Positions 1 through 64,000 of a DNA stretch of 64,000 bases are shown here, in pieces (position 1 is the first letter of the stretch; the number at the start of each line of letters is the position of its first letter). The notes below the pieces were generated by a model. The model ran no database searches and was not told where the DNA came from. It was given only the letters and a program-made list of their open reading frames with translations. The position numbers and the translations under genes were made by a program. The stretch is from Stenotrophomonas maltophilia (GTDB lineage Bacteria; Pseudomonadota; Gammaproteobacteria; Xanthomonadales; Xanthomonadaceae). The stretch covers positions 62,001-126,000 of the forward strand of contig NZ_RXLZ01000001.1 of the NCBI RefSeq assembly GCF_003970865.1, written 5' to 3'.

Positions 1-143
1 CAGCGCAGCTGCGCGGCCAGGTCGTGGAAGCGGCGTTCTTCGGCGCCATCGCGGAACTGCAGCGGCTGCGGATCATGCAGCGGCTGCTGTGCCAGCACGG
101 CCAGCGGCAGCATCAGAAGCAGCAGCGCCAGCAGCCAGCGCAT
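1..143 (-). CDS. ccmH: Cytochrome c maturation protein CcmH, 5' part only
   Basis: This is the first 47 or so codons of a gene that runs off the left edge. The product starts MRWLLALLLLMLPLAVLAQQ, a clear signal peptide or N-terminal anchor, followed by FRDGAEERRFHDLAAQLRC. That matches the region just before the CxxC motif of CcmH, the periplasmic thiol-redox protein that reduces apocytochrome c for haem attachment. It lies 4 bp downstream of ccmG on the same strand and is the last visible gene of the ccm operon. The CxxC second cysteine and the C-terminal anchor are outside the window, so activity cannot be judged. Confidence 0.85.
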   Translation of the reverse strand, partial: MRWLLALLLLMLPLAVLAQQPLHDPQPLQFRDGAEERRFHDLAAQLR

Positions 144-147
144 GGGC

Positions 148-765
148 TCAGGGCGCCGTGTGCAGCGTGCTGCCAGCATTGCCCTGGGCCTTCTCGATCT
201 TCTCCAGCGCCGGGATCAGCTTCTCGTCGACCACGCGCTGGGTCATCGCACCGCTGTACTTCCAACGCACGATGCCGCTGCCGTCGACCAGGAAGGTCTC
301 CGGTGCGGCGGTCACACCCCAGTCGATGGCGGTGCGGCCTTCCATGTCGCTGAGCACGACCATGAACGGGTTGCCCAGCTGTTCCAGCCAATGCAGGGCA
401 TCGGTCGGTTCGTCCTTCCAGTTGTAGCCGATCACGCGCACGCGCTTGCTCTCGGCGAAACGGGTCAGCACCGGGTGTTCCTCGCGGCAGGCCGCGCACC
501 AGCTGCCCCACACGTTCAACAGGTAGGGCGCGCCACGCAGTTCGTCGCTGTGCACGATCATTTCCGGGTCGTGCAGCACCGGCAGCGCGAACGCTGGCGC
601 CGGCTTGTCGATCAGCGCCGATGGCAGCACGTCGCGCTGCGGATCACCCGATTTCATCACCCCGTAGATCATCAGCCCGAGCAGGCCGAAGAAGAACAGC
701 ACGCCGATCACGATGGCTACCGGCGGCAGCGGGCGGGAGGGGCGCGGGGCGGGGGACTCGGACAT
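148..765 (-). CDS. ccmG: Thiol:disulfide interchange protein CcmG/DsbE
   Basis: A 205-residue membrane-anchored thioredoxin-fold protein that keeps apocytochrome c or CcmH reduced in the periplasm. It has one N-terminal membrane segment (about residues 15-37), then a thioredoxin domain with WGSWCAAC, active-site cysteines at 90 and 93, and the cis-proline region VTAAPETFLVDG. The usual CcmG active site is WCxxC, often WCPTC or WCEPC; here it is WCAAC. The ATG at 765 is chosen because the longer frame upstream lies inside ccmF. It starts 8 bp after ccmF and is followed after 4 bp by ccmH. Confidence 0.93.
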   Translation of the reverse strand: MSESPAPRPSRPLPPVAIVIGVLFFFGLLGLMIYGVMKSGDPQRDVLPSALIDKPAPAFALPVLHDPEMIVHSDELRGAPYLLNVWGSWCAACREEHPVLTRFAESKRVRVIGYNWKDEPTDALHWLEQLGNPFMVVLSDMEGRTAIDWGVTAAPETFLVDGSGIVRWKYSGAMTQRVVDEKLIPALEKIEKAQGNAGSTLHTAP

Positions 766-773
766 GGAAACTC

Positions 774-2693
774 CTACGGACGACGGAAACGGCGGTCGGC
801 GGCGGCGATGAATCCGCCCAGGGCCATCAACAGCGCGCCCAGCCAGATCCAGCGCACGAACGGCTTGATGTGCACCCGGACCGCCCATGCATTGTTGCCC
901 AGCGGCTCGCCCAATGCCACGTAGACATCGCCGTCGAAGCGTGCATCGATGCCGGCCTCGGTCATCACCTGGCCGCCGCTGGCGTACTGGCGCTTCTCCG
1001 GGTGCAGCAGCGCCAGTTCGCGGCCGTTGCGGAACACCCGCAGGTGACCGCGGTCGGCGATGAAATTGGGACCTTCGCGATGGTCCACGCCCTCGAAGCG
1101 CACCTCGTGACGGCCGACCACCACCTGCTGGCCCGGTGCCAGCGCCACTTCACGCTGTACGTTCAGGGCTTCCACCAGCAGCGCACCGGCCAGGAATACG
1201 GCGATGCCGGCGTGGGCAACGATCATGCCGAGCATTTCGGCGGTGAAGCGGCCGTTGCCGCGCAGTCGCTGCCAGACGAAGCGTGCGGTACCGAACCCGA
1301 CCCAGACCGCGGCGGCGACACCGAGACCAGCCTTCCAGCCGTTCTGCGGCGCCTTCCACCAGGCCAGCGCGCCCAGCAGCACCGCCAGCCCCAGCCAGGG
1401 TGCCAGCAGCGCGAACGAGCGCGAGGGCTGGTCGCGCTGCCACTTCACCAGCGGGCCGAACGGCAGCAGCAGGATCATCGGCGCCATCAACAGCAGGAAC
1501 AGGCTGCCGAAGTAGGGCGGGCCGACCGAGATCTTGCCCAGCGACAGTGCATCGGCCAGCAACGGATACAGCGTGCCGAGCAGCACCATCGCGCAGGCGG
1601 TGGCCAGCAGCAGGTTGTTGGCCAGCAGCAGGGTCTCGCGCGAGGTGGCGGTGAAGCCGCGGCGCGGATCGTCGGCGTCCACGCTCAGCTGGCTGGCGCG
1701 CAGCGCGTACAGCAGCAGGCTGCCGCCGACCAGCACCGATAGGAACACCAGGATGAACAGGCCGCGCGACGGATCTGCAGCGAACGAATGCACGCTGGTC
1801 AGCACACCGGAGCGCACCAGGAAGGTGCCGAGCAGCGACAGCGCGAAGGCCGCGATCGCCAGCAGCAGGGTCCAGCTGCCGAAGGTGCCGCGTTTTTCAG
1901 TGACGGCCTGCGAATGGATCAATGCCGCACCGACCAGCCACGGCATGAAGCTGGCATTCTCGACCGGGTCCCAGAACCACCAGCCGCCCCAGCCCAGCTC
2001 GTAATAGGCCCACCAGCTGCCCAGCGCGATGCCCAGGGTCAGGAAGCCCCAGGCGACGTTGGTCCACGGCCGCGTCCAGCGCAGCCAGCGCGCATCGATA
2101 CGGCCCTCCAGCAGGGCCGCCACCGCGAATGCGAACGGAACGGCGAAGCCCACGTATCCGATGTACAGCATCGGCGGATGGATGATCAGCCCCGGGTCCT
2201 GCAGCAGCGGGTTGAGGTCGCGGCCTTCCAGCGGCGCCGGGTTCAGGCGCAGGAACGGATTGGAGGTGAAGATCAGGAAGGCGAGGAAGCCGACGCTGAT
2301 CACGCCCATCACCGCCAGCACGCGCGCCTGCACCGGTACCGGCAGGTGTCGCGAGAACAGCGCCACCGCGCCGGTCCACAGTGCCAGCACCAGCGCCCAC
2401 ATCAGCAGCGAGCCTTCGTGCGCGCCCCAGACCGCGGAGTAGCGGTAGATCATCGGCAGCAGCGAATTGGAGTTCTCGGCCACGTAGCGCACCGAGAAGT
2501 CCTGCTGCACGAACGCGGCGGTGAGCACCGCGAAGGCGCCGGCGAGCAGCAGCAGCTGTGCGAAGGCGGCTGGCCGTGCCACCGCCATCCAAGCCGTGTT
2601 GCTGCGATGCGCGCCGACCAGCGGCAGGCCGGCCTGCAGCAGCGAGGCCAGCAACGCGCACAACAACAGGATCTGACCCAGTTCGGGCAGCAC
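774..2693 (-). CDS. ccmF: Haem lyase subunit CcmF
   Basis: A 639-residue polytopic inner-membrane protein of the usual CcmF length, with many hydrophobic segments. The tryptophan-rich haem-handling motif WGGWWFWDPVENASFMPWL is intact. With CcmH/I it ligates haem, delivered by CcmE, to the CxxCH motif of apocytochromes on the periplasmic side. The start is a GTG that follows the ccmE stop codon with no gap (TGA then GTG), so translation is probably coupled. There is no sign of damage. Confidence 0.95.
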   Translation of the reverse strand: MLPELGQILLLCALLASLLQAGLPLVGAHRSNTAWMAVARPAAFAQLLLLAGAFAVLTAAFVQQDFSVRYVAENSNSLLPMIYRYSAVWGAHEGSLLMWALVLALWTGAVALFSRHLPVPVQARVLAVMGVISVGFLAFLIFTSNPFLRLNPAPLEGRDLNPLLQDPGLIIHPPMLYIGYVGFAVPFAFAVAALLEGRIDARWLRWTRPWTNVAWGFLTLGIALGSWWAYYELGWGGWWFWDPVENASFMPWLVGAALIHSQAVTEKRGTFGSWTLLLAIAAFALSLLGTFLVRSGVLTSVHSFAADPSRGLFILVFLSVLVGGSLLLYALRASQLSVDADDPRRGFTATSRETLLLANNLLLATACAMVLLGTLYPLLADALSLGKISVGPPYFGSLFLLLMAPMILLLPFGPLVKWQRDQPSRSFALLAPWLGLAVLLGALAWWKAPQNGWKAGLGVAAAVWVGFGTARFVWQRLRGNGRFTAEMLGMIVAHAGIAVFLAGALLVEALNVQREVALAPGQQVVVGRHEVRFEGVDHREGPNFIADRGHLRVFRNGRELALLHPEKRQYASGGQVMTEAGIDARFDGDVYVALGEPLGNNAWAVRVHIKPFVRWIWLGALLMALGGFIAAADRRFRRP

Positions 2694-3155
2694 TCAGCGC
2701 ACCTCGGGTGCCGTAACCGGCACGTCATGCTTGCGATGGGCGTCGCCCATCTTGTCGGCCACTTCCTTCGGCACGTACCTCTCATCGTGCTTGGCCAGCA
2801 CCTCGTCGGCGACGAACACGTCGTCCTGCAGGCGGCCACTGGCGACCACTGCGGTGCCTTCTGCGAACATGTCCGGCAGGATCCGCGACGTGGTCACCGC
2901 CAGCTGGGCATCGCCGTCGGTCACTTCGAAACGTGCTTCCAGCGAACCGACCGGGCGGTTGAAGGAGCCTTTCACCACCATGCCGCCCAGGCGGAACCGC
3001 GACTGCGCATCGACATCCCCGCGCAGCACTTCCGAGGGCGTGTAGAGGTAGGCGATGTTGCGCTCCAGCGCCATCGCCACCAGTGCGGTGGCCAGCCCGG
3101 AGGCGAGCAGGGCCAGCAGTACCCAGGCCAGGCGGCGGCGTTGTACCGGCGTCAT
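2694..3155 (-). CDS. ccmE: Haem chaperone CcmE
   Basis: A 153-residue periplasmic haem chaperone with an N-terminal membrane anchor (about residues 9-29) and an OB-fold domain. The covalent haem-binding histidine is H123 in the stretch [10 protein letters not shown], with the conserved tyrosine Y127. It receives haem from the CcmABCD complex and passes it to CcmF. The ATG at 3155 overlaps the ccmD stop by 4 bp (ATGA), which fixes the start in preference to longer frames. The C-terminus after residue 128 is charged and probably flexible, as in other CcmE proteins. Confidence 0.95.
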
Positions 3156-3340
3156 CGTTCCAGCTCCGTCGAAAGCGGCGCCGCAGCATCCTGTTTGACG
3201 GCGCGGGTCTGCTGCCGCTGCTGGCGCGCCAGTGCCAGCCGGCGTGCCACGCGCAGGCGCAGCCACGAACCGATGGCATCGGCGCCGAGCACCAGCACGA
3301 ACACGGCGTAGGCGCCGATCACATAGGGCAGGTGGGTCAT
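3152..3340 (-). CDS. ccmD: Haem exporter subunit CcmD
   Basis: A 62-residue protein with one membrane helix near the N-terminus (about residues 5-22) followed by a basic stretch rich in Arg, Ala and Gln. This is the layout of CcmD, which stabilises the CcmABC-CcmE complex and helps release holo-CcmE. It starts at ATG 3340 in a 4-bp ATGA overlap with ccmC and overlaps ccmE by 4 bp downstream. Assignment rests mainly on position between ccmC and ccmE, size and topology, because the family is poorly conserved. Confidence 0.88.
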
Positions 3341-4107
3341 GATCGGGCCTCCCCGGCCGCGCGTGTGGCATCGACCCGGCCACCGACCCAGGCCTTGCCG
3401 GCCTCGCGGTCGAGATTGTCGGCGCGGGCCTTGGCCAGCACCGAGCCGGCGAACCAGAACTTGGTGCCGATCACCATCCACCACAGTGGCGCGATCATCG
3501 CGCTGCTGATCGCCGATTCACCAAACACGTTGATCGACTGGCGCTGGTGCAGGCCGCCCCACCAGTCCACCGAATAGCGGATCACCGGCAGCAGGCTGAC
3601 ACCGACGATGGCCAGCAGGCCGGCCGCGCGTGCAGCGCTGCGGCGGTCCTCGATGGCGTGGTACAGGCCGATCACGCCCAGGTACAGGAACAGCAGCACC
3701 AGTTCACTGGTCATGCGCGGGTCCCAGTCCCACCAGGTGCCCCAGGTGCCCTTGCCCCAGATGCTGCCGGTCAGCAGGGTGATCAGGGTGAAGCCGGCGC
3801 CCATCGGCGCGCAGGCCATGGCCAGGATCTCGCAGACCTTGATCCGCCAGATCAGGGCGATGGCGGCATACAGCGCCATCAGCGCGAACACGAACAGGCT
3901 CATCCAGGCACTGGGCACGTGGATGTAGAGGATGCGGAAGCTGTCCAGCTGCTTGGCTTCCGGCGGCACCACCAGCAGCGCCTGCCACATGCCGACCAGC
4001 AGCACCGGCACCGCCGCAAGGTAGAACACCCGCGACCAGCGGGCAGCGAATCGGTCGAACGTGGGAGGCGAACCGAGTTGGTGGAACCAGCGGACAATCG
4101 GATTCAT
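3337..4107 (-). CDS. ccmC: Haem transporter/handling protein CcmC
   Basis: A 256-residue inner-membrane protein with about six membrane segments and the tryptophan-rich motif [15 protein letters not shown] that presents haem to CcmE. Histidines expected as haem ligands occur in the periplasmic loops ([10 protein letters not shown] and LYHAIEDRR). It is 43 bp downstream of ccmB, the largest gap in this operon, and overlaps ccmD by 4 bp. Length and motif match the family well. Confidence 0.95.
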
Positions 4108-4150
4108 GCGTGGCGGCTATCCAGCAGGGGTGGATTGGCTCTCAGCTCGG

Positions 4151-4846
4151 TCAACTCAGAGAAATACGTATTGCAGCGGCGGTGGCCAACGGCGCCAGCA
4201 CCAGCGCGACCAGCAGGCCGGCGCCCAGCATCAGCAGCGCACCGACCGGATCCTGTCCGCGTCCGGCTGCCGCCAGACTACCTGCGCCGAACACCAGCAC
4301 CGGCACGTACAGCGGCAGCGACAGCAACGCCACGAGAATACCAGAGCGTCGGATGCCTACGGTCAGCGCGGCGACCACGCCACCGATCAGGCTCAGCAGC
4401 GGCGTTCCCAGCAGCAACGATGCCAGCAACATCGGCAGCTGGTCATGCGGCAGATGCAGCATTTCGGCCAGCAGCGGGCTGACCACGATCAACGGCAGGG
4501 CAGTGGTGGCCCAGTGCAGCAGCACGCGCACCAGCACCAGCCAGGCCAGCGGCACCGGCGCCAGCAGCCATTGTTCCAGCGAGCCGTCTTCGGCATCGGA
4601 GCGGAACAGCGAATCCAGCGACAGCTGGCCTGCCAGCAGCACCGCAAGCCACAGCACCGCGCCTGCGGTGGCGGCCAGAAGTTGCGGCTCGCGGCCCTGG
4701 GCCAGCGCGAACAGCACCACCACCAGCACCGCGAACAGCAGCGGCTGCAGCGCATCGCCGCGGCGGCGCCAGAGCAGGCGCAGGTCACGCTTGAGCAGGG
4801 CGCCAGCGGTCTGCCACAGGCCCGGTTCGGTGCCTGGCGCGATCAT
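4151..4846 (-). CDS. ccmB: Haem exporter permease subunit CcmB
   Basis: A 231-residue membrane protein with about six hydrophobic segments and the CcmB-like start [21 protein letters not shown]. Together with the ATPase CcmA and CcmC/D it forms the ABC complex that releases haem-loaded CcmE. The ATG at 4846 overlaps the ccmA stop by 4 bp, which supports this start over a frame opening 56 codons earlier inside ccmA. Confidence 0.93.
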
Positions 4847-5472
4847 GCGGCACCGCCGAGGTCGAGCTGGCGGGTGCGCACCGGCGGCGCGGCATAGGCG
4901 CCATGGGTGGTGACCAGCGCCGCGCCACCGGCGCGCAGGTGCGCGGAAATCATCCGGTTGACCAGGGTGATGCCCTCCAGGTCGAGGTTGGCGTAGGGTT
5001 CGTCGAGCAGCCACAGCGGCGCCGGCGACAGCCAGATGCGTGCCAGTGCCAGCCGCCGCTTCTGCCCGGCGGACAGATGCCGAACGAGGGTGTCCTCATA
5101 ACCGGCCAGGCCCACGATGGCCAGCGCGTTGCCGGGCATCTGCCGCGCACGCCGCCCATGCAGGCCGCACAGGAAGTGCAGGTTCTCCAGCGTGTCCAGA
5201 TCGGGCTTCAATGCGGGCAGATGGCTGAGATAGGCGACGTAGCGCGCGCGCTCGGCATTGCCGGCCGGCCGGCCATCGATCTGCACCTGCCCGGCACCAG
5301 GCCGGGCCAGGCCCGCCAGCACACGCAGCAGGGTGGTTTTGCCGGCGCCGTTGCCGCCCTGCACTAGCAGGGCTTCGCCGGCGTCCACATGGAAGTCCAG
5401 CGGGCCGAACACCGGCTCGTCATTGCGGGAGAAACTCAGGCCGCTGGCGGCCAGCAATGCAGGGGTGTTCAA
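4843..5472 (-). CDS. ccmA: Haem exporter ATP-binding subunit CcmA
   Basis: A 209-residue ABC ATPase. It has a Walker [10 protein letters not shown] (residues 39-47), signature LSAGQ (133-137) and Walker B LWLLDEP (153-159). It powers the CcmABCD step that frees holo-CcmE. The start is taken as TTG at 5472 ([16 protein letters not shown]), since no ATG lies in frame; the frame stays open upstream to a GTG at 5604, but that region is a SMAG repeat and not protein-like. It is the first gene of the ccm operon, so the promoter should lie between about 5473 and 5528. Confidence 0.9.
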
Positions 5473-5528
5473 GGGGCAGGGGTCTTCATGCCGGAGTGCG
5501 ATGGCAATTGTAGCGGTGAATGCCGATG

Positions 5529-5607
5529 GTAGTGCCGGCCGCTGGCCGGCAGATGCGACCCGGCGTCGCAGATCGTTCCAGGGTTGCCGGCCAGCGGCCG
5601 GCACTAC
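5529..5607. repeat. SMAG palindromic repeat, inverted dimer
   Basis: Two arms in opposite orientation, GTAGTGCCGGCCGCTGGCC and its reverse complement ending in CACTAC, separated by about 35 bp. Each arm is itself a GC-rich hairpin headed by GTAG. This is the form of the SMAG repetitive extragenic elements known from S. maltophilia. It sits between the divergent ccmA and aminotransferase genes. Confidence 0.88.
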
Positions 5608-5660
5608 CGCAGCAGGGATTGCGTAAACTCAGGGGCCTGTCTCCCCATATCCCCAGGCCG

Positions 5661-6809
5661 ATGCAACCGAACACCAAGCTGCCCAAGGTCGGTACCACGA
5701 TCTTCACCGTGATGTCCCAGCTCGCTGCCGAACACGGCGCAGTCAACCTGGGCCAGGGTTTCCCGGACTTTTCGGCGCCGCAGCGCCTGATCGACGAGAC
5801 CGCCAGGGCGATGGCCGCCGGGCTGAACCAGTACCCGCCGATGACCGGTGTGGCGCCGCTGCGCCAGGCCATCGCGCAGAAGGCACTGGACTGCTACGGC
5901 GCGCAGGTCGATGCGGACAGCGAGATCACCGTCACAAGTGGCGGTACCGAGGCCATCTTCAACGCCATCCACGCCGTGGTGCGTGCCGGCGAAGAAGTGA
6001 TCGTGCTCGACCCGGCGTATGACTGCTATGAACCGGCGATCGACCTGGCCGGCGCCAAGGCCGTGCATGTGTCGCTGGATCCGCAGACCTTCGCCGTCGA
6101 CTGGGACCGCGTGCGTGCTGCGATCACCCCGCGCACCCGCATGCTGATCGTCAACACCCCGCACAACCCGTCCGGCGCGATGCTGTCGGCGCAGGACATG
6201 CAGGCACTGGCCGAGCTGCTGCGTGGCACGCAGATCTACCTGATTTCCGATGAGGTGTACGAACACATCATCTACGACGGCCGTCGCCACGAATCGGCGC
6301 TGCGCTACCCGGAACTGCGCGAACGCGCGTTCGTGATCTCCAGCTTCGGCAAGACCTACCACTGCACCGGCTGGAAGATCGGCTATGCGATCGCACCGCC
6401 TGCGCTGACCGCCGAGTTCCGCAAGGTGCACCAGTACAACACCTTCACCAGTTTCGGCCCGGCGCAATACGGCTTCGCTGCGATGATCCGCGATGAGCCC
6501 GAGCATCACCTGGAGCTGGGTGCGTTCTACCAGGCCAAGCGTGATCGCTTCCGCGAGCAGCTGGCCAGCACGCGCCTGAAGGCGCTGCCGGTCCCGGGTG
6601 GCTACTTCCAGCTGGTCGACTACTCGGCCATCAGCGACCTGCCGGACCACGAATTCGTGAAGTGGCTGACCATCGAGAAGGGCGTCACCGCCATTCCGCT
6701 GTCGCCGTTCTACGAGAACCCGCCGGCCGGCCAGCGCCTGGTGCGCCTGTGCTTCGCCAAGAATGAAGCAACGATGGACGCGGCGATCGAACGCCTGCGC
6801 CTGCTCTGA
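5661..6809 (+). CDS. Methionine/kynurenine-type aminotransferase (class I/II, PLP)
   Basis: A 382-residue fold-type I aminotransferase. The family landmarks are present: NLGQGFPDF near the N-terminus, NTPHNPSG (165-172), SDEVYEH (197-202) and the PLP-binding lysine K231 in SSFGKTYHCTGWKIGY. It resembles E. coli YbdL and glutamine transaminase K, which transaminate methionine and its keto acid. The neighbour starting 14 bp downstream is an omega-amidase-like enzyme, which fits a glutamine transaminase/omega-amidase pair working in methionine salvage. The ATG at 5661 is used because the longer frame begins inside the SMAG repeat. The exact substrate is inferred. Confidence 0.9.
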   Translation: MQPNTKLPKVGTTIFTVMSQLAAEHGAVNLGQGFPDFSAPQRLIDETARAMAAGLNQYPPMTGVAPLRQAIAQKALDCYGAQVDADSEITVTSGGTEAIFNAIHAVVRAGEEVIVLDPAYDCYEPAIDLAGAKAVHVSLDPQTFAVDWDRVRAAITPRTRMLIVNTPHNPSGAMLSAQDMQALAELLRGTQIYLISDEVYEHIIYDGRRHESALRYPELRERAFVISSFGKTYHCTGWKIGYAIAPPALTAEFRKVHQYNTFTSFGPAQYGFAAMIRDEPEHHLELGAFYQAKRDRFREQLASTRLKALPVPGGYFQLVDYSAISDLPDHEFVKWLTIEKGVTAIPLSPFYENPPAGQRLVRLCFAKNEATMDAAIERLRLL

Positions 6810-6823
6810 GCGGAGGCGTGGAC

Positions 6824-7630
6824 ATGCAGGACCTGCGCATTTCCCTCGTCCAGGGCGACACCCGCTGGCATGACCCGGCGGGCAACCGTGAGTACTACGG
6901 CGCGCTGCTGGCGCCGCTGGCTGGCACCACCGATCTGGTGATCCTGCCGGAGACCTTCACCAGTGGCTTCTCCAACGAAGCCATTGCCCAGGCCGAAGGC
7001 ATGGACGGCCCAACCGTGGCCTGGGTGCGCGAGCAGGCCAGGGCCTTGAACGCGGCGGTGATCGGCAGCGTGCAGTTGCGTGATGGCGAAGGCGTCTACA
7101 ACCGCCTGCTGTTCGCCAAGCCCGATGGCAACCTGGAGTACTACGACAAGCGCCACCTGTTCCGTTACGGCGGCGAGCACGAGCGCTATGCTGCCGGTCG
7201 CGACCGCCTGAGCGTGGAATGGAAGGGCTGGCGGATCAATCCGCAGGTCTGCTACGACCTGCGTTTCCCGGTGTTCTGCCGCAACCGCTACAACGTGGAG
7301 CGTCCGCAGCAGCTGGATTTCGACCTGCAGATCTTCGTTGCCAACTGGCCGTCGGCACGCGCCTATGCGTGGAAGACACTGCTGCGTGCGCGTGCGATCG
7401 AGAATCTGTGCTTCGTGGCCGCAGTGAATCGCGTGGGCGTCGATGGCAACCAGCTGCACTATGCCGGCGACAGCGCGGTGCTGGATTTCCTCGGCCAGCC
7501 GCAGGTGGAGATCCGCGAACGTGAACAGGTGGTCACCACCACCATTTCGGCCGAGGCGCTGGCCGCGCACCGCGCGCGTTTCCCGGCCATGCTTGATGCC
7601 GATGCCTTCCACCTGGACGAGCAGGCCTGA
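6824..7630 (+). CDS. Omega-amidase of the nitrilase superfamily (YafV-like)
   Basis: A 268-residue carbon-nitrogen hydrolase with the catalytic triad visible as E43 (LPETFTSGF), K109 (YYDKRHLF) and C143 (PQVCYDLRFP). Enzymes of this branch hydrolyse the omega-amide of alpha-ketoglutaramate, pulling glutamine-dependent transamination forward. It lies 14 bp after the aminotransferase, so the two are probably co-transcribed. The ATG at 6824 has GGAGG 7 bp upstream; a GTG at 6818 is in frame but too close to that ribosome-binding site. Confidence 0.9.
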   Translation: MQDLRISLVQGDTRWHDPAGNREYYGALLAPLAGTTDLVILPETFTSGFSNEAIAQAEGMDGPTVAWVREQARALNAAVIGSVQLRDGEGVYNRLLFAKPDGNLEYYDKRHLFRYGGEHERYAAGRDRLSVEWKGWRINPQVCYDLRFPVFCRNRYNVERPQQLDFDLQIFVANWPSARAYAWKTLLRARAIENLCFVAAVNRVGVDGNQLHYAGDSAVLDFLGQPQVEIREREQVVTTTISAEALAAHRARFPAMLDADAFHLDEQA

Positions 7631-7733
7631 GCGACGGCCTGAACGCCGCCGCACCAGCACGCGCGCCTGCATTCAACGTGCACGCGCGCGCTGCTAGATT
7701 CGCCGCCAGTCCGACCGAGCTGGAAGTCCCGCC

Positions 7734-8168
7734 ATGAACACGTCCTTCGCCCTGCTGCTGGCCCTGTCCGCCGCATCGTTGGCCCCGGCCGCGCACGCCG
7801 CTGGCAACCTCGATTGCCAGCTGCGCTACAACCTCTCCGGCTGGTCGCTGATCTACAAGACCGCATCCGGCAATGGCACGGTCACCTGCAGCAACGGCGC
7901 CAGCATGCCGGTGCGCATCCAGATGAAGGGCGGCGGCCTGACCGTCGGCAAGTCGAAGATCACCAACGGGCGTGGCAGTTTCACCGGCGCTGTCAGCGTC
8001 AATGAACTGCTGGGTACGTACGCCTCGGTCGGCGCGCATGCCGGTGCGGTGAAGTCCAGCAACGCGCAGGTGATGACCAAGGGCGACATCTCGCTGGCCC
8101 TGTCCGGTACCGGCAAGGGCTGGGACCTGGGCGTGGACGGCACCGCGTTCACCCTCAGTCGGCGCTGA
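7734..8168 (+). CDS. Secreted protein of unknown function
   Basis: A 144-residue protein with a classic signal peptide (MNTSFALLLALSAASLAPAAHAAG, cleavage after AHA). The mature part is glycine- and serine-rich with two cysteines (CQLRYNL and VTCSNG) that could form a disulfide, and alternating beta-type sequence (KGGGLTVGKSKITNGRGSF). It is probably a small periplasmic beta-rich protein; no family is recognised with confidence. Its 3' end overlaps the convergent downstream gene by 14 bp. A weak Shine-Dalgarno (GGAAG) precedes the ATG. Confidence 0.75.
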   Translation: MNTSFALLLALSAASLAPAAHAAGNLDCQLRYNLSGWSLIYKTASGNGTVTCSNGASMPVRIQMKGGGLTVGKSKITNGRGSFTGAVSVNELLGTYASVGAHAGAVKSSNAQVMTKGDISLALSGTGKGWDLGVDGTAFTLSRR

Positions 8169-8454
8169 GGCGCGACGGCGCGGCAGTTCCCCAGTTGATG
8201 CGGATGTAGTGCTGTTCGGAATCGCTCAACAACCGTTCGACACCGAAACCATTCTTCAGCAGCTGTGCGACCACGTCTTCGACGAGCTGCTCGCTGGCCA
8301 TCACCTGGCTGAAGCCGAACACGATGTAGCGGCGTCCATTTTCCGAGCCGATCTGGATGGCGTTGTCGAGGTCGCGGTAGAACAGTTCGATCGGACGCTT
8401 GGCGGCATCGGCGTTGGCGCGGGCCTGTTCGGCGGTGATGGTGATCATGGGCAT
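8155..8454 (-). CDS. Small conserved protein of unknown function
   Basis: A 99-residue soluble protein (MPMITITAEQARANADAAKRP to the C-terminal PSRLSAD) with no signal peptide or membrane segment. It mixes charged helix and a beta stretch (RRYIVFGFSQV). The gene is convergent with the secreted-protein gene and their ends overlap by 14 bp. An ATG at 8448, two codons later, has better spacing from an AGG and may be the real start. No function is recognised. Confidence 0.65.
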   Translation of the reverse strand: MPMITITAEQARANADAAKRPIELFYRDLDNAIQIGSENGRRYIVFGFSQVMASEQLVEDVVAQLLKNGFGVERLLSDSEQHYIRINWGTAAPSRLSAD

Positions 8455-8543
8455 CTGCCTAGTGTGGGAGAGCGCGCACGATAGCCAGGGAATCAAAGCC
8501 GTTCCCGGAAGGCGCGCACAGTGCGCTGCTTTTGCAGCAATTC

Positions 8544-9671
8544 CTAGTCTGCAGCGGGACGCCGCCGTTGCAGCCACAAGGCCAGCAGACCACACACGAT
8601 GAGTGTCGGTGCCAGCAGCTGCACTGCACCGACCAACGCCATTGCCGCGCCGATCAACAGGTAGTAAAGCAGGCCGAACAGCGCGCCTGCGCTGCCGAGA
8701 CAGTGTGGATAGCCGCGCAGGGCCTGGCCGAGCACATTGGGAATGGCAAGGCCGAAGCCCGTCACCACCGGCACCATCGCCGCGACCAGGGCAGGGTGAT
8801 CATGCAGCAGCGCGGCCAGCAGGCCTCCCGTCAGGACCAGTCCTGCGGCGACGCGGATGCGCGTGGTTGCGGCAATGCCTGCATGCAGCAGGCGGCCATT
8901 GCCCCACGCGCCCAGGGCCGAGCCCAGTGCCAGCACCGCGCCGCTGGCGCCGAACCAGGTGGCTGGCCAGTGCAGGCGCGCAAACACGAAGGGGCCGAGT
9001 GCATACCAGCTGTACATCGCCACGTTGAAGGCCATCACCAGCAACGCGTGTGACCAGATCCAGCGATCGCGCAGCAGTTCCCGCAGCAGCGGCAGCATGG
9101 GCGTATGCGGAATCTGTGCAGGGCGGCTTTCGCGCAGGCCAGCCAGGCATGCGACTGCCAGCAGGGCAGCTATCAGCAGCAGGCCGGACTGTACGCCGGC
9201 ATAGCCATTGGCAGCGACCAGCAGCGTGCCCAGTGCAAGACCGATGGCCGGGCTCAGGGCCAGGGCCATGCCGATCCAGGAGAATGCCTGGGCCAACGCC
9301 GGCCCCTGCAGATGGTCGCGCAGCACGGTCTGGGTCACCACCGAAGCGGCGGCGGCGCCGACTGCGGCCAACGCCTGGGCCAGCAGCACCTGGCCGAAGC
9401 TGCCAGCCACCAGCCCGCCCAGTGCAGCCACTGCGAAGACGCCGAGGCCACAGAGAAGGGCGGGGCGGCGACCGATACGATCGGCCAGACGCCCCCACAG
9501 CAGCACGCCTGCAGCGAAGCCGAACAGGTACAGGCTCATGGCCTGGCTGGCGGCACTCGGCGGCAGGGCGAAGCGTTCGGCCAGATCGGCCAGGGCCGGG
9601 CTGTACAGGGTCTGTGCCAACTGCGGAAACATCAGCAGTGCAATGGTGAGCAACAACAGGCGGCGCGACAT
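8544..9671 (-). CDS. MFS transporter, Bcr/CflA-like drug exporter
   Basis: A 375-residue protein with about 12 hydrophobic segments. The N-terminal half has LYSPALADLAERF, typical of 12-TM drug:proton antiporters, and the loop motif GRLADRIGRRP between helices 2 and 3. It likely exports a toxic small molecule across the inner membrane. It is divergent from an AraC-type regulator whose start lies under 80 bp away, so that regulator probably controls it. ATG 9671 gives the natural start; the longer frame runs into the regulator's promoter. Confidence 0.88.
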   Translation of the reverse strand: MSRRLLLLTIALLMFPQLAQTLYSPALADLAERFALPPSAASQAMSLYLFGFAAGVLLWGRLADRIGRRPALLCGLGVFAVAALGGLVAGSFGQVLLAQALAAVGAAAASVVTQTVLRDHLQGPALAQAFSWIGMALALSPAIGLALGTLLVAANGYAGVQSGLLLIAALLAVACLAGLRESRPAQIPHTPMLPLLRELLRDRWIWSHALLVMAFNVAMYSWYALGPFVFARLHWPATWFGASGAVLALGSALGAWGNGRLLHAGIAATTRIRVAAGLVLTGGLLAALLHDHPALVAAMVPVVTGFGLAIPNVLGQALRGYPHCLGSAGALFGLLYYLLIGAAMALVGAVQLLAPTLIVCGLLALWLQRRRPAAD

Positions 9672-9698
9672 GCGGGCGCTCCAGGAACAGGGCCGCGC

Positions 9699-9718
9699 AT
9701 TGTGGTCGCGTCCACAAT
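9699..9718. promoter_or_regulatory. Inverted repeat between MFS and AraC genes, candidate operator
   Basis: ATTGTGG and CCACAAT flank a 6-bp spacer (TCGCGT), a perfect 7-bp dyad. It lies 28 bp from the MFS start codon and 32 bp from the chosen AraC start, where a divergent promoter should be. AraC regulators usually bind direct repeats, so binding by the neighbour is only a guess. Confidence 0.45.
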
Positions 9719-9749
9719 GGCGCACCCTGTCTATCCTGTCATCAGATAT

Positions 9750-10550
9750 ATGAAATCAGACATGGCCTGGTTGCAGCCGCACGCGCACTTCGACGCCGAT
9801 GCCTGGAGCGCTCCGGTGCTGGGGATCGCGGCCTCACTGGCGGATCACGACTCGGGTTGGCACCAGCATGCACGCGCGCAGCTGCTGTACACCCGGCAGG
9901 GCTGTACGCGCCTGACCTACGGTGATCGCATCAGCCTGCTGCCGCCCGCGCGCGCAGCGTGGATTCCGGGTGGGCTGCGCCATCGCGCGCAGATGCGCCA
10001 GGCGGTCGACTACCGTTCGTTGTACTTCGACGCCACCCTGTCGGCCCAGCTGCCCCGGCAGCCGGCGATCATTGGCGTGGGTCCTCTACTGCAGGCCTTG
10101 CTGGAGCCGATCGCGCAGGCACCGTTCGACCATGACTGGCAGTCGCCGCGCGCACACCATCAACTGGCGTTGTGCGTGCTGGAAATTGCCGCTGCACCGG
10201 TGGCGCCGATGGACCTGCCTCTGCCGCGTGATCCGCGGATCGCACGTTGCCTGCCGCTGGCCGAACAGCTGCCGCCTGAACTGGGGGAGCTGGCCGCGCG
10301 CACGGGCTTGAGCGCGCGCACCGTCGGCCGGTTGATGCAGCGTGATACCGGCATGAGCTATCAGGCCTGGCGCCAGCAATGGCGCCTGATGCGGGCCATG
10401 GAGTTGCTGCTGCTGGGCCACCGCGTCGCCCATGTGGCCCAAGACACCGGCTTCTCCGCCGAGAGCCCGTTCATCGCCTTCTTCCGCAGCATGACCGGCA
10501 CCACACCCGCCGCTTTCCAGCGCCACGCAAAAGGGGACGGAGGGGATTAA
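9750..10550 (+). CDS. AraC-family transcriptional regulator
   Basis: A 266-residue regulator. The N-terminal half is a cupin-like sensing domain (HQHARAQLLYTRQGCTRLTY, then LLPPARAAWIPGG). The C-terminal half is an AraC DNA-binding domain with two helix-turn-helices (LAARTGLSARTVGRLMQRDTGMSYQAWRQQ and VAHVAQDTGFSAESPFIAFFRSMTGTTPAAF). It is divergent from the MFS gene and presumably controls it. ATGs at 9717, 9750 and 9762 are in frame; 9717 lies inside the inverted repeat. The last six residues (KGDGGD) and the stop codon are supplied by the palindromic repeat that follows. Confidence 0.88.
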   Translation: MKSDMAWLQPHAHFDADAWSAPVLGIAASLADHDSGWHQHARAQLLYTRQGCTRLTYGDRISLLPPARAAWIPGGLRHRAQMRQAVDYRSLYFDATLSAQLPRQPAIIGVGPLLQALLEPIAQAPFDHDWQSPRAHHQLALCVLEIAAAPVAPMDLPLPRDPRIARCLPLAEQLPPELGELAARTGLSARTVGRLMQRDTGMSYQAWRQQWRLMRAMELLLLGHRVAHVAQDTGFSAESPFIAFFRSMTGTTPAAFQRHAKGDGGD

Positions 10551-10613
10551 GTCGTTTTCGCCGCTTCGACACACGCCGTGGCAAAAGCGACTTAATCCCC
10601 TCCGTCCCCTTTT
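10529..10613. repeat. Long inverted repeat with 26-bp arms (AAAAGGGGACGGAGGGG family)
   Basis: The left arm (10529-10554) and right arm (10588-10613) are perfect reverse complements over 26 bp, and pairing continues with mismatches into the 33-bp centre. The same arm sequence forms a complete palindrome at 56123-56190. It starts inside the AraC coding sequence and ends before a terminator, between convergent genes. Confidence 0.9.
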
Positions 10614-10617
10614 AAAG

Positions 10618-10645
10618 AAAAACCCCGGCCGGAGCCGGGGTTTTT
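10618..10645. terminator. Bidirectional rho-independent terminator
   Basis: AACCCCGGC and GCCGGGGTT form a 9-bp stem with a 4-base loop, flanked by A-tract and T-tract. It sits between the AraC gene (+) and rluB (-) and can serve both. Confidence 0.85.
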
Positions 10646-10665
10646 CATTTCAGTCGGGTCGGTGA

Positions 10666-12312
10666 TCAGCCGCCGCGCGGGCCGCTGCGGCGCGGGCCGC
10701 CCGGACCGCGGTTGCCGCCGGGGCCTCCCGGGCCACGGTTGCCACCCGGACCGCCGGGGCCGCGATTACCGCCCGGACCACGGTTGCCGCCGCCCGGACC
10801 GCGACCGCCCGGACGGGCGCCCTGCGCCGGCTTCGGGCTGCCATACGGGTTGAAGCCCGGGGTGGCGTGGTCGGACGGGAAGCTCGGGGCGTTGCCCGGA
10901 TGGCCGTACGGGTGCTTGTTGCCCTGGCCCTGCGAGCGGTTGCCGGCACCGGCCGGACGACCCTGGCCGCCTGCGCCGCCACGGCCTTCACCACCGAAAC
11001 CGCCACGGCCCTGGCCGCCACCGGCGCCTGCGCCCGGACCCTTCGGCTTGCCGTACGGGCGGCCCTGGCCGCCAGCACCCGGACCACGGGCACCCGGGCC
11101 ACGTGCGCCCGGACCGGCGTTGCGATGGCCGCTCGGGCCGGTGCTCACGCCATCCGGCACGTACCAGGTGCGGAACGCGGCCGGGTTGCCTTCCGGCAGC
11201 GAACGGTCGTTCTTCTGGGCGCGCTGCTTGAACGGCTTCTGCGACTGCTTGGCTGCCGCTTCACCGCTGACCGTCAGGCCACCCTTGAAGCCGCCGCCCT
11301 TGCCGCCGCGGCCACGGCCGCGGTCTTCGCGCACGTTGTCGAAGCGACGCAGCTCGCGGCCTTCGTCAGCGGTGTTGTGGCCGTTGACGTAGGCGTTGCC
11401 ACGGCCACCTTCGCGCACGCGCACGGTGGTCTTGGCGGCGCGACGCTGGCCGATCACCGGCTGCAGGGTCAATGCCGACGGTGCGCCTTCTTCCAGCTTC
11501 AGCTGCGCACGCAGGGCTTCCACCTGGGCGGTGCCCAGTTCCACCGAATGGCCACGGGCCAGTTCGCGCGGCAGGCTGACCTTGCCGTAGCGGGTGCGCT
11601 TCAGGCGGCTGACCTGGCAGCCCTGCGACTCCCACAGGCGGCGCACTTCGCGGTTGCGGCCTTCCTTCACCACGACGCGGAACCAGTCGTGCGAGTCGGT
11701 GCCGCCGATGCGTTCGATCTCGTCGAACTTGGCCGGGCCGTCTTCCAGTGCCACGCCACGGGTGAGGCGGTCGACGATGGCGTCGGAGACCTTTTCCTCG
11801 CCTTCCGGCGCACGCACGCGGACCACGTACTCGCGTTCGACTTCGAACGACGGGTGCATCATGGCGTTGGCCAGTTCACCGTCGGTGGTGGCCAGCAGCA
11901 GGCCGGTGGTATTGATGTCCAGGCGGCCGATCGCGATCCAGCGCGCGCCCTTCAGCGGCGGCAGCGATTCGAACACGGTCGGGCGGCCTTCCGGATCATC
12001 GCGGGTGGTTACTTCGCCTTCCGGCTTGTTGTAGACCAGCACGCGCGACGGCTCGGCCAGGGCGGTGGCGACGAAGCCGCGGCCGTCCAGCTCGATCTTG
12101 TCGCCGCTCTTGACCGACATGCCGGTCTGCGCGACTTCACCGTTGACCTTGACCAGGCCTTCGGCGATGCGCTGTTCCAGCGCGCGGCGCGAGCCAAGGC
12201 CGGCCTGTGCCAGCACCTTGTGCAGGCGTTCTTCCAACTTGAACTGTTCGGAGGTGGCTTCACGCTTGAGCGAGAGCTTGTTCAACGACAGCTTGCGAGG
12301 GGTGTCACTCAT
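10666..12312 (-). CDS. rluB: 23S rRNA pseudouridine synthase RluB with long Gly/Arg-rich tail
   Basis: A 548-residue protein. Residues 25-80 are an S4 RNA-binding domain; the catalytic domain carries GRLDINTTGLLL with the nucleophile aspartate D132. RluB makes pseudouridine 2605 in 23S rRNA. E. coli RluB has about 290 residues; here the part after about residue 300 is a basic, low-complexity tail rich in Gly, Arg, Pro and Asn, ending in repeated GGNRGPGGP units. ATG 12312 has GGAG about 9 bp upstream and lies just before the scpB stop (8-bp overlap), in one operon with scpB and scpA. Confidence 0.9.
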   Translation of the reverse strand: MSDTPRKLSLNKLSLKREATSEQFKLEERLHKVLAQAGLGSRRALEQRIAEGLVKVNGEVAQTGMSVKSGDKIELDGRGFVATALAEPSRVLVYNKPEGEVTTRDDPEGRPTVFESLPPLKGARWIAIGRLDINTTGLLLATTDGELANAMMHPSFEVEREYVVRVRAPEGEEKVSDAIVDRLTRGVALEDGPAKFDEIERIGGTDSHDWFRVVVKEGRNREVRRLWESQGCQVSRLKRTRYGKVSLPRELARGHSVELGTAQVEALRAQLKLEEGAPSALTLQPVIGQRRAAKTTVRVREGGRGNAYVNGHNTADEGRELRRFDNVREDRGRGRGGKGGGFKGGLTVSGEAAAKQSQKPFKQRAQKNDRSLPEGNPAAFRTWYVPDGVSTGPSGHRNAGPGARGPGARGPGAGGQGRPYGKPKGPGAGAGGGQGRGGFGGEGRGGAGGQGRPAGAGNRSQGQGNKHPYGHPGNAPSFPSDHATPGFNPYGSPKPAQGARPGGRGPGGGNRGPGGNRGPGGPGGNRGPGGPGGNRGPGGPRRSGPRGG

Positions 12313-13180
12313 CAGTTTTGCTCCGGCCGACGGTTTCGAGGTCGGCCTCTGGTTCGGAATCGGCTTGGTCAACAGCCACGGTCGTCATCGCGACGGCGTT
12401 GTCTTCGCGTTCGTTCAGGGGCACCGCGCGCTCGCCCGGCGCGGAATCGGGGTGCCCATCATCGAGGGGCGAAGGTGCTTGCTCATCGGAAGCCGACGCA
12501 GACGCAGCGTCGGCGGAATCGGGGGTGTCACTGCCGGCCAGGCCGGCATCATCGTTCGCGGCAGCGCCTTCGTCGCCGGCCGAGATGTCAGGGCCGTCGG
12601 CGCTTGCTGCTGCCGGTGCATCGCGGTCCAGGGACAGCTGGGGTTCCAGCTCGCCCAGGTCCTTCAGTTCCGACAGCGGCGGCAGCTCATCCAATCGCTT
12701 CAGGCCGAAATAATCCAGAAAGCCCTTGGTGGTGCCGAACAGCGCCGGCTTGCCGGGCACATCGCGGTGGCCGACCACGCGGATCCACTCGCGTTCTTCC
12801 AGCGCCTGGATGATGTTGCTGCTGACCGCCACGCCGCGCACCTGCTCGATCTCGCCGCGGGTGATCGGTTGCCGGTAGGCGATCAGCGCCAGGGTTTCCA
12901 GGGTGGCGCGGGTGTAACGGGTCTTGCGTTCGGTCCACAGCCGGCTGATCCAGCCATGCACTTCGCCGGTGACCTGGTAGCGGAAGCCAGAGGCGACCTC
13001 GACCAGTTCCACGCCGCGGCCTTCGCAGGTGTCGCGCAGGCGTTCCAGCGCGCGTTCGATGCTGCCCGGCGGTGCCGGTTCCTCTTCCGGGAACAGGTCT
13101 TTCAGCTGGGCCAGGGTGAGCGGCTGGCTGGAGGCCAGCAGGGCACCCTCGACAATGCGGTTGATCAGCAATTGATCCAT
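12305..13180 (-). CDS. scpB: Segregation and condensation protein ScpB
   Basis: A 291-residue protein. The first 180 residues are the tandem winged-helix ScpB fold, with the signature IAYRQPITRGEIEQVRGV and LFGTTKGFLDYFGL. ScpB binds ScpA and the SMC ATPase to form the condensin that helps separate replicated chromosomes. The C-terminal 100 residues are acidic and low in complexity (Asp, Ala, Ser) with no predicted fold. It lies 13 bp after scpA and overlaps rluB by 8 bp. Confidence 0.93.
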   Translation of the reverse strand: MDQLLINRIVEGALLASSQPLTLAQLKDLFPEEEPAPPGSIERALERLRDTCEGRGVELVEVASGFRYQVTGEVHGWISRLWTERKTRYTRATLETLALIAYRQPITRGEIEQVRGVAVSSNIIQALEEREWIRVVGHRDVPGKPALFGTTKGFLDYFGLKRLDELPPLSELKDLGELEPQLSLDRDAPAAASADGPDISAGDEGAAANDDAGLAGSDTPDSADAASASASDEQAPSPLDDGHPDSAPGERAVPLNEREDNAVAMTTVAVDQADSEPEADLETVGRSKTDE

Positions 13181-13193
13181 CGGCAGTCAGCGC

Positions 13194-14099
13194 TCACTCG
13201 TCTGCATTGGCGGCGTCGTTGTCGTCGAACTCGCTGCTGAACTGCAGCGGGGCATTGGTGTTGCCGGCGGCCAGCGATTTCACGTAGATCGGCGCCAGCG
13301 GTTCTTCCTGCACGATGTCCAGCAGCTGTTCCTTGGCCAGTTCCAGCACTGCCAGGAACGTGACCAGCACGCCCAGCTTGCCTTCTTCTGCAGTGAACAA
13401 CCCTTCAAAACGATAGAACTTGCCATCTTCCAGGCGTCCCAGCACTTCGCCCATGCGTTGCCGAACGCTCAGTGCCTCACGCTTGATGGCGTGGCCGCTG
13501 AACAGCTCGGCGCGCTTGAGCACGTCGTGCAGGGCCAGCAGCATCTCCTTCAGGTCCACCGGCGGCGGCAGTTTCACCGTGGCGCGTTCGGGCATGAAGG
13601 CATGGGCCAGGCTGGTGTCGCGGTCCTGGCGGGGCAGGGCGTCGATGTCCTCGGCGGCCTGCTTGAAACGTTCGTATTCCTGCAGCCGGCGCACCAGCTC
13701 GGCACGCGGGTCGGCTTCATCGCCTTCCTCGCTGACCGGGCGCGGCAGCAGCATGCGCGACTTCACCTCGGCCAGGATCGCGGCCATCACCAGGTACTCG
13801 GCGGCCAGCTCGAAGCGCAGCTCGCGCATCACGGTGATGTATTCCACGTACTGCCGGGTGATCTCGGCAACGGGAATGTCCAGGACATCCAGGTTCTGGC
13901 GGCGGATCAGGTACAGCAGCAGGTCCAGCGGGCCTTCGAAGGCATCCAGGATGACTTCCAGCGCGTCCGGCGGAATGTACAGGTCCTGCGGGATCTGCAG
14001 GACCGGTTGCCCATGCACCACGGCCAGCGGCATTTCCTGCTGCTGGGGGGCGGGCGGCCGGGTTGGCGGGTTCGCGTCGAGCGCGAGTTCGGAAGTCAT
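13194..14099 (-). CDS. scpA: Segregation and condensation protein ScpA
   Basis: A 301-residue kleisin subunit of the SMC condensin. The family signature AFEGPLDLLLYLIRRQNLDV is at about residues 53-72, followed by ITRQYVEYI and a C-terminal winged-helix that contacts SMC. The N-terminal 45 residues are a Pro-rich extension. It is the first gene of the scpA-scpB-rluB operon; ATG 14099 is the start and the promoter should be in the 370-bp region upstream. Confidence 0.93.
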   Translation of the reverse strand: MTSELALDANPPTRPPAPQQQEMPLAVVHGQPVLQIPQDLYIPPDALEVILDAFEGPLDLLLYLIRRQNLDVLDIPVAEITRQYVEYITVMRELRFELAAEYLVMAAILAEVKSRMLLPRPVSEEGDEADPRAELVRRLQEYERFKQAAEDIDALPRQDRDTSLAHAFMPERATVKLPPPVDLKEMLLALHDVLKRAELFSGHAIKREALSVRQRMGEVLGRLEDGKFYRFEGLFTAEEGKLGVLVTFLAVLELAKEQLLDIVQEEPLAPIYVKSLAAGNTNAPLQFSSEFDDNDAANADE

Positions 14100-14468
14100 C
14101 TAATGGACATCAGGATTGCAACGGACCAGTCGCGGCACCGGGTTCGCCGGGCCAACGCCACGGAGCCCCAGGGCACCAGACACGCCGGGATCGGCGCGAT
14201 TCCACACATATCAAACAGCAGGACGCGCCGTAGGAAACGGCAGCGACGGAACTACGGGGAGGTCGTCTACGTGGCCCGGCCAGGTGGACCGGTTTGAAGC
14301 AGCGGGACGGTCGTCGGGGGCTGCGTTGGCCGCAAAAACCGACGGGCTGCTGCATCCAGCCACGTGCAATGGAGGCTAGGGTAAGCCTTTGTTGCGCCAG
14401 TGTCCAGCCGGGCCGGGGAAGGGGCTGCATTGGCTAGAATCTGCGGACCCGACAACGCAAGCGAGGAA
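14100..14468. other. Intergenic region, no gene seen
   Basis: This 369-bp stretch separates the divergent scpA and yciI-like genes and must hold both promoters. A TAGAAT at 14435-14440 is a possible -10 box for the rightward genes, without a convincing -35. No conserved protein frame, RNA gene or repeat was recognised. Confidence 0.4.
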
Positions 14469-14774
14469 ATGCCGGTGTGGTATGTGATCGAAGGGTATGA
14501 CGGCCAGGATGTGCTGGCGCAGCGGCTGCAGGCGCGGCCGGAACACCTGGCGCGGTTGCACGCGCTGCGCGACGAGGGACGCCTGCTGCTGGCCGGCCCG
14601 TGCCCGGCGGTGGACAGTGAAGACCCGGGCCCGGCCGGTTTCAGCGGTTCGGTGGTGATCGCGCAGTTCGAGTCGCTGCCGCAGGCCCAGGCCTGGGCCG
14701 ACGCCGACCCGTATGTGGCCGCTGGCGTCTACACCCGCGTGCAGGTGCGACCGTTCCGCAAGGTGTTGCCGTGA
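14469..14774 (+). CDS. YciI-family protein
   Basis: A 101-residue ferredoxin-like alpha-beta protein starting [12 protein letters not shown], with [22 protein letters not shown] and the [11 protein letters not shown] segment typical of YciI. The family holds the conserved His-Asp pair seen here (RPEHLARLH and ADADPY). Its biochemical role is not settled. It overlaps bolA by 4 bp, and this pairing is common in related genomes. GTG at 14475 is an alternative start with better spacing from GAGGA. Confidence 0.85.
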
Positions 14775-15046
14775 ACGCGGAACGGATCTCGCGAATGCGT
14801 GATGCGCTGCAGCATGCACTGGCGCCGAGCGTGCTCGAGATCGAAGACGACAGCCATCGCCACGCCGGCCATGCCGGTGCGCGCGATGGCCGCGGCCATT
14901 TCAACGTGCATGTGGTCAGTGAACGCTTCGTCGGACTGGGCCCGCTGGCCCGGCATCGCGCGGTTTACGCCGCACTGGGGGCGATGATGGAGACCGATAT
15001 CCACGCGTTGTCCATCCGCGCGCAGACCCCGTCAGAACAGGGCTGA
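14771..15046 (+). CDS. bolA: BolA-family protein
   Basis: A 91-residue BolA/IbaG-like protein. It has [34 protein letters not shown], containing the His of the helix-turn-helix-like loop used to bind [2Fe-2S] clusters with monothiol glutaredoxins. Members act in iron-sulfur trafficking and in envelope or stress responses. The start is GTG in a 4-bp overlap with the yciI-like gene, so translation is coupled. It could be BolA proper or a close paralogue; sequence alone does not settle this. Confidence 0.85.
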
Positions 15047-15153
15047 GCCCTTGTCCCACGCTGTCCTGGCGGGTCCCTGCGGGGGCTCGCTGCAGACAGA
15101 TTTCCATGTCCATTTCGGGACATTCGCCTAACGGACTGTTTACAAGCCCAGAT

Positions 15154-15165
15154 GGAAACGCTTAC
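15154..15165. promoter_or_regulatory. Candidate LacI-type operator O1, before the regulator gene
   Basis: GGAAACGCTTAC fits the palindromic pattern GNAANCGNTTNC with the central CG typical of LacI-family operators. The wider 14-mer TGGAAACGCTTACA has outer TG/CA. It lies 45 bp before the regulator's start codon. Two more matches lie at 16277 and 19549. Confidence 0.65.
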
Positions 15166-15210
15166 ATTCCGCGCCAATGCTGGTAGGTCCAAGCCGTGGA
15201 GGGCGGCTTC

Positions 15211-16233
15211 GTGAACAAGGCAGCTATCACAATCAAAGACGTCGCTCGCGAAGCCCGGGTCTCCGTGGCCACGGTTTCCCGCGCGCTCAACGGGCATGAA
15301 AATGTCGCCGAACCGGTCCGCCAGCTTGTGCTGGAGGTGGCCGCACGGCTGCGTTACACCCCGCACGCCGCCGCCCGCAGCCTGAGCAGCCGCCGCACCA
15401 ATACGGTGGGCGTGGTGCTGCCGGACCTGTACGGCGAATTCTTCTCCGAACTGATGCGTGGCATCGACAATGTCGCCCGTAGCCGCCGCCAGCACCTGCT
15501 GGTGTCCAGCTACCACGGTGACCAGGAGCAGCAGGGCGCGGCCCTGCGCGCCATGCGCGGCCGCGTCGATGGCCTGCTGGTGCTCTCACCCTATGCCGAG
15601 AGCCCCGGTTTCCTGACCGACAACCTGCCGCAGTCGTTGCCAACGGTGTTGATCAACACCTATCTGCCCGGGCAGGACCACCCGGTGCTGAGCATCGACG
15701 ACCATGCTGGTGCGATGGCGATGACCCGCCATCTGCTCGACGCCGGCCACCGTCGCATCGCTTTCATTTCTGGCCCGGATCTCAACTTCGACGCGCGCGA
15801 GCGCCTGCGCGGCTTCCGTGACGCGCTGGCGGCTTTTGGCGGTGGCGCCGAGGGCATCGAGCTGCCCGGTGATTTCGACGAAGCTTCCGGCCATCGCGCC
15901 GGTCAGGAGTTGCTGGCAGCCGGAGCGCTGCCTGATGCCGTGTTCGCCGCCAACGACATGATGGCCCTGGGATGCCTGTATGCATTCACGCAGGCCGGTG
16001 TCCGTGTTCCGACCGATGTCGCCCTGGCGGGTTTCGATGACATTCCACTGGCGCGTTTCGTGCACCCGTCGCTGACCACCATGCAGGTCAGCATCGCCGA
16101 GCTCGGCGACCGGGCCATGACGCGCCTGCTGCAGTTGATGGACGGCACCTCCACGGACGGGACAGGGGACAAGCAGACCCTGGTTCCCCGCTTGATAGTT
16201 CGCGATTCCACCACTCCGCCATCGGGCCATTGA
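15211..16233 (+). CDS. LacI-family transcriptional regulator of the glucan locus
   Basis: A 340-residue regulator. The N-terminal helix-turn-helix and hinge are clear (ITIKDVAREARVSVATVSRA, then YTPHAAARSL). The rest is a periplasmic-binding-protein fold for sugar sensing, with GRVDGLLVLSP and ANDMMALGCLYAF. It likely represses the downstream receptor and glycosidase operon until a sugar binds. GTG 15211 is chosen because GGAGG lies 7 bp upstream; an in-frame GTG at 15196 overlaps that site. The C-terminal 20 residues are Thr-rich and variable. Confidence 0.9.
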   Translation: MNKAAITIKDVAREARVSVATVSRALNGHENVAEPVRQLVLEVAARLRYTPHAAARSLSSRRTNTVGVVLPDLYGEFFSELMRGIDNVARSRRQHLLVSSYHGDQEQQGAALRAMRGRVDGLLVLSPYAESPGFLTDNLPQSLPTVLINTYLPGQDHPVLSIDDHAGAMAMTRHLLDAGHRRIAFISGPDLNFDARERLRGFRDALAAFGGGAEGIELPGDFDEASGHRAGQELLAAGALPDAVFAANDMMALGCLYAFTQAGVRVPTDVALAGFDDIPLARFVHPSLTTMQVSIAELGDRAMTRLLQLMDGTSTDGTGDKQTLVPRLIVRDSTTPPSGH

Positions 16234-16276
16234 AGCCAGAGGCGTTCCTTCTTTTTTGATTGATCGCAGGGACCGC

Positions 16277-16288
16277 GCAAGCGGTTAC
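16277..16288. promoter_or_regulatory. Candidate LacI-type operator O2, before the TonB-dependent receptor
   Basis: GCAAGCGGTTAC matches GNAANCGNTTNC. It lies 21 bp before the receptor start codon, so a bound repressor would block transcription or early elongation. Confidence 0.6.
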
Positions 16289-16309
16289 CGCCACCCGGAG
16301 ATTGAGTTG

Positions 16310-19300
16310 ATGATGCACACCACCTTCCGCACGCCGGCGCGCCGGCTGCTGAGCACCGCACTGGTCAGCTGCCTGATGCTGGCCGCCGCTCCGAACGTCA
16401 TGGCGCAGTCGGCCAATGCCAGCCTGCGCGGCCAGGTATCCGGCGCCCAGGCCGGTTCTGAAGTCACCGCTACCAACGTGGCCACTGGCACCGTCCGTCG
16501 CGGCACCGTCCGTGCCGATGGCAGCTACTCGCTGATGGGCCTGGACCCGGGCACCTACGACGTGGTCGCCAATGGCCAGGTCCAGAAGGTCACCGTCACC
16601 GTGGCCTCGACCGCCACCTTGAACTTCGCCGGTGCGGCCAGCAGCACCCCGGGTTCGACCGCGGCCACCAATCTGGACACCGTCAACGTCGTTGCGCCGA
16701 CCCTGCTGCAGGAAGTGCGCACGTCTGAAGTCGGCAAGACCGTCAGCCTGCAGCAGATCCAGACCACGCCGCAGGTCTCGCGCAACTTCCTGGAGTTTGC
16801 CGACGCGGTGCCGGGCCTGATCTTCACCCGTGATGCCAAGGGCAACACCTCGCTGCGCGGTGGTGCCACCAATGCCGATGGCACCAATGTGTACATCGAC
16901 GGTGTTGGCCAGAAGAGCTATGTGAAGGGCGGCGGCGTGGCCGGCCAGTCCGGCAGCGCGGGCAATCCGTTCCCGCAGCTGGCCATTGGCGAGTACAAGG
17001 TCATCAGCGGCAACTACAAGGCCGAGTACGGCCAGGTTTCCAGTGCTGCCGTCACCGCCGCGACCAAGTCCGGTACCAACGAGTTCAAGGGTGAAGCCTT
17101 CTACCGTTACACCAACGACAGCATGCGCGCGATGACCCCGGCCGAACGCCAGCCGAACAAGGGCAAGGAGGATTCGGCCGAGAAGGAATACGGCTTCGCG
17201 CTGGGTGGCCCGATCATCCAGGACAAGGCCCACTTCTTCGTGACCTACGAAGCCAAGCGCTTCGACCTGCCGGTGACCATCGCGCCGGATGGCGCGGTCA
17301 CAGGTGCTGCCGGCCTGCTGCCGGCCATCGGCGCCGCCGGCCTTGGTCCGGCCAGCCAGCCGTTCCAGCAGGACCTGATCTTCGCCAAGATCGACTTCGA
17401 GCCGACCGACAATGATCGCATCGAGCTGACCTTCCAGGACCGCGACGAAACCCAGTCGCAGTTCAGTGGCCAGACCTCGCCGGAAGCCGGTCGTGAAGTG
17501 GTCAACACCGACCGTCGTTATGCGCTGCGCTGGAACCACAGTGGTGAGCGCTACTACAACGAATTGATGGTTACTCACGAAGATTCGTTCAACAATCCGA
17601 ACCCGCTGACCCTGGCCAACGGCATCACCTACACCGCGCCGGACGGTCCCGAAGACCGCACCGTGGTGAAGATCGGTGGCGCATCGGCGCTGGATTCGCA
17701 GGTGAAGGGCCAGAAGGGCTGGTCGATCGAAGACAACCTGACCCTGGATGGCATCCAGTGGGCCGGCGATCACACCATCAAGATGGGCGTGAAGTACAAG
17801 CAGATCGACCTGTACGCCTCCGATGCGGCACAGATCAACCCGACCTTCACCTACTCCCTGGGCGATCCGGACTTCCCGGATTCGATTCCGTACAAGGCAC
17901 AGTTCGTCAAGCCGGTGACCGGCGTGTCGGGGGTGTCCGGCGAAGTCCGTTCGAAGTCCAAGCAGTACGGCGTGTTCATCCAGGACGACTGGCAGGTCAA
18001 CGACCACCTGCAGCTGAACATCGGCCTGCGCTGGGACTACGAAAAGACCCCGACCTACCTGAACTTCGTAACCCCGCAGCAGGTGGTCGACGCCATCTAT
18101 TCGCAGGATCCGCGTGCGCCTGCCGGCCAGACCTACGCCGACTCGCTGGCGCTGGGCGGTCTGGACATCAGCGACTACATCAGCAACGGTCATAACCGCA
18201 AAGCGTTCAAGGATGCCTGGCAGCCGCGCCTGGGCTTCTCGTATGACATCAATGCCGACGAGCAGCATGTGATCCACGGTGGTGCCGGCCGTTCCTACGA
18301 CCGTGACCTGTTCGACAACCTGCAGCTGGAAACCACCAAGCTGGCCCTGCCGCAGCCGACCATCTACTTCCGCAACCCGGCCACCGGCACCTGCATCAAC
18401 GGCCAGGCCGCCTGCTATGACTGGAACCCGAACCTGCTCAACGGCATCGGCAACCTGCAGTCACTGGTCGGCGCGACCAGCAATGCCGGCCTGGAAGTCG
18501 ACCTGCTGAACAACAAGCTGAAGGCGCCGTATTCGGACCAGTTCAGCCTGGGCATGAGCAACCGGATCGGCGAGTGGCTGACCGATGCAACCATCGCCCG
18601 TACCCTGAGCTACGACGGCTTCGCCTTCACTCTGGGCAACCGTTACCCGACCGGCCAGTTCTTCGATGATCCGCGCCTGTGTGGCGGCACCGACCCGGGC
18701 CTGAGCCAGGCGTGGAGCTGCAACGTGCCGGGCTTCGGCAGCTTGATCATTGGCCAGCAGGGCATCAAGACCCGCGCCACCCAGGTCCTGCTGTCGGCGC
18801 AGAAGCCGTTCACCAAGGAAAGCGGCTGGGGCACCTCGATCGCCTACACCTGGACCACCGCCCGTCACAACCGCGACATCAACGAGAAGTACGCGTTTGA
18901 CCGCGGCCTGATCGGTGACTACCCGACCATCCGTTCCAACGGCGCGCCGCGTCACCGCCTGGTGGTGACCGGTTCGTACGCGGGCTTCTGGGGCATCACC
19001 TTCGGCGGCAAGATCACCCTGGCAACCCCGACCGCCGTCAACGACTGGTACCCGGTGATGCAGGCCAGCGGCTACACCCTGCCGACTCCGCAGGCGGCCG
19101 TGCCCAACGCCACCGGCAAGTTCCTGGTGGGTGGCAAGATCTTCGGCTACCGTTCGGTTGACCTGCAGGCGACGAAGACGTTCAAGATGCCGGGCGATAC
19201 CGAGCTGTACGCGCGTATCGACATCATCAACGTGTTCAACTTCGACAACTTCTCCACCTACAACTACGTCAAGACCAACGGCAAGCTGCAGGCCAGCTAC

Positions 19301-19366
19301 AACGAGACCGGCGAAATCATCGGTACTCCGCGCCAGATCAAGGCCGAAGTGGGCTTCCGCTTCTAA
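16310..19366 (+). CDS. TonB-dependent outer-membrane receptor with carboxypeptidase-regulatory-like domain
   Basis: A 1018-residue outer-membrane protein of the Oar-like type. After a signal peptide (cleavage near NVMAQS) comes an Ig-like carboxypeptidase-regulatory domain (about residues 36-105, SLRGQVSGAQAGSEV...GTYDVVANG), then a plug domain (about 120-260) and a large beta-barrel ending in AEVGFRF with the C-terminal phenylalanine needed for barrel assembly. It would import an oligosaccharide too large for porins, powered by TonB. Position next to a LacI regulator and glycosidases points to a glucan ligand. GGAG lies 9 bp before ATG 16310; a second ATG follows at once. A terminator follows at 19511. 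Confidence 0.9.
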   Translation: MMHTTFRTPARRLLSTALVSCLMLAAAPNVMAQSANASLRGQVSGAQAGSEVTATNVATGTVRRGTVRADGSYSLMGLDPGTYDVVANGQVQKVTVTVASTATLNFAGAASSTPGSTAATNLDTVNVVAPTLLQEVRTSEVGKTVSLQQIQTTPQVSRNFLEFADAVPGLIFTRDAKGNTSLRGGATNADGTNVYIDGVGQKSYVKGGGVAGQSGSAGNPFPQLAIGEYKVISGNYKAEYGQVSSAAVTAATKSGTNEFKGEAFYRYTNDSMRAMTPAERQPNKGKEDSAEKEYGFALGGPIIQDKAHFFVTYEAKRFDLPVTIAPDGAVTGAAGLLPAIGAAGLGPASQPFQQDLIFAKIDFEPTDNDRIELTFQDRDETQSQFSGQTSPEAGREVVNTDRRYALRWNHSGERYYNELMVTHEDSFNNPNPLTLANGITYTAPDGPEDRTVVKIGGASALDSQVKGQKGWSIEDNLTLDGIQWAGDHTIKMGVKYKQIDLYASDAAQINPTFTYSLGDPDFPDSIPYKAQFVKPVTGVSGVSGEVRSKSKQYGVFIQDDWQVNDHLQLNIGLRWDYEKTPTYLNFVTPQQVVDAIYSQDPRAPAGQTYADSLALGGLDISDYISNGHNRKAFKDAWQPRLGFSYDINADEQHVIHGGAGRSYDRDLFDNLQLETTKLALPQPTIYFRNPATGTCINGQAACYDWNPNLLNGIGNLQSLVGATSNAGLEVDLLNNKLKAPYSDQFSLGMSNRIGEWLTDATIARTLSYDGFAFTLGNRYPTGQFFDDPRLCGGTDPGLSQAWSCNVPGFGSLIIGQQGIKTRATQVLLSAQKPFTKESGWGTSIAYTWTTARHNRDINEKYAFDRGLIGDYPTIRSNGAPRHRLVVTGSYAGFWGITFGGKITLATPTAVNDWYPVMQASGYTLPTPQAAVPNATGKFLVGGKIFGYRSVDLQATKTFKMPGDTELYARIDIINVFNFDNFSTYNYVKTNGKLQASYNETGEIIGTPRQIKAEVGFRF

Positions 19367-19389
19367 GCCCGGATGTAGATGCACGACCC

Positions 19390-19500
19390 GATGCCGCCGC
19401 TCCACCGGCGGCATCGACTGCGTGAAAACGGCAATGGCCGGCCCCGCGCCGGTCCATTGCCCATGCCGCTACCGGCCAGGGGGCAGCGGCATGGGCAATG
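19390..19500. other. Two strong hairpins between receptor and glycosidase genes
   Basis: The first hairpin (19390-19415) pairs GATGCCGCCG with CGGCGGCATC. The second (19455-19500) has a perfect 16-bp stem, CATTGCCCATGCCGCT with its complement, around a 14-base loop. Neither has a T-tract. They lie in the transcript just before the terminator at 19511 and could protect the receptor mRNA 3' end or form part of a repeat. Confidence 0.6.
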
Positions 19501-19510
19501 ATCGCGGTGT

Positions 19511-19536
19511 CAAACCACGTTTTTCGTGGTTTTTTC
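19511..19536 (+). terminator. Rho-independent terminator after the TonB-dependent receptor
   Basis: AACCACG and CGTGGTT form a 7-bp stem around a 5-T loop, followed by T5. It should separate receptor transcription from the next operon. Confidence 0.75.
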
Positions 19537-19548
19537 AGAACGCATCTT

Positions 19549-19560
19549 GTAAACGATTTC
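19549..19560. promoter_or_regulatory. Candidate LacI-type operator O3, before the glycosidase/ABC operon
   Basis: GTAAACGATTTC matches GNAANCGNTTNC and has outer TG/CA like O1. It lies 54 bp before the start codon of the GH144-type gene, just after the terminator, where a promoter is needed. Confidence 0.65.
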
Positions 19561-19614
19561 AGATCATTGGACGGTATGCTTTCCCATCGATCAGACCACC
19601 GGAGAAATCGCGCC

Positions 19615-21219
19615 ATGCAGGCACGCCATCTGTTGTCCGCCGCAGCGTTGAGCCTGGCCGTGGCCGCCTGCCAGCCGGCCCAGCAGGAACCTGCCAAGCC
19701 GCGGCCGCCGGTGATCCTGATCGAGGCCGACGCACCGCCGCGGCCGATGAAGCCGGTGTTGCCGCCGCTGTTCGATGACATCGAGCGGCGTACCTTCCAG
19801 TTCTTCTGGGATACCACCAACGAGATCAATGGCCTGACCCCGGACCGCTATCCGTCGCGGCCGTTCGCCAGCATCGCCTCGGTCGGCTTCGCACTGACCG
19901 CGTACCCGATCGGCATCGAGAACGGCTGGGTCAGCCGCAACCAGGCGATCGACCGCACCCTGACCACGCTGAAGTTCTTCCGCGACGTGCCGATGGGCCC
20001 GCAGCGCACCGGCAAGGCCGGCTACAAGGGCTTCTACTACCACTTCCTGGACATGCAGGAAGGGCGTCGCTACGACAGCTGGGTCGAACTGTCCTCGGTC
20101 GATACCGCGCTGCTGATGATGGGCGTACTGTTCGCGCAGTCGTACTACGACGGCGACGATCCGCGCGAGAAGGAGATCCGGCAGATCGCCGACACCCTGT
20201 ACAAGAAGGTCGACTGGCCGTGGCTGCAGCAGCGTGCGCCGCTGATCTCGATGGGCTGGTTCCCCGAGAGCGGCTTCATCGACCACGACTGGATGGGCTA
20301 CAACGAGGCGATGATGGTCTACATCCTTGCCCTGGGTTCGCCGACGCACCCGGTCAGCCCGGATGCATGGACCGTGTGGACGCGCACCTATGACAACGAC
20401 TGGGGCGTCTACCAGGGCCAGGAATACCTGTCCTTCGGCCCGCTGTTCGGTCACCAGTACAGCCACGTCTGGATCGACTTCCGCGACATCCAGGACGCGT
20501 ACATGCGCGAGCGCGGCAGCACCTACTTCCTCAACAGCCGCTCGGCTGCCCTGGCCCAGCGCGAGTACGCCATCGCCAACCCGATGCAATGGAAGGAGTA
20601 CGGCGAAAATGTGTGGGGCCTGACCGCCAGTGATGGGCCGCAGAACACCACCCAGGACTATCGTGGCGAGCAGCGCCAGTTCCGCCACTACTCTTCGCGC
20701 GGCGCTGGCCTGCGCGAGAACTTCGATGACGGCACCATCGCCCCGACCGCCGCGATTGCCTCGGTGGTGTTCGCGCCGGAGCAGGTGATCCCGGCCACGC
20801 TGGAGATGCACAAGCGCTTTGGCGATTACATCTACTCCAGCTACGGCTTCCTGGATTCATTCAATCCCAGCTTCAACTACGACATCCCGATCAAGACCGG
20901 CCGCCTGGTGCCGGATCGCGGCTGGGTCGCCAGCGATTACATCGCCATCGACCAGGGCCCGATCCTGACCATGATCGCCAACTACCGCGATGACTTCGTC
21001 TGGGAAGTGATGAAGAAGAACCCGTACATCCGCAAGGGCCTGGAACGGGCCGGGTTCAGTGGTGGCTGGCTGGCACCGGAAGGTTCGTTCCAGCCGCTGG
21101 AACTGCAGAAAGACGAAAAGGCCGCGGCGGCACGCGCGGTGGGTATCGCCGAATCACGCGCGGCTGCCGCGCAGGAACAGAAGAACAATGCCAACCGCAC
21201 CACAGGCCAGGGCAAGTAG
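19615..21219 (+). CDS. GH144-type glycosidase lipoprotein (glucoamylase-like, PF10091)
   Basis: A 534-residue lipoprotein (lipobox LAVAAC, lipidated C19). The body matches the glucoamylase-like domain PF10091, now family GH144, whose characterised members are endo-beta-1,2-glucanases. Recognisable stretches are RRTFQFFWDTTN, PSRPFASIASVGFALTAY, WVELSSVDTALLMMG, YNEAMMVYILALGSP and the C-terminal DSFNPSF...VASDYIAIDQGPI. The acidic residues of the (alpha/alpha)6 catalytic pocket are retained in these stretches. It probably sits in the periplasm or on the outer membrane and cuts imported glucan. It is the first gene of a five- or six-gene operon. Confidence 0.88.
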   Translation: MQARHLLSAAALSLAVAACQPAQQEPAKPRPPVILIEADAPPRPMKPVLPPLFDDIERRTFQFFWDTTNEINGLTPDRYPSRPFASIASVGFALTAYPIGIENGWVSRNQAIDRTLTTLKFFRDVPMGPQRTGKAGYKGFYYHFLDMQEGRRYDSWVELSSVDTALLMMGVLFAQSYYDGDDPREKEIRQIADTLYKKVDWPWLQQRAPLISMGWFPESGFIDHDWMGYNEAMMVYILALGSPTHPVSPDAWTVWTRTYDNDWGVYQGQEYLSFGPLFGHQYSHVWIDFRDIQDAYMRERGSTYFLNSRSAALAQREYAIANPMQWKEYGENVWGLTASDGPQNTTQDYRGEQRQFRHYSSRGAGLRENFDDGTIAPTAAIASVVFAPEQVIPATLEMHKRFGDYIYSSYGFLDSFNPSFNYDIPIKTGRLVPDRGWVASDYIAIDQGPILTMIANYRDDFVWEVMKKNPYIRKGLERAGFSGGWLAPEGSFQPLELQKDEKAAAARAVGIAESRAAAAQEQKNNANRTTGQGK

Positions 21220-21223
21220 CCCG

Positions 21224-22564
21224 ATGCCGAACTGGATCGACCGCCTGCGCCGCTGGGCGCTGCCTGCCTTGGCCGCGTTGGCCGTGGCGGGCTGCGCCCG
21301 TACCGAACCGGGCACCACCACCGTACGTTTCTGGGCGATGGGCCGCGAGGCGGAGGTGGTCAGCGAACTGATCCACGAATTCGAAGCCGAGAATCCGGGC
21401 ATCAAGGTGGATGTGCAGAACATCCCGTGGACGGCCGCGCACGAGAAGCTGCTGACCGCGTTCGCTGCCGACGGCCTGCCGGACGTGTGCCAGCTGGGCA
21501 ACACCTGGGTGCCGGAGTTCGCCGAACTTGATGCGCTGACGCCGTTGCAGCCGTTCGTGCAGCGTTCCGCCGTGGTCGACCCGAAGGATTACTTCCAGGG
21601 TATCTGGGATACCAACGTGATCCACGGGGAGCTGGTCGGTGTGCCGTGGTACGTCGATACCCGCCTGATCTACTACCGCAAGGATCTGCTGGCCAAGGCC
21701 GGCTACGACCACCCGCCGCGCACCTGGCAGGAGTGGGATGAACAGATGGCGGCGATCAAGCGCATGCAGGGCCCGAACCGCTATGCGGTGCTGATGCCGA
21801 TCAACGAATTCGAGCAGCAGCTGTCGCTGGCGCTGCAGCAGCCGGATCCGCTGCTGCGCGACGATGACACCCGCGGCAATTTCGCCAGCCCGGGGTTCCG
21901 CCGCACGCTGGCTTTCTACGCCAACATGTTCGAGCAGGGCTGGGCGCCGAAGATGTCCGAGACGCAGATCTCCAACGTCTGGGACGAGTTCTTCCGTGGC
22001 TTCAACGTGTTCTACATCTCCGGTCCCTGGAACATCCGCGAGTTCAAGAAGCTGCAGCCGAAGGAACTGGAAGGGCAGTGGGGCACGGCCGCGCTGCCGG
22101 GTCCGGACGGCCCGGGTGCCGGCATTGCCGGAGGCACCAGCCTGGTGATCTTCCGCAAGTCGCAGCAGAAGGAAGCGTCGTGGAAGCTGATCGAGTTCCT
22201 GTCGCGACCGGAAATCCAGGCGCGCTTCCATTCGATCATCGGCGACCTGCCGCCGCGCCGCAGTACCTGGAACGCGCCGTCGCTGGCCAACGATCCGCTG
22301 GCCGCCGCGTTCCGTGACCAGCTGGAGCGGGTCAAGCCGACCCCGAAGGTGCTTGAGTGGGAGCGCATCGTGCAGGAAATGCGCATCGTCACCGAGAAGG
22401 TGGTGCGCGGTGGCCTGGCGCAGGACAAGGCCGTGGAAGAGCTGGACCAGCGCGTGGACAAGGTGCTGGCCAAGCGCCGCTGGATGCATGAACAACAACG
22501 CCTGCAGCAGCGCGTGCCGTCGCCGCAATCAAGCAGTGCCGTGGCCGCCGGGAGCGCGCAATGA
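21224..22564 (+). CDS. Sugar ABC transporter substrate-binding lipoprotein
   Basis: A 446-residue family 1 extracellular solute-binding protein. It has a lipoprotein signal (LAVAGC, C24) and typical features: VRFWAMGREAEVVSELIHEFE, LPDVCQLGNTWVPEF, GVPWYVDTRLIYYRKDLLAKAGYDHPPRTWQEW and a C-terminal region with SWKLIEFLS. It would capture an oligosaccharide in the periplasm for the two permeases that follow. The gene starts 4 bp after the glycosidase stop and overlaps the next by 4 bp (ATGA). Confidence 0.92.
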   Translation: MPNWIDRLRRWALPALAALAVAGCARTEPGTTTVRFWAMGREAEVVSELIHEFEAENPGIKVDVQNIPWTAAHEKLLTAFAADGLPDVCQLGNTWVPEFAELDALTPLQPFVQRSAVVDPKDYFQGIWDTNVIHGELVGVPWYVDTRLIYYRKDLLAKAGYDHPPRTWQEWDEQMAAIKRMQGPNRYAVLMPINEFEQQLSLALQQPDPLLRDDDTRGNFASPGFRRTLAFYANMFEQGWAPKMSETQISNVWDEFFRGFNVFYISGPWNIREFKKLQPKELEGQWGTAALPGPDGPGAGIAGGTSLVIFRKSQQKEASWKLIEFLSRPEIQARFHSIIGDLPPRRSTWNAPSLANDPLAAAFRDQLERVKPTPKVLEWERIVQEMRIVTEKVVRGGLAQDKAVEELDQRVDKVLAKRRWMHEQQRLQQRVPSPQSSSAVAAGSAQ

Positions 22565-23442
22565 AACGTACTTCGCTTGCCGGCTGGATCTTCGCCGGGC
22601 CCTCGCTGATCGTGCTGGGCATGTTCTTCGGCCTGCCGGTGGCTTCGGCGCTGGCGCTGAGCGTGACCGACTTCGACCTGTATGCCCTGGCCGACAGCAG
22701 CAACCTGCGCTTCGTCGGCCTCGGCAACTACATCGATCTGCTGCAGACACCGATGTTCTGGAAGTCGCTGTGGAACACCACCTACTTCGTGTTGATCGGC
22801 GTGCCGTTGTCGATCGGCGTGTCGCTGGGCGCGGCGATGCTGCTGAATGCACCGGCCGCACGCTTCAAGGCGCTGTTCCGCACCGCGCTGTTCGCGCCGG
22901 TGGTGACCACGCTGGTGGCGGTGGCGGTGATCTGGCGCTACCTGTTCCATACCAGCTACGGCCTGGTGAACTATGGCCTGGGCCATCTGGGTATCAGTCC
23001 GATCGACTGGCTGGGTGATCCCAACTGGGCGATGCCGACCATCATGCTGTTCGCGGTGTGGAAGAACTTCGGCTACAACATGGTGATCTTCCTGGCCGGC
23101 CTGCAGGCGATCCCGCATGACCTGTACGAGGCCGCGCGCATCGATGGCGCCTCGCGCTGGAAGCAGTTCCTGCACATCACCCTGCCGATGCTCGGCCCGG
23201 TGCTGCTGGTGGTCGGCGTGATCACCGTGTCCGGCTACTTCCAGCTGTTCGCCGAACCGTACGTGATGACCCGCGGTGACCCACTGCAGAGCACCGTCAG
23301 CGTGCTGTATTTCATGTTCGAGGAAGGCTTCAAGTGGTGGAACCTGGGACGCGCCTCCGCGGTGGCGTTCCTGCTGTTCCTGATCATCCTGGCGGTGACC
23401 ACCGTGATGCTGCGTTTCGGCCGCAAGAGGCAGTTGGTATGA
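22561..23442 (+). CDS. Sugar ABC transporter permease (MalF/UgpA type)
   Basis: A 293-residue inner-membrane protein with six hydrophobic segments. The cytoplasmic EAA loop that contacts the ATPase reads EAARIDGASRWKQFLHITLP. Both ends overlap neighbouring genes by 4 bp, so stoichiometric expression is likely. It forms the translocation channel with the next gene's product. Confidence 0.93.
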   Translation: MKRTSLAGWIFAGPSLIVLGMFFGLPVASALALSVTDFDLYALADSSNLRFVGLGNYIDLLQTPMFWKSLWNTTYFVLIGVPLSIGVSLGAAMLLNAPAARFKALFRTALFAPVVTTLVAVAVIWRYLFHTSYGLVNYGLGHLGISPIDWLGDPNWAMPTIMLFAVWKNFGYNMVIFLAGLQAIPHDLYEAARIDGASRWKQFLHITLPMLGPVLLVVGVITVSGYFQLFAEPYVMTRGDPLQSTVSVLYFMFEEGFKWWNLGRASAVAFLLFLIILAVTTVMLRFGRKRQLV

Positions 23443-24275
23443 GTCGTGAAATCGGCCAGTCGCGCTGGTACCCGTGGTTGATCAATGGTGCGTTGCTGGT
23501 GCTGGCCCTGGTCAGCCTGGCACCGCTGCTGTGGATGCTCTCGGTCTCGTTCATGCCGCAGGGCGAGGCGACCCACTTCCCGCCGCCGCTGCTGCCATCG
23601 AGCATCACCACGCGCAACTACCATGAGTTGTTCGCGCGTACCGGCATGGGCGGCAACTTCGCCAACAGCCTGCTGGTGTCGGTCGGCATCACCCTGGGTT
23701 CGCTGCTGCTCAACACCATGGCCGGCTATGCCTTCGCCAAGCTGAACTTCGTTGGCCGCGAGCGCCTGTTCCAGGTGCTGATGGCGGCGCTGGTGATTCC
23801 GGCGCAGGTGGCGATGCTGCCACTGTTCCTGCTGATGAAGCAGCTGGGCCTGGTCAACAGCTTCGGCGGTGTGATCGTGCCGGCGCTGGCCAGCGTGTTC
23901 GGCATCTTCCTGGTGCGCCAGTACGCGCGTTCGATTCCGGATGAACTGCTGGAAGCGGCGCGCATCGACGGGGCAGGGGAGCTGCGCATCTTCTTCCAGA
24001 TCGTGCTGCCGATGCTCAAGCCGGTGCTGGTGACCCTGGCGATCTTCACCTTCATGGGCGCATGGAACGATTTCATGTGGCCGTTGATCGTGTTGACCGA
24101 TCAGGAGCACTACACTTTGCCGGTGGCGCTGGCCACCCTCTCGCGCGAGCACATCATGGACGTGGAAATGATGATGGCCGGCGCGGTGGTCACCGTGGTT
24201 CCGGTGCTGGCGCTGTTCCTGGTGCTGCAGCGGTACTACATCCAAGGTCTGTTGCTGGGGAGCGTCAAGGGATGA
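23439..24275 (+). CDS. Sugar ABC transporter permease (MalG/UgpE type)
   Basis: A 278-residue inner-membrane protein with six hydrophobic segments and an EAA loop EAARIDGAGELRIFFQIVLP. It pairs with the preceding permease. No ATP-binding subunit gene occurs anywhere in this locus, so the transporter must borrow an ATPase encoded elsewhere, as MsiK-type or UgpC/MalK-type systems do. ATG 23439 overlaps the previous stop. Confidence 0.93.
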   Translation: MSREIGQSRWYPWLINGALLVLALVSLAPLLWMLSVSFMPQGEATHFPPPLLPSSITTRNYHELFARTGMGGNFANSLLVSVGITLGSLLLNTMAGYAFAKLNFVGRERLFQVLMAALVIPAQVAMLPLFLLMKQLGLVNSFGGVIVPALASVFGIFLVRQYARSIPDELLEAARIDGAGELRIFFQIVLPMLKPVLVTLAIFTFMGAWNDFMWPLIVLTDQEHYTLPVALATLSREHIMDVEMMMAGAVVTVVPVLALFLVLQRYYIQGLLLGSVKG

Positions 24276-27200
24276 AGCGAGCGATCGCCGTTGGACTGGG
24301 CCTGTTGTGGACCTCCCTGGCGATCGCCGCACCACCGGCGCTGCCGGCACCGAAGGTGCTGGACGACTTCGACGACATCGCGGCCTGGAAGCTGGTGCTG
24401 TCCGACCAGGTCAGCGGTTCGCTGCGGCCGGTCAGCGGTGCCGGTGGTGGCCGCGCGCTGTGCCTGGACTATGACTTCCACGATGTCTCCGGCTACGTCG
24501 GCATCCGCCGCGCGCTGAACATCGAGTACCCGGTCAATTACCGCTTTGGTTTCCAGCTGCGCGGTGACTCACCGGGCAACGACCTGCAGTTCAAGCTGAT
24601 CGATGCCAACGGCGACAACGTCTGGTGGGTCAATCGTCCCGGCTACAGCTTCCCCAAGGCGTGGACGCCGGCCGAGTACCGCCGCCGCCAGATCGACAAG
24701 GCGTGGGGTCCCTCGCCCGAGAAGGAGATGGCGCGCAGCGCTGCGGTCGAGTTCACGATCTACAGCAAGGTCGGCGGCCGCGGCACGGTGTGCTTCGACA
24801 AGCTGACCCTGCAGGGCCTGCCAGCCCAGGATGACTCGGCGCTGGTGCCGTCGGTGATTGCCGACACCGCCACCGCGCTGCAGGACCGCATGATCGACGG
24901 CAAGAGCGATACGTTCTGGATCAGCGGTGGCGTCAAGCAGCAGACCATCAGCCTGGACCTGCACAAGAGCCGCGAGATCGGTGGTGCGGTGATCGACTGG
25001 CTGCCGAACCTGGAGGCGCGCCGTTACACCGTGCGCACTTCCGAGGACGGCCGTGACTGGCGCACCGTGCGCGAAGTGACCAGCGGTGCCGGTGGCCGCG
25101 ACTGGCTTGCCCTGCCGGATACCGATGCGCGCTACGTGCGCTTCGATCTGCAGGATGGCCCGAACTGGCGCTACGGCATCCGTGACATCGCGCTCAAGCC
25201 GCTGGCCTTTGCTTCCACCCCGAACGCCTTCCTGTCCTCGGTCGCCGCCGACCTGCCACGCGGCTCGCTGCCACGTGCCTACGTGGGCGAGCAGCCGTAC
25301 TGGACCCTGCTCGGCCTCGATGGCGGCCAGGAACAGGCGTTGATCAGCGAGGACGGCGCACTGGAGCCGGCCAAGGGCAGCTTCAGCATCGAACCGTTCA
25401 TCCGCCTCGACGGCAAGCTGCTGGACTGGTCGAAGGTGGCCATCACCCAGTCGCTGCAGGATCACTACCTGCCGATCGCCAACGTCGACTGGGTGCATGA
25501 GAAGGCCGGCCTGGCGGTGACCAGTTTCGTGCAGGGCACGCCGGAGCGCGCGCAGCTGATCGGTCGCTACCGGCTGAGCAATCCGGACAAGGTCGCGCAC
25601 GAGTACACCCTGGCGCTGGCGATCCGTCCGTGGCAGGTCAATCCGCCCACCCAGTTCCTCAACACCGTCGGTGGTTTCAGCCGCATCGATGCACTGGATG
25701 TGGGCGAGCAACTGGTGCGGGTCAACGGTGAGCCGCGCATCTACCCGCTGCAGGTACCGGACGCGCGCTTTGCCAGTACGTTCGACGGCAAGCTGGATGC
25801 GATGCACCTGGAAAGCGGGAAGTACCCGGCCACGACAGCAGTGAAGGACGGCACCGGCATGGCGTCGGGTGCGCTGATGTACACGATCAAGCTGGAGCCC
25901 GGCCAGAGCCGTGAAGTGGCGGTGGTGCTGCCACAGACCGGTGGCTGGGCACCGCAGGCGCTGGACGTGGCCAAGGCGCAGGCGCAGGTGGCCGAGCAAT
26001 GGCGGAAGAAGCTGGGCGTGGTCTCGCTGCAGGTGCCGGCCGCTGGTCAGGCGCTGGTCGATACCCTGCGTACCGCGGTCGCGCACATGCTGATCTCGCG
26101 CGTCGGCCCACGCCTGCAGCCGGGCACGCGGTCGTATGCGCGCAGCTGGATCCGCGATGGCGCGATGATCTCCGAGGGCCTGTTGCGCATGGGCCGCAGC
26201 GATGCGGTGCGCGACTACATCAACTGGTATGCGCCGTATCAGTTCGAGAACGGCAAGGTGCCGTGCTGCGTCGACGCACGCGGCAGCGATCCGGTGCCGG
26301 AGAATGACAGCCATGGCGAGCTGATCTACAGCATTGCCGAATATGGACGCTACACCGGCGACAGCACTTTCACCGAGCTGATGTGGCCGCATGTGCAGGG
26401 CGCCTACAGTTATATGGAGCAGTTGCGCGCCAGCGAGCGCACCGAAGAGAACCGCGCACGCAACCCGGCCTTCTACGGCATGATGCCGGCCTCGATCAGC
26501 CACGAAGGTTATTCGGCCAAGCCGATGCACTCGTACTGGGACAACTTCTGGGCGTTGCGCGGCTACAAGGACGCGGCGCTGCTGGCGACCCAGCTGGGCA
26601 AGGTCGAGGCGATGCAGATCGCCGAATCGCGCGACCAGTTCCGGGATGACCTGCAGGCCTCGCTGTTGTCGGCGATGCAGCAGCACAACATCGACTACCT
26701 GCCGGGCTCGGCCGAGCTGGGTGACTTCGATGCGACGTCGACCACCATTGCACTGGCCCCGGGCGGGGAGCAGGGCAGGCTGCCGCAGCAGGCGCTGGAG
26801 GCGACCTTCGAACGCTACTGGAACGAGTTCGTCGCCCGTCGCGATGGCAAGCGCGAGTGGAAGGACTACACCCCGTACGAGTGGCGCAACGTGGCCGCGT
26901 TCGTGCGCCTGGGCTGGCGCGACCGCGCCTGGCAGGCCACCGAGTTCTTCTTCAGGGACCGCGCACCGCAGGCCTGGAACCAGTGGGCCGAGGTGGTCTC
27001 GCGCACGCCGCGCAAGCCGTTCTTCGTCGGTGACCTGCCGCATGCCTGGGTGGCCTCGGACTTCGTGCGCTCGGCGCTGGACATGTTCGCCTACAACCGT
27101 GACATGGATGACGCGCTGGTGCTGGCCGCCGGCGTCCCGAGCGCGTGGTTGCAGGGCGAGGGTGTCGCGGTGCAGGGCCTGCGTACCCCGCAGGGCCAGC

Positions 27201-27439
27201 TGAACTACCGCCTGCAGCGCAGCGACAAGCAACTGGTGCTGGAGGTGCAGCCGGGCCTGGTGCCACCGGTGGGAGGCGTGGTGCTGCCGTGGCCATACGC
27301 CGGTGAACCGGGTGAGGCGAGCATCAACGGTGAAGCGGCCGAGTGGGTCAACAAGGAACTGCACGTGCACCAGCTGCCGGCGCGGATCGAGATCGAAGTA
27401 CCGAGTGCGGTGCGCCGCGCCGAGCGCAAGGGACAGTAA
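24272..27439 (+). CDS. Large secreted multidomain protein, putative (alpha/alpha)6 glycosidase with F5/8-type domain
   Basis: A 1055-residue exported protein (signal peptide ending near IAAPPALPA). Residues 28-195 look like a beta-sandwich carbohydrate-binding module (DDFDDIAAWKLVLSDQVSGS). Residues about 200-310 resemble a discoidin (F5/8 type C) domain (MIDGKSDTFWISGGVKQQTISLDL, YTVRTSEDGRDW). A further beta-sandwich precedes an (alpha/alpha)6-type region at about 610-960 with SYARSWIRDGAMISEGLLRMG, ENDSHGELIYSIAEYGRYTGD and SYWDNFWALRGYKDAA, like GH15/GH63 relatives. A C-terminal beta domain closes it. It overlaps the permease gene by 4 bp, so it belongs to the glucan operon. The exact glycosidase family is not recognised; the function is inferred. 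Confidence 0.75.
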   Translation: MKRAIAVGLGLLWTSLAIAAPPALPAPKVLDDFDDIAAWKLVLSDQVSGSLRPVSGAGGGRALCLDYDFHDVSGYVGIRRALNIEYPVNYRFGFQLRGDSPGNDLQFKLIDANGDNVWWVNRPGYSFPKAWTPAEYRRRQIDKAWGPSPEKEMARSAAVEFTIYSKVGGRGTVCFDKLTLQGLPAQDDSALVPSVIADTATALQDRMIDGKSDTFWISGGVKQQTISLDLHKSREIGGAVIDWLPNLEARRYTVRTSEDGRDWRTVREVTSGAGGRDWLALPDTDARYVRFDLQDGPNWRYGIRDIALKPLAFASTPNAFLSSVAADLPRGSLPRAYVGEQPYWTLLGLDGGQEQALISEDGALEPAKGSFSIEPFIRLDGKLLDWSKVAITQSLQDHYLPIANVDWVHEKAGLAVTSFVQGTPERAQLIGRYRLSNPDKVAHEYTLALAIRPWQVNPPTQFLNTVGGFSRIDALDVGEQLVRVNGEPRIYPLQVPDARFASTFDGKLDAMHLESGKYPATTAVKDGTGMASGALMYTIKLEPGQSREVAVVLPQTGGWAPQALDVAKAQAQVAEQWRKKLGVVSLQVPAAGQALVDTLRTAVAHMLISRVGPRLQPGTRSYARSWIRDGAMISEGLLRMGRSDAVRDYINWYAPYQFENGKVPCCVDARGSDPVPENDSHGELIYSIAEYGRYTGDSTFTELMWPHVQGAYSYMEQLRASERTEENRARNPAFYGMMPASISHEGYSAKPMHSYWDNFWALRGYKDAALLATQLGKVEAMQIAESRDQFRDDLQASLLSAMQQHNIDYLPGSAELGDFDATSTTIALAPGGEQGRLPQQALEATFERYWNEFVARRDGKREWKDYTPYEWRNVAAFVRLGWRDRAWQATEFFFRDRAPQAWNQWAEVVSRTPRKPFFVGDLPHAWVASDFVRSALDMFAYNRDMDDALVLAAGVPSAWLQGEGVAVQGLRTPQGQLNYRLQRSDKQLVLEVQPGLVPPVGGVVLPWPYAGEPGEASINGEAAEWVNKELHVHQLPARIEIEVPSAVRRAERKGQ

Positions 27440-27441
27440 CG

Positions 27442-28329
27442 ATGAAGCAGCAGGGGGCGAGGGTGCGCACGTTGGTGCGTGCCCTGGGGCTGGCCATTGC
27501 AATGGCATTGCCGGACGTGATGATGGCCGCCGAACCGGCTGCCACGACCGCGGCGCCCGACGTTGCCAGCGCGCCGGGCATGAGCATGGTCACCTTCAAC
27601 CTGCATCATGACCGCGAAGACTGGCCGAGCCGGCGCCGCACCATCCTGGCCGAGCTCAAGCGCCTGCAGCCGGATGCGGTTGCCCTGCAGGAGGTGATCC
27701 AGCGCCGCAACGTGCGCAACCAGGCGCAGTGGCTGGCCAGCCAACTCGGCTACAGGTACGTGTTCGTGTCCACCGATCCGGTGGGCGCACCGAAGCGCTA
27801 CGGCAATGCGCTGCTGACCCGGCGGCCGATCCTCGCCCAGGGGGATCATCTGCTGCAGCCGTTGGACGACTACCGCACCGTTGCTCACCTGCGCATCGAC
27901 GTCGACGGCGCGGCGGTGAACGTCTACGCCACGCATCTGAACGAGCGCAACGACGACAGTGGGCAGCGCATCCGTCGAACCCAGGTCGAGGACCTGCTGC
28001 GCTTCATCGCTGCAACGTCGGCCGGCGCACCGGTGGTGATCGCTGGCGACTTCAATGCACTCGTGGATGCTGGCGACCTGAGCGAGCTGCGCAGCCGCTA
28101 CGGCGACAGCTACGGCAGCGTGCACGTCAACACCGATCTGTCCGGGGTCAGCACGCTCAACCGCCACTATTACCAGGCGCCGTCGCGGATCGACCACATC
28201 TTCTTCCAGCAGGACGAGATGGTCGCGCGCGAGGCGAAGCTTCTGTTCGACCAGCCCGATGACAGCGGTCGCTGGGCTTCGGACCACTACGGTGTGTGGA
28301 CCCGCCTGCAGTTCGCGCCGAAACCCTGA
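27442..28329 (+). CDS. Secreted endonuclease/exonuclease/phosphatase-family enzyme
   Basis: A 295-residue exported protein (signal peptide through VMMAAEP). The catalytic residues of the fold are complete: N in VTFNLHHD, E in VALQEVIQ, H in YATHLNE, D and N in IAGDFNALVD, D in RIDHIFF and the D-H pair in ASDHYGVW. It is a metal-dependent phosphodiesterase or phosphatase of unknown substrate. It follows the large glycosidase by 2 bp and closes the operon, so it may remove phosphodiester groups (for example phosphoglycerol) from glucans. It could also be a nuclease or sphingomyelinase relative. A catalytically degenerate paralogue lies at 39452. Confidence 0.85.
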   Translation: MKQQGARVRTLVRALGLAIAMALPDVMMAAEPAATTAAPDVASAPGMSMVTFNLHHDREDWPSRRRTILAELKRLQPDAVALQEVIQRRNVRNQAQWLASQLGYRYVFVSTDPVGAPKRYGNALLTRRPILAQGDHLLQPLDDYRTVAHLRIDVDGAAVNVYATHLNERNDDSGQRIRRTQVEDLLRFIAATSAGAPVVIAGDFNALVDAGDLSELRSRYGDSYGSVHVNTDLSGVSTLNRHYYQAPSRIDHIFFQQDEMVAREAKLLFDQPDDSGRWASDHYGVWTRLQFAPKP

Positions 28330-28344
28330 CGCAGACGCGCTCCG

Positions 28345-28529
28345 GTAGGTGCCAACCTTGGTTGGCACGGACGTGTCCGCGTGCACTCAATCAACGGCGC
28401 CAACCAAGGTTGGCCTCTACCAAAGCAGTGACCCTGCGCGGGTTGTGCCCTGGTGGGTGCGAACCTTGGTTGGCACGGGCGTGTCCGCGTGCACTCAATC
28501 AACGGCGCCAACCAAGGTTGGCCTCTACC
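28345..28529. repeat. Two direct copies of a 77-bp GTAG-headed inverted repeat
   Basis: Copies at 28345-28421 and 28453-28529 are nearly identical. Each has a GTGCCAACCTTGGTTGGCAC hairpin, a shared linker (TGTCCGCGTGCACTCAATCA), and an inverted arm ending CTCTACC. The first begins with GTAG; the second has GTGG. The shape is that of SMAG dimers with a different core. They lie between the glucan operon and rne. Confidence 0.88.
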
Positions 28530-28560
28530 AAAGCGAAGCCAGCGCCAAACGCACAAACGA

Positions 28561-28591
28561 AAACGGCGGGGATCAATGATCCCCGCCGTTT
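28561..28591. terminator. Rho-independent terminator after rne
   Basis: AAACGGCGGGGATCA pairs with its perfect complement almost without loop (15-bp stem), with A/T-rich flanks on both sides. It lies 25 bp beyond the rne stop codon. Confidence 0.8.
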
Positions 28592-28615
28592 CGTTTTCAC
28601 GCGATCAAAGAGCGA

Positions 28616-31600
28616 TCAGCTCGCCGGCGGCGTGCGCTTGGCGGCCTCTTCGTCTTCTTCATCGGCCTTGGCTTCTGCAGCCTGGGCTGCAGCGTCGGCA
28701 TGGCCATCGGCAACCGGGTCGATCGACGGCGTCACCACCGCTTCGGCGACTGGGGCAGCGGCTTCGATCGGCGCGGCTTCCACCGCCACCGGAGCGACCG
28801 GCTGTTCGGCGACCACGACGGGCTCGACGACCGGCTTGGCTTCAACCACCGGCGCAGCCTCAACGGCCACCGGCTTGGCTTCGACCACCGGAGCGACTTC
28901 AACAATCTCCGGCTTGGCTTCAACAATCGGCGCAGCCTCGACCGCCACCGGCTTCGATTCGATCACCGGAGTGGCTTCAACCACCGGAGCGGCTTCAACC
29001 GCCACCGGCTGTGCTTCGGTCACCGGCGCAATGGCTTCGACCACCGGCGCGGCAGCGGCTACCGGCTGGGCCGGGGTCGCAGCGTCAATGGCATCGAGCA
29101 TGCTGGTCTGCACCGGCGAGGACACCGCTTCAGTCTTCGCCGCAGCTTCGACCGGGGCCTGCACTTCAGCCACGACCGGGGCGGCGGCTTCGACCACAGC
29201 GCTGCTCACCACTGCCACCGGTGCGGCGGCAACGGCGGCGGCAGCACGGACCGGCTTCGCGGCGTCGGCAGCGGCCGGTTCGGCTTCGTCATCGAAGTCG
29301 AACTCCGGCTGCGAACGGGCCGGCTGCGCAGCAGCGACCGGCGCAGTGCCGACAGTGCTGTCGACGCTCGGCTCGGCGCCGTCGGCGTCATCACCGTCAT
29401 CACCATCGTCCTGGTCATCACCCAGGGCGTCGCTGCCGGCGGCGTTCTCGGCGCCACCGCGACGACGACGACGGCCACCACGACGGCCACGACGACGGCG
29501 GGTCGCGCCTTCGCCTGCCTGCTCGCCGTTGGCGTCGGTTGCAGCCTCTTCACCGGCAACCGCAACCCCCTCGGCCTCGCTGGCAGTGTTGGCAGCGGCC
29601 TCGATCGGTGCTGCGGTGTCCACCGGAGCGGCGGCCACCGGGGCAACCGGGGCGACCGGGGCAACCGGCGCGGTGGCTTCATGCGCGGTCACCACGTTGG
29701 TGGCGACGGCCGTGGCGGCCACGGCTGCTGCCGCGGTCACGGCGTCGACCGGTGCTTCGGCGGCACTGCGCTGCGGCTTCTCGGCCGGCTTGTCACCGTC
29801 CTGCTGCTGGCGCGGCTGCTTCGGCTGCTTCAGCTTCGGCTGCTGCTGGTTCTGGTTCTGGTTCTGGCCCTGCTGCTCGTTGCGCGGCTTGTTCTGCTGC
29901 TGCGGCTGCTGCTGGCCATCCTTCTGCTGCGGCTCCTTCTGCCTGCCCTGCTGCGGCTGCTGCTGGGCATTGCCGTTGTTGCCGTTGCGGCCGTCCTTGT
30001 TGCGCTGCTCACCACGGTCCTTGCGGTTGCCGCCGTCCTTCTGCTGCTGCGCGTTGCCATTGCCACGATTGTCGTCGCGACGGTCCTTGCGGTCCTTGTT
30101 GCGATCCTTGTTGCGGTCCTTGCGGCCACCGTCCTGCGACTGACGCCCCGCCGGCGCAGCTGGCGCCGGCGCCGGGGCCGGTTCGCCACCGAACACGCGC
30201 TTGAGCCAACCGATCACGCCGCCGCTCGGGGCCGGCGCCACTGGTGCTGCCACGACCGGGGCCGGAGCGGCTGCGGCCGGCTCCGCTTCCTCGCGCACCG
30301 GGGCGGGGGAGGTGTGCTTGACCTGGGTCACCGCCGGCGGCGGGATGTTCAGCTGGCCCTTGGTCAGCGCGTGCACCGGCAATTTGCGCGGGGTGCCGCG
30401 CTGGTAGCTGGGCTTGTTGCTCTCTTCACCCAGCTCGTTCTCGCGCAGGCGGGTCACGGTGTAGTGCGGGGTGTGCATCAGCTCGTCGGCGACGATCACG
30501 ATCGGCGCCTCGTGGCGCTGCTCGATCTCGCGCAGGGCGCTGCGCTTTTCGTTCAGCAGGTAATTGGCGATCTCCACCGGGGCCTGGACCAGCACCTGCC
30601 CGGTGTTCTCCTTCATCGCATGCTCTTCGGCGACGCGGATGATCGACAGCGACAGCGACTCGACGCTGCGCATGCGGCCGTGGCCGTCGCAACGCGGGCA
30701 GACGATCTGGCTGGACTCGCCCAGGCTCGGGCGCAGGCGCTGGCGGCTCATTTCCAGCAGGCCGAAGCGCGAGATGCGGCCGACCTGGACGCGGGCACGG
30801 TCGTACTTCAGCGCGTTGGCCAGGCGGTTCTCGACCTCGCGCTGGTGCTTGTTGGAGGCCATGTCGATGAAATCGATGACCACCAGGCCACCCAGGTCAC
30901 GCAGACGCAGCTGGCGGGCCACTTCCTCGGCCGCTTCCAGGTTGGTCTGGAACGCGGTGTCCTCGATGTCGCTGCCCTTGGTGGCGCGCGAGGAGTTGAC
31001 GTCGACCGCGGTCAGCGCTTCGGTCTGGTCGACCACGATCGAGCCGCCCGACGGCAGGCGCACGTTGCGCTCGTAGGCGCCTTCGATCTGCGACTCGATC
31101 TGGAAGCGGTTGAACAGCGGGATGTCGTCCTTGTAGTGCTTGAGCTTGCGCAGGGTCTGCGGCATCACCTGCTGCATGAACTCGCGGGCGTGCTCGTACA
31201 TCTCCTCGGTGTCCACCAGGATCTCGCCGATGTCGGCGCGCAGGTAGTCACGCAGGGCGCGCACGATCAGGCGCGATTCCTGGTAGATCAGGAACGGGGC
31301 CGGCTTGCTCAGTGCGGCTTCGGCGATGGCACGCCAGACGTTGAGCAGGTAGTCCAGATCCCACTGCAGCTCTTCCGCATCGCGGCCGACGCCGGCGGTA
31401 CGGATGATCACGCCCATTTCGTCGGGGATGTTCAGCTTGTCCAGGGCATCCTTCAGGGCGGCACGGTCTTCGCCCTCGATGCGACGGGACACGCCGCCGG
31501 CGCTGGGCGAATTCGGCATCAGCACCATGTAGCGGCCGGCCAGCGAGATGAACGTGGTCAGGGCGGCGCCCTTGTTGCCACGCTCTTCCTTGTCGACCTG

Positions 31601-31903
31601 GACAACGATCTCCTGGCCTTCCTTCAGCAGTTCGCGGATGCCGGCCTTGTTGTGGTCGACACCGGCCTGGAAGTAATCGCGGGAGATTTCCTTCAGCGGC
31701 AGGAAGCCATGGCGGCCACCGCCGTATTCGACGAAGGCGGCTTCCAGCGAGGGCTCGATGCGGAAGATCCGGCCCTTGTAGATGTTGGACTTCTTCTGTT
31801 CCTTCGACGGCTGCTCGATGTCGATGTCATACAACGACTGGCCATCCACGATGGCAACACGCAGCTCTTCAGCCTGCGTGGCGTTGATCAGCATTCGCTT
31901 CAT
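28616..31903 (-). CDS. rne: Ribonuclease E
   Basis: A 1095-residue endoribonuclease, the core of the RNA degradosome. The S1 domain is at about residues 38-125, the catalytic aspartates are D301 (TAVDVNSSR) and D344 (VVIDFIDM), and the zinc-link is CPRC (402-405). After about residue 520 it becomes an unfolded scaffold: a basic, Gln/Asn/Lys-rich stretch that should bind RNA, then Ala/Val/Pro-rich repeats with the unit [12 protein letters not shown]. RNase E processes rRNA and tRNA and starts mRNA decay. It is divergent from rluC, as in E. coli. Confidence 0.96.
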
Positions 31904-32310
31904 TGTTGCGTTCCTCGCAAGCGGCTACCGCGCGGAACGCCATGGGGTTTCGCCTCTGGACACGGTTCGCCGCCCATTCGCGCAAGCGCGGGGAGGGCGG
32001 CTTGGGTTTCCAGCGCTACGACACCACGGCAGGCCGCGGGAGCGCTTCACTCTTATGGGTTTTGGGGTGTTACAGGCCGCAGGCAGCTGTCAGCCAGGCT
32101 GGAGCGCCACGCGGGACATGTTCAGCACGGTTGCGTGTCAGGCATCCGGCGATGGCCGGGAAGGCCGGTGAGCCGCTAACATGGCCGCCCCGCGGGCGGT
32201 GGTCGCGCACTGTGCCGGATTCGTCGGAAGCTGGGCTTCTGGCCCTGAGTAACTTCCAACGAAATCAATCCCTTATCTCGCCCCCCGAGTGTAACAGAAT
32301 AAACAGCCTG
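31904..32310. promoter_or_regulatory. rne/rluC divergent intergenic region with probable rne leader
   Basis: This 407-bp region separates rne (-) and rluC (+) and holds no gene. In E. coli the same interval carries a 361-nt rne leader through which RNase E controls its own mRNA; the size here is similar, so a leader of this kind is likely. A GAGTGTAACAGAATAAAC stretch at 32287-32304 is AT-rich and could be part of either promoter. No leader stem-loop was resolved by eye. Confidence 0.5.
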
Positions 32311-33285
32311 ATGACTGCCCAAGACCCCACCAAGCCCGCTGGCGACAAGCCTTCCGTGCGCATGATCACCGTTCCCGCCGACCGCGCTGGCCAGCGCCTG
32401 GACAACTTCCTGCTCGGCCAGCTGAAGGGTGCCCCGCGCAGCCTGGTCTACAAGCTGGTGCGCAGTGGCCAGGTGCGGGTGAACGGCGGCCGTGCCAAGG
32501 CAGAGCGCAAGCTGGAGGAGGGCGACGAGGTGCGCGTACCGCCGGTCCGTCTCAGTGAAGAAGGAGACAGGGCCGGTCCGCCGGAGGCGTTCATGCGCCG
32601 CCTGGAGCAGGCCATCGTGTTCGAGGATGCCCGCCTGCTGGCCCTGAACAAGCCCACTGGTGTGGCCAGCCATGGCGGCAGCGGCATCAGTTTCGGCGCC
32701 ATCGAGACCCTGCGTGCGCTGCGCCCGGGACAGACCCTCGAGCTGGTCCACCGGTTGGATCGCGACACCTCGGGCCTGTTGATCGTGGCCAAGAAGCGCT
32801 CTGCGCTGAGCGAACTGCAGGCGCTGCTGCGTGAAGACCACGGTGCCGGCATCCGCAAGCGCTACCTGACCCTGTTGGCCGGACGCATGCCGGACGGCGT
32901 GATGACGGTCGACGCGCCGCTGCACGTAGGCCTGCGCCAGGGCGGCGAGCGCCATGTGCAGGTCAATGCGATTGGCAAGGAATCGATCAGCCACTTCCGG
33001 GTGCTGGAGCGCCGCGGCGGCCATTCGTACTGTGAGGTGCGCATCGAAACCGGCCGCACCCACCAGATCCGCGTGCATGCCCAGCATCTGGGGCATCCGG
33101 TGGCCGGTGACGACAAATACGGTGATCCTGCGGTCAACAAGCGGCTTCGTGAGCAGATCGGGCTGAAGCGCCTGTTCCTGCACGCGGCGTCGCTGGAGTT
33201 CGCGCTGGACGCGGGCAAGAGTCCGTACGTGTTGAATGCGCCGCTGGCCGACGAGTTGGTCGAGGCGCTGGACCGGCTCCGCTGA
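32311..33285 (+). CDS. rluC: 23S rRNA pseudouridine synthase RluC
   Basis: A 324-residue pseudouridine synthase with an S4 RNA-binding domain (about residues 23-78) and the catalytic motif VHRLDRDTSGLLIVAK, nucleophile D150. Further landmarks are LNKPTGVASHGG and the C-terminal GRTHQIRVHAQHLGHPVAGDDKYGD. E. coli RluC modifies 23S positions 955, 2504 and 2580. The ATG at 32311 is used because the frame upstream lies in the rne leader. Confidence 0.95.
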   Translation: MTAQDPTKPAGDKPSVRMITVPADRAGQRLDNFLLGQLKGAPRSLVYKLVRSGQVRVNGGRAKAERKLEEGDEVRVPPVRLSEEGDRAGPPEAFMRRLEQAIVFEDARLLALNKPTGVASHGGSGISFGAIETLRALRPGQTLELVHRLDRDTSGLLIVAKKRSALSELQALLREDHGAGIRKRYLTLLAGRMPDGVMTVDAPLHVGLRQGGERHVQVNAIGKESISHFRVLERRGGHSYCEVRIETGRTHQIRVHAQHLGHPVAGDDKYGDPAVNKRLREQIGLKRLFLHAASLEFALDAGKSPYVLNAPLADELVEALDRLR

Positions 33286-33294
33286 CAATGACCG

Positions 33295-33356
33295 GGTAGC
33301 GCCGGGGCAGGCCCGGCCGCTACCTTGTTTGGGTAGATCCACGCCATGCGTGGATG
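33295..33356. repeat. Two short GTAG-headed palindromes
   Basis: GTAGCGCCGGGGCAGGCCCG... (33295-33324) is a monomer of the SMAG type with a different core. GTAGATCCACGCCATGCGTGG (33333-33356) is a second type with an ATCCACGC core, also seen at 45442-45545 and 51302. They lie between convergent rluC and zupT. Confidence 0.8.
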
Positions 33357-33372
33357 CGCCCTTCTGGGTCGT

Positions 33373-34182
33373 TCACCACTTGAACAGCACCAGGCTGATC
33401 GCCAGCGTGCCCATGCCGGCCACCAGGCCATATACCGTCTCGTGGCCCTTGGCATAGCGTTTGGCTGCCGGCAGCAGTTCATCCAGCGCCAGGAACACCA
33501 TCACGCCGGCGATCAGTCCGAACACCCAGCCGAAGGTGGCGTGCGACAGCGATCCGGACAGCAGCACGTAGCCGATCGCCGCGCCCACTGGCTCTGCCAG
33601 CCCGGACAGCAGGCTGGCGGTGAACGCGTAGAGCTTGTTCTGGGTGGCGAAGTACACCGGCACCGCGATCGCGATGCCCTCGGGAATGTTGTGGATGGCG
33701 ATGGCGAAGGCCAGCGGCATGCCTACCGAGGGGCTTTCCAGCGTCGCGAAGAACGTCGCCAGGCCTTCCGGGAAATTGTGCGCGGTGATGGCGATCGAGG
33801 TCAGCAGCGCGACCCGTTTCAGGTACTCGCGGCTGTTCTCGCGGAACGCAGGGTCCTGCTTGTCCAGGCTGTCATGTGGGTTGGGAATGAAGTGGTCGAT
33901 CAGCACGATCACGATCACGCCCAGCAGGAAAGCCAGGGTGCCGTAGGTGAAGCCGGTGCGCTCGCCATAGGCCAGGGCGAACGAGGCAATGGACTTGTTG
34001 AGGATCTCCGACAGCGACACATAGACCATCGCACCGCCGGCGAAAGCCAGGCCGAAGGCCAGCAGGCGCGGGTTGGGCCGGCGCGAGAACAGCACCAGCA
34101 GGCTGCCGATGGCGGTGGCCAGGCCGGCCGCGAGGGTGACCGCCAGTGCGATCCAGACATTTTCGGGGGGAATCTGCAGCAT
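33373..34182 (-). CDS. zupT: ZIP-family zinc transporter (ZupT)
   Basis: A 269-residue inner-membrane protein with eight hydrophobic segments. The metal-binding motifs of the ZIP family are present: HNFPEG in the fourth and HNIPEG in the fifth helix. It imports zinc and possibly iron or manganese. The His-rich loop common in ZIP proteins is short here (DHFIPNPHDS). ATG 34182 is the only suitable start. Confidence 0.93.
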   Translation of the reverse strand: MLQIPPENVWIALAVTLAAGLATAIGSLLVLFSRRPNPRLLAFGLAFAGGAMVYVSLSEILNKSIASFALAYGERTGFTYGTLAFLLGVIVIVLIDHFIPNPHDSLDKQDPAFRENSREYLKRVALLTSIAITAHNFPEGLATFFATLESPSVGMPLAFAIAIHNIPEGIAIAVPVYFATQNKLYAFTASLLSGLAEPVGAAIGYVLLSGSLSHATFGWVFGLIAGVMVFLALDELLPAAKRYAKGHETVYGLVAGMGTLAISLVLFKW

Positions 34183-34210
34183 GTACCGACGCGGTCCTGG
34201 TCAACAGACA

Positions 34211-34236
34211 GCCGCCCCGGATGAACCCGGGGCGGG
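34211..34236 (-). terminator. GC-rich hairpin after the phhB/TonB-like operon
   Basis: CCGCCCCGG and CCGGGGCGG form a stem with a short loop (ATGAAC). No clear T-tract follows on the minus strand, so termination efficiency is uncertain. Confidence 0.5.
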
Positions 34237-34280
34237 GAGGGCGAGGCGGGCGTCGGCTGGCCTCGTCGGGGCGCGCGCGA

Positions 34281-34697
34281 TCAGCCGCCGCGGCGCAGGC
34301 GTTCTTCGATGGCGAAGCACTGGTCGGGCTTCGGCTGCGGCGGGTTGAAGCTGACCGGCACCTGGATGGTGGCCGGCACTGCAGCGCCGTTGCGGGTGGC
34401 GGCCTTGAACTGCCAGCCCTGAACGGCCGTCTTGGCCAGTTCGTCCAGCTGCGCGTTGCCGGCGCCGGTCAACAGGGCGACCTCGCTTGGCTTGCCGTCG
34501 GTGCCGATGGTCACCTTGAAGGTGCTGGTGCCGCCTACACCCATGCAGGCCAGCTCGAGCGGGTACTGCGGCGGCGGCGTCTTCACCGCGGCCACTTCGG
34601 TCGGCGGCGGCGGTGGTGGTGCCGGCGGTTCCGACGTGCCGCAGCCGGCCAGGCCGGTCGCAGCGATCAGGGACAGGCTCAGCAAACGTACGTTCAT
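34281..34697 (-). CDS. Lipoprotein with TonB C-terminal-like domain
   Basis: A 138-residue lipoprotein (lipobox ATGLAGC, Cys at 19) with a Pro-rich linker ([12 protein letters not shown]) and a TonB C-terminal domain: [43 protein letters not shown]. Normal TonB proteins are anchored by an inner-membrane helix; this one would be lipid-anchored and the linker is short. It overlaps phhB by 4 bp (ATGA). Its partner is unknown; it may act in assembly of an envelope complex instead of energising transport. Confidence 0.78.
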
Positions 34698-35044
34698 GGC
34701 AGTTGCTCCGTCAGGGCCGAAGTCTTTGCCGCGCAGATGAAGTCGTTCTCGCTCAGGCCGCCCACGTCGTGGGTGGAGAAGCGCACGACCGCGCGGTCGT
34801 AGTGCACGCCCAGGTCCGGATGGTGGTCCTCGTGATGGGCGATCCAGGCCAGCGCGTTCACGAAGGCCATCGTGGCGTAGTAATTCTTGAAGCGGAAGGT
34901 GCGCAGCAGGGCCTGGCCACCCTCGCTCAGCTCCCAGCCGGGAACTTGCGGCAGCAGTTCGGCCAGGCGGGCTTCGCCGAGCTTGTGGTCGCTGCCTTTG
35001 CGCGGCACGCAACGGGCCTGGGCCAGTGGAATCAGGTCGGCCAT
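34694..35044 (-). CDS. phhB: Pterin-4a-carbinolamine dehydratase
   Basis: A 116-residue enzyme that dehydrates the 4a-carbinolamine made by aromatic amino acid hydroxylases and so recycles tetrahydropterin. The active-site motif is visible as the His-His-His set in [36 protein letters not shown]. Length is normal. It normally serves phenylalanine hydroxylase, which is not in this window. Start is ATG 35044, with the TonB-domain lipoprotein coupled downstream. Confidence 0.92.
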
Positions 35045-35062
35045 GGGAATCTCCACCTCGTG

Positions 35063-35094
35063 TTGACTGAACAATGCGCCGGACGGTGTATAAA
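35063..35094 (+). promoter_or_regulatory. Possible sigma-70 promoter for nfuA
   Basis: TTGACT (35063-35068) and TATAAA (35089-35094) resemble -35 and -10 boxes, with a 20-bp spacer that is longer than ideal. It lies 40 bp before nfuA. Confidence 0.35.
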
Positions 35095-35134
35095 CCGAAT
35101 GAGCGGCTGACGCTTACTTGGCTAGAATAGCCTG

Positions 35135-35734
35135 ATGATCCAGATCTCCGACACTGCCCAGACCCATTTCCGCAAGCTGATCGAACGCGAGGGCGTGCCC
35201 GGCATGGGCGTGCGCCTGAGCGCGGTCGACCCCGGTACCCCGCGCGCCGATGCCCGGCTGGAATTCGCCGAACCGACCGACCTGCTCGGTGACGAGTGGG
35301 CGGTGGACTGCGATGGCTTCACCCTCTACGTCGATGCGAGCAGCGTCGGCTGGCTCGACGGCGCCGAGATCGACATCGTCGCCGGCACCGCCGGTACCCA
35401 GCAGCTGACCATCAAGGCACCGCGCATCAAGGGCGAGGCCCCCGGCGATGCCGCGTCGCTGGTCGAGCGCGTGCACTGGGTGGTGGAGAACGAAGTCAAT
35501 CCGCAGCTGGCCTCGCATGGCGGCAAGGTGGCCGTGCAGGAAGTTTCGGCCGACGGCGTGGTGCTGCTGCGCTTCGGTGGTGGCTGCCAGGGCTGTGGCA
35601 TGGCCGACGTGACGCTCAAGCAAGGTATCGAGAAGACCCTGATGGGCCGCGTGCCGGGCGTGACCGCCGTGCGCGACGCGACCGACCACGACAGCGGCCA
35701 CGCGCCGTACATCCCGCGCGGCAACGTCGCCTGA
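35135..35734 (+). CDS. nfuA: Iron-sulfur cluster carrier protein NfuA
   Basis: A 199-residue two-domain protein. The N-terminal half is a degenerate A-type carrier domain without its cysteines; the C-terminal half is a NifU-like domain with the [4Fe-4S]-binding CxxC in [14 protein letters not shown]. It delivers clusters to apoproteins such as aconitase and is important in oxidative stress or iron starvation. ATG 35135 starts the natural product, ending in PYIPRGNVA. Confidence 0.95.
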
Positions 35735-35744
35735 CCGCTGACGC

Positions 35745-37511
35745 GTGCCTCTGACCCGGGCCGAGCAACTCATTGATCTGCTGCTGGCCCGCCAGCAGCC
35801 ACGCGCCGTCCTCGAGAAGTCCACGCGCCTGCCCTATGGCTGGGCGCTGTGGCTGCGCTCGCTGGGCCCGCTGCCGCGGCCGTTCCACGCCCGCGAAGTG
35901 ATTGCGGTATTGCTGCCGCGCCCGCTGCCTGGGCGGCCGGGCCAATCGCCCCGGCTGTCACCGTGGCAGGCGCTGCGCCGGTTGTTCTGGCAGGACTGGA
36001 ACGCTGCGCCGCGCGATCAGCGCTGGATGCGCTGGACCTCGGCGTTGGCCAGCGCGCTGCTGCACCTGCTGTTCTTCATGCTGCTGCTGTGGGTTGCGGT
36101 GATCCGCACCACGGCGCCGGAAGCAGAGGGCGCCGAAGGCGAGCGTGTGCAGGTGGAATTCGTCGGTCGCGCCAGCCAGGAAGGCGGGGGCGATCAGCCC
36201 GGTGCCGAAGCGGCTGCGGCTGCACCGGCCGGGCAGGTTGCCGCCGGCCAGGAAGCAGGGGCAGCGACGGCACCTGAGCCGCGTCCTGCGGCCGCATCGG
36301 CGCCTGCGCCCGCACCGGCTCCAGCGCCGACAGCCAGCGTGCCGTCGCCGCCGGCCGAAGCCGAGCCGGCTCCGCTTGCGGCCCCGCCACCGTCGCCGGT
36401 GCAGGCCACCGAAGTGGCGCAGGCCAGTACGGATTTCGTGGTGCCGCCGGTCAGCGTGCCGCGTACCGAGGTCAGCATCGTGCCGCGTGACACCACGCCC
36501 ACGGTGCGCGAGCGCAGCGTGCAGCCGGTGCAGGCGCCGCCAACCCCAACCGCACCGCGTGCGCCGGAGATCGCGGTGCGGACGCAGCAGCTGCGTGACA
36601 TCCCGGTGCAGGAGCGCGAAGTCAGTACGGTCGATGTACCGACGGTGTCGCAGCCGCTGCGCACGGCCGATGTGCAGGTGCGCGTGCCGCAGCGCGACGT
36701 GCAGGTGCGCGAGCGTGAAGTGCAGGCGGTGGTCGATCCGCAGGTGCGGATGGCAACCGTCGCCGGTCGTGAACCGGCGGTGCGTGCGCCAGCGGGTCGT
36801 GACGTACAGGTGCGCGAGCGCGAAGTGGCCTCGGCACCGGCGGCGGCCCCTTCGTCTTCCAGTGGGAATTCATCCACGGCAACGCCCGTGCCGGTAGCCA
36901 ATGGCAGTGCGGCGCAGGCGAGCAGCAGCACTGCGCGGCCTGCTGCATCCAGCACGACCCCGGCCCAGGCCGGAGCGCGCCCGGCCCCCAATCCGGGAAA
37001 CTGGGCCACGCCCGCCAAGGGCGACGACTGGGGTGCATCGAGCCGCAACCATGACGGCGCCGACAACGGCGCCCGCCAGGCCAGCACCACCGGCAAGGGC
37101 AGTGGCCTGTTCAATGCCGATGGCAGCGTCCGCGTGCCGGGCCAGGAAGGCGAGGGTCGTGCCGGGCGCGGTGCGCCCGGTGGCGCCAACGATGGCTGGA
37201 GCAAGGAACGCATCGCGCAATCGGGCACCTGGTTGAAGCGACCGCCTTACGACTACACGCCCACTTCGTTCGACAAGTACTGGGTCCCGCAGGAATCGCT
37301 GCTGGCCGAGTGGGTGCGCAAGGGGGTCAAGGCAATGGAGATTCCGTTGCCGGGTACCAGTACGAAGATCTCCTGCGTGATCTCGATCCTGCAGGCCGGT
37401 GGTGGCTGCGGCCTGACCAATCCGAACATGCAGGACCAGCCGGCGGTGGCGCGGCCGCCGCCGGACATTCCGTTCAAGAAAGACCTGCAGGAAGATAACG
37501 GCAGCCGCTAG
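35745..37511 (+). CDS. Repetitive single-pass membrane protein, unknown function
   Basis: A 588-residue protein. The first 95 residues are cytoplasmic and basic, one membrane helix spans residues 98-120, and the rest is a Pro/Ala/Val-rich periplasmic region. Between about residues 230 and 370 a short unit recurs, RDVQVREREV in its best form, with variants RDIPVQEREV and RTADVQVRVP. A compact C-terminal domain (IAQSGTWLKRPPYDYTPTSFDKYWVPQESLLAEWV) with two cysteines closes it. TonB-like layout, but no TonB domain is evident. The GTG start lies 10 bp after nfuA, so co-transcription is likely. Function is unknown. Confidence 0.8.
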   Translation: MPLTRAEQLIDLLLARQQPRAVLEKSTRLPYGWALWLRSLGPLPRPFHAREVIAVLLPRPLPGRPGQSPRLSPWQALRRLFWQDWNAAPRDQRWMRWTSALASALLHLLFFMLLLWVAVIRTTAPEAEGAEGERVQVEFVGRASQEGGGDQPGAEAAAAAPAGQVAAGQEAGAATAPEPRPAAASAPAPAPAPAPTASVPSPPAEAEPAPLAAPPPSPVQATEVAQASTDFVVPPVSVPRTEVSIVPRDTTPTVRERSVQPVQAPPTPTAPRAPEIAVRTQQLRDIPVQEREVSTVDVPTVSQPLRTADVQVRVPQRDVQVREREVQAVVDPQVRMATVAGREPAVRAPAGRDVQVREREVASAPAAAPSSSSGNSSTATPVPVANGSAAQASSSTARPAASSTTPAQAGARPAPNPGNWATPAKGDDWGASSRNHDGADNGARQASTTGKGSGLFNADGSVRVPGQEGEGRAGRGAPGGANDGWSKERIAQSGTWLKRPPYDYTPTSFDKYWVPQESLLAEWVRKGVKAMEIPLPGTSTKISCVISILQAGGGCGLTNPNMQDQPAVARPPPDIPFKKDLQEDNGSR

Positions 37512-37549
37512 GCAGGGCGCGCGCCACACGCTGGCCGGCTCGCGCTTGG

Positions 37550-37640
37550 GCAGGTGCCAACCTTGGTTGGCACAGAAGCGCCGACCAAGGTCGGCATCTA
37601 CCAAGGCATCAATGCATGCCGACCTAGGTCGGCATCCACC
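37550..37640. repeat. SMAG-type repeat cluster, CCAACCTTGG and CGACC cores
   Basis: A GTGCCAACCTTGGTTGGCAC hairpin, an inverted arm GCCGACCAAGGTCGGCATCTACC and a third arm GCCGACCTAGGTCGGCATCCACC lie in a row, between convergent genes. Confidence 0.82.
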
Positions 37641-37652
37641 AGGGCGTTGCCC

Positions 37653-38066
37653 TTACGCGCTCTGCGACAGGAACACCCAGAACGGGACGTCGCGGCCGAC
37701 CCAGTCGCGGCTGGTTTCGTCCATCACGTCCAGCAGGGTGTCGAAGTCCTTCTGCGCGCCGGCGCGCAGCGCATCCACGTCGGCCAGGAACAGCGCGTAG
37801 CCGTTGGCCGGCAGCCATTGCAGGTCGCGCAGGTTGTCCGACAGTGCATCCCAGTTGCCGCCGAAACCGGCCGGGAAATCCAGCTGTGTGGCCAGCCGGG
37901 CGAGCAGGGTGCGCTTGTCGGCCACGCCTTCCAGATCGATGCGGATCACCTTCAGCCCGGCATCGCGCATCGCTGCGGCCAGTGCGTCGATGTCGTCGCT
38001 GTCGATGGCGTAGACGCCGGCATTGTTGATGTCATGCAGGCCGAGGCCGAAATCATCGTGGCTCAT
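37653..38066 (-). CDS. Barstar-family ribonuclease inhibitor
   Basis: A 137-residue cytoplasmic protein without signal peptide. It carries the barstar fold: LKVIRIDLEGVADKRTLLARLATQLDFP, then FGGNWDALSDNLRDLQWL, the acidic helix that plugs the RNase active site. Its ATG shares one base with the stop codon of the upstream ribonuclease gene (TGATG), so the two are translated together. It protects the cell from that ribonuclease before export. Confidence 0.92.
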   Translation of the reverse strand: MSHDDFGLGLHDINNAGVYAIDSDDIDALAAAMRDAGLKVIRIDLEGVADKRTLLARLATQLDFPAGFGGNWDALSDNLRDLQWLPANGYALFLADVDALRAGAQKDFDTLLDVMDETSRDWVGRDVPFWVFLSQSA

Positions 38067-38518
38067 CACTGCGCTCCCTGGGCCGGTACGGTGAAGCTGC
38101 GGAACGATTCGTAGTGATCGTCGGTGTAGTACCACGCCTCCGGCGGATCGCCGCCGGTGACGATGCGGCGAGCGCCACGGGTGCGCGCGCCGGGGGTATC
38201 GACGGTGTATTCGCGGTAGTAGCCGCGCGGGCGCTGCGGCAGCTGCTGTTCGCGGTTGCCGAAGGTGCTGCCGTCCTGACGGTGCGGGAACGGCCCGCCG
38301 CGCTGGATCAGGGCGATGGTCTGCCGGGCTTCGGCGGGCAGGAACGCGGGCAGACCGTTGTCCTTGCCGGGCGTGGCCGTGGCCGGTGCGCGCGCGGCAG
38401 GCGCACCCTGCAGGTCCGGTGCGAACTGCGGCGCCGGCGGGCGCTGCATGAAATGGTTGACGACCAGGCCGAGCAGCAGCAGGGCGATGGCGGTGATCAG
38501 CAGCCGGGGGTTGCGCAT
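38066..38518 (-). CDS. Barnase-family secreted ribonuclease
   Basis: A 150-residue protein with an N-terminal membrane or signal segment (MRNPRLLITAIALLLLGLVVNHF) and a small ribonuclease domain. The guanyl-specific RNase residues can be placed as E103 (YYREYTV), R117/R118 (ARRIVTGG) and H135 (TDDHYESF). Compared with barnase it is of normal size. The signal segment lacks a clear cleavage site, so it may stay anchored in the inner membrane facing the periplasm. It is coupled to its barstar inhibitor. Confidence 0.88.
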   Translation of the reverse strand: MRNPRLLITAIALLLLGLVVNHFMQRPPAPQFAPDLQGAPAARAPATATPGKDNGLPAFLPAEARQTIALIQRGGPFPHRQDGSTFGNREQQLPQRPRGYYREYTVDTPGARTRGARRIVTGGDPPEAWYYTDDHYESFRSFTVPAQGAQ

Positions 38519-38738
38519 GGGCAAGGAGCGGGCGAGGGCGGTGCAGGCACTGTAGCGCCTGTGCGCTGCACGGTGCATGAGGATGGCATCGCGTCACTGC
38601 TGCGTAACAATTGCCGTCGTGCTCACTGGCAGGACGCAATTTCCTTTACATCCCCCTTGGTAATCTGACGGTCTGTCCCCATCATTCACCGCGCAACGCC
38701 CGACACCGTCGGGTGCCCTCGCAATCAGGAGATGCATC

Positions 38739-39350
38739 ATGGCCTATACCCTGCCCAAGCTGTCCTACGCCTACGACGCGCTGGAACCGCATATCGATGC
38801 GGCGACGATGGAAATCCATCACACCAAGCATCACCAGACCTACATCAACAACGTCAACGCGGCGCTGGAAGGCACCGAGTACGCTGACCTGCCGGTCGAA
38901 GAACTGGTGAAGAAGCTCAAGTCGCTGCCGGAGAACCTGCAGGGTCCGGTGCGCAACAACGGTGGCGGCCATGCCAACCACTCGCTGTTCTGGACCGTGA
39001 TGGCTCCGAATGCTGGCGGCAACCCGGTGGGCGACGTGGCCAAGGCCATCGACAAGGACCTGGGTGGCTTCGACAAGTTCAAGGACGCCTTCACCAAGGC
39101 TGCGCTGACCCGTTTCGGCAGCGGCTGGGCGTGGCTGAGCGTGACCCCGGACAAGAAGGTCGTGGTTGAGAGCACCGGCAACCAGGACAGCCCGCTGATG
39201 GAAGGCAACACCCCCATCCTCGGCCTGGACGTGTGGGAACACGCGTACTACCTGAAGTACCAGAACCGTCGTCCGGAATACATCGGCGCGTTCTTCAACG
39301 TCATCGACTGGAACGAAGTCGAGCGCCGTTACCAGGAAGCGATCGCCTGA
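38739..39350 (+). CDS. Superoxide dismutase (Fe/Mn family, Mn-like signature)
   Basis: A 203-residue cytoplasmic enzyme that converts superoxide to hydrogen peroxide and oxygen. Metal ligands are H27 (MEIHHTKHH), the His of [10 protein letters not shown], and the Asp and His of [30 protein letters not shown] and GNQDSPLM favour manganese over iron, though some family members use either. AGGAGA lies 6 bp before the ATG. A terminator follows at 39372. Confidence 0.94.
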
Positions 39351-39371
39351 TCGTGGTAATGGGATGAACTG

Positions 39372-39401
39372 AAAAGGCCGGGGGAGACCCCGGCCTTTTT
39401 G
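39372..39401 (+). terminator. Rho-independent terminator after superoxide dismutase
   Basis: AAAAGGCCGGGG and CCCCGGCCTTTTT form a long stem with a short loop and T-tract. On the opposite strand it could also serve the convergent gene. Confidence 0.88.
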
Positions 39402-39451
39402 TTTGCCAGCTTCTGGACGTCGGGCAGGACCTGGTGGGTGCCGAAGGCGGG

Positions 39452-40297
39452 CTATTCGGCGGTGGCCGTATCGCCCTGCAGGCGCAGGGTGGCCATCACG
39501 CCCAGGCGCAGGCCGGGCAGGTCGCCGTCGGCCGGCAGCACGATCGGCTGCTGGCGGATGCCGCCGAAGTGCTTGACCTGGAACAGCACATCCAGGCCAT
39601 GGCCGCTGCTGCCGCCACTGGCCGCAGGCGCATCGACGCGACCGCCGGGATTGCGCCGGGCCGGCTGGAACCCCGGGGTGCTGCGCACGAGCTCGACGGT
39701 GGTTGCCGAGAAATCGCCGGCGATCAGGCTGGGCATCCCCTCTGCGGTGGCGCCGATCCAGGTCATCAGGTCGCTGGTCTGATGCTGGCGGGCGGTGGCC
39801 TCGTCCGGGTCCGGGCGCAGCCGTGCCACATAGATGTTGACCAGTGCCTCGCCCAGCTTCAGCCGCATCATGCCGGCGGCGCTGAAGGTGCCGGGTGGGT
39901 GCAGCAGGGTCACGCCATCCTCGCTGACCGGCAACCGGGTCAGCATCGCGTTGCCATGCCGCAACGGCTGGCTGGGCGGATCGGCGGTAACGAAGTCGCA
40001 GCTGTAGCGCAGCCGGCTGGCCAGCCAGCAGGCCGGGTTGCGGCCCTGCTGCTGCAGCACCTGCTGCACTGAGATCACGTCCGGCTGCAGGTCGGTCAGC
40101 AACTGTGCGACCTGCTCGCGGCGCAACTTCCACTGCGCATCATCGCGGCTGGGCAGCTCCAGCGCGGCCACGGTCAGTTGGCGGGGTTCGCTTTCGCTGG
40201 CCGTCGTGGTTGGTGCCTGCGGCCGTGCCTGTGCCTGCAGCGCCATCAGCAGCACCAGGCAACTGAGCAGGAGGCGGGCGGGGGCGAGGGGGCGCAT
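39452..40297 (-). CDS. Secreted phosphatase-fold protein lacking catalytic residues
   Basis: A 281-residue exported protein (signal peptide ending near LQAQARPQA). It aligns along its length with the phosphatase-fold enzyme at 27442, yet the active-site positions are changed: N of the first strand is absent, QEV has become QQV, THL has become ARL, GDFNA has become GDFSA and the C-terminal SDH is lost. It is therefore probably not a hydrolase. It is intact, with a normal start (ATG 40297), so it may bind a ligand or be drifting. It is convergent with the superoxide dismutase gene. Confidence 0.75.
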   Translation of the reverse strand: MRPLAPARLLLSCLVLLMALQAQARPQAPTTTASESEPRQLTVAALELPSRDDAQWKLRREQVAQLLTDLQPDVISVQQVLQQQGRNPACWLASRLRYSCDFVTADPPSQPLRHGNAMLTRLPVSEDGVTLLHPPGTFSAAGMMRLKLGEALVNIYVARLRPDPDEATARQHQTSDLMTWIGATAEGMPSLIAGDFSATTVELVRSTPGFQPARRNPGGRVDAPAASGGSSGHGLDVLFQVKHFGGIRQQPIVLPADGDLPGLRLGVMATLRLQGDTATAE

Positions 40298-40460
40298 AAC
40301 GATAAGTTTACGCTTTTGTCGTGCAGGTGCCGTGACTTCCGGCACGGAGTGCCGCTGCCTGCCATGGATTGGCACCGTTGTCATGCAGCCCTGCAGCGTG
40401 CTTCGCAAGCCCTGCTTCCGGTAATCTTGCGCCTTTCGCTTTGCAGGATTGCCTTACAGG

Positions 40461-42026
40461 ATGAGCCACGACGCAGTTGCCCCCATCGCCGGCCAGGGAA
40501 AGATGCCGCGCCAGATCCCGTACATCATCGGCAATGAGGCCTGCGAGCGGTTCAGTTTCTACGGGATGCGCAACATCCTGGTGCAGTTCCTGATCACCTC
40601 GCTGCTGCTGCAGGAAATTACTGCGGAAGGCCGTGCCGGTGAAGCCAAGGACATCATGCACAGCTTCATGATCGGCGTGTATTTCTTCCCGCTGCTCGGA
40701 GGCTGGCTGGCCGACAGGTTCTTCGGCAAGTACCACACCATTCTCTGGTTCAGCCTGGTCTACTGTGCCGGCCATCTGTGCCTGGCGCTGTTCGAGAACA
40801 GCCGCGAGGGCTTCTTCCTCGGCCTGGGCCTGATCGCGCTGGGTGCCGGTGGCATCAAGCCGCTGGTGGCCTCGTTCATGGGCGACCAGTTCGACCAGAG
40901 CAACAAGCACCTGGCCAAGATCGTCTTCGACGCCTTCTACTGGATCATCAACTTCGGCTCGCTGTTCGCCTCGCTGCTGATCCCGTTGGTGCTGAAGAAC
41001 TGGGGCCCGCAGTGGGCGTTCGGCATCCCGGGCATCCTGATGTTCATCGCCACCTTCGTGTTCTGGCTGGGCCGCAAGCGCTACGTGCTGGTGCCGCTGC
41101 CGCCGAAGGATCCGCATTCGTTCGCCAACGTGGTGCGTACCGCACTGACCACGCGCGTGGCCGGCCAGGGCCGTCCGGGCCTGGTGATCGCCGTGCTCGG
41201 CCTGGTGCTGGCAGCGGCCTCGTTCGGCCTGGTAGGCTCGCTGGGCATCGTCATCTGCCTGTGCCTGGCGCTGGTGTCGATCCTGGCGGGCATCGGCGGT
41301 GGCACCTGGCTGCAGCTCGATCGCGCCCGTGGCCAGCATCCGGCCGAAGCCGTGGAGGGTGTGCGCTCGGTGCTGCGGGTACTGGTGATCTTCGCGCTGA
41401 CCACGCCGTTCTTCTCGCTGTTCGACCAGAAGGCCTCGACCTGGGTCCTGCAGGGCCAGCAGATGCAGATGCCGAGCTGGTTCACCGCCTCGCAGATGCA
41501 GGCATTGAACCCGCTGCTGGTGATGATCCTGATTCCGTTCAACAACCTGGTGCTGTACCCGGCCCTGCGCCGCTTCGGCTTCGAGCCGACCGCGCTGCGC
41601 CGGATGACCGCCGGCATCGCCTTCAGCGGCCTGGCCTGGATCGTGGTGGGCGGCATCCAGGTGGTGATGGACGGTGGCAACGCCATGTCGATCTTCTGGC
41701 AGATGCTGCCGTACGCGCTGCTGACCTTCGGTGAGGTACTGGTCTCGGCCACCGGCCTGGAGTTCGCCTACAGCCAGGCGCCGCAGGCGATGAAGGGCGT
41801 GGTGATGAGCTTCTGGAACCTGACCACCACCATCGGCAACCTGTGGGTGCTGCTGTCCAACGCTGCCGTGCGCAACGATGCGGTGACCCACAAGATCGCC
41901 AGTACGGGCCTGAGCGAAGCGGCATTCCTGATGTTCTTCTTCGCCGGTTTCGCCTTCGTCGCGGCGTTGGCCTTCGGTTGGTATGCGAAACGCTATCGTA
42001 TGGTCGACAACTACCGTAGCGCCTGA
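40461..42026 (+). CDS. POT-family proton-dependent oligopeptide transporter
   Basis: A 521-residue inner-membrane protein with about 14 hydrophobic segments. The proton-coupling signature ExxERFxxYG is present as EACERFSFYG near the N-terminus; a second family signature is FDAFYWIINFGSLFASL. It imports di- and tripeptides with protons. Start is ATG 40461; a TTG at 40449 is in frame but less likely. The next gene starts 7 bp downstream. Confidence 0.92.
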   Translation: MSHDAVAPIAGQGKMPRQIPYIIGNEACERFSFYGMRNILVQFLITSLLLQEITAEGRAGEAKDIMHSFMIGVYFFPLLGGWLADRFFGKYHTILWFSLVYCAGHLCLALFENSREGFFLGLGLIALGAGGIKPLVASFMGDQFDQSNKHLAKIVFDAFYWIINFGSLFASLLIPLVLKNWGPQWAFGIPGILMFIATFVFWLGRKRYVLVPLPPKDPHSFANVVRTALTTRVAGQGRPGLVIAVLGLVLAAASFGLVGSLGIVICLCLALVSILAGIGGGTWLQLDRARGQHPAEAVEGVRSVLRVLVIFALTTPFFSLFDQKASTWVLQGQQMQMPSWFTASQMQALNPLLVMILIPFNNLVLYPALRRFGFEPTALRRMTAGIAFSGLAWIVVGGIQVVMDGGNAMSIFWQMLPYALLTFGEVLVSATGLEFAYSQAPQAMKGVVMSFWNLTTTIGNLWVLLSNAAVRNDAVTHKIASTGLSEAAFLMFFFAGFAFVAALAFGWYAKRYRMVDNYRSA

Positions 42027-42033
42027 GCCTGAC

Positions 42034-42660
42034 ATGACCCCCGTCAATCTGCTGTTGATCGCCATCACCGCCATCCTGTCGTGGATGGCGTTCAACAACC
42101 GCAAGCTGGCCGACCGCCTGATCCTGTGGCCGCCGGCCATCGACCGTCACCGCCAGTACGACCGGCTGGTGACCTATGGCTTCATCCATGCCGACTGGTC
42201 GCACCTGATCTTCAACATGATCACCCTGTTCTTCTTCGGGGGATTCATCGAGAGCGTGATGGTGCAGCTGACCGGCAGCTACCTGACCTACCCTGCGTTC
42301 TACATCGGTGCGCTGCTGGTCTCGATCCTGCCCAGCTACCTGAAGAACCAGAAGAACCCGAACTACCTCAGCCTGGGTGCGTCCGGGGCGGTGTCGGCGG
42401 TGCTGTTCGCCTTCATCCTGATCAAGCCGTGGTCGATCATCCTGGTGTTCTTCATCCCGGCGCCGGCCATCGTCTACGCCGCGTTCTACGTCGGCTACAG
42501 CATCTGGATGGACAAGCGCGGCGGTGACCGGATCAACCATAGCGCCCACCTGGCGGGCGCGGCGTTCGGCGTGATCTTCATGCTGGCCATGCAGCCGAGC
42601 ATCTTCAACCACTTCCTGCGCGAGCTTTCCAACCCGACCTTCCGCCTCGGCGGCGGTTGA
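42034..42660 (+). CDS. Rhomboid-family intramembrane serine protease
   Basis: A 208-residue inner-membrane protein with six hydrophobic segments. The catalytic dyad is present as S117 in LGASGAVSAV and H172 in NHSAHLAGAAFG. Also typical is YGFIHADWSHLIFNM with the conserved histidines in helix 2. It would cleave transmembrane substrates in the membrane plane; the substrate is unknown. It is 7 bp after the POT transporter gene and probably in the same transcript. Confidence 0.92.
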   Translation: MTPVNLLLIAITAILSWMAFNNRKLADRLILWPPAIDRHRQYDRLVTYGFIHADWSHLIFNMITLFFFGGFIESVMVQLTGSYLTYPAFYIGALLVSILPSYLKNQKNPNYLSLGASGAVSAVLFAFILIKPWSIILVFFIPAPAIVYAAFYVGYSIWMDKRGGDRINHSAHLAGAAFGVIFMLAMQPSIFNHFLRELSNPTFRLGGG

Positions 42661-42669
42661 AGCAGGCGA

Positions 42670-42698
42670 CGGGGCGGATCGGTGCCGATCCGCCCCGA
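42670..42698. terminator. Hairpin between convergent rhomboid and small-protein genes
   Basis: GGGGCGGATCGG and CCGATCCGCCCC form a 12-bp perfect stem with a 2-base centre. No long T-tract on the plus strand (CTGTTTC). Confidence 0.6.
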
Positions 42699-42703
42699 CT
42701 GTT

Positions 42704-42865
42704 TCAGAGCGTGGGCTGCTGGCCGTAGGTATCCAGCAGGCGGGCGAACACTTCTTCGCCGATGCGCTGGAAATCCTGGTCCTGGGTCTGCCCTTCCACC
42801 GCCAGTTGCAGCAGGCCCTCCAGCAGGGCGCGGTCGGTATCTGAATGGGAATCGCTGGGGTGCAT
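42704..42865 (-). CDS. Small acidic protein of unknown function
   Basis: A 53-residue protein (MHPSDSHSDTDRALLEGLLQ to TYGQQPTL), probably one or two helices, with no signal or membrane segment. GGAGG lies 5 bp before the ATG, which supports translation. No family is recognised; being short and alone, it is a moderate-confidence gene. Confidence 0.6.
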   Translation of the reverse strand: MHPSDSHSDTDRALLEGLLQLAVEGQTQDQDFQRIGEEVFARLLDTYGQQPTL

Positions 42866-43074
42866 CGGAGCCTCCGCGGTGGTGCGCATGATCAACGGTC
42901 GCAAGGGTCGTGCCAGCCTGGCTGTACCCCTCCACAGGCGATAGCGGCCGCCAGCGCTCCAGCTTGAGGGTCGCAATCTGACGTGAATGGATCGGACTTG
43001 CCCCTGTTCAGGCTTCACGCGATCATGGCGCCCGGCTGCGCACCATCCACGCAGTCGCCGCAGGAGACAGTTCC

Positions 43075-43377
43075 ATGGCTTCGGTCACGCCCCCCGGTCT
43101 GGCCTACGAGGTCGAACACGACCTGGCCAACCATCGCTTCACCGCCCGTGTGCGCGGACAGCTGGCGGTGCTGGATTACCAGATCAAGCGCAGGCGCATG
43201 GTCATCACGCATACCGAGGTGCCCGAGCCGATCGCCGGCCGAGGCATCGCCGGTGAACTGACCCGTGTGGCGCTGCGTTTTGCCCGTGAGCAGAAGTACA
43301 AGGTGGTGCCGGCATGTTCCTACGCCGAGGCCTTCCTGCAGCGGCATGAGGAGTTCCACGACCTGCTCGTTGGCTGA
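43075..43377 (+). CDS. Small GNAT-like N-acetyltransferase (PF14542 type)
   Basis: A 100-residue protein of the short GCN5-related acetyltransferase family. It shows GQLAVLDYQIKRRRMVITHTEVPEPIAGRGIAGELTRVAL, where the VPEPIAGRGIA segment forms the acetyl-CoA loop, and CSYAEAFLQRHEEFHDLL near the end. The substrate is unknown; members are usually single-domain housekeeping proteins. A weak GGAG lies upstream of ATG 43075. Confidence 0.85.
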   Translation: MASVTPPGLAYEVEHDLANHRFTARVRGQLAVLDYQIKRRRMVITHTEVPEPIAGRGIAGELTRVALRFAREQKYKVVPACSYAEAFLQRHEEFHDLLVG

Positions 43378-43441
43378 ATGCCAGCGGGCCACGCTTCAGC
43401 CATGGCAGGCGATGATGTACAAACATGAACAGGGGATCCCG

Positions 43442-44296
43442 ATGAAGATTGGAAACAACCGGCCATTGCACGGCAGCGTGCTGGCCGGCGTGGTGGGCGT
43501 GCTGTTGCTGGCCGGTTGCCAGCGTGAAAGCGAGCCGGCACCGGCGACCGACGCGGCACCCGCCGCCGAGGCCACCGCCGCAGGCGAAACGCCGGCCACG
43601 GAAGCGCCGCTGGACCTGCGCGATGTGATCGAAAACAACGAGCGCGAAGTGGTGGGCATCAGCTACCCGGCCGGCATCGACCGCTACCCGGGCCTGGCCC
43701 GCGCGCTGCAAAGCTATGCAACGAGTGCGCGCAGTGACTTGCAACAGGCGCTGGACGGACTCGGCAACGACAAGCCGACCATGCCCTACGAGCTGTCGCT
43801 GAGTTTCGAGAAGCTGCTGGAAACCCCGCAGCTGGTGGTGGTCAGTGCCGATGGCAGCCGCTACACCGGTGGCGCCCACGGTGAACCGCTGGTTGCGCGC
43901 TTCGTGTGGCTGCCGGCGCAGCAGCAGATGCTTAGTGCCGACAAGCTGGTGGCCGATGCCAAGGGCTGGAAGGCGATCAGTGATTTCGTCGCCGACCAGC
44001 TGCGCGAACGCGTGGCCACCCGCCTCAGCGGCGAGGACATGGACCCGGCCCAGCTGCAGGAATCGCTGCGCAACGCATCGCGCATGATCGCCGACGGTAC
44101 CGGCCCGCAGGCCGACAATTTCAGCCAGTTCCAGCCGCTGACCGACGACAAGGGGCAGATCACCGCGCTGCGCTTTGTTTTCCCGCCGTACCAGGTGGGT
44201 CCATACTCGGACGGCACCCAGACCGCCGATGTCCCGGCGGCGGTGCTGTTGCCGCACGTGGCCAAGGACTACGTGGAGCTGTTCGCACGCGGTTGA
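43442..44296 (+). CDS. Lipoprotein with DUF3298/RsiV-like domain
   Basis: A 284-residue lipoprotein (lipobox LLLAGC, Cys at 26) with an Ala/Glu-rich linker and a C-terminal domain matching DUF3298/DUF4163: SADGSRYTGGAHGEPLVARFVW, then ITALRFVFPPYQVGPYSDG. Such domains occur in the anti-sigma factor RsiV and in cell-wall-associated proteins that bind lysozyme or glycans. No sigma factor gene is adjacent, so the role is open. AGGGGA lies 5 bp before ATG 43442. The cfa-like gene starts 19 bp later. Confidence 0.82.
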   Translation: MKIGNNRPLHGSVLAGVVGVLLLAGCQRESEPAPATDAAPAAEATAAGETPATEAPLDLRDVIENNEREVVGISYPAGIDRYPGLARALQSYATSARSDLQQALDGLGNDKPTMPYELSLSFEKLLETPQLVVVSADGSRYTGGAHGEPLVARFVWLPAQQQMLSADKLVADAKGWKAISDFVADQLRERVATRLSGEDMDPAQLQESLRNASRMIADGTGPQADNFSQFQPLTDDKGQITALRFVFPPYQVGPYSDGTQTADVPAAVLLPHVAKDYVELFARG

Positions 44297-44315
44297 CCGC
44301 AGTGGAGGAGGTGGC

Positions 44316-45431
44316 GTGGATACAGGGTTGCAGGAGCGGGTCGCCGGCCTGCTGCAGGAAGCCGGGGTCCGCATCGGTGGTACCCAGCCACAGGATATCC
44401 AGGTACATGACCCGCGCTTCTTCGCGCGGGTCATGGCGCACGGCTCGCTTGGCCTCGGCGAAAGCTACATGGACGGTTGGTGGGATGCCAACGTCCTGGA
44501 TGAATTCCTCGTCCACCTGATGCGGGCGCACCTGGACGAACGGGTGCACGGTTGGCGCGAAGTGGCCGATGCGCTGAAGGCGCGCCTGTTCAACCTGCAG
44601 GTGGGGCAGGGCAGCTACGAAGTCGGCCGCCGTCACTACGACCTCGGCAATGATCTCTACCAGGCCATGCTGGGCCGGCGCCTGGTCTACAGCTGTGGCT
44701 ACTGGCGCAATGCCGACGATCTCGATGCCGCGCAGGAAGCCAAGCTCGAACTGGTCTGCCGCAAGCTGAGGCTGCGCCCGGGGCAGCGTGTGCTGGACAT
44801 CGGCTGTGGCTGGGGCGAAGCCCTGAAGTTCGCTGCCGAGCGTTACGGCGTCAGCGGCGTCGGCGTGACCATTTCGCAGGAACAGGCCGAGTTCGCACAA
44901 GACTTGTGTGCTGGCCTGCCGATCGAGATCCGCCTGCAGGACTACCGCGAACTGGACGAACCGTTCGATGCGATCTTTTCGATCGGGATGTTCGAGCACG
45001 TCGGCGACAAGAACTACGCCAGTTTCTTCGAGGTGGCCAGGCGCTGCCTGTCGCCGCGCGGCCTGCTGCTGTTGCACAGCATCGGCACCAACATCTCGCG
45101 GCATCGCACTGATCCGTGGATCGCGCGCTACATCTTCCCCAATTCGATGCTGCCGTCGGCGGTGCAGATCAGCAAGGCATTCGAAGGACGTTTCGTGCTG
45201 GAGGATTGGCACAACTTCGGCACCGACTACGACCTGACCCTGCAAGCCTGGCGGCGCAACGTGGAAGCGGCGTGGCCACGGCTGGACGCGGGTTACGACG
45301 AGCATTTCCGGCGCATGTGGCGTTTCTACCTGGCCGGGTCGATGGCGACCTTCCGTTGCCGGCACGCGCAGTTGTGGCAGCTGGTGCTGTCGCCGGAAGG
45401 CGTGCCGAGTGGGTATGTGGCGCCGCGTTGA
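44316..45431 (+). CDS. cfa: Cyclopropane-fatty-acyl-phospholipid synthase
   Basis: A 371-residue S-adenosylmethionine-dependent enzyme that adds a methylene group across double bonds of membrane phospholipid acyl chains. SAM-binding motif VLDIGCGWGEAL and the family motifs HYDLGNDLYQAMLG, YSCGYW, FDAIFSIGMFEHVGDKNY and HSIGTN are intact. The start is GTG 44316 with a strong GGAGGAGG just upstream. It probably contributes to acid and stationary-phase membrane protection. The lipoprotein gene ends 19 bp upstream. Confidence 0.93.
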   Translation: MDTGLQERVAGLLQEAGVRIGGTQPQDIQVHDPRFFARVMAHGSLGLGESYMDGWWDANVLDEFLVHLMRAHLDERVHGWREVADALKARLFNLQVGQGSYEVGRRHYDLGNDLYQAMLGRRLVYSCGYWRNADDLDAAQEAKLELVCRKLRLRPGQRVLDIGCGWGEALKFAAERYGVSGVGVTISQEQAEFAQDLCAGLPIEIRLQDYRELDEPFDAIFSIGMFEHVGDKNYASFFEVARRCLSPRGLLLLHSIGTNISRHRTDPWIARYIFPNSMLPSAVQISKAFEGRFVLEDWHNFGTDYDLTLQAWRRNVEAAWPRLDAGYDEHFRRMWRFYLAGSMATFRCRHAQLWQLVLSPEGVPSGYVAPR

Positions 45432-45441
45432 TCTGGAGGAT

Positions 45442-45545
45442 CATCCACGCATGGCATGGATCTACTGCGATCACGCAATCGTATGGTGGATCCACGCGAT
45501 GCATGGATGGTTCCCAGTAGTAGATCCACGCCATGCGTGGATGGC
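45442..45545. repeat. Three palindromes with the ATCCACGC core
   Basis: ATCCACGCATGGCATGGATC, GGATCCACGCGATGCATGG and GTAGATCCACGCCATGCGTGG lie in a row. The last matches 33333-33356 and a further copy lies at 51302. They sit between cfa (+) and the peptidase gene (-). Confidence 0.8.
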
Positions 45546-45555
45546 CCAACGAAAA

Positions 45556-45583
45556 AAAACCGCCCGGTCTCCCGGGCGGTTTT
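45556..45583. terminator. Bidirectional rho-independent terminator
   Basis: AAAACCGCCCGG and CCGGGCGGTTTT with a short loop, A-tract on one side and T-tract on the other, between convergent cfa and the M3 peptidase gene. Confidence 0.87.
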
Positions 45584-45607
45584 CGTTTCACGCTACCGCG
45601 CGGGCGA

Positions 45608-47776
45608 TCAGTTGCCGGCGCCGGTCAGGCCACGCTTTTCCAGCAGCGGTTCGATCTGCGGCTCGTGGCCGGCGAAATCGCGGAACAGCTGCATGGCATC
45701 CACGCTGCCGCCCTTGGACAGCAGGGTGGCGCGGAAGTGGTCGCCGTTCTTGCGGCTCAGGCCGCCGTTGTCCTTGAACCACTTCTGGGTGTTGGCGTCG
45801 AGCACTTCCGACCAGATGTAGGCGTAGTAGCCGGCCGAGTAGCCGCCCATGATGTGGCTGAAGTACGGGGTCTTGTAGCGCGGCGGAACCGGCGCGTAGT
45901 AGATGCCGTCCTTCTCCAGCGCAGCGCGCTCGAAGGCCATCACGTCCTTGGCAGCCGGCACCTGGTCGGCGCCGATCTGGTGCCAGCGCTGATCAAGCAT
46001 GGCCGCACCCAGGTACTCGGTGGTGGCGAAGCCCTGGTTGAACTTGGCCGCCGCCAGCACCTTGTCCAGCAGCGCCTGCGGCATCGCCGAGCCGTTCTGG
46101 TAGTGCTTGGCGTAGTTCTTCAGGATGACCGGGTTGTCCGACCACATCTCGTTGACCTGCGAGGGGAACTCGACGAAGTCACGCGGCACCGAGGTGCCCG
46201 AGAAGTACGGGTACTTCACGTTGGAGAACATGCCGTGCAGGGCGTGGCCGAACTCGTGGAAGGTGGTGTTCACCTCATCCCAGGTCAGCAGGGTCGGCTG
46301 GCCGGCCGGCGGCTTCGGGATGTTCAGGTGGTTGGCGACCACCGGCTTGAAGCCGGTCAGCTTGGACTGCGAGACGTAGGAGTTCATCCACGCACCACCG
46401 CGCTTGGAGGCGCGTGCATACGGGTCGAAGATGAAGATCGCCAGCTGGCTGCCGTCGGCGTCGAACACGTCGTAGACGGTGACGTCATCGTGGTAGACCG
46501 GCAGGTCGGTGCGCTGCTTGAAGGTCAGGCCGAATTCCTGGCCCGCGGCGTAGAACACGCCGTTCTCCAGCACGTTCTTCATTTCGAAGTACGGCTTCAG
46601 CTGCGACTCGTCGAAGTTGTACTTGGCCTGGCGCACCTTCTCGCTGTAGAAGGCCCAGTCCCACGGCTCCAGCTGGAAGGTCGGCTTGCGCGCGGCCTTC
46701 TGTTCCTTGTCGATCATCGCCTGCAGGTCGGCGGCTTCGCGCTTGGCGTTGGCCACGGCGGCCGGAGCCAGCTTGCCCAGCATCGCGTTGACCGCTTCCG
46801 GGGTCTTGGCGGTCTGGTTGGTCAAGTTGTAGGCGGCGAAGTTCGGGAAGCCCATCAGCTTGGCCTTGTCGGCACGCAGCTGCATGATGCGCGAGACCAG
46901 TGCGGTGTTGTCGAACTCACCGCCGCGGCTGCCACGGGTGGTCGAAGCTTCGTAGATCTTCTGGCGCAGGGCGCGGTTGGCCAGGTTGGTCAGCGGCGGC
47001 TGGCCGGTGGTGTTGAGCAGGGTGATCACGTACTTGCCTTCCAGGCCACGGGCCTTGGCGGCTTCGGCGGCGGCAGCAATCTGCTCCTTGGACAGGCCGT
47101 CCAGCTCCTTGACGTCGTCGACGGTGATCGCAGAGGCGTTCACTTCCGACTGCACGTTCTGGCTGAACTTGGTGCCCAGGTTGGCCAGCTCGGCATTCAT
47201 GTTCTTCAGCGTGGCCTTGTCGGCCTCGGACAGCTTGGCGCCGGCGCGCACGTAGTTGTCGTAGTACTTCTCGACCAGGCGCACGCCTTCTGCATCCAGG
47301 CCCAGGGTGGTGCGGCTGTCATACAGTGCCTGGATGCGCGCGAACAGCTTGCCGTTCAGCGCGATCGCATCGCTGTGCGCAGCGAACTTGGCCGAGTAGT
47401 CGGCCTGCAGCTTCTTGCGGGTGTCGTTGGTGTCGGCGCCGACCAGGCTGAAGAACACGGTGGTCGCGCGGTCGAGGACGTCACCGCTCTTTTCCAGGGC
47501 GATGATGGTGTTGTCGAAGGTCGGCTTGGCCTTGTTGTTGGCGATCGCTTCCACTTCCTTCAGCTGCTGCGCCATGCCGGCGTCGAAGGCCGGGGCGAAG
47601 TCGCTGTCCTTGATCTTGTCGAACTGCGGGAAGTGCAGCGGCAGCGGGCTTTCGGCGAAGAACGGATTGGCCTGCTGGGCATTGGTGCTGGCAGCCGGGG
47701 TGGCGGCGCCGGCCGAGAAGGCGGGCAGGGCAAGGCCGAGGGACATGGCCACGGCAAGGGCAAGGCGAGTGGTCAA
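45608..47776 (-). CDS. M3-family zinc metallopeptidase (Dcp/oligopeptidase type)
   Basis: A 722-residue exported peptidase (signal peptide ending near PAFSAGAA). The zinc-binding HEFGH (H507-H511) is followed by ALHGMFSNVKYPYFSGTSVPRDFVEFPSQ, with the third ligand Glu in this stretch. It cleaves small peptides and is likely periplasmic, unlike cytoplasmic OpdA. The start is TTG 47776 with GGAG 8 bp upstream; an ATG ten codons later is an alternative. A bidirectional terminator follows. Confidence 0.92.
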   Translation of the reverse strand: MTTRLALAVAMSLGLALPAFSAGAATPAASTNAQQANPFFAESPLPLHFPQFDKIKDSDFAPAFDAGMAQQLKEVEAIANNKAKPTFDNTIIALEKSGDVLDRATTVFFSLVGADTNDTRKKLQADYSAKFAAHSDAIALNGKLFARIQALYDSRTTLGLDAEGVRLVEKYYDNYVRAGAKLSEADKATLKNMNAELANLGTKFSQNVQSEVNASAITVDDVKELDGLSKEQIAAAAEAAKARGLEGKYVITLLNTTGQPPLTNLANRALRQKIYEASTTRGSRGGEFDNTALVSRIMQLRADKAKLMGFPNFAAYNLTNQTAKTPEAVNAMLGKLAPAAVANAKREAADLQAMIDKEQKAARKPTFQLEPWDWAFYSEKVRQAKYNFDESQLKPYFEMKNVLENGVFYAAGQEFGLTFKQRTDLPVYHDDVTVYDVFDADGSQLAIFIFDPYARASKRGGAWMNSYVSQSKLTGFKPVVANHLNIPKPPAGQPTLLTWDEVNTTFHEFGHALHGMFSNVKYPYFSGTSVPRDFVEFPSQVNEMWSDNPVILKNYAKHYQNGSAMPQALLDKVLAAAKFNQGFATTEYLGAAMLDQRWHQIGADQVPAAKDVMAFERAALEKDGIYYAPVPPRYKTPYFSHIMGGYSAGYYAYIWSEVLDANTQKWFKDNGGLSRKNGDHFRATLLSKGGSVDAMQLFRDFAGHEPQIEPLLEKRGLTGAGN

Positions 47777-47906
47777 GGTAGGAACTCCGGTAAGGCAAAC
47801 AAGGGCCCGAGGGTAACCCGGTCGGCGGCGCTTGCACTTGTGTCAAAAGGCATGTTGCCGGGGCCGGGCGCGGGTACCATGCGTTCACCGCCCAGGGCCC
47901 GCTGCC

Positions 47907-48386
47907 ATGACCACTGCCTACGATTTCAGCTTCCGTGACCTCGACGGCCAGCCGCAGGCGCTGGCCCGTTATCAGGGCCACCCGTTGCTGCTGGTGAACG
48001 TCGCCAGCCGCTGTGGCTTCACCCCGCAGTACACCGGGCTGGAACAGCTGTGGCAGGACTACCGCGAGCGCGGCCTGGTGGTGATCGGCTTCCCGTGCAA
48101 CCAGTTCGGCGCGCAGGAACCCGGCGATGCCGCGCAGATCCGCCAGTTCTGTTCGCTGGACTATCCGGTCAGCTTCCCGCTGTCGGAGAAGATCGAGGTC
48201 AACGGCGAGGGGGCTGATCCGTTGTGGGCATGGCTGTCACGCGAGAAGCGCGGCCTGCTGGGTAGCGCCCGCATCAAGTGGAATTTCAGCAAGTTCCTGG
48301 TCGATCGCCAGGGGCGGGTGGTGTCGCGGCATGCGCCCACCACCAGGCCGGAGCAGCTGCGCGACGAGATCGAAGCGCTGCTGTGA
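47907..48386 (+). CDS. Glutathione peroxidase family protein
   Basis: A 159-residue thioredoxin-fold peroxidase. The peroxidatic cysteine is C36 in NVASRCGFTPQYTGLE; the other catalytic residues lie in VIGFPCNQFGAQEPG (Gln) and IKWNFSKFLVD (Trp, Asn). It reduces hydrogen peroxide and lipid hydroperoxides, more often with thioredoxin than glutathione in bacteria. The start is ATG 47907; it is divergent from the peptidase gene, with no strong ribosome-binding site (CCCAGGGCC). Confidence 0.92.
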   Translation: MTTAYDFSFRDLDGQPQALARYQGHPLLLVNVASRCGFTPQYTGLEQLWQDYRERGLVVIGFPCNQFGAQEPGDAAQIRQFCSLDYPVSFPLSEKIEVNGEGADPLWAWLSREKRGLLGSARIKWNFSKFLVDRQGRVVSRHAPTTRPEQLRDEIEALL

Positions 48387-48389
48387 AGG

Positions 48390-48457
48390 GTGGCAGTGCC
48401 GGCCGCTGGCCGGCAATCCCGGAGCGCACGGAGAGCCGGCCAGCGGCCGGCACTACC
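48390..48457. repeat. SMAG repeat, inverted dimer
   Basis: Two arms of the GTGCCGGCCGCTGGCCGGCA type in opposite orientation with a 19-bp spacer. The header of the first arm has changed from GTAG to GCAG. It lies between convergent genes. Confidence 0.86.
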
Positions 48458-48465
48458 GTTGCAGA

Positions 48466-49245
48466 TCATTTCTCGACGAACGCGCGCTCGAACACGTAGT
48501 GGCCCGGCTGGCCGATGCGCGGCGAGACCTGGAAGCCGCGGGCATCGAGCACGCTGCGCAGATCGGCCAGCATCTGCGGGCTGCCGCAGATCATCGCGCG
48601 GTCGTTTTCCGGGCTCAGCTCCGGCAGGCCGAGGGTGCGCTGCATCTCGCCGCTTTCCATCAGCTGGGTCAGGCGGCCCTGGTTGGCGAACGGCTCACGG
48701 GTGACCGCCGGGTAGTACAGCAGCTTGTCGCCGATCATTTCGCCCAGGAACTCATGCTCGCGCAGTTCCTTCTCGAAGTAATCGCGGTAGGCCAGGTCCT
48801 TTTCGTAGCGCACGCCGTGGCACAGGATCACCTTCTCGAAGCGCTCGTAGGTTTCCGGGTCCTTGATCACCGACAGCCACGGTGCCATGCCGGTGCCGGT
48901 GCCCAGCAGGTACAGGTTCTTGCCCGGGTGCAGGTCGCTGATCAGCAGGGTGCCGGTGGGCTTCTTGCCGACCAGCACCTTGTCGCCCGGCTTGATGTGC
49001 TGCAGGCGCGAGGTCAGCGGGCCGTCCTGCACCTTGATGCTGAAGAACTCCAGGTGCTCTTCCCAGTTGGCGCTGGCGATGGAATACGCACGCAGCAGCG
49101 GCCGCGCCTCGGTTTCCAGGCCGATCATCACGAACTGGCCGTTCTCGAAGCGGAAACCGCTGTCGCGGGTGAGGGTGAAGCTGAAGTAGGCATCGGTCCA
49201 GTGACGGACCTCAAGCACCGTTTCGGCGCCAAAAGCGGAGGACAT
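48466..49245 (-). CDS. fpr: Ferredoxin/flavodoxin-NADP reductase
   Basis: A 259-residue FAD enzyme that moves electrons between NADPH and ferredoxin or flavodoxin. FAD-binding RAYSIASAN (R is the flavin-phosphate contact) and NADP-binding LGTGTGMAPWLSVIKDP are present, and the C-terminus ends YVFERAFVEK as in bacterial class. It supports iron-sulfur repair, haem breakdown and iron release from bacterioferritin. A Fur-like box lies about 40 bp upstream, so it may be iron-controlled. ATG 49245 is the natural start. Confidence 0.94.
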   Translation of the reverse strand: MSSAFGAETVLEVRHWTDAYFSFTLTRDSGFRFENGQFVMIGLETEARPLLRAYSIASANWEEHLEFFSIKVQDGPLTSRLQHIKPGDKVLVGKKPTGTLLISDLHPGKNLYLLGTGTGMAPWLSVIKDPETYERFEKVILCHGVRYEKDLAYRDYFEKELREHEFLGEMIGDKLLYYPAVTREPFANQGRLTQLMESGEMQRTLGLPELSPENDRAMICGSPQMLADLRSVLDARGFQVSPRIGQPGHYVFERAFVEK

Positions 49246-49286
49246 GGGCGTATCTATCGAAAGTCGTCGGGGGTGATTCTATCTCA

Positions 49287-49305
49287 AATGAGATAGGTTC
49301 TCATT
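49287..49305. promoter_or_regulatory. Candidate Fur box upstream of fpr
   Basis: AATGAGATAGGTTCTCATT has perfect 7-bp arms (AATGAGA/TCTCATT) around a 5-bp spacer, close to the 7-1-7 Fur consensus. It overlaps a second dyad, CTATCTC/GAGATAG (49279-49296). Confidence 0.65.
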
Positions 49306-49325
49306 AGGCGGAACGAGAGGCGTTC

Positions 49326-51197
49326 TCAGCGGTAGCCGGCCGCCTGCAGCTCGAACAGCTCGGCATAACGGCCGCCTTCGGCCATCAGTTGCTCATGGGT
49401 GCCACTGGCCTCGATCCGGCCATCGGCCAGCACCAGGATGCGATCGGCCATGCGTACCGAGGAAAAACGGTGGGAAATCAATACTGCGGTGCGATTATCC
49501 GCCAGTTCCCTGAACCGCTGGAACACCTCGAACTCACTGCGCGCATCCAGCGCTGCTGTTGGCTCATCCAGGATCATTACCTGCGCATTGCGCATCCAGG
49601 CGCGGGCGATGGCGATCTTCTGCCATTGGCCGCCGGACAGGTCCACGCCCTGCTTGAAGCGGCGGCCGATCAGCTGGTCGTAGCCGCCGGGCAGATCGTC
49701 GATCACTTCCTCGGCCATGCCGCGCCGCGCGGCGTCGGCGATGCGTGCCTGGTCATCCATCGCCTCGACCTGGCCGACGCCGATGTTCTCGCCGGCGCTG
49801 AGGTTGTAGCGCACGAAGTCCTGGAAGATCACCCCGAGGTTGGCGCGCAGGTCGTCCAGATCGTAGTCGCGCAGGTCGCGGCCATCGAGCAGGATGCGGC
49901 CTTCGTCCGGTTCGTACAGCCGCGCCAGCAGTTTCACCAGGGTGGTCTTGCCGGCGCCGTTCTCACCGACCAGGGCCAGTACTTCGCCGGCGTGCAGCTG
50001 GAAATCCAGATGGCGCACCGCCCACTGCTCGGCGTCGGGATAGCGGAAGCCGACGTTCTCGAACACGAAGCCCTGGCGGATCGGCTGCGGTACGCGCACC
50101 GCACCTTCACGCGAGTGGATTTCCGGCTCGATCTGGAAGAACGAGAACAGGTCATCCAGGTACAGCGCCTGGCTGGCCACCTGCGAGAAGCCGATCAGCA
50201 GGCCCTCCAACAGCTGGCGCAGGCGCAGGAAGCTGCCGGCAAGGAAGGTCAGGTCGCCAATCGAGAAATCGCCGCGTACCGTGCGCCACGCGATGTAGGC
50301 GTAGGCGGTGTAGTAGCCCAGCGTACCCAGCGCAGCCAGCAGCGTGCCCCAGAACGCGCGGCGCCGTGCCAGGGCACGGTTGGCCTGGAACAGCGCCACC
50401 GACAGGCGCCGGTAGCGTTCCACCAGGAAGCGGTGCAGGTTGTAGATCTTCACTTCCTTGGCCGTTTCCACGCTGGCACCGAGCTGGCGCAGGTAGTCGA
50501 GCTGGCGGCGCTCGGGCGTCCATTGGAAGTTGAGGCTGTAGCCGGCCGCGTTGAAGTGCGATTCGCCGATGAAGGCCGGCACCAGTGCCAGCGCCAGCAG
50601 CAGGATCAGCCACGGCGCGTAGACCAGCAGGCCGACGGCGAGGCTGGCCACGGTGATCGCGTCCTGCACCTGGCCGAACAACTGGCTCATCAGGTTCATC
50701 CGGCCCATGGTCTGGCGCCGGGCACGGTCCAGCTTGTCCTGCAGGTCCGGGTCCTCGAAGTCCTCCAGATCCAGCGTTGCCGCGTGCTCCATCAGCCGGA
50801 TGCTGGTGACGTTGGCGAACAGTTCCGAGAGCAGGGCATCGGCGTAGCTGACCAGCCGGCCGAGCAGGTCTGAGGCGATGGCCAGGCCGAATTCCAGTGC
50901 CAGCAGGCCCAGCAGCGGATTCAGCACGCCGCTGGACAGCGCTTCGCCCAGCGGCGGGAAGCCGGCGTCGTGCTGGCTCAGGCGCAGGGCGCTGTCGATG
51001 ATCAGCTTGCCGACGTACAGCATCGCCACCGGCAGCAGGGCGCGGATCAGGCGCAGCCCCAGGCTGGCCAGGGTGAGCGCGGGGCTGGTCTTCCAGACCA
51101 TGCGCAGGAACGGTGGCAGGTTGCGCATCGCCCTGAAGCGCTGGCGCAGGCTGGGTTTCTTCGTGGCGGCAGCGCCAGCGGTGGGGGTAGCAGGCAT
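49326..51197 (-). CDS. ABC transporter, fused permease and ATPase (exporter)
   Basis: A 623-residue ABC half-transporter that should act as a homodimer. The N-terminal 330 residues are six membrane helices; the C-terminal ATPase has Walker A GENGAGKTT, signature LSGGQ (VDLSGGQWQKIAIARAW), Walker B VMILDEPTAALD and the H-loop His (LISHRFSSVRMADR). The first 30 residues are basic. It likely exports a lipid, peptide or drug; the substrate is not evident. The gene stands alone between the Fur box and repeats. Its own promoter should be beyond 51197. Confidence 0.9.
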   Translation of the reverse strand: MPATPTAGAAATKKPSLRQRFRAMRNLPPFLRMVWKTSPALTLASLGLRLIRALLPVAMLYVGKLIIDSALRLSQHDAGFPPLGEALSSGVLNPLLGLLALEFGLAIASDLLGRLVSYADALLSELFANVTSIRLMEHAATLDLEDFEDPDLQDKLDRARRQTMGRMNLMSQLFGQVQDAITVASLAVGLLVYAPWLILLLALALVPAFIGESHFNAAGYSLNFQWTPERRQLDYLRQLGASVETAKEVKIYNLHRFLVERYRRLSVALFQANRALARRRAFWGTLLAALGTLGYYTAYAYIAWRTVRGDFSIGDLTFLAGSFLRLRQLLEGLLIGFSQVASQALYLDDLFSFFQIEPEIHSREGAVRVPQPIRQGFVFENVGFRYPDAEQWAVRHLDFQLHAGEVLALVGENGAGKTTLVKLLARLYEPDEGRILLDGRDLRDYDLDDLRANLGVIFQDFVRYNLSAGENIGVGQVEAMDDQARIADAARRGMAEEVIDDLPGGYDQLIGRRFKQGVDLSGGQWQKIAIARAWMRNAQVMILDEPTAALDARSEFEVFQRFRELADNRTAVLISHRFSSVRMADRILVLADGRIEASGTHEQLMAEGGRYAELFELQAAGYR

Positions 51198-51256
51198 GCG
51201 CGTATTGTGCGCGCCTGATACGTGCAGATGGGGTCAGTGCAGCCGTGTGGCCGACA

Positions 51257-51351
51257 TCGGGGTCAGAGCCCTTTGCGAAGCGAAGGGGTCCGACCCTCCC
51301 GCATCCACGCATGGCATGGATCTACCGTGTCGACCAAGGTCGACACCTACC
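51257..51351. repeat. Mixed intergenic repeats (GGGGTCAGAGCCC and ATCCACGC types)
   Basis: GGGGTCAGAGCCCTTTGCGA with an imperfect inverted arm AAGGGGTCCGACCC at 51257-51297, then an ATCCACGC palindrome (51302-51325) and a CGACCAAGGTCG arm ending CACCTACC. The ATCCACGC type recurs at 33333 and 45442. Confidence 0.7.
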
Positions 51352-51485
51352 AACAGCAGTAGAAGTCCGTCGAGGGCGACCTGACCCACCCTGCCAACCC
51401 GCAGAGGAGCCAGCTTTTGCCGTTGCTCCAGCTGTTGCTCTGGTCTCTGCGGGTGCCGGGCGGCAGCCCGGCCAACAAGACCCTT

Positions 51486-51935
51486 TTACGGCAGCGGCGG
51501 CAGCAGGCCCGCACCCAGCCGGTTCCAGGCATTGATCACCGCAATCCCCATGCTCAGGTCACTGATGCCCTTCTCATCAAAGTGCGGTGCCAGTGCATCG
51601 AACGCCGCCTGCGACGGCGCACCGTCGGTCAGCCGGGTCAGCGCCTCGGCCCAGCCCAGCGCCGCACGTTCGCGGGCATCGAAGAAGCGGCTTTCGTGCC
51701 AGGCGGGCAGGGTATCGAGCTTGCGCGGCTCGATGCCGCCCTTGCGCAGCGCAGTGCCGTGCATGTCCATGCAGTAGCCGCAGCCATTGAGCTGCGACAC
51801 GCGCAGGAACACCAGTTCCATCAGGGTCGGATCGATCGAGCTGTCATGCACCGCCTGGCTGGTGGCCAGCAGGCCCTTGAAGGCCTCGGCGGCCAGGCGG
51901 GTGTAAGGGACGCGGGGAGAGGCATGGTTCGACAT
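51486..51935 (-). CDS. Carboxymuconolactone decarboxylase-family protein (AhpD-like)
   Basis: A 149-residue alkylhydroperoxidase-like protein with the redox CxxC motif in NGCGYCMDMHGTALRKGG, the charge-relay residues nearby and the usual helical repeats. It probably detoxifies peroxides or reactive carbonyls using a thiol partner. It lies 36 bp after the ECF41-type sigma gene on the same strand. Such proteins are the typical partners of ECF41 sigma factors. ATG 51935 is chosen; a longer frame opens 7 codons earlier. Confidence 0.9.
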   Translation of the reverse strand: MSNHASPRVPYTRLAAEAFKGLLATSQAVHDSSIDPTLMELVFLRVSQLNGCGYCMDMHGTALRKGGIEPRKLDTLPAWHESRFFDARERAALGWAEALTRLTDGAPSQAAFDALAPHFDEKGISDLSMGIAVINAWNRLGAGLLPPLP

Positions 51936-51971
51936 CGTGGGCTCCACGGCGGCCACGATGGCCGCCTTTCA

Positions 51972-52868
51972 TTACAAGGACGCCGCAGCATCGCCGTGCG
52001 TGACAACGTCCGGCAACTTCTCCGGATTCAGCACGCTGTACACGTTGGCGATGCGGCCATCGACCACTTCGATGGTGGTGATCGAGTGCAGGCGATCGCC
52101 CTGGAAGCGCAGGATCGCCGGCTCGCCGTTGACATAGCCCAGCTGCGCCGGATGCGCCGCGCCACGGCGGGCGATGGCCCAGAACAGGCGGCCGATGCGC
52201 TCGGCGCCCAGCAGCGGGCGGATCGCCGCGGTAACCACGCCGCCGCCGTCGGAGACCAGCAGCGCGTTGGCGTGCAGCAGGGCCTGGATCGCCTCGCTGT
52301 CGCCGCGCTGGGAGGCGTCCATGAAGCGCGTGAGTAACTGCCGGTGCTGGCTGGCATCGGCGTTGAAGCGCGGTCGTCCGGCCTGCAGGCGTTGCCGGGC
52401 ACGGTGCACCAGCTGCCGGCAGTTGGCCTCGCTGTGGCCGATCAGGTCGGCGATTTCGCGGTAGTCGTGGTCGAAAGCCTCCTTCAGTAGAAAGGCGGCG
52501 CGTTCCTCGGGGCCGAGCTGTTCGAGCAGGGTCAGGAAGGCGACCGAGACGTCGTCGGCCAGCGCATGCAGCTGCGCCGGGCCGGGCGCCGGGTCGGGCT
52601 CCAGGGTGACCGCCAACGGCTCGGCCAGCCACGGGCCGACGTAGTGCACCCGCTCGCGCTTGGCCGCGCGCAGCCGGTCCAGGCCGAGCCGGGTGGTGGT
52701 GGTGACCAGCCAGGCTTCGGGGTCGCGGACGGCCGCAGGATCGGCGCCGGACCAGCGCAGCCAGGCATCCTGGACCACGTCTTCGGCGTCGGCGCGGCTG
52801 CCGAGCAGGCGGTAGGCCAGGGCCATCAGGCGCGGGCGGTGGGTCTGGAAAGCGGTTTCGGCGTTCAT
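51972..52868 (-). CDS. ECF41-type RNA polymerase sigma factor with SnoaL-like C-terminal domain
   Basis: A 298-residue sigma factor. Region 2 (RLMALAYRLLGSRADAEDVVQDAWLRW) and region 4 (LGPEERAAFLLKEAFDHDYREIADLIGHSEANCRQLVHRARQRL) are followed by a SnoaL-like domain of about 110 residues that in ECF41 proteins acts as built-in control. The ECF41 marks WLPEP and DGGGK appear as WLAEP and DGGGV. No anti-sigma gene is present, as expected. The start is ATG 52868. A promoter matching its own consensus lies just upstream. Confidence 0.9.
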   Translation of the reverse strand: MNAETAFQTHRPRLMALAYRLLGSRADAEDVVQDAWLRWSGADPAAVRDPEAWLVTTTTRLGLDRLRAAKRERVHYVGPWLAEPLAVTLEPDPAPGPAQLHALADDVSVAFLTLLEQLGPEERAAFLLKEAFDHDYREIADLIGHSEANCRQLVHRARQRLQAGRPRFNADASQHRQLLTRFMDASQRGDSEAIQALLHANALLVSDGGGVVTAAIRPLLGAERIGRLFWAIARRGAAHPAQLGYVNGEPAILRFQGDRLHSITTIEVVDGRIANVYSVLNPEKLPDVVTHGDAAASL

Positions 52869-52877
52869 GTGGGCAAG

Positions 52878-52904
52878 GACGCCACAGCGGGCAGGGACGT
52901 GACA
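52878..52904 (-). promoter_or_regulatory. Candidate ECF41 promoter of the sigma gene
   Basis: On the minus strand TGTCACG (-35) and CGTC (-10) are separated by 16 bp. Published ECF41 promoters have TGTCACA and CGTC. The -10 lies 9 bp before the ATG at 52868, so the transcript would be nearly leaderless; no ribosome-binding site is seen. Confidence 0.7.
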
Positions 52905-52984
52905 CGAATGTACAACGGCACCCCAGTGGCAGAGGGGGTAAAATGGGCGGATTACCCCGCCAGCCTTCAGCAAGCGAGCAAGAC

Positions 52985-54502
52985 GTGACATCGATCAAGC
53001 AGGAAGACCTCATCCAGTCCATCGCCGACGCGCTGCAGTACATCTCGTACTACCACCCGGTCGACTACATCAAGAACCTTGCCGCCGCCTACGAGCGCGA
53101 GGAGTCGCCGGCCGCGAAGGAAGCGATGGCGCAGATCCTGATCAATTCGCGCATGTGCGCCGAAGGCCACCGTCCGATCTGCCAGGACACCGGCATCGTC
53201 ACCGTGTTCCTGGAAATCGGCATGGACGTGCGTTGGGACGACGCCACCATGGGCGTGGAAGACATGGCCAATGAAGGCGTGCGCCGCGCCTACATGCACC
53301 CGGACAACAAGCTGCGCGCCTCGGTGCTGGCCGATCCGGCCGGCAAGCGCATCAATACCAGGGACAACACCCCGGGCGTGGTCAACGTGAAGGTGGTGCC
53401 GGGCAACACCGTCGACGTCATCGTCGCCGCCAAGGGCGGTGGTTCGGAAGCGAAGACCAAGTTTGCCATGCTCAACCCGTCCGACTCGATCGTCGACTGG
53501 GTGCTGAAGACCGTGCCGACCATGGGCGCCGGCTGGTGCCCGCCGGGCATGCTCGGCATCGGCATCGGCGGTACCGCGGAGAAGGCGATGCTGCTGGCCA
53601 AGGAAGCGCTGATGGAGCCGATCGACATCACCGAGCTGCAGGCCCGTGGTGCGTCCAACCGCATCGAAGAGCTGCGCCTGGAGCTGTACGAGAAGGTCAA
53701 CGCGCTGGGCATCGGTGCGCAGGGCCTGGGCGGCCTGACCACCGTGCTCGACATCAAGATCAACGACTACCCGACCCATGCGGCCAACCTGCCGGTGGCG
53801 ATGATCCCGAACTGCGCGGCCACCCGCCATGCGCACTTCACCCTGGATGGCAGCGGCCCGGTGATGCTGGACCCGCCGTCGCTGGAAGACTGGCCGAAGC
53901 TGACCTACGATTCGTCCAAGGGCACCCGCGTGGACCTGGACACGATCACGCCGGAAGATGTGGCCAGCTGGAAGCCGGGCCAGACCCTGCTGCTCAACGG
54001 CAAGCTGCTGACCGGTCGCGACGCCGCGCACAAGCGCATGGTCGACATGCTCAACAAGGGCGAGGAACTGCCGGTCGATCTGAAGGGCCGCTTCATCTAC
54101 TACGTCGGCCCGGTCGATCCGGTGCGCGACGAAGTGGTGGGCCCGGCCGGCCCGACCACCGCCACCCGCATGGACAAGTTCACCCGTCAGGTACTGGAAC
54201 AGACCGGCCTGCTGGGCATGGTCGGCAAGGCCGAGCGTGGCCCGGCGGCGATCGAGGCGATCCGTGACAACAAGTCGGCCTACCTGATGGCGGTCGGCGG
54301 TTCGGCCTACCTGGTGTCCAAGGCGATCAAGGCGGCCAAGGTGGTCGGCTTCGCCGATCTGGGCATGGAAGCGATCTACGAGTTCACCGTGCAGGACATG
54401 CCGGTGACCGTGGCGGTCGACTCCACTGGCGAATCGGTGCACAAGACCGGCCCGCGCGAATGGCAGGCCCGCATCGGCAAGATTCCGGTGGTGGTGGAGT
54501 AA
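52985..54502 (+). CDS. Class I fumarate hydratase ([4Fe-4S])
   Basis: A 505-residue iron-sulfur fumarase of the FumA/FumB type, which hydrates fumarate to malate in the TCA cycle. The cluster cysteines are in ICQDTGIVT, AGWCPPGMLG and IPNCAATRH. The alpha and beta parts are fused in one chain, as expected. The start is taken as GTG 52985 (MTSIKQEDLIQ); an in-frame ATG at 52943 would add 14 residues with no homology. It is divergent from the sigma gene with 116 bp between. Oxygen- and superoxide-sensitive by family. Confidence 0.93.
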   Translation: MTSIKQEDLIQSIADALQYISYYHPVDYIKNLAAAYEREESPAAKEAMAQILINSRMCAEGHRPICQDTGIVTVFLEIGMDVRWDDATMGVEDMANEGVRRAYMHPDNKLRASVLADPAGKRINTRDNTPGVVNVKVVPGNTVDVIVAAKGGGSEAKTKFAMLNPSDSIVDWVLKTVPTMGAGWCPPGMLGIGIGGTAEKAMLLAKEALMEPIDITELQARGASNRIEELRLELYEKVNALGIGAQGLGGLTTVLDIKINDYPTHAANLPVAMIPNCAATRHAHFTLDGSGPVMLDPPSLEDWPKLTYDSSKGTRVDLDTITPEDVASWKPGQTLLLNGKLLTGRDAAHKRMVDMLNKGEELPVDLKGRFIYYVGPVDPVRDEVVGPAGPTTATRMDKFTRQVLEQTGLLGMVGKAERGPAAIEAIRDNKSAYLMAVGGSAYLVSKAIKAAKVVGFADLGMEAIYEFTVQDMPVTVAVDSTGESVHKTGPREWQARIGKIPVVVE

Positions 54503-54522
54503 TTCCTCCCGTTCCGGTCGAG

Positions 54523-54549
54523 ACAACGGCGCCCTTGTGGCGCCGTTGT
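54523..54549 (+). terminator. Hairpin after fumarase
   Basis: ACAACGGCGCC and GGCGCCGTTGT form a perfect 11-bp stem with a 5-base loop. The T-tract is weak (TGTATG). Confidence 0.65.
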
Positions 54550-54619
54550 TGTATGCAGCCTGCTCGCGCGCGGCCTGCTCTGCTAACGTACTAGCCGGCG
54601 TACTGGAAGGGAGTCCATC

Positions 54620-55015
54620 GTGCTGCAGTGGTCGCGTGTTTTCGTGTTGCTGGTCACTGCGCTGGCGTGCAGTGCCTGTGGTCCGCGTTACTTCGTCGAG
54701 CCACCAACCCACGAAGCGGGGAAGATCTGCGCGTCGGTCTGCGAGAGCCAGAAGGCGACGTGCGACTTCCACAACCGCGCCCGTGCCGAGTCGGATCAGC
54801 GGAGCTGCGAAAGCGAGAAGAGCCGGGTCATCAGCCGTTGCAGTGGTATCGCCGACGACAAACAGCGGCACAACTGCGAAGGGGGCAACGGTGCCGGCAC
54901 CTACTGCGGTTCCCCAGCGCTTCCTTCATGCAGTGCTCCGTACGCCCAGTGCCTGCTCTCCTGCGGCGGCACCGTGAATGACGTCCGCACCGACACCGGT
55001 ATTCCTGTGTACTGA
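54620..55015 (+). CDS. Cys-rich lipoprotein, unknown function (paralogue 1)
   Basis: A 131-residue lipoprotein (lipobox in TALACSAC) with ten further cysteines in a spaced pattern (KICASVCESQKATCDFHN, RSCESEKSRVISRCSG, PSCSAPYAQCLLSCGG), suggesting disulfide bonding in the periplasm. The spacing matches the next gene, so the two are tandem duplicates that have diverged. The start is GTG 54620 with GGAAGGG upstream. No family is recognised. Confidence 0.75.
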   Translation: MLQWSRVFVLLVTALACSACGPRYFVEPPTHEAGKICASVCESQKATCDFHNRARAESDQRSCESEKSRVISRCSGIADDKQRHNCEGGNGAGTYCGSPALPSCSAPYAQCLLSCGGTVNDVRTDTGIPVY

Positions 55016-55091
55016 TCGGGGGCACGCATCGGTGCCTGCACGCGCAACCGTAGTCTGCTAGGGTCGGCACACCCCTGCACTGGATGTGCCC

Positions 55092-55427
55092 ATGCGCCTG
55101 CATCGATCCCTCGCGGCTGTGTTCCTGCTGGTCCTGGCCGGCTGCAGCACAACGTCGTCCTACGAAGGTGCGGATTTCTCCGCCTCCTCGCAGTGCCGCA
55201 TGCAGTGCCAGGCCAGCTACCGCAGCTGCATGGCGAAGGGCAGCATCGGCAGCAACGACTTCAGCTGTGAACAACAGATGGTGCCGGCGCCGGACAAGCG
55301 CTGCAAGGACGTCGCCAATCCCGAACTGCGGCGCTCCTGTGAACTGAAGACGCACGACTGCGCGATACGCACACCGATCATGTCCTGTAGCGAAAGCCGC
55401 GATACCTGCATGAGCAGTTGCGGCTGA
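55092..55427 (+). CDS. Cys-rich lipoprotein, unknown function (paralogue 2)
   Basis: A 111-residue lipoprotein (lipobox VLAGC) with a cysteine pattern like the upstream gene: QCRMQCQASYRSCMAK, DFSCEQQM, RCKDVANPELRRSCELK and a terminal MSCSESRDTCMSSCG. A GTG at 55086 is an alternative start. It lies 76 bp after paralogue 1. Function is unknown. Confidence 0.75.
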   Translation: MRLHRSLAAVFLLVLAGCSTTSSYEGADFSASSQCRMQCQASYRSCMAKGSIGSNDFSCEQQMVPAPDKRCKDVANPELRRSCELKTHDCAIRTPIMSCSESRDTCMSSCG

Positions 55428-55484
55428 GCAGCGACCGCCTGTGCAGGCGCATAATCGGCCGATCCATCCACACAGGAGCTGCGC

Positions 55485-56120
55485 ATGAGCACCACGCTGT
55501 ATGGTTCAACCAGTACTGCCGCCCTTGTGGTGCACTGGCTGCTGATCGAGCTGGGCATCGAGCATGAACTGGTGCTGCTGGATTTCGACGCGCGTGAGCA
55601 CAAGTCGGCGGAGTACCTGGCGCTGAATCCGGCCGGTGTGGTGCCGACGCTGCTGATCGATGGCTTGGCACTGACCGAAGCGGCGGCCATTGCGTTGTAC
55701 CTGGCTGATCGCCATCCGGACGCCAACCTGCTGCCCCAGGTGGGTACGCCGCAGCGCGCCGATGCCTACCGCTGGATGTTCTGGTGTGCCAATACGCTGC
55801 AGCCGGCCTATCGTGCCTGGTTCTACCCGCATGAGATGGCGGGGGAGGCGAATATCGAGGCGAGCCGCGAGATGGCCCGTCAGCGCCTGGAAGCAGCCTG
55901 GCAGCATGTGGCCACGCACCTGCAGGCGCATGGCCCCTACCTGCTGGGCACCACGCCCTGCGTGGTCGACTACATGCTGGTGATGCTGATGCGCTGGTCG
56001 CGCAACATGCCCAAGCCCAGCGACACCTGGCCGGTGCTGAAGGCGCATGCCACGTCGATGAAGGCGCGCCCGGCGTTCGCCGAGGTGTACCGCCGCGAAG
56101 GCATCACCGACTGGCGGTAA
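55485..56120 (+). CDS. Glutathione S-transferase family protein
   Basis: A 211-residue protein with a thioredoxin-like N-terminal domain (YGSTSTAALVVHWLLIELG, NPAGVVPTLLIDGLALTEAAAIALYLADRHP, the last containing the cis-Pro and Ser/Glu of the glutathione site) and a helical C-terminal domain. It likely conjugates glutathione to electrophiles or serves as a reductase. The gene ends 2 bp before the perfect palindrome at 56123. Confidence 0.9.
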   Translation: MSTTLYGSTSTAALVVHWLLIELGIEHELVLLDFDAREHKSAEYLALNPAGVVPTLLIDGLALTEAAAIALYLADRHPDANLLPQVGTPQRADAYRWMFWCANTLQPAYRAWFYPHEMAGEANIEASREMARQRLEAAWQHVATHLQAHGPYLLGTTPCVVDYMLVMLMRWSRNMPKPSDTWPVLKAHATSMKARPAFAEVYRREGITDWR

Positions 56121-56122
56121 TC

Positions 56123-56190
56123 AGAAAAGGGGACGGAGGGGATTAAGTCGTTTGTGCACAAACGACTTAATCCCCTCCGTCCCCTTTTCT
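56123..56190. repeat. Perfect 68-bp palindrome (AAAAGGGGACGGAGGGG family)
   Basis: The sequence reads the same on both strands over all 68 bases, with its centre at 56156/56157 (GTGCAC) and no spacer. The outer 26-bp arm is the same as that at 10529-10554. It fills the gap between the stop codons of the convergent GST and arsC genes almost exactly. Confidence 0.95.
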
Positions 56191-56191
56191 G

Positions 56192-56533
56192 TTACAGGAG
56201 CTCCAGCACCGTTTCCGGTGGGCGGCACAGCCGGGTGCCCTTGGGTGCGCGCACCACGGGGCGGTTGATCAGCCGTGGGTGTTCGGCCATCGCGGCCAGC
56301 AGCGTGGCCTCGTCCGCACCTTCCAGGCCCAGTTCGGCGAACTGCGCTTCCTTGCTGCGCACCAGATCACGCGCGCTCAATCCGGATTCGGCCAGCACCT
56401 GGCGCAGTGTGGCCACATCGGGTGGACTGCCGAGGTACTCGATCACCACGGGATCAAAGCCCGCATCGCGGATCAGCTTCAGTGCGCCGCGCGAGTTGCT
56501 GCAGGCCGGGTTGTGCCAGATCGTCACGTCCAT
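56192..56533 (-). CDS. arsC: ArsC-family arsenate reductase (glutaredoxin type)
   Basis: A 113-residue protein with the active-site cysteine C11 in IWHNPACSNSRG and the Arg residues that hold the arsenate oxyanion (RLINRPVV). It reduces arsenate to arsenite using glutaredoxin. No arsB, arsR or arsH is nearby, so it may act with genes elsewhere. Its ATG shares one base with the pldA stop (TGATG), suggesting coupled translation. Confidence 0.9.
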   Translation of the reverse strand: MDVTIWHNPACSNSRGALKLIRDAGFDPVVIEYLGSPPDVATLRQVLAESGLSARDLVRSKEAQFAELGLEGADEATLLAAMAEHPRLINRPVVRAPKGTRLCRPPETVLELL

Positions 56534-57687
56534 CAGAACCACTCCAGCAGGGACACGCCCACGCCCACATAGGTGGCCTTGTGGTTGTAGTCGATCAGGC
56601 TTTCGCCGTAGCCGTCGAAGACCTGCACATGGCCGCGCAGCAGGTTGCTGATCGGGAAGCCGTAGTCCAGCTGCAGGGCGCCGTGCGAGCGGCTGCCGGT
56701 ACGCAGCGAATGACGCGCCATCAGCGAGACTTCATGGCCGTTGCGGTTCCAGGTCAGGGTCGCGTCACCGCGGCCCATGTAATCCTCGATGTCCGGGTTG
56801 TTGTCGTCGCTGCGGGTCTCGGGAATGCGGTACCACGGCCGCAGCACCAGCGCCCAGTTCTCGCGGTCCAGGCCGATGTTGAGCATCACCCGGTTCCAGC
56901 TGCGCGACAGCGGATCGGCGCGGCCGTTGGACTGGTGGTTCAGCGCGATGCCGGTCATGCGCCCGCGCCAGCCGCCGATCGAGTAGCCGTTGCGGAACAC
57001 CATCATCACTTCCGGCTCGTAATTGGTTTCGCGGAACGGGCGCGAATCCTCGCTGTTGTAGGCCTGCCAGCGCGAGCTCTGGGTATAGCCGGCCCAGATG
57101 TCGCCGTTGTCGCCGAACAGGTTCTCGGCGATCTTGGTCTTGAAGCTGATCTGGAACTTCAGTTCGGCACTGTCCAGTACCTGCGGCGTGGTGACCGTGT
57201 TGGCCGGATTCGGCGAATGCGGTGTGGTGTTGCGGTCGCTGGTCCAGAACGCCGGCAGCAGGTACACCGGCTTGTAGGCACGCAGCTGGAACGGGCCCAG
57301 CTTGGAGTCCTCGGCCAGTTCCCAGCGGCTGTCCAGCAGCGAGCCGCGGCCAGCGTTGGCCAGCGCGCTGTCCGGTGCTGCCGGACGGAACAGGTCGCTG
57401 ACCCGTTCGCGCAGCTTCTCTTCGCCCTGGCTCACGCGTGCGGTCTGTCGTTCTTCGCGACGGGCCTGCGCGGCTGCCTCGGCGGCAGCGTCGGCCGCCG
57501 CTGTGGCCTGCGGGGTGTGTGCGAACAGCCGGTCATAGCAGGCCAGGCGCGCCGCGTCGGTGGTGATGGCGGCGCACGCAGCAGGCGAGGTGTCGGTGCT
57601 GGGCACGAACTCCTGCGCGGCCAGCGGCGCACTGGCCAGGGCCAGCGCCAGCGGCGCGAGGCGGGGAAGCAGCGGGGGGAGGGTCAT
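56533..57687 (-). CDS. pldA: Outer-membrane phospholipase A (OMPLA)
   Basis: A 384-residue outer-membrane enzyme. The signal peptide ends near APLAAQEF. The catalytic core matches OMPLA: NHQSNGRADPLSRSWNR holds the His and Ser of the catalytic site, and the conserved Asn should be downstream. A C-terminal beta-barrel ends VGVSLLEWF with a terminal Phe. It hydrolyses phospholipids that reach the outer leaflet and keeps outer-membrane asymmetry. An Ala/Arg-rich helical insert follows the signal peptide, absent from E. coli PldA. Confidence 0.9.
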   Translation of the reverse strand: MTLPPLLPRLAPLALALASAPLAAQEFVPSTDTSPAACAAITTDAARLACYDRLFAHTPQATAAADAAAEAAAQARREERQTARVSQGEEKLRERVSDLFRPAAPDSALANAGRGSLLDSRWELAEDSKLGPFQLRAYKPVYLLPAFWTSDRNTTPHSPNPANTVTTPQVLDSAELKFQISFKTKIAENLFGDNGDIWAGYTQSSRWQAYNSEDSRPFRETNYEPEVMMVFRNGYSIGGWRGRMTGIALNHQSNGRADPLSRSWNRVMLNIGLDRENWALVLRPWYRIPETRSDDNNPDIEDYMGRGDATLTWNRNGHEVSLMARHSLRTGSRSHGALQLDYGFPISNLLRGHVQVFDGYGESLIDYNHKATYVGVGVSLLEWF

Positions 57688-57806
57688 TCCAGCAGGCCCT
57701 TCGGTGAATACGGGAATCGCACAGTGTGGCGGCTGTACCGGATCGCGGCCAGCCCCCACGGTTTATGCACGGCCACCGCGTGCGTGTGGCGTGAAGGCGG
57801 CGCGGG

Positions 57807-58292
57807 TTACAGGAACCAGGCGAAGGCGAACAGGCCAAGCATCGCGATCACCACGGCCAGTTTCAGCGCCAGGCCGAGCAGGATGCCGAGCCAGGTGGCC
57901 AGGCCGACCTTGGTCGAGCGGCCCAGCTCGCGGGTGTGCCAGTACTCGCCGGCCAGGGCACCGACCAAAGGTCCGGCGAACAGGCCGATCGGCATGAAGA
58001 ACAGGCCGACGATGCTGCCGACGAAGGTGCCCCACAGCGCCTTGCGGCTGGCACCGACCCGTTTCGCGCCCACCACCGTGGCCAGCACGTCCACCAGCAG
58101 CGAGAGCAGGGTCAGCACACCCAGCGCGACCAGGGTTGGCCAGCCCACATGGACGAAGCCGTCGGCCCACGCCGCCAGCAGCAGCCCGATGAACACCAGC
58201 GGGATGCCGGGCAGGGCCGGAAGGATGATCCCGGCGATGCCGACGAGGACAAAAATGACCGCTAGCAGATATAAGATGAATGAGAGTCCCAT
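57807..58292 (-). CDS. DUF456 membrane protein
   Basis: A 161-residue inner-membrane protein with four to five hydrophobic segments and the DUF456 landmarks GIAGIILPALPGIPLVFIG, DVLATVVGAKRVGASRKALWG and GPLVGALAGEYW. It has glycine-rich helices and no known activity. It starts 119 bp after (upstream of) pldA and may share its transcript. Confidence 0.85.
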   Translation of the reverse strand: MGLSFILYLLAVIFVLVGIAGIILPALPGIPLVFIGLLLAAWADGFVHVGWPTLVALGVLTLLSLLVDVLATVVGAKRVGASRKALWGTFVGSIVGLFFMPIGLFAGPLVGALAGEYWHTRELGRSTKVGLATWLGILLGLALKLAVVIAMLGLFAFAWFL

Positions 58293-58320
58293 GCTGTCCC
58301 GTATGGTGGCCGTTTTGGGG

Positions 58321-58349
58321 TTGACAGTGAAAGATTTTGCCAGTTGATT
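58321..58349 (+). promoter_or_regulatory. Possible promoter of the csp gene
   Basis: TTGACA (58321-58326) is a perfect -35 box; a -10 is weak (TTGATT at 58344-58349, 17-bp spacer). It would leave a leader of about 170 nt before the csp ATG, as in other cold-shock genes with regulatory leaders. Confidence 0.35.
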
Positions 58350-58527
58350 TTTCGTTTTGGGCGGGTTAAGTTGCAGTCGCTGAGCTTGGCAAGGTCACCG
58401 TGGATCGTGGCCTGATGAAGCAAGATCTTCCCGATCCGCTGCATCGATGCACCTCGCTTCCCCCTTGCTTGTCAGCCGCCCACCAGGCGTTTCCTACAAC
58501 AAGAGAGAGTCAAAGGGAGTTAGTGAG

Positions 58528-58737
58528 ATGGCTGATCGCGAGACCGGTACCGTAAAGTGGTTCAATGATGCGAAGGGCTTCGGCTTCATCAGCCGGCAGA
58601 ATGGCGAGGACGTGTTCGTGCACTTCCGCGCCATCGAGACCCAGGGCTTCAAGAGCCTCAAGGAAGGCCAGACTGTGAGCTTCGAAGTCGTGCAGGGCCA
58701 GAAGGGTCTGCAGGCTGACAAGGTGCAGCCGGTGTAA
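58528..58737 (+). CDS. Cold-shock protein (CspA family)
   Basis: A 69-residue single-domain RNA chaperone. It has RNP1 KGFGFI and RNP2 DVFVHF, and starts [20 protein letters not shown]. It melts mRNA secondary structure at low temperature. A 235-bp region precedes it, wide enough for a cold-responsive leader. GGGAG lies 8 bp before the ATG. A terminator follows at 58759. Confidence 0.95.
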
Positions 58738-58758
58738 TACCCGCCGCCTGTCGGCATG

Positions 58759-58786
58759 AAAAAGGCCCGCGCAAGCGGGCCTTTTT
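58759..58786 (+). terminator. Rho-independent terminator after csp
   Basis: AAAAAGGCCCGC and GCGGGCCTTTTT with a short loop and T-tract; also serves the convergent lipoprotein gene. Confidence 0.88.
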
Positions 58787-58809
58787 CTTTGCGCATGGCC
58801 CGGTGCGGA

Positions 58810-59304
58810 TCAGCGCAGGATGACCTTGCCGTTGACCACGCGCACGTAGGTGTTTTCGCGGATGCCGCCGAGGTCGCGCTGGTTGACCACGATGGTGCGA
58901 CCATCGTCCATGCGCACGCTGATGTCGTAGGTGTCGCTGGTGACGTTCTTCTGGATCTGGTTGCCGGCCAGCGCGCCACCGACCGCGCCTGCAGCGGCGG
59001 CGATGTTCTTGTTGCCACGGCTGCCGCCGGTGTGGTCGGAGATCTCGTGGCCGGCCACCGCGCCGACGATGCCGCCGAGGATCGCGCCGGTCGCGCTGGG
59101 CGCGGTACGGCCGGACTGCACGGTGTTGATGCGGGTGACGATACCGCAGTCGGCGCAGCGGCCCTGGTTGTAACCGCCGTTGTTGCCGTAGCCGCCATTG
59201 TTGTAGCCGTTGTTGTAACCACCACCGCCATAACCGGGCGAGGTGGCACAGCCAGCCAGGGCGAGGGTCGCGATGGCGCTGGCGGCGATGAGCTGGATCT
59301 TCAT
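58810..59304 (-). CDS. Glycine-zipper 2TM-domain lipoprotein (SlyB/PCP-like)
   Basis: A 164-residue lipoprotein (lipobox TLALAGC, Cys at 19) followed by a Gly/Asn/Tyr-rich linker and the glycine-zipper domain ATGAILGGIVGAVAGHEISD...AAAAGAVGGALAGNQIQ. A C-terminal beta domain (YDISVRMDDGRTIVVNQRD) follows. Such proteins sit in the outer membrane or peptidoglycan layer and affect membrane stability. It has two cysteines in the linker (CADC). A second family member is at 62014. Confidence 0.88.
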   Translation of the reverse strand: MKIQLIAASAIATLALAGCATSPGYGGGGYNNGYNNGGYGNNGGYNQGRCADCGIVTRINTVQSGRTAPSATGAILGGIVGAVAGHEISDHTGGSRGNKNIAAAAGAVGGALAGNQIQKNVTSDTYDISVRMDDGRTIVVNQRDLGGIRENTYVRVVNGKVILR

Positions 59305-59440
59305 GGGGCGTCTCCTGGCCGTGAAGGCGGGTGTCTGGGGTGGTACTGCGTCATGCAGCAGGGTGGACGAATCGTCCTCTTTTGAACGTGAACAAGGTGC
59401 CAACCACGCGACCCTTGTCCGGCTGCAGGATGAATGCGGC

Positions 59441-59875
59441 TCAGCGGAAGTCCTGGTGGCAGGCACGGCAGTCGGCCTGCACCGTTTCCACCACCTGGGC
59501 CAGGGCCGTGCAGTCACTGGGCGGCGCGGCCAGAGCGGCGTTGAGGTTGCCGCGCAGCTGGCTGGCATGCTGCTGGAACTGCGCGCTGTCCTTCAAACCG
59601 GGGAAAGCCAGGTCCAGGTCGTTGGACAGCAGGCGCATCGCCTGCAACCGTGGCACGCTGTCGGCCAGGCTGCAGCGGTTCTGCTGCTGGGCCTGCTGCA
59701 GCAGCTGTGATTGCCGTTGCATCACCTGCATCAGGCTGTCCGGGAACGGGTCGCGGCGGGCCTGCAGGGCGCGGCCCACCATCACCGTGGCGATCAGGCC
59801 GATCAACAGGCCCAGGCCGAGCACGAACAGATAGCGGTAGGCGGTGGACGGGCGGCGGGGCGGGCTGGCGTTCAT
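59441..59875 (-). CDS. Membrane-anchored c-type haem protein (cytochrome c'-like)
   Basis: A 144-residue protein with an N-terminal membrane anchor (residues 14-35) and a helical periplasmic domain. The haem motif is at the extreme C-terminus: C136, C139 and H140 in CRACH, four residues from the end. C-terminal CXXCH on a four-helix bundle is the layout of cytochrome c' and cytochrome c556, which bind NO or act in stress. An extra Cys pair (C68, C122) could form a disulfide. Haem attachment would need the ccm genes at the start of this window. Family fit is moderate. Confidence 0.78.
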   Translation of the reverse strand: MNASPPRRPSTAYRYLFVLGLGLLIGLIATVMVGRALQARRDPFPDSLMQVMQRQSQLLQQAQQQNRCSLADSVPRLQAMRLLSNDLDLAFPGLKDSAQFQQHASQLRGNLNAALAAPPSDCTALAQVVETVQADCRACHQDFR

Positions 59876-59955
59876 GGCGGGCTCTCCGGGCGTGCAACGG
59901 TGGGTTCGATGCCGGCGCGCTGTAGGCGCTGGCGCCTGCACGTTAAAATAGCCGG

Positions 59956-60783
59956 ATGAACGAACAGGTCAAACAACGCTTTGCCGGCATCGAACGGCTG
60001 TATGGCGTGGGTGCGCTCGAGCGCCTGCAGGGCAGCCGCGTGGCGGTGGTGGGCATGGGCGGCGTCGGCTCGTGGGTGGTGGAGGCGCTGGCCCGCTCGG
60101 CGGTCGGCCACCTGACCCTGATCGATGCCGATGACATCTGCGTGTCCAACACCAACCGGCAGCTGCCGGCGATGGAAGGCAACTACGGCCGCAACAAGGC
60201 CGAGGCGATGGCCGAGCGCTGTCGCGCGATCAACCCGGACATCGAGGCCGATGCCGTACAGGCGTTCCTGACGGTGTCGAACATGGCCGAACTGCTGGAC
60301 CGTGGGTTCGATCTGGTGATCGATGCCTGCGACAGCTTCCGGGTCAAGGTCGAGACGATTGCCTGGTGCCGTCGCCGCAAGCTGCCGCTGCTGACCGTCG
60401 GCGCCGCCGGTGGCCGCACCGATCCCACCCTGGTGCGCATCCGCGACGTCTCGCGCACCGAGCACGACGCCATGCTGGCGCTGATCCGCAAGAAGCTGCG
60501 CAGCGAGTTCAACTTCCCGAAGAACGCCAAGCGCTACTTCGGCGTGCCGGCGGTGTACTCACTGGAGAACGTGAAGTATCCGCAGGCCGATGGCAGCGTC
60601 TGTGGCATCCGCCCGAACCTCGGTGCCGATGCAGCGTTGAAGCTGGACTGCGGCGCCGGCCTGGGTGCGGCGACCCATATCACCGGCGCCTTCGCTTTCG
60701 CGGCGGTGGGCAAGGCGTTGGAAATGCTGCTGGAGCCGAAGAAGGTGAAGGCCGAAGTGGTCGAGGATCACGCCGACGCGTGA
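59956..60783 (+). CDS. tcdA: tRNA threonylcarbamoyladenosine dehydratase (TcdA)
   Basis: A 275-residue E1-like enzyme that uses ATP to cyclise t6A to ct6A at tRNA position 37. The nucleotide-binding GMGGVGSWV is at residues 33-41, then LIDADDICVSNTNRQ, the typical E1 motif, and CDSFRVKVETIAWCRRR. The start is ATG 59956. Length matches E. coli CsdL/TcdA. Confidence 0.93.
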   Translation: MNEQVKQRFAGIERLYGVGALERLQGSRVAVVGMGGVGSWVVEALARSAVGHLTLIDADDICVSNTNRQLPAMEGNYGRNKAEAMAERCRAINPDIEADAVQAFLTVSNMAELLDRGFDLVIDACDSFRVKVETIAWCRRRKLPLLTVGAAGGRTDPTLVRIRDVSRTEHDAMLALIRKKLRSEFNFPKNAKRYFGVPAVYSLENVKYPQADGSVCGIRPNLGADAALKLDCGAGLGAATHITGAFAFAAVGKALEMLLEPKKVKAEVVEDHADA

Positions 60784-60784
60784 C

Positions 60785-60860
60785 GGTAGTGCCGGCCGCT
60801 GGCCGGCATCTGCGCTGATCGAATCATTCCGGAGTTGCCGGCAAGCGGCCGGCACCTACC
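60785..60860. repeat. SMAG repeat filling the tcdA-tatD gap
   Basis: An inverted dimer of the GTAGTGCCGGCCGCTGGCC type occupies essentially the whole space between the stop codons of the convergent tcdA and tatD genes; nothing else fits there. Confidence 0.88.
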
Positions 60861-60861
60861 G

Positions 60862-61635
60862 CTACATTGCCGGCAGCGCGAACAGGCGCCGTGCATTCTC
60901 CGTCGTGGCCTGGGCGACCACTTCCAGTTCCATTCCGCGCAGCGCGGCCACGTGGCGGGCAATGGTCGCCAGCCGCGCCGGTTCGTTGCGCTGGCCGCGG
61001 ATGCCGGCGTCAGGCTGGTCGGGCGCGTCGGTCTCCAGCAGCAGCTGTTCCAGCGGCATTTCGCGCACCAGCCGCTGCAGGCGCTGCGCGCGTTGGTAGG
61101 TCAGCGGGCCGCCGAGCCCAAGCAGGAAGCCCTGCCGGTGCAGTTGCGCGGCCTGTTCCGGACTGCCGGAAAAGCTGTGCACCACGCCGCGCAGGCCGCC
61201 GACGCGACGGATTGCGGCGATCACCGCATCCACCGCGCGCCGTGCATGCACGATCACCGGCAGCTCGAACTCACGGGCCAGTTGCAGCTGGCCGATGAAG
61301 TACGCCTGCTGCGTCTCTGCATCCAGGCCTTCGACAAAGAAGTCCAGGCCGCATTCGCCGATCGCGCAGGGGCGTTCGCGCTCGATCCACTCGCGCAGCA
61401 GCGGCAGGTGACCGGGCTGGTGCTCGGCCAGGAACATCGGGTGCAGGCCGTAGGCCGGGTACAGCCCCGGCGCCTGCTGGCAGACTTCGCGCAGCTTCGG
61501 CCAGCTGGCGGCAGTCACCGCCGGCACCACCTGCAGGCGCACCCCAGCGGCCTGCGCGCGCGTGATCACCGCAGCGCGGTCACTGTCGAACTCGCCGGCA
61601 TCGAGGTGGCAGTGGCTGTCGACCAGCAGGCTCAA
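60862..61635 (-). CDS. TatD-family metal-dependent hydrolase
   Basis: A 257-residue TIM-barrel hydrolase of the TatD/YjjV group, 3'-5' DNase-like, that uses two metal ions. Metal ligands H8 and H10 (DSHCHLD), E in IGECGLDFF, H in VIVHARRA and GVVHSFSG, and D in LLLETDAPD are intact. The start is a TTG that overlaps the upstream stop by 4 bases (TTGA). It may degrade DNA in oxidative stress or act on D-amino acid tRNA products. Confidence 0.9.
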   Translation of the reverse strand: MSLLVDSHCHLDAGEFDSDRAAVITRAQAAGVRLQVVPAVTAASWPKLREVCQQAPGLYPAYGLHPMFLAEHQPGHLPLLREWIERERPCAIGECGLDFFVEGLDAETQQAYFIGQLQLAREFELPVIVHARRAVDAVIAAIRRVGGLRGVVHSFSGSPEQAAQLHRQGFLLGLGGPLTYQRAQRLQRLVREMPLEQLLLETDAPDQPDAGIRGQRNEPARLATIARHVAALRGMELEVVAQATTENARRLFALPAM

Positions 61636-61850
61636 CGCTGTTCCAGCGACGGCGGCGCGGTGGCGGCGTTGCGGCTTTTCCAGTTGGCCAGCAGCAGGGT
61701 GCCGAAGCCGAGCACCAGTTCATCGACGAACGGGATCGGGTCGGGGATGAACAGGGTCAGCACGAACAGGCCTGCGGTGAGCTTGAACAGGGTGGGGTAG
61801 CGCAGCCGGCGCGCCCATTGCAGTACCGGCAGCAGCATCGGGTTGGCCAT
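61632..61850 (-). CDS. Small membrane protein (DUF6116-like)
   Basis: A 72-residue protein with one or two hydrophobic helices (LFKLTAGLFVLTLFIPDPIPFVDELVLGFGTLLLANW), typical of a small conserved inner-membrane protein. GGAGG lies 9 bp before ATG 61850. It overlaps the tatD-like gene by 4 bp. Function is unknown. Confidence 0.78.
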   Translation of the reverse strand: MANPMLLPVLQWARRLRYPTLFKLTAGLFVLTLFIPDPIPFVDELVLGFGTLLLANWKSRNAATAPPSLEQR

Positions 61851-62013
61851 GGCGGGGGTCCTCCTGGGGAATATGCAAACGCTACCACGGGCCCAGCATT
61901 TCCCGATGCTGAATGGGTTACGGGAATGAGCAGGAAATGTGGAGATTCCGTTCAGGCAGCGCATGCTGCAATCTGGTCCGAGAACGTTGCGGATGGTCCG
62001 CAAGGAGCAGGTC

Positions 62014-62859
62014 ATGAAAAGCACAACTACAACTGTCCTGGTCGCAGCGGGCGCGCTGCTGGTCGGCGGTATCGCCACCGCCGCCTTCATGAAGAGTGGC
62101 GGCACATCGCCCGATTCCATCAGCGCCGGAACCGCCAACGGTGAATCGCGCCTGGTCGATGGCAATGCCACTGACGATGGCGCGCGTGGTGACACGCTCG
62201 ACCCGTCGGCACCGCGTGGGCTGGAATATGCCGATGTGCTGAAGGTCGACCCGATCACCGAGAAGCAGAAGGCCTACGCCACCGTGATCGGCACCGACGC
62301 GGTGCGCGAGACCTCCACCACCCAGACCCCGCATGAAGTCTGCCAGGACGTGACGGTGCAGGAGCGCCTGCCGGAACGTGACGGCAATGTGGGCGGCACC
62401 GTGGTCGGTGCTGTGGTGGGTGGCCTGCTGGGCAACCAGGTCGGCGGCGGCAATGGCAAGAAGGCCGCCACTGCGGCTGGCGCGGTGGCCGGTGGCTTCA
62501 TCGGCAACCAGATCGACAAGCGCCATGTGGGTGGCCGCGTGGTCAACCGCACCGAGCGCCAGTGCCACACCGAGACCGCGACCTCAGAGTCGAGCCGCGT
62601 CACCGGCTACAACGTGACCTATCGCAACGAAGACGGCACCACTGGCACCATGCGCATGGCCAGCAAGCCGGGCAACCGTATTGCCATGGGTACCAACGAC
62701 GTGGTGAAGGGTTACAACGTGACCTACCGCTACGACGGCGCCGAGAAGACCGTGCGCATGGACAACAAGCCGGCCAGCGATCGCCTGCCGGTGGTCGATG
62801 GCCAGCTGGTCACGCAGACCGCTGCCGCCGGTGCAACTGCGGCCACCACGCGCCAGTAA
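62014..62859 (+). CDS. Glycine-zipper 2TM-domain protein
   Basis: A 281-residue exported protein (signal anchor at residues 8-27, no lipobox). Its glycine-zipper is GTVVGAVVGGLLGNQVGGG...AATAAGAVAGGFIGNQID, followed by YNVTYRNEDGTTGTMRMASKPG and a similar second unit (YNVTYRYDGAEKTVRMDNKPA), a two-copy beta repeat. Two Cys pairs flank the zipper (VCQDV, RQCHTE). It is a likely outer-membrane-associated stability protein. AAGGAG lies 8 bp before the ATG. Confidence 0.85.
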   Translation: MKSTTTTVLVAAGALLVGGIATAAFMKSGGTSPDSISAGTANGESRLVDGNATDDGARGDTLDPSAPRGLEYADVLKVDPITEKQKAYATVIGTDAVRETSTTQTPHEVCQDVTVQERLPERDGNVGGTVVGAVVGGLLGNQVGGGNGKKAATAAGAVAGGFIGNQIDKRHVGGRVVNRTERQCHTETATSESSRVTGYNVTYRNEDGTTGTMRMASKPGNRIAMGTNDVVKGYNVTYRYDGAEKTVRMDNKPASDRLPVVDGQLVTQTAAAGATAATTRQ

Positions 62860-62883
62860 TCCAGGTGCAGCATGCAGTACTCG

Positions 62884-62907
62884 ACGGGCCGGCTCATGCC
62901 GGCCCGT
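62884..62907 (+). terminator. Hairpin after the glycine-zipper gene
   Basis: ACGGGCCGGC and GCCGGCCCGT with a 4-base loop, followed by TTC. T-tract is weak. Confidence 0.6.
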
Positions 62908-62985
62908 TTCGTTGCGACCGGCGGAATTCATCCGCGCGGGGCGCGAATCCACCATCATGGACGCTTCCTTCGACATGGAGCCGGC

Positions 62986-63528
62986 ATGAGCATCTTCGAC
63001 CTGCGCATTGAAACCGAGCGCCTGATCCTGCGCCCGCTGCTGCGCGAGGACTACGAACCGTATCTGGCGTTCTGCGCCGACGAGGAAACGATGCGCACCC
63101 TCGGTGGCGTGCAGCCGCCTTCGGTGGCCTGGCGTGGCTTCTGCAGCCTGGCTGGCGCCTGGCAGCTGTTCGGCTTCTCGATGTTCAGCGTGATCGAGAA
63201 ATCCAGCGGTGACTGGATCGGGCGCATGGGTCCCTGGCAACCGCAGGACTGGCCCGGTACCGAGGTTGGCTGGGGCATCCGCCATGCCAGCTGGGGCAGG
63301 GGCTATGCGCCGGAAGCCGCGGTCGCCGCGATCGACTGGGCGTTCGACACGCTCGGGTGGGACGAGGTGATCCACACCATCGCCGAGAACAACGACAACT
63401 CGCGGGCGGTCGCGCGCAAGCTCGGCAGCACGATGCTGCGCATGGGCGAACTGCCGCCACCGTACAACGACAAGCCGATGCAGATCTGGGGCCAGTCGCG
63501 CGTGCAGTGGCGGCAGCGCACACGCTGA
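62986..63528 (+). CDS. GNAT-family N-acetyltransferase (RimJ/RimL type)
   Basis: A 180-residue acetyltransferase. It begins with the RimJ/RimL-like ETERLILRPL, has the acetyl-CoA segment VGWGIRHASWGRGYAPEA and the C-terminal IAENNDNSRAVARKLGS. It acetylates an alpha-amino group or small-molecule amine; the substrate is unknown. The start is ATG 62986. It may share the transcript of the upstream glycine-zipper gene, though a hairpin lies between. Confidence 0.88.
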   Translation: MSIFDLRIETERLILRPLLREDYEPYLAFCADEETMRTLGGVQPPSVAWRGFCSLAGAWQLFGFSMFSVIEKSSGDWIGRMGPWQPQDWPGTEVGWGIRHASWGRGYAPEAAVAAIDWAFDTLGWDEVIHTIAENNDNSRAVARKLGSTMLRMGELPPPYNDKPMQIWGQSRVQWRQRTR

Positions 63529-63538
63529 GCGTTGCCCG

Positions 63539-63611
63539 GTAGTGCCGGCCGCTGGCCGGCAACCTCGTTGCAGCAGGAATCGTGCAATTGCCGGCCAGCG
63601 GTCGGCACTAC
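63539..63611. repeat. SMAG repeat, inverted dimer
   Basis: GTAGTGCCGGCCGCTGGCC and its complement with one mismatch (GGTCGGCA), separated by about 26 bp. Located after the GNAT gene. Confidence 0.86.
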
Positions 63612-63704
63612 CTGGGCGCCATGCTGCACCCGCGCTTGGCATTCACAGACGCGCTTGCCAGACTGCACGCAGCCGGCCGCCGGCCGGATGTGATGGAGCA
63701 GGCA

Positions 63705-64000
63705 ATGGTGGAAGAGCGCGTCCCGCTGACGGTGCATGGCATGTCGGTCTCGGGCAATTGCCATAAGGTCCGCCTGCTGCTGGAGCAGCTCGGCAGCCGT
63801 TACCGCTGGGTGGAAGTGGACAGCGCCCACGGCCAGACCCATTCCCCCGAATTCCTGGCGCTCAACCCGAATGCCAAGGTGCCGCTGATCGTCCGCGACG
63901 ATGGCCGCGTGCTGACCGAATCCAACGCGATCCTGTTCTGGCTGGCCGAAGGCACGCCGTACCTGCCTATCGATGGCTGGGAGCGCGCGCAGGCGTTGAG
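63705..64000 (+). CDS. Glutathione S-transferase family protein, 5' part
   Basis: The first 98 codons of a gene that runs off the right edge. The product has the glutathione-binding thioredoxin domain: VHGMSVSGNCHKVRLLLEQLG, LNPNAKVPLIV with the cis-Pro, and LTESNAILFWLAEGTPYLP. GGAG lies 6 bp before ATG 63705; an ATG at 63693 is in frame but the site then falls inside the gene. The second GST in this window is at 55485; they are distinct families. Confidence 0.85.
   Translation, partial: MVEERVPLTVHGMSVSGNCHKVRLLLEQLGSRYRWVEVDSAHGQTHSPEFLALNPNAKVPLIVRDDGRVLTESNAILFWLAEGTPYLPIDGWERAQAL

Follow-up and report, generated by a model that had tools for sequence, protein, structure and literature searches.

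A perfect palindrome between gst and arsC of Stenotrophomonas maltophilia and its probable origin in a transposase-linked repeat family

A long perfect palindrome occupies the gap between a GST-like gene and arsC, which converge on it, in Stenotrophomonas maltophilia. We consider it probable (about 0.75) that this palindrome belongs, as a non-autonomous copy, to a family of transposable repeats in whose full element two inverted arms enclose the gene for an IS200-like Y1/HUH transposase of the RAYT/TIRYT type. Four observations bear on this reading: the shared arms, the arm-flanked transposase, the many copies per genome, and the presence or absence of copies between genomes. The short copies would be internal-deletion or end-to-end versions with little beyond the arms left, moved in trans by that transposase as single-stranded hairpins. 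Copies would persist mainly where harm is small, namely directly behind stop codons and most of all in gaps between converging genes, and their A-tract, GC-rich stem and T-tract, identical on both strands, could end transcripts from both sides. Mirrored changes in both arms would maintain the symmetry, whether the hairpin is under selection or serves as a template for correction. The palindrome would probably be a selfish repeat that is tolerated in the role of a transcript end for both directions.

The palindrome and its copies in the genome

The window, which is the whole stretch of 64,000 nucleotides that was analysed, corresponds to C97:62001-126000 of a draft genome of 185 contigs (G000). 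It contains the following features.

55485..56120, plus strand: GST-like gene, running toward the palindrome
56122..56191, no strand: palindrome, made of a 56-nt core, A/T tracts and CAG/CTG ends
56126..56151, plus strand: left 26-nt arm, AAAAGGGGACGGAGGGGATTAAGTCG, common to the ends of the transposase element
56162..56187, minus strand: right arm, the exact reverse complement of the left arm
56192..56542, minus strand: arsC, of the glutaredoxin-type arsenate reductase family, running toward the palindrome from the opposite side
10529..10613, no strand: second copy of the family in the window, with a 77-nt core, between convergent genes
10548..10550, plus strand: TAA within the second copy, the stop codon of an AraC-family regulator

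The initial annotation had described a 68-bp palindrome without a loop, lying 2 bp from the GST stop codon and 1 bp from the arsC stop codon. Self-complementarity without loop or spacer was confirmed in the window sequence, and the perfect stretch was found to be 70 bp (56122-56191). The near-contact with both genes also held, with corrected distances of 1 bp from the GST stop codon (56118-56120) and 0 bp from the arsC stop codon (56192-56194, minus strand). The second-longest perfect palindrome of the window is 20 bp, and the longest one in each of 20 first-order Markov shuffles of the window was 16-24 bp; a chance origin was rejected, since the shuffles reached 24 bp at most. The RNA folding energy of the palindrome was -63.3 kcal/mol, compared with a shuffle mean of -17.9. 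A known structured RNA was likewise rejected, as Rfam gave zero matches in the window at gathering thresholds.

We searched the G000 genome for the 22-nt arm core, GGGGACGGAGGGGATTAAGTCG, allowing up to 3 mismatches. This yielded 82 sites (43 forward and 39 reverse), and the reversed-pattern control yielded none, confirming that the palindrome has other genomic copies, as the initial annotation had supposed. The 40 stretches around the arm sites held 38 tight inverted pairs, one 842-bp pair enclosing a gene, and 6 solo arms. Core lengths of the tight pairs were 56 (8 pairs), 57 (10), 65 (2), 66 (1), 67 (2), 68 (8) and 75 (2), with 77, 78, 91, 92 and 103 nt represented once each, giving size classes of 56 (8), 57 (10), 65-68 (13), 75-78 (4) and 91-103 (3). 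The core sizes cluster near 57, 68 and 77 nt (L042-L074), in steps of ~11 nt, or about one helical turn. By eye, the 91-, 92- and 103-nt copies retain sequence that resembles the right end of the full element on its inner side. Every one of the 38 tight pairs is bordered by A and T tracts of 3-7.

The usual short centres are TTTGTGGCACAAA in the 57-nt core and TTTGTGCACAAA in the 56-nt core, so that the perfect form is one base off a common form. PMC6060812 describes E. coli as poor in inverted repeats with units of at least 13 bp and short spacers. The view that a palindrome of this kind is rare because it is unstable is weakened here by perfect cores in 3 of the 38 tight pairs of the genome, the gst-arsC copy among them, and in 9 of the 12 copies at gst-arsC in different genomes. 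The palindrome is a well-preserved member of a known repeat kind, one of ~40 copies in this genome, not a freak.

The second copy in the window (10529-10613) carries the same 26-nt outer arm and has an overall length of 85 bp and a centre of 33 nt, in agreement with the earlier description. The accompanying proposal, that a spacer had been lost at gst-arsC or gained at the second copy, did not stand: given the size classes and a 56-nt core at the orthologous site in 11 further genomes, origin of the palindrome through loss of this 33-nt centre was rejected. The second copy also encodes the last residues, KGDGGD, of the AraC-family regulator. Several published Stenotrophomonas GTAG-type REP families are found in the window as well, at up to 3 mismatches (5528-5608, 28344-28476, 33295-33355, 37549-37573, 45443-45542, 48392-48457, 51303-51326, 60785-60808 and 63538-63612).

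A transposase gene between the same arms

Four Y1_Tnp matches were found in the G000 genome. One of the transposase genes, C131:11100-11795, sits between a left and a right arm in an element of ~0.85 kb, which bears out the suggestion in the initial annotation that a REP-type tyrosine transposase might carry the same arms. Its product of 232 aa scored 38.9 bits against Pfam Y1_Tnp (cut-off 23), and its translation contains HVH and a later tyrosine, which we take to be features of the Y1/HUH catalytic type. Counting against the assignment, the score with NCBIfam NF047646 (REP-associated tyrosine transposase) was 77.3 bits, below the cut-off of 80. Pfam gave no match to a C-terminal helix-turn-helix domain, Y1_Tnp being the only match at E<=0.001.

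Relatives of the C131 transposase were detected in 47 of 91 genus genomes at E<=1e-20, and in 20 of the 91 at an identity of at least 61%. In this last group the arms lie on both sides of the gene in 20/20 cases; the outer end of the first arm is 116-144 nt ahead of the matched frame, and that of the second is 28-68 nt past it. With up to 2 mismatches allowed, arm copies were present in 41 of the 91 genomes, comprising 20/20 of those with the gene at 61% identity or more and 21/71 of those without it. Among carriers, the median number of forward sites was 41.5 with this gene and 23 without it, kinship being ignored in the comparison. The copies in the 21 carrier genomes without a close transposase gene, which count against the transposable-family reading, are so either inherited relics or were moved otherwise.

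Copies of the gst-arsC arm were absent from the six genomes that possess a transposase relative of 50-54% identity. Four of these six sister transposases have related arms of the GGGACGGAGGTAGTTAA type, and the other two have other variants. The sister-arm pattern occurred at 9-20 sites in five of the six sister genomes, many of them arranged as close inverted pairs, and at 0 sites in G000 and G048. Since the sister transposases carry shifted arms together with matching sister repeats, arms and transposase shift together. The sister transposase group comprises L141-L146, and the sister palindrome lies in some of the same gaps as the family studied here (L309, L311-L313, L317 and L349). Transposase relatives of ~45% identity (L147, L148, L150, L213 and L220) sit within self-complementary GGGGTCAGAG...CTCTGACCCC repeats. 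A flanking repeat above a low score was absent from 8 of 22 transposase genes tried, which were picked from 80 loci.

Gene ends, orthologous gaps and possible function

The 39 pairs, counting the transposase element, were 23 convergent, 14 co-directional, 1 divergent and 1 inside an ORF, as called with a home-made codon-usage caller. The convergent share exceeded that of neighbouring gene pairs in the window (11/63; Fisher p 3e-5). For 14 of the 23 convergent pairs, neither stop codon was more than 10 nt away from the A/T-tract ends, and the stop codon of the upstream gene was within 10 nt or overlapped in 33 of 36 convergent or co-directional copies (raw count, transposase element excluded). 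A solo arm in L036 and a pair in L037 were called as lying inside an ORF by the same caller. For two other families, REPs no more than 20 bp from either 3' end of a convergent gene pair are on record (PMC3733652), so the filling of a convergent gap appears to be a habit of these repeats.

We compared the same gaps in relatives, using 46 loci for the gst-arsC gap and the best-scoring 30 loci for each of five other copies' gaps (196 in total). The palindrome family was held by 83 loci and not by 91, with 16 unplaceable and 6 over 400 nt; the count of 83 takes in six own-genome loci and one 23-nt remnant, and is biased upward because the gaps were picked for the element's presence in G000. Element presence in orthologous gaps thus counted differs between genomes. 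Among the 91 gaps lacking the element, 84 contain an inverted repeat of 8 bp or more and 73 exceed 95% of their own shuffles, and by eye many of the 91 hold GTAG-REPs from the Stenotrophomonas list in PMC2817692. The median gap length was 80 nt with the element and 89 nt without it. Counting against the transposable-family reading, neither a transposition event nor a clean empty site with intact flanks was found among the gaps compared, in which loci lacking the element mostly hold other repeats. Since insertion into an intact gap would add ~64 nt, replacement, or independent arrivals followed by trimming, looks likelier.

The gst-arsC gap held 12 complete copies, our own included, all with the 56-nt core and 9 of them perfect; L100, at a contig end, is counted, and the remnant L089 and the truncated L091 are left out. 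In six genomes (L166, L168, L171, L172, L173 and L175) the e1 gap measured 1.2-1.5 kb and ended in a single right arm, with no left arm beside it.

The palindrome might instead be mainly a bidirectional intrinsic terminator that the host keeps, spread by recombination for its usefulness, with the link to the transposase being historical; we regard this as possible, if doubtful. A consensus scan found a terminator-like site on each strand (2, against 0.9 expected in shuffles), and the A/T tracts at 38/38 pairs, the convergent bias and the retention at one site in 12 genomes would all suit such a function. It accords poorly with the lack of copies in about half of the genus, the service of the same gaps by other repeats, the co-directional setting of 14 of the 39 pairs, and the conservation of the arms as a sequence that recurs at the ends of the transposase element, a feature for which a terminator has no need.

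A tentative and rather unlikely extension is that gene ends facing each other in Stenotrophomonas act as slots in which hairpins are exchanged. Instead of entering empty DNA, the palindrome and unrelated REP families would then substitute for each other in one gap, maybe through strand exchange templated by the hairpin or through replacement guided by the transposase; correction templated by the hairpin would keep the arms alike.

We investigated changes in the arms with 14 distinct 56-core sequences from three loci, these rows being related to one another and selected as members of the family. Pairing was preserved in 97.1% of cells. Changes on both sides affected 4 pairs and 12 cells, compared with 3.7 cells in shuffles (0/500 shuffles reached 12), and slid structures gave at most 1 cell with a change on both sides. 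Significance was weaker for the number of pairs with both-side changes (20/500 shuffles), and further pair types did not exceed the shuffles (140/500). In the e1 set, RNAalifold gave one pair with a double change. These results support, and do not prove, that arm changes are often mirrored in the opposite arm. Four co-directional copies show six one-sided transitions in all, and a G-U pair on the transcribed strand results from none of them; by this reading of the sequences the six transitions do not favour selection at the RNA level, and the DNA level may contribute as much as RNA function to keeping the symmetry.

Hairpins after stop codons have been proposed to stabilise transcripts or to slow ribosomes in the case of the E. 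coli REPs. A corresponding main role of the palindrome, stabilising the mRNA 3' end or slowing ribosomes just past the stop codon, would fit the raw count of 33 in 36 copies at the upstream stop and is opposed by the lack of G-U pairs in those six transitions, and we judge it unlikely. A DNA structure or protein-binding site at convergent gene ends, such as a cruciform or a gyrase or regulator target, is more improbable still: perfect symmetry and mirrored arm changes suit a two-fold site or a DNA hairpin, and the centre between the 22-nt arms ranges from 12 to 59 nt in length, which speaks against it.

An assembly fold-back artefact can be given almost no credence: the genome is a draft, and the contigs of two relatives (L091 and L100) terminate within or beside the palindrome, which in L100 is directly preceded by a sequencing-adapter-like stretch, but an identical perfect core fills the same gap in the single-contig relatives G060, G048, G038 and G035, which makes the short-read artefact raised in the initial annotation unlikely. 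G048 shares the coordinates of S. maltophilia D457, NC_017671.1.

Points worth following are the perfect core held in common, the mirroring of arm changes and the way different repeats alternate in one gap. The six compared gaps lend themselves, as a natural series, to the question of whether palindromic repeats of bacteria enter gaps or take one another's place, and they also bear on whether such hairpins act as two-way transcript ends.

Comparison with known repeat systems

Bidirectional intrinsic terminators between convergent genes resemble the palindrome in having an A tract, a hairpin and a T tract usable on both strands; the palindrome differs in being a dispersed repeat with a fixed sequence common to a transposase element. 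Like MITEs, the family consists of short non-autonomous copies that retain the ends of a full element, but its parent is a Y1/HUH element rather than a DDE transposon, and no target-site duplication was identified.

The GTAG REPs, REPINs and RAYTs of Stenotrophomonas (Nunvar et al. 2010, PMC2817692) are similar in that a tyrosine transposase is flanked by genome-wide repeats near gene 3' ends. The palindrome arm differs in that it lacks the GTAG foot, and in that the 26-nt arm forms no hairpin alone, the two arms pairing together. Membership in the GTAG REPs was rejected, as neither a GTAG nor a GTGG foot was found in the arm or at its edge. The four arm strings had no match in the literature text searched, a body of text outside which figures and most subscription papers lie.

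The closest likeness is to the TIRtrons, the TIR repeats of TIRYT genes, of which two families were described in S. maltophilia K279a, at ORFs 1152 and 4509 (Di Nocera et al. 2013, PMC3733652). In these, the inverted ends of an IS200-like tyrosine transposase gene recur as singles and as close inverted dimers. In our case, inverted copies flank the C131 transposase of G000 and 20 relatives, and 38 tight pairs and 6 solo arms are present. The arm GGGGACGG differs in having G, not A, at the seventh base of the GGGGWSAS motif, which the same source gives for some TIRs only and which is hence not required. A further difference concerns the TnpAREP subclass 2.1, to which 20 of 26 described TIRYTs belong and which has a helix-turn-helix tail (PMC6006769); the C131 transposase lacks such a tail detectable by Pfam.

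From genome position, the palindrome family is probably the TIR family of K279a ORF 4509, described in outline in 2013. The D457 copy of the C131-type transposase gene, at 4,555,454, points to ORF 4509; a relative of 44% identity, located near 1.19 Mb in D457 and belonging to a group that has GGGGTCAGAG arms elsewhere, points to ORF 1152, in both cases by position only. The sections of PMC3733652 consulted do not describe perfect copies, size classes, mirrored arm changes or alternation with other repeats. In assays of binding and cutting, this transposase family, with its nearly invariant 26-nt arm, and the sister group with shifted arms would form a clean pair.
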